From positions 1-7,750 of the forward strand of contig QNCB01000045.1 in the NCBI GenBank assembly GCA_003644335.1: a stretch of DNA of 7,750 bases, given 5' to 3'. A program made the position numbers and the translations under genes. This document shows, in pieces, positions 1 through 7,750 of this stretch. How positions within the stretch are numbered: the stretch's first letter is position 1; the number at the start of each line of letters is the position of its first letter. A model generated the notes under the pieces. The model worked only from the letters and a program-made list of their open reading frames with translations. It had not been told where the DNA came from and ran no database searches. The DNA comes from Planctomycetota bacterium (GTDB taxonomy: Bacteria > Planctomycetota > Phycisphaerae > SM23-33).

Positions 1-1
1 C

Positions 2-1702
2 GCGTGGATTCGCCAGCAGGCTATCGATAACAAGGAAGAAATTCCGCTGAAAGTCGAAGGCCATACTGTCCACTTTGATGGCTACTACGACCAGGCCCGC
101 AAAAAGGACGTTACCAAATATCTCGTCCCCGAGGAAGAAACACTCGACGCCAAGCTGAACCAGATTCCGCGCGACGAAGGTCTGAGCGAAATTGAAGACC
201 TGCAACGCGGCAGCTATGCTGGGCGAACCATGTATGTTCGCTTCTTCTGCCTCGGCCCGGTCGGGTCGGTCTTCGCGATTCCCTGCCTGCAAATTACGGA
301 CTCAGCCTATGTTTGCCATAGCGAAGATTTGCTGTATCGCAAGGGCTATGAACAGTTCAAAGATCTCCCAGCTGGGGGCGAGTTCTTCAAGTTCCGCCAT
401 GCCACCGGCGAGGTTGACGACCGAATGACCAGCAAAAACTGGGATAAGAACCGCGTCTACATGGACTACACACGCAACACCGTGCTGTCCGTCAACACGC
501 AATACGCGGGCAATACCGTCGGGCTGAAGAAGCTCTCGCTGCGGCTGGCTTTGCGCAAGGCTGACCAGGAAGGCTGGCTTGCTGAGCATATGTTCATCAT
601 GCGGGTCAATGGCCCAGCTGGGCGCAAGACATATCTCTGCGGCGCGTTCCCAAGTGCGTGCGGCAAGACCTCGACCGCTATGATCCCCGGCGAAAATATC
701 GTCGGCGACGACCTGGCTTACTTCCGCGTAATCGACGGACAAGTCCGAGCTGCCAATGTCGAGAACGGCATTTTCGGCATTATAACTGATGTCAACGCCG
801 ACAACGACCCGGTGATTTGGGATGTGCTGCATAAGCCCGGCGAGGTTATTTTCGGCAATGTCCTGGTCGAGGACGGCAAGCCTTACTGGCTTGGCATGGG
901 GCAGGAAATTCCCGCCCAGGGCCAAAACTATTGTGGCCCATGGAAGCAAGGTCAGCTAGGCCCGGACGGCAAGCCCACCACGCCAAGCCATAAGAACGCG
1001 CGGTACACCGTGGAGATGAGCAGCCTGGCAAACGCCGACCCGGACTGGGACAGCCTGACGGGGCTGCCCATCGGCGGGATTATTTATGGCGGGCGAGACA
1101 GCGACACTTCCGTGCCGGTTCGCCAGGCCTATAGCTGGGAACACGGCATTTGCACGATGGGTGCGACGCTGGAGTCCGAGACCACCGCTGCTACCATCGG
1201 AGCTGAGGGCGTCCGCAAGTGGAATGTTATGAGCAATATGGACTTCCTGTCCATGTCCGTCGGCAAGTATATTAAGAACAATCTGGATTTCGCCAAGGAT
1301 GTAGAGCGGCCTGGGGTTTTCGGCACGAATTATTTCCTCAAGAAGGACGGCAAGTTCCTCAACGGCATGCGGGACAAAGCCGTCTGGGTAAAGTGGATCG
1401 AGCTGCGTGTCCATGGCGATGTTGAAGCTCTCGACGCGGCGTATGGCTTGATTCCAAAGTACGAGGATCTGCAGAAGCTGTTCAAGGATGTGCGGGATCA
1501 GGAATATACCCAGCAGGATTATGTGGATCAGTTCATGATTCGCGTGCCGGAGTGCCTGGCCAAGCTGGACCGCATGGACGAGATATTTGCGACGGTGGAA
1601 GAATGTCCCCAGACCATGCTGGACGAGCTGGCAGCCCAACGCAAAAGGCTGACAGAACTCCAAGCCGCAAAGGGCGACTACATCAGCCCGCTGGATTTGT
1701 AA
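2..1702 (+). CDS. pckG: Phosphoenolpyruvate carboxykinase (GTP), 5'-truncated by window edge
   Basis: Reversible decarboxylation of oxaloacetate to phosphoenolpyruvate with GTP; a cytosolic enzyme linking the TCA cycle to gluconeogenesis. The frame is open from base 2, so the gene begins before the window; the in-frame ATG at 230 is internal, because family-like sequence precedes it. About 566 residues are visible, against a usual ~600-620. Recognisable segments in order are NTQYAGNTVGLKKLSLR (Mn/substrate region), GWLAEHMFI, the GTP-PEPCK P-loop GAFPSACGKTSTAM (bases 641-682; reactive Cys codon 659-661), GDDLAYFR (kinase-2 aspartates), VENGIFGI, PIGGIIYGGR and FGTNYFLK. The last segments and the overall pattern resemble archaeal-type GTP-PEPCK more than the vertebrate form; the usual GGRR reads GGRD here. 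The gene stands alone, and a strong terminator follows 64 nt after the stop. Family assignment is secure; the archaeal-like affinity is by eye. Confidence 0.96.
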   Translation, partial: AWIRQQAIDNKEEIPLKVEGHTVHFDGYYDQARKKDVTKYLVPEEETLDAKLNQIPRDEGLSEIEDLQRGSYAGRTMYVRFFCLGPVGSVFAIPCLQITDSAYVCHSEDLLYRKGYEQFKDLPAGGEFFKFRHATGEVDDRMTSKNWDKNRVYMDYTRNTVLSVNTQYAGNTVGLKKLSLRLALRKADQEGWLAEHMFIMRVNGPAGRKTYLCGAFPSACGKTSTAMIPGENIVGDDLAYFRVIDGQVRAANVENGIFGIITDVNADNDPVIWDVLHKPGEVIFGNVLVEDGKPYWLGMGQEIPAQGQNYCGPWKQGQLGPDGKPTTPSHKNARYTVEMSSLANADPDWDSLTGLPIGGIIYGGRDSDTSVPVRQAYSWEHGICTMGATLESETTAATIGAEGVRKWNVMSNMDFLSMSVGKYIKNNLDFAKDVERPGVFGTNYFLKKDGKFLNGMRDKAVWVKWIELRVHGDVEALDAAYGLIPKYEDLQKLFKDVRDQEYTQQDYVDQFMIRVPECLAKLDRMDEIFATVEECPQTMLDELAAQRKRLTELQAAKGDYISPLDL

Positions 1703-1728
1703 AAACGCAGCTGGGGTTGTTGATGTAG

Positions 1729-1748
1729 CACAGCCGCCCCCGGCTGTG
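1729..1748. repeat. Perfect 8-bp GC hairpin, possibly REP-like
   Basis: CACAGCCG and CGGCTGTG pair perfectly around a CCCC loop, 27 nt after the pckG stop. No T-run follows, so it is a weak terminator by itself. It may be a transcript-stabilising stem or a copy of a dispersed GC-palindrome family. I recall similar cacagccgccc..ggctgtg strings from planctomycete genomes, but copy number cannot be tested here. Confidence 0.5.
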
Positions 1749-1765
1749 AAAATTTGTAATATCGT

Positions 1766-1803
1766 GGCAGCCAGCCCGTACGGGCTGGCTGCCATATTTT
1801 TTT
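1766..1803 (+). terminator. Rho-independent terminator of pckG
   Basis: A perfect 28-nt palindrome (1766-1793) forms a 12-bp GC-rich stem with a GTAC centre. It is followed after three bases by seven consecutive T (1797-1803). It lies 64 nt beyond the pckG stop and is very likely its intrinsic terminator. The flanking A/T on the other strand are too sparse to claim bidirectionality. Confidence 0.85.
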
Positions 1804-1881
1804 GGATCGCAGCGAGTAGCATTTTTTGAGCTTGTCAAAAAACTGCAATCGCTTTTTGTCCGAATCACGGTGAAGCAGCTA
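1804..1881. other. Intergenic spacer with an AT hairpin
   Basis: No gene is visible. The only structure is an 8-bp perfect AT-rich inverted repeat, TTTTTTGA (1822-1829) and TCAAAAAA (1835-1842), with a 5-nt loop. It may be a second, weak terminator on either strand or simply chance in a T/A-rich stretch. This is the chromosomal flank of the IS remnant that follows. Confidence 0.4.
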
Positions 1882-2353
1882 TGTATAATACTCCCCAAAA
1901 ACTGGGCGCTGGGCTAAGGTACATTTGTCGTCTTTACCGAAGGAAGTATCGGGAGACGAACAAATGCAAAACAGACGACGGAAACATAATGCAAAATTCA
2001 AGGCTAAGGTGGCACTGGCGGCAATCAAAGGTGGCAAAACCATCACCGAGCTGGCTAGCGAGTTTGAGGTGCACCCCAGCCAAATCAACAAGTGGAAAAA
2101 ACAATTACTCGACTCGTCGATGAAGGCATTCACCAGCCGATCGGAGCGAGACCAAAAGTATCGGGAGCAACTCACCGACCGGTTATATCAGCAAATCGGC
2201 CAGTTGAAGGTAGAACTCGACTGGCTCAAAAAAAATCTGGACTTGACGATTGAGCAAAAACGAATGGCTATCGAACGCGACAATTTGAAGATTCCCCTCA
2301 GCCGTCAGTGTGAGCTTCTTGGCCTGGGACGCAGCAGCTTGTACTACCGCCGT
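1882..2353 (+). mobile_element. IS3-family insertion sequence remnant (left end, orfA, start of orfB)
   Basis: The inferred left end begins TGTATAATACTCCCCAAAA, resembling IS3-family terminal repeats that start TG and carry a CCCCAAAA block followed by a TTGGAC-like stretch (here CTGGGCG). It is followed by an IS3-type orfA and the first ~30 residues of orfB, up to the motif RQCELLGLGRSSLYY. The DDE catalytic region and the right end are absent: sequence of a tyrosine recombinase starts within ~35 nt of the last IS3-like codon. The element is therefore dead. The exact left boundary is an estimate, because no right end or target duplication is left to test it. Confidence 0.75.
1884..1889 (+). 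promoter_or_regulatory. Consensus -10 box TATAAT inside the IS left end
   Basis: A perfect TATAAT lies two bases inside the presumed IS end, about 75 nt upstream of the orfA ATG. No convincing -35 hexamer is found 16-18 nt upstream in the flanking DNA. IS3-family members such as IS911 and IS2 are known to carry a -10 in the left end and a -35 in the right end, so that a strong promoter forms only when the ends join in the circular intermediate. That reading fits but is inferred. Confidence 0.4.
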
Positions 2354-2437
2354 CGGCGTCGAGCGTATCGGATCGACCGGCTGCAAGGACGAACACGCCG
2401 ACCGGCGGCGAACCAGGCGGGCATTAACGGAAGATGA
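1964..2437 (+). pseudogene. IS3 transposase OrfA fused in frame to a truncated OrfB
   Basis: OrfA is the DNA-binding regulator and OrfB the DDE transposase of IS3 elements. I chose the ATG at 1964 because GGGAG (1951-1955) sits 8 nt upstream; a TTG at 1925 in the same frame has no such site. From that ATG, residues ~10-50 are the OrfA helix-turn-helix (KFKAKVALAAIKGGKTITEL, then VHPSQINKWKKQLL), and residues ~70-95 hold the leucine-zipper-like GQLKVELDWLKK. The frame then runs straight into OrfB sequence ending at LGLGRSSLYYRR. The last ~28 codons are arginine-rich read-through of the neighbouring integrase DNA in the wrong frame. An A8 tract (2228-2235) lies at the normal OrfA/OrfB frameshift position. 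No transposase activity is expected. Confidence 0.85.
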
Positions 2438-3234
2438 AATCGCCAGGTTACTCAAGGCGGCAAGGCTTCGCCCTCTGGCTGAACCGGGGCGTCCTACCGT
2501 GCGGAAGCCCAAGGACAAGCGCAGGGGCCGAAGCACGTGGTACAAGGCTGAGTTGACCTTCGAGATGCTCGATGCCGCCTACCAGCGGGGCCGGGATGTG
2601 CTGGCGGATGACCTCACTCGCATGGCCGAGTTGGACATGCTCGGCCGGCAGCGCGAGTTGACGTACAAAACGCTCGTCCTGACCGGCCCGCGAAAGGGGG
2701 AACTGGCCAGCCTGACCGTCGGACAGATTGTTCTCGATGGCCCGCATCCGTTCGCTGAGCTGTTGGCTAAGGACGAAAAGGCCGGTCGTGGGGCGAAGAT
2801 TCCGCATGCGCAGCGACCTGGTGGTCGATTTGAAAAACTATCTCAGCCAGCGTCTGCGTGTGGAACAGCAGGATGCCATACGATCAGGCGAGACAATGCC
2901 GATGCGACTCCCGGCGAACATTCCGCTGTTCACCGTGCCTCGCGACTTCATCAAAATATTTGACCGCGACATAGCCGCCGCTGGGATCGCCAAACACGAT
3001 GAACGTGGCAGGGTAGTAGATATTCACGCTCTCCGTCACACCTTCGGCACGCACCTCAGCAAAGCGGGCGTCACGCCGCGTGTGGCCATGGCTGCGATGC
3101 GACACTCGTCTCTCGATCTGACGATGAATATTTACACCGACCCGGCACTGCTGGATACCGGCGATGCGGTCGATGCACTGCCGGCCTTTTCGACTAACAG
3201 CCCCGTCGCCCTTCTCGCCGGTAACAAGGCCTGA
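2388..3234 (+). pseudogene. Tyrosine recombinase (phage-type integrase), N-terminally truncated and frameshifted
   Basis: This is the catalytic half of a site-specific integrase. In the first frame (2388-2805) are RRRTRRALTEDEIARLL, then YKTLVLTGPRKGELASLTVG with the first catalytic Arg (the usual TGLR is TGPR), and DEKAGRGAKIP with the beta-hairpin Lys. Sequence similarity then continues one base later in a second frame (2806-3234): MRSDLVVDLKNYL, LFTVPRDF, HALRHTFGTHL (H-x-x-R), MRHSSLDLTMNIYTD (His and the nucleophilic Tyr). All catalytic residues are therefore encoded but split by an apparent single-base insertion near 2790-2806. The N-terminal core-binding domain is missing, replaced by the IS3 remnant. 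The family resembles integrases I recall from planctomycetes. It reads toward the tRNA-Gly att copy at 3449, as expected of the integrase of an element inserted there. Confidence 0.88.
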
Positions 3235-3237
3235 ATC

Positions 3238-3289
3238 CTTGCACGAAAGCTTGCACGTGATTTCGGGCGCTTGTACGAATCCTTGCACG
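3238..3289 (+). repeat. Four CTTGYACG direct repeats, candidate integrase arm-type sites
   Basis: CTTGCACG occurs at 3238, 3250 and 3282, and CTTGTACG at 3270, giving start-to-start spacings of 12, 20 and 12. The array is thus two paired units of about 21 bp, 32 bp apart, agreeing at roughly 18 of 21 positions. It begins 4 nt after the integrase stop and lies ~160 nt before the att copy, where tyrosine-recombinase arm sites are often found. Alternatively it is the decayed 3' coding end of a longer integrase. Function is inferred. Confidence 0.5.
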
Positions 3290-3402
3290 TACGGCAGGCT
3301 GGGGAAGACAATTGCTGTCATGCCGTGGCAAAATCAAGAGCTGGCCATACAATTCTCAACCAATGATGATTCGTCATAAGCCTTTAACACTGCGTAAGAA
3401 AG

Positions 3403-3436
3403 ACGCCTCCTGGCAACTGCTGTCACCAGGAGGCGT
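3403..3436. terminator. 11-bp stem-loop next to the att copy, terminator-like
   Basis: ACGCCTCCTGG (3403-3413) pairs perfectly with CCAGGAGGCGT (3426-3436) around a 12-nt loop. On the plus strand TTATTGT follows; on the minus strand CTTTCTT follows. Neither is a clean T-run. It lies 13 nt beyond the 3' end of the tRNA-Gly fragment, so it could once have terminated a tRNA transcript on the minus strand, or the integrase transcript on the plus strand. Confidence 0.5.
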
Positions 3437-3448
3437 TATTGTCAAAAC

Positions 3449-3491
3449 AGCGGGCGATGAGATTCGAACTCACGACGTCCAGCTTGGGAAG
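3449..3491 (-). other. att copy: 3' half of tRNA-Gly (left repeat)
   Basis: These 43 bases are identical to 5259-5301, which cover the intact tRNA-Gly from the base before the anticodon loop through the anticodon loop, variable region, T arm and acceptor 3' strand. Beyond 3491 the match ends after one mismatch and three more bases. The 5' half of the tRNA (D arm, acceptor 5' strand) is absent, so this copy cannot make a tRNA. A tRNA 3'-half direct repeat is the standard scar of integrase-mediated insertion into a tRNA gene. Confidence 0.9.
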
Positions 3492-3609
3492 ATGAGAAAC
3501 GCGCCATAACGCTTGACAGGTAAGCAAGTTACAACGCGTTTTTCAGGGCTTTTTGAGAGTTTCAATTGGTTAACAAGTCACAAAGCGGTCAATAACAACT
3601 CGGTATCAA

Positions 3610-3801
3610 GTGACGACAGACCCACTTTGTGACCCATTATTTCAGGATTTCCAATTAATGGTCGCCAATTCCAACTGGGCCAAACTGCCAGATACAATCA
3701 AGTCTGGTATATTCGCGATTCTCGGCGGGAGCATAGATTCACAGAGGCTTGGCATGAGCTTGTTCTCGAAATGGCTGTGGCAATCCATTGGAATGTTTTG
3801 A
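3610..3801 (+). pseudogene. Remnant of a small integrase-associated ORF
   Basis: An open frame of 63 codons from a GTG at 3610 has no convincing ribosome binding site. Its middle reads NWAKLPDTIKSGIFAIL, which resembles a WxxLPxxIKxGIxAM-type C-terminus that I recall in short hypothetical proteins next to planctomycete integrases. That recollection is not verified. The motif TDPLC near its start also occurs in the short ORF at 5061-5213. The tail after GGS looks unrelated, so this is probably a decayed 3' fragment and not a working gene. It sits just inside the left att repeat, so it would mark the left end of the inserted element. Confidence 0.35.
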
Positions 3802-3845
3802 AAAATCTGAAATCTGAAATTTTATAGCAGAATCCTCTTGCAATC

Positions 3846-3861
3846 TGGGAATAGATTCCCA
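3846..3861. promoter_or_regulatory. 16-nt palindrome just before the ATPase start codon
   Basis: TGGGAAT and ATTCCCA pair perfectly around AG and end two bases before the ATG at 3864, covering the position where a Shine-Dalgarno sequence would lie. No other good ribosome site is visible. It could be a repressor operator, or an RNA hairpin hiding the GGGA that would serve the ATG at 3864 or the one at 3873. The palindrome is seen; the role is inferred. Confidence 0.4.
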
Positions 3862-3863
3862 CA

Positions 3864-5021
3864 ATGCAGAGCATGATATCACGCATCTACAAACAACAGA
3901 TTCGAGACAAACTTAGCAAATTCCCAGCCGTTGCCATTCTGGGATCCAGGCAGTGTGGTAAAACCACGCTCGCACAACAGTTCAATGGTGTATATTTCGA
4001 TATGGAGACCCAGGGCAGTGAGGCCCGACTTGACGCGGAATGGGAGACACTTGCGGCGGGGAACAAGCTCATCGTCATTGACGAGGCCCATCAGGCTCCC
4101 AAGGTGTTTTCTCGTCTGCGGGGAACCATCGACGCCGACCGCAAACGCAACGGACGATTCCTGTTGCTGGGATCCGTTTCGCCAGCCCTTATGCAGAATG
4201 TATCCGAATCGCTTGCCGGGCGGATGGGACTGGTCCACATGACACCCTTTATCATGCCAGAACTCAAAGCTGGTCAGTTGGATGATCTGTGGTTGTGCGG
4301 CGGATACCCTGACGGCGGCATCTTGGAATCACGCATGTTCCCCCAGTGGCAGCGGAGCTACCTTGAGATGTTAACTACACGAGACCTACCCACATGGGGT
4401 CTGTCCGCCAAACCCCGACAGACCATGCGGCTGCTGGCAATGCTCGCCGCCATCCATGGCCAATCACTCAACGCCTCCCAACTTGGAGCTTCTTTGAGCT
4501 TGGACCACAAGACGGTCTTACGCCACTGTGATTTCCTGGAAGGAGCATTTCTCATCCGGCGGCTTGGCCCATACTTCACCAACATAAAAAAACGGCTGGT
4601 CAAGACCCCACGCGTTTACTGGCGAGACAGCGGCCTACTCCATTCGCTGATGAATGTGGGCGACCTCGAACACCTTTACCGTCAGCCTTGGCTAGGCCAT
4701 AGCTGGGAAGGTTTCATCATCGAGCAGACCTTGGCTACCATCGCAGCCATCGGCAAATGCGTCCAGCCATTTTTCTTCCGTACATCCGATGGCCTGGAAC
4801 TGGACCTTGTCCTCGACTGGGGCACCGAGCGTTGGGCGATCGAAATCAAGCTTACCAGTAACCCTTCGCCAGACATGATCGACCGCCTGCACAAAGCTGC
4901 CGACATGATCGACGCTGACAAACGCATCCTCGTCTGCCGCATCGCTCGAAAAATCGAGAATGAAAATTTGCTAGTCATAAACCCCACGGGATGGATCAAG
5001 GAAATCTGTTTTCTCAAGTAG
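3864..5021 (+). CDS. AAA_14/DUF4143-type ATPase with nuclease-like C-terminus
   Basis: A 385-residue P-loop protein of the widespread, mostly uncharacterised ATP-binding AAA plus DUF4143 family. The N-terminal ATPase shows Walker A GSRQCGKTT (residues 27-35), Walker B LIVIDEAH (69-76) and a sensor-1-like FLLLGSVS (99-106). The central part is a helical, winged-helix-like stretch (about 180-235). The C-terminal DUF4143 region contains YWRDSGLLHSL and then LELDLVLD with Asp314 and AIEIKL with Glu327 and Lys329, a D...ExK arrangement typical of the restriction-endonuclease fold. No signal peptide or membrane segment is seen. Length is normal for the family and the frame is intact. I chose ATG 3864; ATG 3873 is a real alternative, since neither has a clear Shine-Dalgarno site. 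It is the only intact gene between the tRNA-Gly att repeats, so it is the apparent cargo. Cellular function is unknown; nuclease activity is not proven by the motif. Confidence 0.9.
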   Translation: MQSMISRIYKQQIRDKLSKFPAVAILGSRQCGKTTLAQQFNGVYFDMETQGSEARLDAEWETLAAGNKLIVIDEAHQAPKVFSRLRGTIDADRKRNGRFLLLGSVSPALMQNVSESLAGRMGLVHMTPFIMPELKAGQLDDLWLCGGYPDGGILESRMFPQWQRSYLEMLTTRDLPTWGLSAKPRQTMRLLAMLAAIHGQSLNASQLGASLSLDHKTVLRHCDFLEGAFLIRRLGPYFTNIKKRLVKTPRVYWRDSGLLHSLMNVGDLEHLYRQPWLGHSWEGFIIEQTLATIAAIGKCVQPFFFRTSDGLELDLVLDWGTERWAIEIKLTSNPSPDMIDRLHKAADMIDADKRILVCRIARKIENENLLVINPTGWIKEICFLK

Positions 5022-5060
5022 AAGGATGTAGGCATAGTAAAAACAGCGGTAAAACGCAAA

Positions 5061-5213
5061 ATGAAAAGAAAACCATCGAAGGGCCGGAAGATAAAAAAGA
5101 TTTCGCGTCTGCGAAAGCCCGAAGACATGCCATTGGTCCGTTCACGGAAGAACCAAACGAGCGACCCGACTGACCCACTTTGCTTTTTTCGAGGCTTTTT
5201 GGGGAAGAATTGA
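5061..5213 (+). CDS. Small basic hypothetical ORF, possibly a gene fragment
   Basis: A 50-codon ORF starts at ATG 5061, 39 nt after the ATPase stop, without a clear ribosome binding site. The first half is strongly basic (MKRKPSKGRKIKKI, then RKPEDMPLV); the second contains TDPLC and a phenylalanine-rich end. The change in character suggests a broken N-terminus joined to element-end sequence. TDPLC is encoded by the same 11 bases as in the remnant ORF at 3610. It could be a short cargo gene or non-coding; I do not recognise a function. Confidence 0.25.
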   Translation: MKRKPSKGRKIKKISRLRKPEDMPLVRSRKNQTSDPTDPLCFFRGFLGKN

Positions 5214-5258
5214 AAAAGGCCAAGTTTCTAACTCGACCATTTTCAATGGGTTACAAAA

Positions 5259-5301
5259 AGCGGGCGATGAGATTCGAACTCACGACGTCCAGCTTGGGAA
5301 G
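5259..5301 (-). other. att copy within the intact tRNA-Gly (right repeat)
   Basis: Identical over 43 bases to 3449-3491. In the tRNA this block begins at the last base of the 5' anticodon stem and ends one base past the acceptor stem. After insertion at this side, the tRNA is restored, as is usual for elements that target tRNA genes. Confidence 0.88.
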
Positions 5302-5330
5302 CTGACATTCTACCACTGAATTACGCCCGC
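5260..5330 (-). tRNA. tRNA-Gly (anticodon CCC)
   Basis: The minus strand folds into a full cloverleaf of 71 nt. The acceptor stem GCGGGCG/CGCCCGC is perfect. The D stem is ATTC/GAAT. The anticodon stem TCAGC/GCTGG (one U-G pair) encloses loop TTCCCAA, anticodon CCC, decoding GGG. The T stem GTGAG/CTCAT (one G-U pair) encloses TTCGAAT. CCA is not encoded; the discriminator is T, followed by a T5 run. The 3' half is duplicated at 3449-3491, so this gene is the insertion site of the neighbouring element. It is transcribed in the same direction as gcvPB, 317 nt downstream of it. Confidence 0.95.
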
Positions 5331-5340
5331 AACCGTTTTC

Positions 5341-5367
5341 ACAATACGCCAAGGTTGTCAGATCCAA
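5341..5367 (-). promoter_or_regulatory. Possible promoter of tRNA-Gly
   Basis: On the minus strand, TTGGAT (complement of 5362-5367) and TATTGT (complement of 5341-5346) are separated by 15 nt, and the -10-like box lies 10 nt before the tRNA 5' end. Both hexamers are imperfect and the spacing is short, so this is a weak call. Confidence 0.3.
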
Positions 5368-5589
5368 TCCGGCGCCAGGCCAGGCTGTGAAAACCGGACT
5401 GGTATTCTAGCTCTGCGACAAATGGATTTCCAGCACAAACTTCTTGTTGCAGCAATCGTCTTCGGTAATCAGTAATCAGTGAAAATTGGATGCCACGGTT
5501 GCGATGTTTACAACCATGTAATCTTTTGAACACACTGTTCGTATTCAATGTTTACATGTCCGCAAACATCGCAGACATGGCGCCGGGCC

Positions 5590-5622
5590 AATCTGAAATC
5601 CGAAATCAAAAAACCGAAATCG
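5590..5622. repeat. Degenerate short tandem repeat (TCTGAAA-like)
   Basis: Variants of TCTGAAA recur here (TCTGAAATCCGAAATC, then CCGAAATCG after an A-run). A cleaner version, two TCTGAAA units, lies at 3804-3822 inside the att-flanked element. The 10-mer AATCTGAAAT is common to both. This suggests a dispersed simple repeat; function is unknown. Confidence 0.4.
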
Positions 5623-5647
5623 AACCGTCGGGCAGCTATGTTTGCAT

Positions 5648-7102
5648 CTAACTCGTGGGCAGTGTCGCTACGTTTGGTTTACGCGCAGCCAGGGTTTCGT
5701 CAGGCCTGGTTACAGGCGTGGTTGTCGGATAGGCTTGGAATGCCCGCGGGTCAGCCTGGGCCTGGGTAGCCAGGGCGATCATCGCGTCTATGAACTCGTC
5801 GAGCGTTTCCTTGCTTTCGGTCTCGGTCGGCTCGATCATCATAGCTTCGGGCACGATCAGCGGGAAATAAACCGTCGGCGGATGGAACCCGCGGTCGATC
5901 AAGCCCTTGGCGATGTCCACCGCGTGGACGCCCAGGGCAGCTTGTCGGCTGGCGGAGAAGACGCACTCGTGCTTGCAGGTCTGCGGGTAGGGCAGGTCGA
6001 AATACGGCATGAGCTTCTTGCGGATGTAGTTGGCGTTGAGCACCGCGTTTTCGCTGACCCTCTCCAAGCCCGCCTTGCCCAGCATGAGAATATACGTGTA
6101 AGCTCGCAGGATAATCGCAAAGTTGCCGTAGAATGGCGCGATATAGCCTATCGAGTCAGGCCTGTCATAGTCGAGGAAAAACGAGCCGTCCTCACGCTCG
6201 CAGACGACGGAGATCGGCAGGAACTTTTCGAGTTTTTCGCACACGCCGACCGGGCCCGAGCCAGGCCCGCCGCCGCCATGGGGCGTAGCGAAAGTTTTGT
6301 GCAAATTCAGGTGGCAGATATCGAAGCCCATATCGCCAGGCCTGCACTTGCCCAGCACAGCGTTGAGGTTCGCCCCGTCATAATACATCAGCCCGTCGAC
6401 GTCGTGAACCATCTTGCATATCTGCGCGATTTTGGGATTGAAAATCCCCAGCGTGTTTGGGCAGGTAAGCATCACGCCAGCGACATGGCTGCCCAGGGCC
6501 TGGCCCAGCGCGTCGATATCCATTACACCCTCGGCGTCGGATGGCACGGTTTGCACCTCGTAGCCCGCGATGGCGGCACTGGCGGGGTTCGTGCCATGGG
6601 CGCTGTCGGGGATGAGGATGGTGTCCTTCCGGTTGCCCTGTTGGCGGTGATAAGCAGCCATGATCATCACGCCGGTCAGCTCGCCATGGCTCCCAGCCAG
6701 GGGTTGCATCGTGAAGGCAGCCAGACCACAGATTTCGCGCAGCAGCATGTCCATATCGTACAGCACCGCCAGGGCGCCCTGGACGAGCATTTCGCCCGTC
6801 GAAAGTTGTGGCAGCAGCGGGTGCAGCTCGGCGAAACCGCTCAGCCTGCATACCCGCTCATTGATTTTCGGATTGTATTTCATCGTGCACGAACCCAGCG
6901 GATAAAAGCCCGTATCCACGCCGAAGTTTTTGTTCGAGAGGTTCGTGAAATGGCGGACGACGTCAAGCTCGGAAAGCTCGGGCAACTCCGCGGGAGCCTG
7001 TCGCAACAGCCCAGCAGGCAGCGAGGCTGGGGCGCTGATATCGTTGCTTGCCAAGCTCACGCCGCGTCGGTGCGGCACGGATTTATCGAAAATAAGTTTC
7101 AT
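5648..7102 (-). CDS. gcvPB: Glycine dehydrogenase (decarboxylating) subunit 2, P-protein beta
   Basis: PLP-containing half of the two-subunit P-protein of the glycine cleavage system: it decarboxylates glycine and passes the aminomethyl group to the lipoyl arm of H-protein. The product is 484 residues, the family's normal length. Motifs in order are YPLGSCTMKYNPK (67-79), DSAHGTNPASA (166-176), YDGANLNAVLG (241-251), then HLNLHKTFATPHGGGGPGSG with the Schiff-base Lys at 269. The ATG at 7102 is chosen over upstream in-frame positions because GGAGG lies 7 nt before it and because the ATG overlaps the gcvPA stop as ATGA. Translational coupling of the two subunits is therefore likely. No terminator is seen downstream. 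Confidence 0.97.
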   Translation of the reverse strand: MKLIFDKSVPHRRGVSLASNDISAPASLPAGLLRQAPAELPELSELDVVRHFTNLSNKNFGVDTGFYPLGSCTMKYNPKINERVCRLSGFAELHPLLPQLSTGEMLVQGALAVLYDMDMLLREICGLAAFTMQPLAGSHGELTGVMIMAAYHRQQGNRKDTILIPDSAHGTNPASAAIAGYEVQTVPSDAEGVMDIDALGQALGSHVAGVMLTCPNTLGIFNPKIAQICKMVHDVDGLMYYDGANLNAVLGKCRPGDMGFDICHLNLHKTFATPHGGGGPGSGPVGVCEKLEKFLPISVVCEREDGSFFLDYDRPDSIGYIAPFYGNFAIILRAYTYILMLGKAGLERVSENAVLNANYIRKKLMPYFDLPYPQTCKHECVFSASRQAALGVHAVDIAKGLIDRGFHPPTVYFPLIVPEAMMIEPTETESKETLDEFIDAMIALATQAQADPRAFQAYPTTTPVTRPDETLAARKPNVATLPTS

Positions 7103-7750
7103 AACGATGCCTCCAGAACATGCGCGAACATGTCGATTTCTTTTTTCGTTCGTTTTTCGGTTATCGCGACCATCAGGGCGTTTTCCATTTTCGGATAATA
7201 TCGCACCAGCGGGAACCCCGCAGCGACGCTTTCCTGCAACAGCCTGCGGACCACACGGTCGGCGTGGTTTGGCAGGTCGAGGACGAATTCGTTGAAGTAC
7301 CATCGGGTTGGGAAGGTGAGTTTCACGCCGGGGATTTCCAACAGTCTTCGTTGTGCGTACCAGGCTTTGTCCGCGCAAAGTTGTGCAACTTGGCCAAAGC
7401 CAGCCTTGCCAAGCAGGCTCATGTAGACCGTCGCGGTCAGGGCGCATAGGCCTTGGTTCGTGCAGATATTGGACATTGCTTTTTCCCGCCGAATGTGTTG
7501 CTCGCGGGCCTGGAGCGTCAGGACGAAGCTGGGTTGGCCATTTTTGTCGAGGGTTTGCCCGGCGATTCGGCCTGGCGTTTTGCGCATGTATTTTTTTCGC
7601 GTCGCCATGAATCCCAGGTAAGGCCCACCGAAGCTCAGGGGCAGGCCCAGGCTTTGGCCCTCGCCGGTTACGATATCCGCTCCCATCTGCCCTGGCGTTT
7701 TCAGCAAGCCTAGCGAGATTGGATAGACTGACGCGATCAGCAGCGAGCCG
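7099..7750 (-). CDS. gcvPA: Glycine dehydrogenase (decarboxylating) subunit 1, P-protein alpha, C-terminal part
   Basis: The other half of the split P-protein; it forms the active heterotetramer with GcvPB. The frame is open through the right edge. The visible ~216 residues are the C-terminal half, of a usual ~440-450. Recognisable segments are PISLGLLKTPGQMGADIVTGEGQSLG, LSFGGPYLGFMATRKKYMRKTPGRI, REQHIRREKAMSNICTNQGLCAL and the C-terminal helix KRTKKEIDMFAHVL. The TTG near 7707 is internal, not a start, since family sequence continues upstream of it. The TGA stop (7101-7099) overlaps the gcvPB ATG by the ATGA arrangement. gcvT and gcvH are often upstream in such operons, but would lie outside this window. 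Confidence 0.96.
   Translation of the reverse strand, partial: GSLLIASVYPISLGLLKTPGQMGADIVTGEGQSLGLPLSFGGPYLGFMATRKKYMRKTPGRIAGQTLDKNGQPSFVLTLQAREQHIRREKAMSNICTNQGLCALTATVYMSLLGKAGFGQVAQLCADKAWYAQRRLLEIPGVKLTFPTRWYFNEFVLDLPNHADRVVRRLLQESVAAGFPLVRYYPKMENALMVAITEKRTKKEIDMFAHVLEASL
7110..7114 (-). promoter_or_regulatory. Shine-Dalgarno GGAGG of gcvPB
   Basis: GGAGG on the minus strand lies inside the 3' end of gcvPA, 7 nt before the gcvPB ATG. It fixes the start of gcvPB and shows that the second subunit has its own strong ribosome site in addition to coupling by overlap. Confidence 0.85.

Follow-up and report, generated by a model that had tools for sequence, protein, structure and literature searches.

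Among the elements described so far, two kinds come closest to the locus analyzed here. CIMEs, as characterized in the cited account, arise by tandem accretion, lack genes for integration and transfer, retain the flanking att sites and are stacked with another element at a tRNA gene (PMC5704250). The closest precedent is provided by the Dehalococcoides ssrA islands, which, according to the cited study, lie in tandem at one RNA gene, are bounded by repeats of the 3' end of that gene and carry variable cargo, with 15 of them lacking an integration module (PMC3146451). More generally, the islands collected by Islander have an intact tRNA at one end and a displaced fragment at the other, those with the crossover in the anticodon loop being assigned to subsite A, and, as stated in that source, the Islander filters require an integrase and a length of at least 2 kb (PMC4383910).

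The segment between positions 3449 and 5301 of the window, that is, of the whole Planctomycetota-like stretch of 7,750 nt that we analyzed, appears to belong to this kind of element; hereinafter, we denote it unit B, and the older element to its left, element A (Table 1). Unit B retains att sites, namely, two 43-bp cores, a left arm and a weaker right arm; it holds no integration genes of the tyrosine type searched for and no transfer genes, its contents being one AAA_14/DUF4143 gene and two small frames that yield no Pfam match at E ≤ 0.01. Thus, unit B works like a CIME and is CIME-like by its features, but differs from the CIMEs as portrayed in the cited account in that it consists of one gene only, has no ICE or IME parent that we could find and adjoins a relic of a different type (PMC5704250). 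Because no parent was found, we call it CIME-like rather than place it in a defined CIME lineage. With the Dehalococcoides islands, unit B shares the tandem arrangement, the 3' repeat bounds and the missing integration module; however, those islands, in the published description, involve a serine recombinase, the tmRNA gene and a crossover in the T-loop, whereas the family of unit B involves tyrosine integrases, anticodon loops of tRNAs and another phylum (PMC3146451). The target of unit B is tRNA-Gly, not ssrA. As in the islands collected by Islander, the tRNA and the displaced fragment are in the same orientation, but no tyrosine recombinase was detected inside, and the unit is only 1.85 kb long. 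By their description, unit B can also be likened to the tycheposons, tRNA-bounded cargo islands of marine bacteria, and is set apart from them because tycheposons carry their own tyrosine recombinase. The kind of element is already known, going by the accounts of CIMEs and the ssrA islands (PMC5704250, PMC3146451). What may be new, on weak grounds, is that the unit holds a single gene, that a conserved arm adjoins several tRNAs, and the taxon itself; among the titles and abstract openings listed from the open-licence literature, we found no description of such elements in Planctomycetota.

Table 1. Features of the window (positions in nt)
Feature	Coordinates	Strand	Basis or remark
IS3-type orfA-like fragment	1925..2333	+	start of frame 1925-2437; HTH_Tnp_1 37 bits
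Relic tyrosine integrase, element A	2334..3234	+	blocks 2334-2804 and 2791-3231 in different frames; N-terminal part missing
Putative tRNA-side arm of element A	3235..3448	+	L130 matches; strong hairpin at ~3402-3437
Left core, displaced 3' half of tRNA-Gly(CCC)	3449..3491	-	exact 43-base repeat
Left attachment arm of unit B, ~150 bp, conserved in relatives	3492..3641	+	arm model
Cargo gene, AAA_14 + DUF4143, 385 aa, PADLOC candidate PDC-S01	3864..5021	+	Pfam, PADLOC
Probable right attachment arm of unit B	5163..5258	+	right-end model; motif at 5167
Right core, within the intact tRNA	5259..5301	-	exact 43-base repeat
tRNA-Gly(CCC), intact, target gene	5259..5330	-	anticodon at position 33

A Pfam scan of the window identified PEP carboxykinase in the left flank and gcvPB followed by gcvPA in the right flank. 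Between the flanking genes, the order is an IS3-type orfA-like fragment, a tyrosine integrase relic, a hairpin, a 43-bp core, the 1.8-kb unit and the intact tRNA. Among the best 80 loci listed, which may not include the closest relatives, the gcvPB protein is 76% identical to that of one Planctomycetota MAG and 74% identical to that of a Phycisphaerales MAG, and none of the loci of six relatives has a tRNA-Gly adjoining gcvPB. In another genome (G040), with a tRNA that perfectly matches that of the window, a 16-bp exact core remnant lies 108 bp from the tRNA at a different chromosomal place (L113, 17867).

The 43 exactly repeated bases sit in a 51-base pair of 96% identity, and when up to 3 mismatches are allowed, the 42-base piece 3450-3491 is matched at just these two places in the window and nowhere in 200 shuffles. 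On the tRNA, the repeat covers everything from base 30, with which the 5' strand of the anticodon stem closes, to the 3' end; the block shared by the units of G093 and G324 has its limit one base further on, where the loop begins. These limits at the edge of the anticodon stem and loop point to a crossover in the anticodon loop, that is, in subsite A as this position is termed for islands (PMC4383910). A previous sequence-only reading of this DNA had noted an exact 43-bp repeat of the tRNA 3' half at 3449-3491 and 5259-5301 that begins at the base before the anticodon loop, and had proposed a site-specific insertion with a crossover there; our analysis confirms the repeat and its starting point and supports the proposed mode of insertion.

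The left end of unit B turned out to belong to a family. We sampled 397 genomes, drawn evenly from a larger group, of the class of G001, which is probably Phycisphaerae because two Phycisphaerales MAGs (G002 and G004) belong to it. The tRNA is present, at up to 3 mismatches, in 39 of the 397 genomes, and up to 20 kb were fetched around each of these 39 tRNAs, with several stretches ending at a contig end near the tRNA. In four of the 39 (L120, L125, L130 and L136, with two copies in L136), there are further core-like copies upstream (at least 68% of the 43 bases). Window positions 3529-3634 match L125 at 70%, and 3574-3634 match L136 at 77%, with the distance to the core equal within one base. 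The arm motif, CAAGTGACGACWGACCMANTTNGTGACC, occurs, at up to 3 mismatches, in 26 places in 25 of the 397 genomes, and the reversed pattern in none; for a longer form of the motif, the order of G081 gave 18 genomes out of 114 and a phylum-wide sample of 294 genomes gave none, and searched viral contigs contained no arm motif. An arm model built from 18 relatives, with the window left out, locates 3499-3639 with a score of 85.5 bits, compared to 11.2 bits for the best of 200 shuffled windows.

In 17 of the 26 arm places, the tRNA T-loop lies at a fixed upstream place; in two others (L241 and L247), only the anticodon side of the tRNA half remains, L236 is degenerate, and six places have no recognizable tRNA half. 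ARAGORN identifies the intact tRNA as Gly(CCC) in L125, L136 and L233 and as Arg(TCT) in L232; the remaining Arg, CAT and GTC labels were read from the anticodon loops. We read these data as indicating that the arm motif mostly adjoins 3' halves of tRNA-Gly(CCC) or of tRNAs interpreted as Arg and others. Several arm-like matches without a tRNA half (L250, L279, L280, L282 and L283) share an upstream GCTCACGCA and similar neighbors, and perhaps represent another target or element type. Conversely, arms of other types follow the same tRNA-Gly core in L293, L294, L295, L298, L299 and L305, one of these alternative types being common to G042, G063 and G081, and another to G056 (twice), G383 and G069.

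At the right end, the signal is weaker. The motif CGACTGACCMA has, at up to 1 mismatch, two sites in the window (3614 and 5167), both in unit B, and two sites were found in one of 200 shuffles. A right-end model built from six sequences (L306, L296, L298 and L237, together with L126 and L307, beside which no integrase is known) places 5163-5253 first in the window, with 13.3 bits (E 0.057) vs 8.0 bits for the best of 200 shuffled windows. The integrase of L306, a 395-aa frame (Phage_integrase, 89 bits), terminates within the motif, 109 bp before the tRNA; the distance between motif and tRNA is 97, 111 and 101 bp in L296, L298 and L237, respectively, each with an integrase or a piece of one nearby, and 89 bp in the window. 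Among 45 tRNA-Gly loci, 9 have the motif no more than 400 bp away from the tRNA, and one (L307) has it on the control side; of the 45 loci, 40 had at least 200 bp to inspect, and five had been chosen from genomes already of interest. When a 25-base right-arm motif was tested against shuffles, 0 of 60 were as good for L304, 0 of 60 for the window and 2 of 60 for L245; in the other six of the nine right ends, this motif did no better than shuffles. Taken together, sequence comparison suggests, with moderate confidence, that unit B has both arms. A frame that ends at 5173 stops in the same frame and place as the L306 integrase; we considered it as an integrase tail and did not accept it, the piece 5061-5213 having found no relative.

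Immediately to the left of unit B, there are remains of another element. Two blocks of a tyrosine integrase, overlooked in the sequence-only reading, lie just outside the left repeat. Each aligns at 59% identity with a 515-aa frame in L111, the first over residues 209-370 and the second over residues 366-515 (Phage_integrase, 49 bits for the L111 frame, compared to 37 bits for the second block in the window). In place of the first ~208 residues of this integrase stands the orfA-like fragment, which scores 74 bits with the IS3 profile, under the cut-off of 160. Farther to the right, 3235-3277 and 3381-3437 match L130 of genome G283 at 79% and 75%, with the order kept, and in L130 these sequences run into an intact tRNA-Gly. 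The hairpin has a predicted energy of -25.7 kcal/mol in the window and -29.3 kcal/mol in L130, and in each case none of 200 shuffles was as good. L130 also has a far core copy that matches 38 of the 43 bases, and the 2.7 kb in between hold a Fic-like protein that matches PADLOC candidate PDC-S24 (631 bits). Given the arm matches and the hairpin, the best interpretation of 3235-3448 is that element A ends here with its tRNA-side arm, so that the DNA to the left of 3449 appears to be the end of an older element, and two insertions are stacked. The previous assignment of 3400-3448 to the chromosomal flank and the single simple insertion that it implied are not supported: this sequence matches the end of another element, and unit B, which belongs to a family sharing a conserved arm, forms the upper of two stacked layers. 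The search for an empty tRNA-Gly site that had been proposed as a check gave nearly the expected result in another species: in G283, which has the A-type arm without unit B, the hairpin arm (like 3381-3437) directly joins the intact tRNA-Gly. The similarity of the arm of element A to either end of unit B is not above that of shuffles (176, 67, 129 and 148 of 200). We considered the integrase of element A, the nearest one to unit B, as the cognate enzyme of the unit and rejected it because the arm of element A lacks the motif at up to 1 mismatch and the gene is broken.

The cargo gene is the sole sizeable gene inside unit B, and its product matches the Pfam domains AAA_14 (76 bits) and DUF4143 (126 bits); the presence of one intact AAA/DUF4143 gene and no recombinase (of the tyrosine type searched for) is as originally noted. 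The family of this protein is very large, with 7487 proteins at E ≤ 0.001 among 7999 candidates scored. A Walker A motif is present at residue 27, and near residue 312 there is an acidic ExK stretch, which we take to be a putative nuclease motif. Among DUF4143 relatives in viral contigs, six stretches were found, none of them confirmed, and a search for solved structures of the cargo found none. Because it fits the PADLOC model of PDC-S01 (best score 265 bits), the cargo probably is a candidate phage-defence gene. According to the cited survey, PDC-S01 is the fourth most common defence across prokaryotes, with transfers between domains reported, and validation is pending for most such defence candidates (PMC12988326).

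Other tRNA-Gly(CCC) sites with the same core around different cargo, a search for which was proposed in the sequence-only reading, were indeed found. The unit in G093 carries a metallophosphatase, two PPDK_N proteins and a Glu/Leu dehydrogenase; the cargo in G324 includes AbiEi, AbiEii and a TOTE primase-helicase; that in G234, a two-component pair and redox proteins; that in G069, an Eco57I-type methylase and a spore photoproduct lyase-like protein; and that in G231, a sigma factor, a WYL regulator, a C39 peptidase and a dockerin protein. Two tRNA-Gly cores in G042 enclose a 1.6-kb unit (L293, 7004-8640) in which yebC is the one recognizable gene and no integrase was detected; the arm model found no arm in this unit, the arm being of another type. 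Stacking recurs as well: in G081, a 157-kb part of a single contig contains five cores, all in the same orientation; in G069, an integrase is followed by a core with the arm, 4.9 kb of sequence and a second core with the arm; and in the IMG/VR viral contig L150 (8386-12067), a phage-type integrase is followed by two cores that enclose a 2.3-kb unit, which has an integrase of its own.

When unit B was searched at full sensitivity (E ≤ 1e-3) with a profile built from 17 integrases, no tyrosine recombinase was detected inside it. Among the 14 core-to-core units, which lean to short ones because both ends had to lie in the fetched stretches, 10 show no tyrosine recombinase, two contain a fragment and two an intact frame (L239 of G081 and L150); the profile was partly built from the latter two integrases, so that both were found by construction, and Pfam finds both too. 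One more unit (~25 kb, G365:C16), with an integrase at the tRNA end, was left out of this count. In the seven complete units with the left arm of unit B, the corresponding numbers are five, one and one, L239 being the sole intact integrase, located near the left arm and in the other orientation. Remnants at the tRNA end were identified in G231 (84 aa, with no Pfam match, 51% similar to the integrase piece in L235) and G256 (219 aa), and in the second unit of G324, the profile found none, yet a stretch near the right end is 42% similar to an integrase tail. No element combining the left arm of unit B with an integrase at the right end was found, including in further fetched stretches. In L124, L127, L139, L144 and L150, integrase frames traverse the tRNA core and have the same core-encoded end peptide, AGDGIRTHDVQLGKLAFYH.

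The repeats, the left-arm family, the lack of a detectable integrase inside and the stacking on the end of element A are shown by the sequences. At a probability of about 60%, we favor a CIME-like unit that was inserted by a tyrosine integrase on the older element A and kept its cores, left arm, probable right arm and defence-like gene while the integrase is gone. The enzyme that joined the tRNA half of the circular unit with the chromosomal tRNA would most likely have been an L306-like integrase, whether supplied by a helper or encoded by the unit itself and subsequently lost. The crossover would have occurred at the anticodon loop of tRNA-Gly(CCC), a site already held by element A; with the insertion, the 3' half brought in by the unit would have completed the tRNA again, and the 3' half that had been there before would have become the copy at 3449. 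The integrase gene, which in other elements at the same tRNA is located just before the right arm, would have disappeared from unit B, having apparently been lost rather than absent from the start, and a helper integrase might still excise the unit. Decay is favored because integrase remnants are present at the right ends of other units. The frequent lack of the integrase speaks for a dedicated satellite lifestyle, in which units with this arm normally have no integrase and are moved in trans by integrases that reside at the same tRNA and bind the same arm motif. This possibility, which we consider unlikely on balance, accommodates the five of the seven complete left-arm units without a detectable integrase and the one with a fragment; the failure of a second profile to detect an integrase up to ~37 kb beyond the arm in G398 and G365 and 36 kb in G069; the motif in the right arm of integrase-bearing elements at the same tRNA; and the 5 of 27 arm sequences that have an integrase or its relic across the core from the arm. 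However, the remnants at unit ends point to loss, short units are overrepresented in the count, a weak match of 96 aa was obtained with the first profile downstream in L241 of G365, and parents may exceed the length of the stretches read. The original suggestion of a cis-mobilizable or satellite element moved by the integrase of another element partly stands: the CIME- or satellite-like nature and the lack of an integrase inside hold, and the movement by another element's integrase is possible, although the nearest integrase is broken and the arm beside it lacks the motif of the unit.

Alternatively, the relic integrase and the DUF4143 unit could have been parts of one composite element, the inner core copy being the product of a later rearrangement; the relic does adjoin the unit, and core duplication within an island can occur. 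This is very unlikely, given that the arms to the left and right of 3449 differ in type and each is found without the other at the tRNAs of relatives: G283 has the A-type arm alone, and G093 and G324 have the B-type arm with no A-type arm seen. It is extremely improbable that the 3' half of the tRNA was duplicated locally, with no site-specific recombination involved. Although tRNA remnants without a clear unit exist, such as the 16-bp exact one in G040, 108 bp from the tRNA, the same arm abuts 3' halves of different tRNAs, each starting from the anticodon loop, and in G093, G324, G231 and G234 an intact tRNA marks the end of a complete unit. A broader conjecture, which we regard as distinctly doubtful, is that Phycisphaerae possess a cassette-like form of gene capture, in which a constant arm combined with a swappable tRNA half turns any cargo into integrase-less units; resident integrases would then stack these units, using the anticodon loops of several tRNAs as insertion sites. 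Integron gene cassettes are characterized by a foldable attC site that IntI recognizes; the cores here are tRNA halves.

Elements like unit B bear on how tRNA islands are counted: because the Islander filters, as stated in that source, reject islands that lack an integrase or are shorter than 2 kb, such units go uncounted (PMC4383910). The conserved arm makes unit B recognizable, and led to a family with defence genes, a restriction-modification protein and metabolic genes. This arm is a short DNA signature with which it can be tested whether orphan tRNA islands move by the integrases of other elements, and its occurrence beside seemingly different tRNAs makes it testable how integrases switch the target while keeping the arm sites. 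If the doubtful conjecture on gene capture were true, the cargo of the capture system would range from one defence gene to a seven-gene redox stretch, and the system would resemble an integron with the integrase supplied by any element at the same tRNA.
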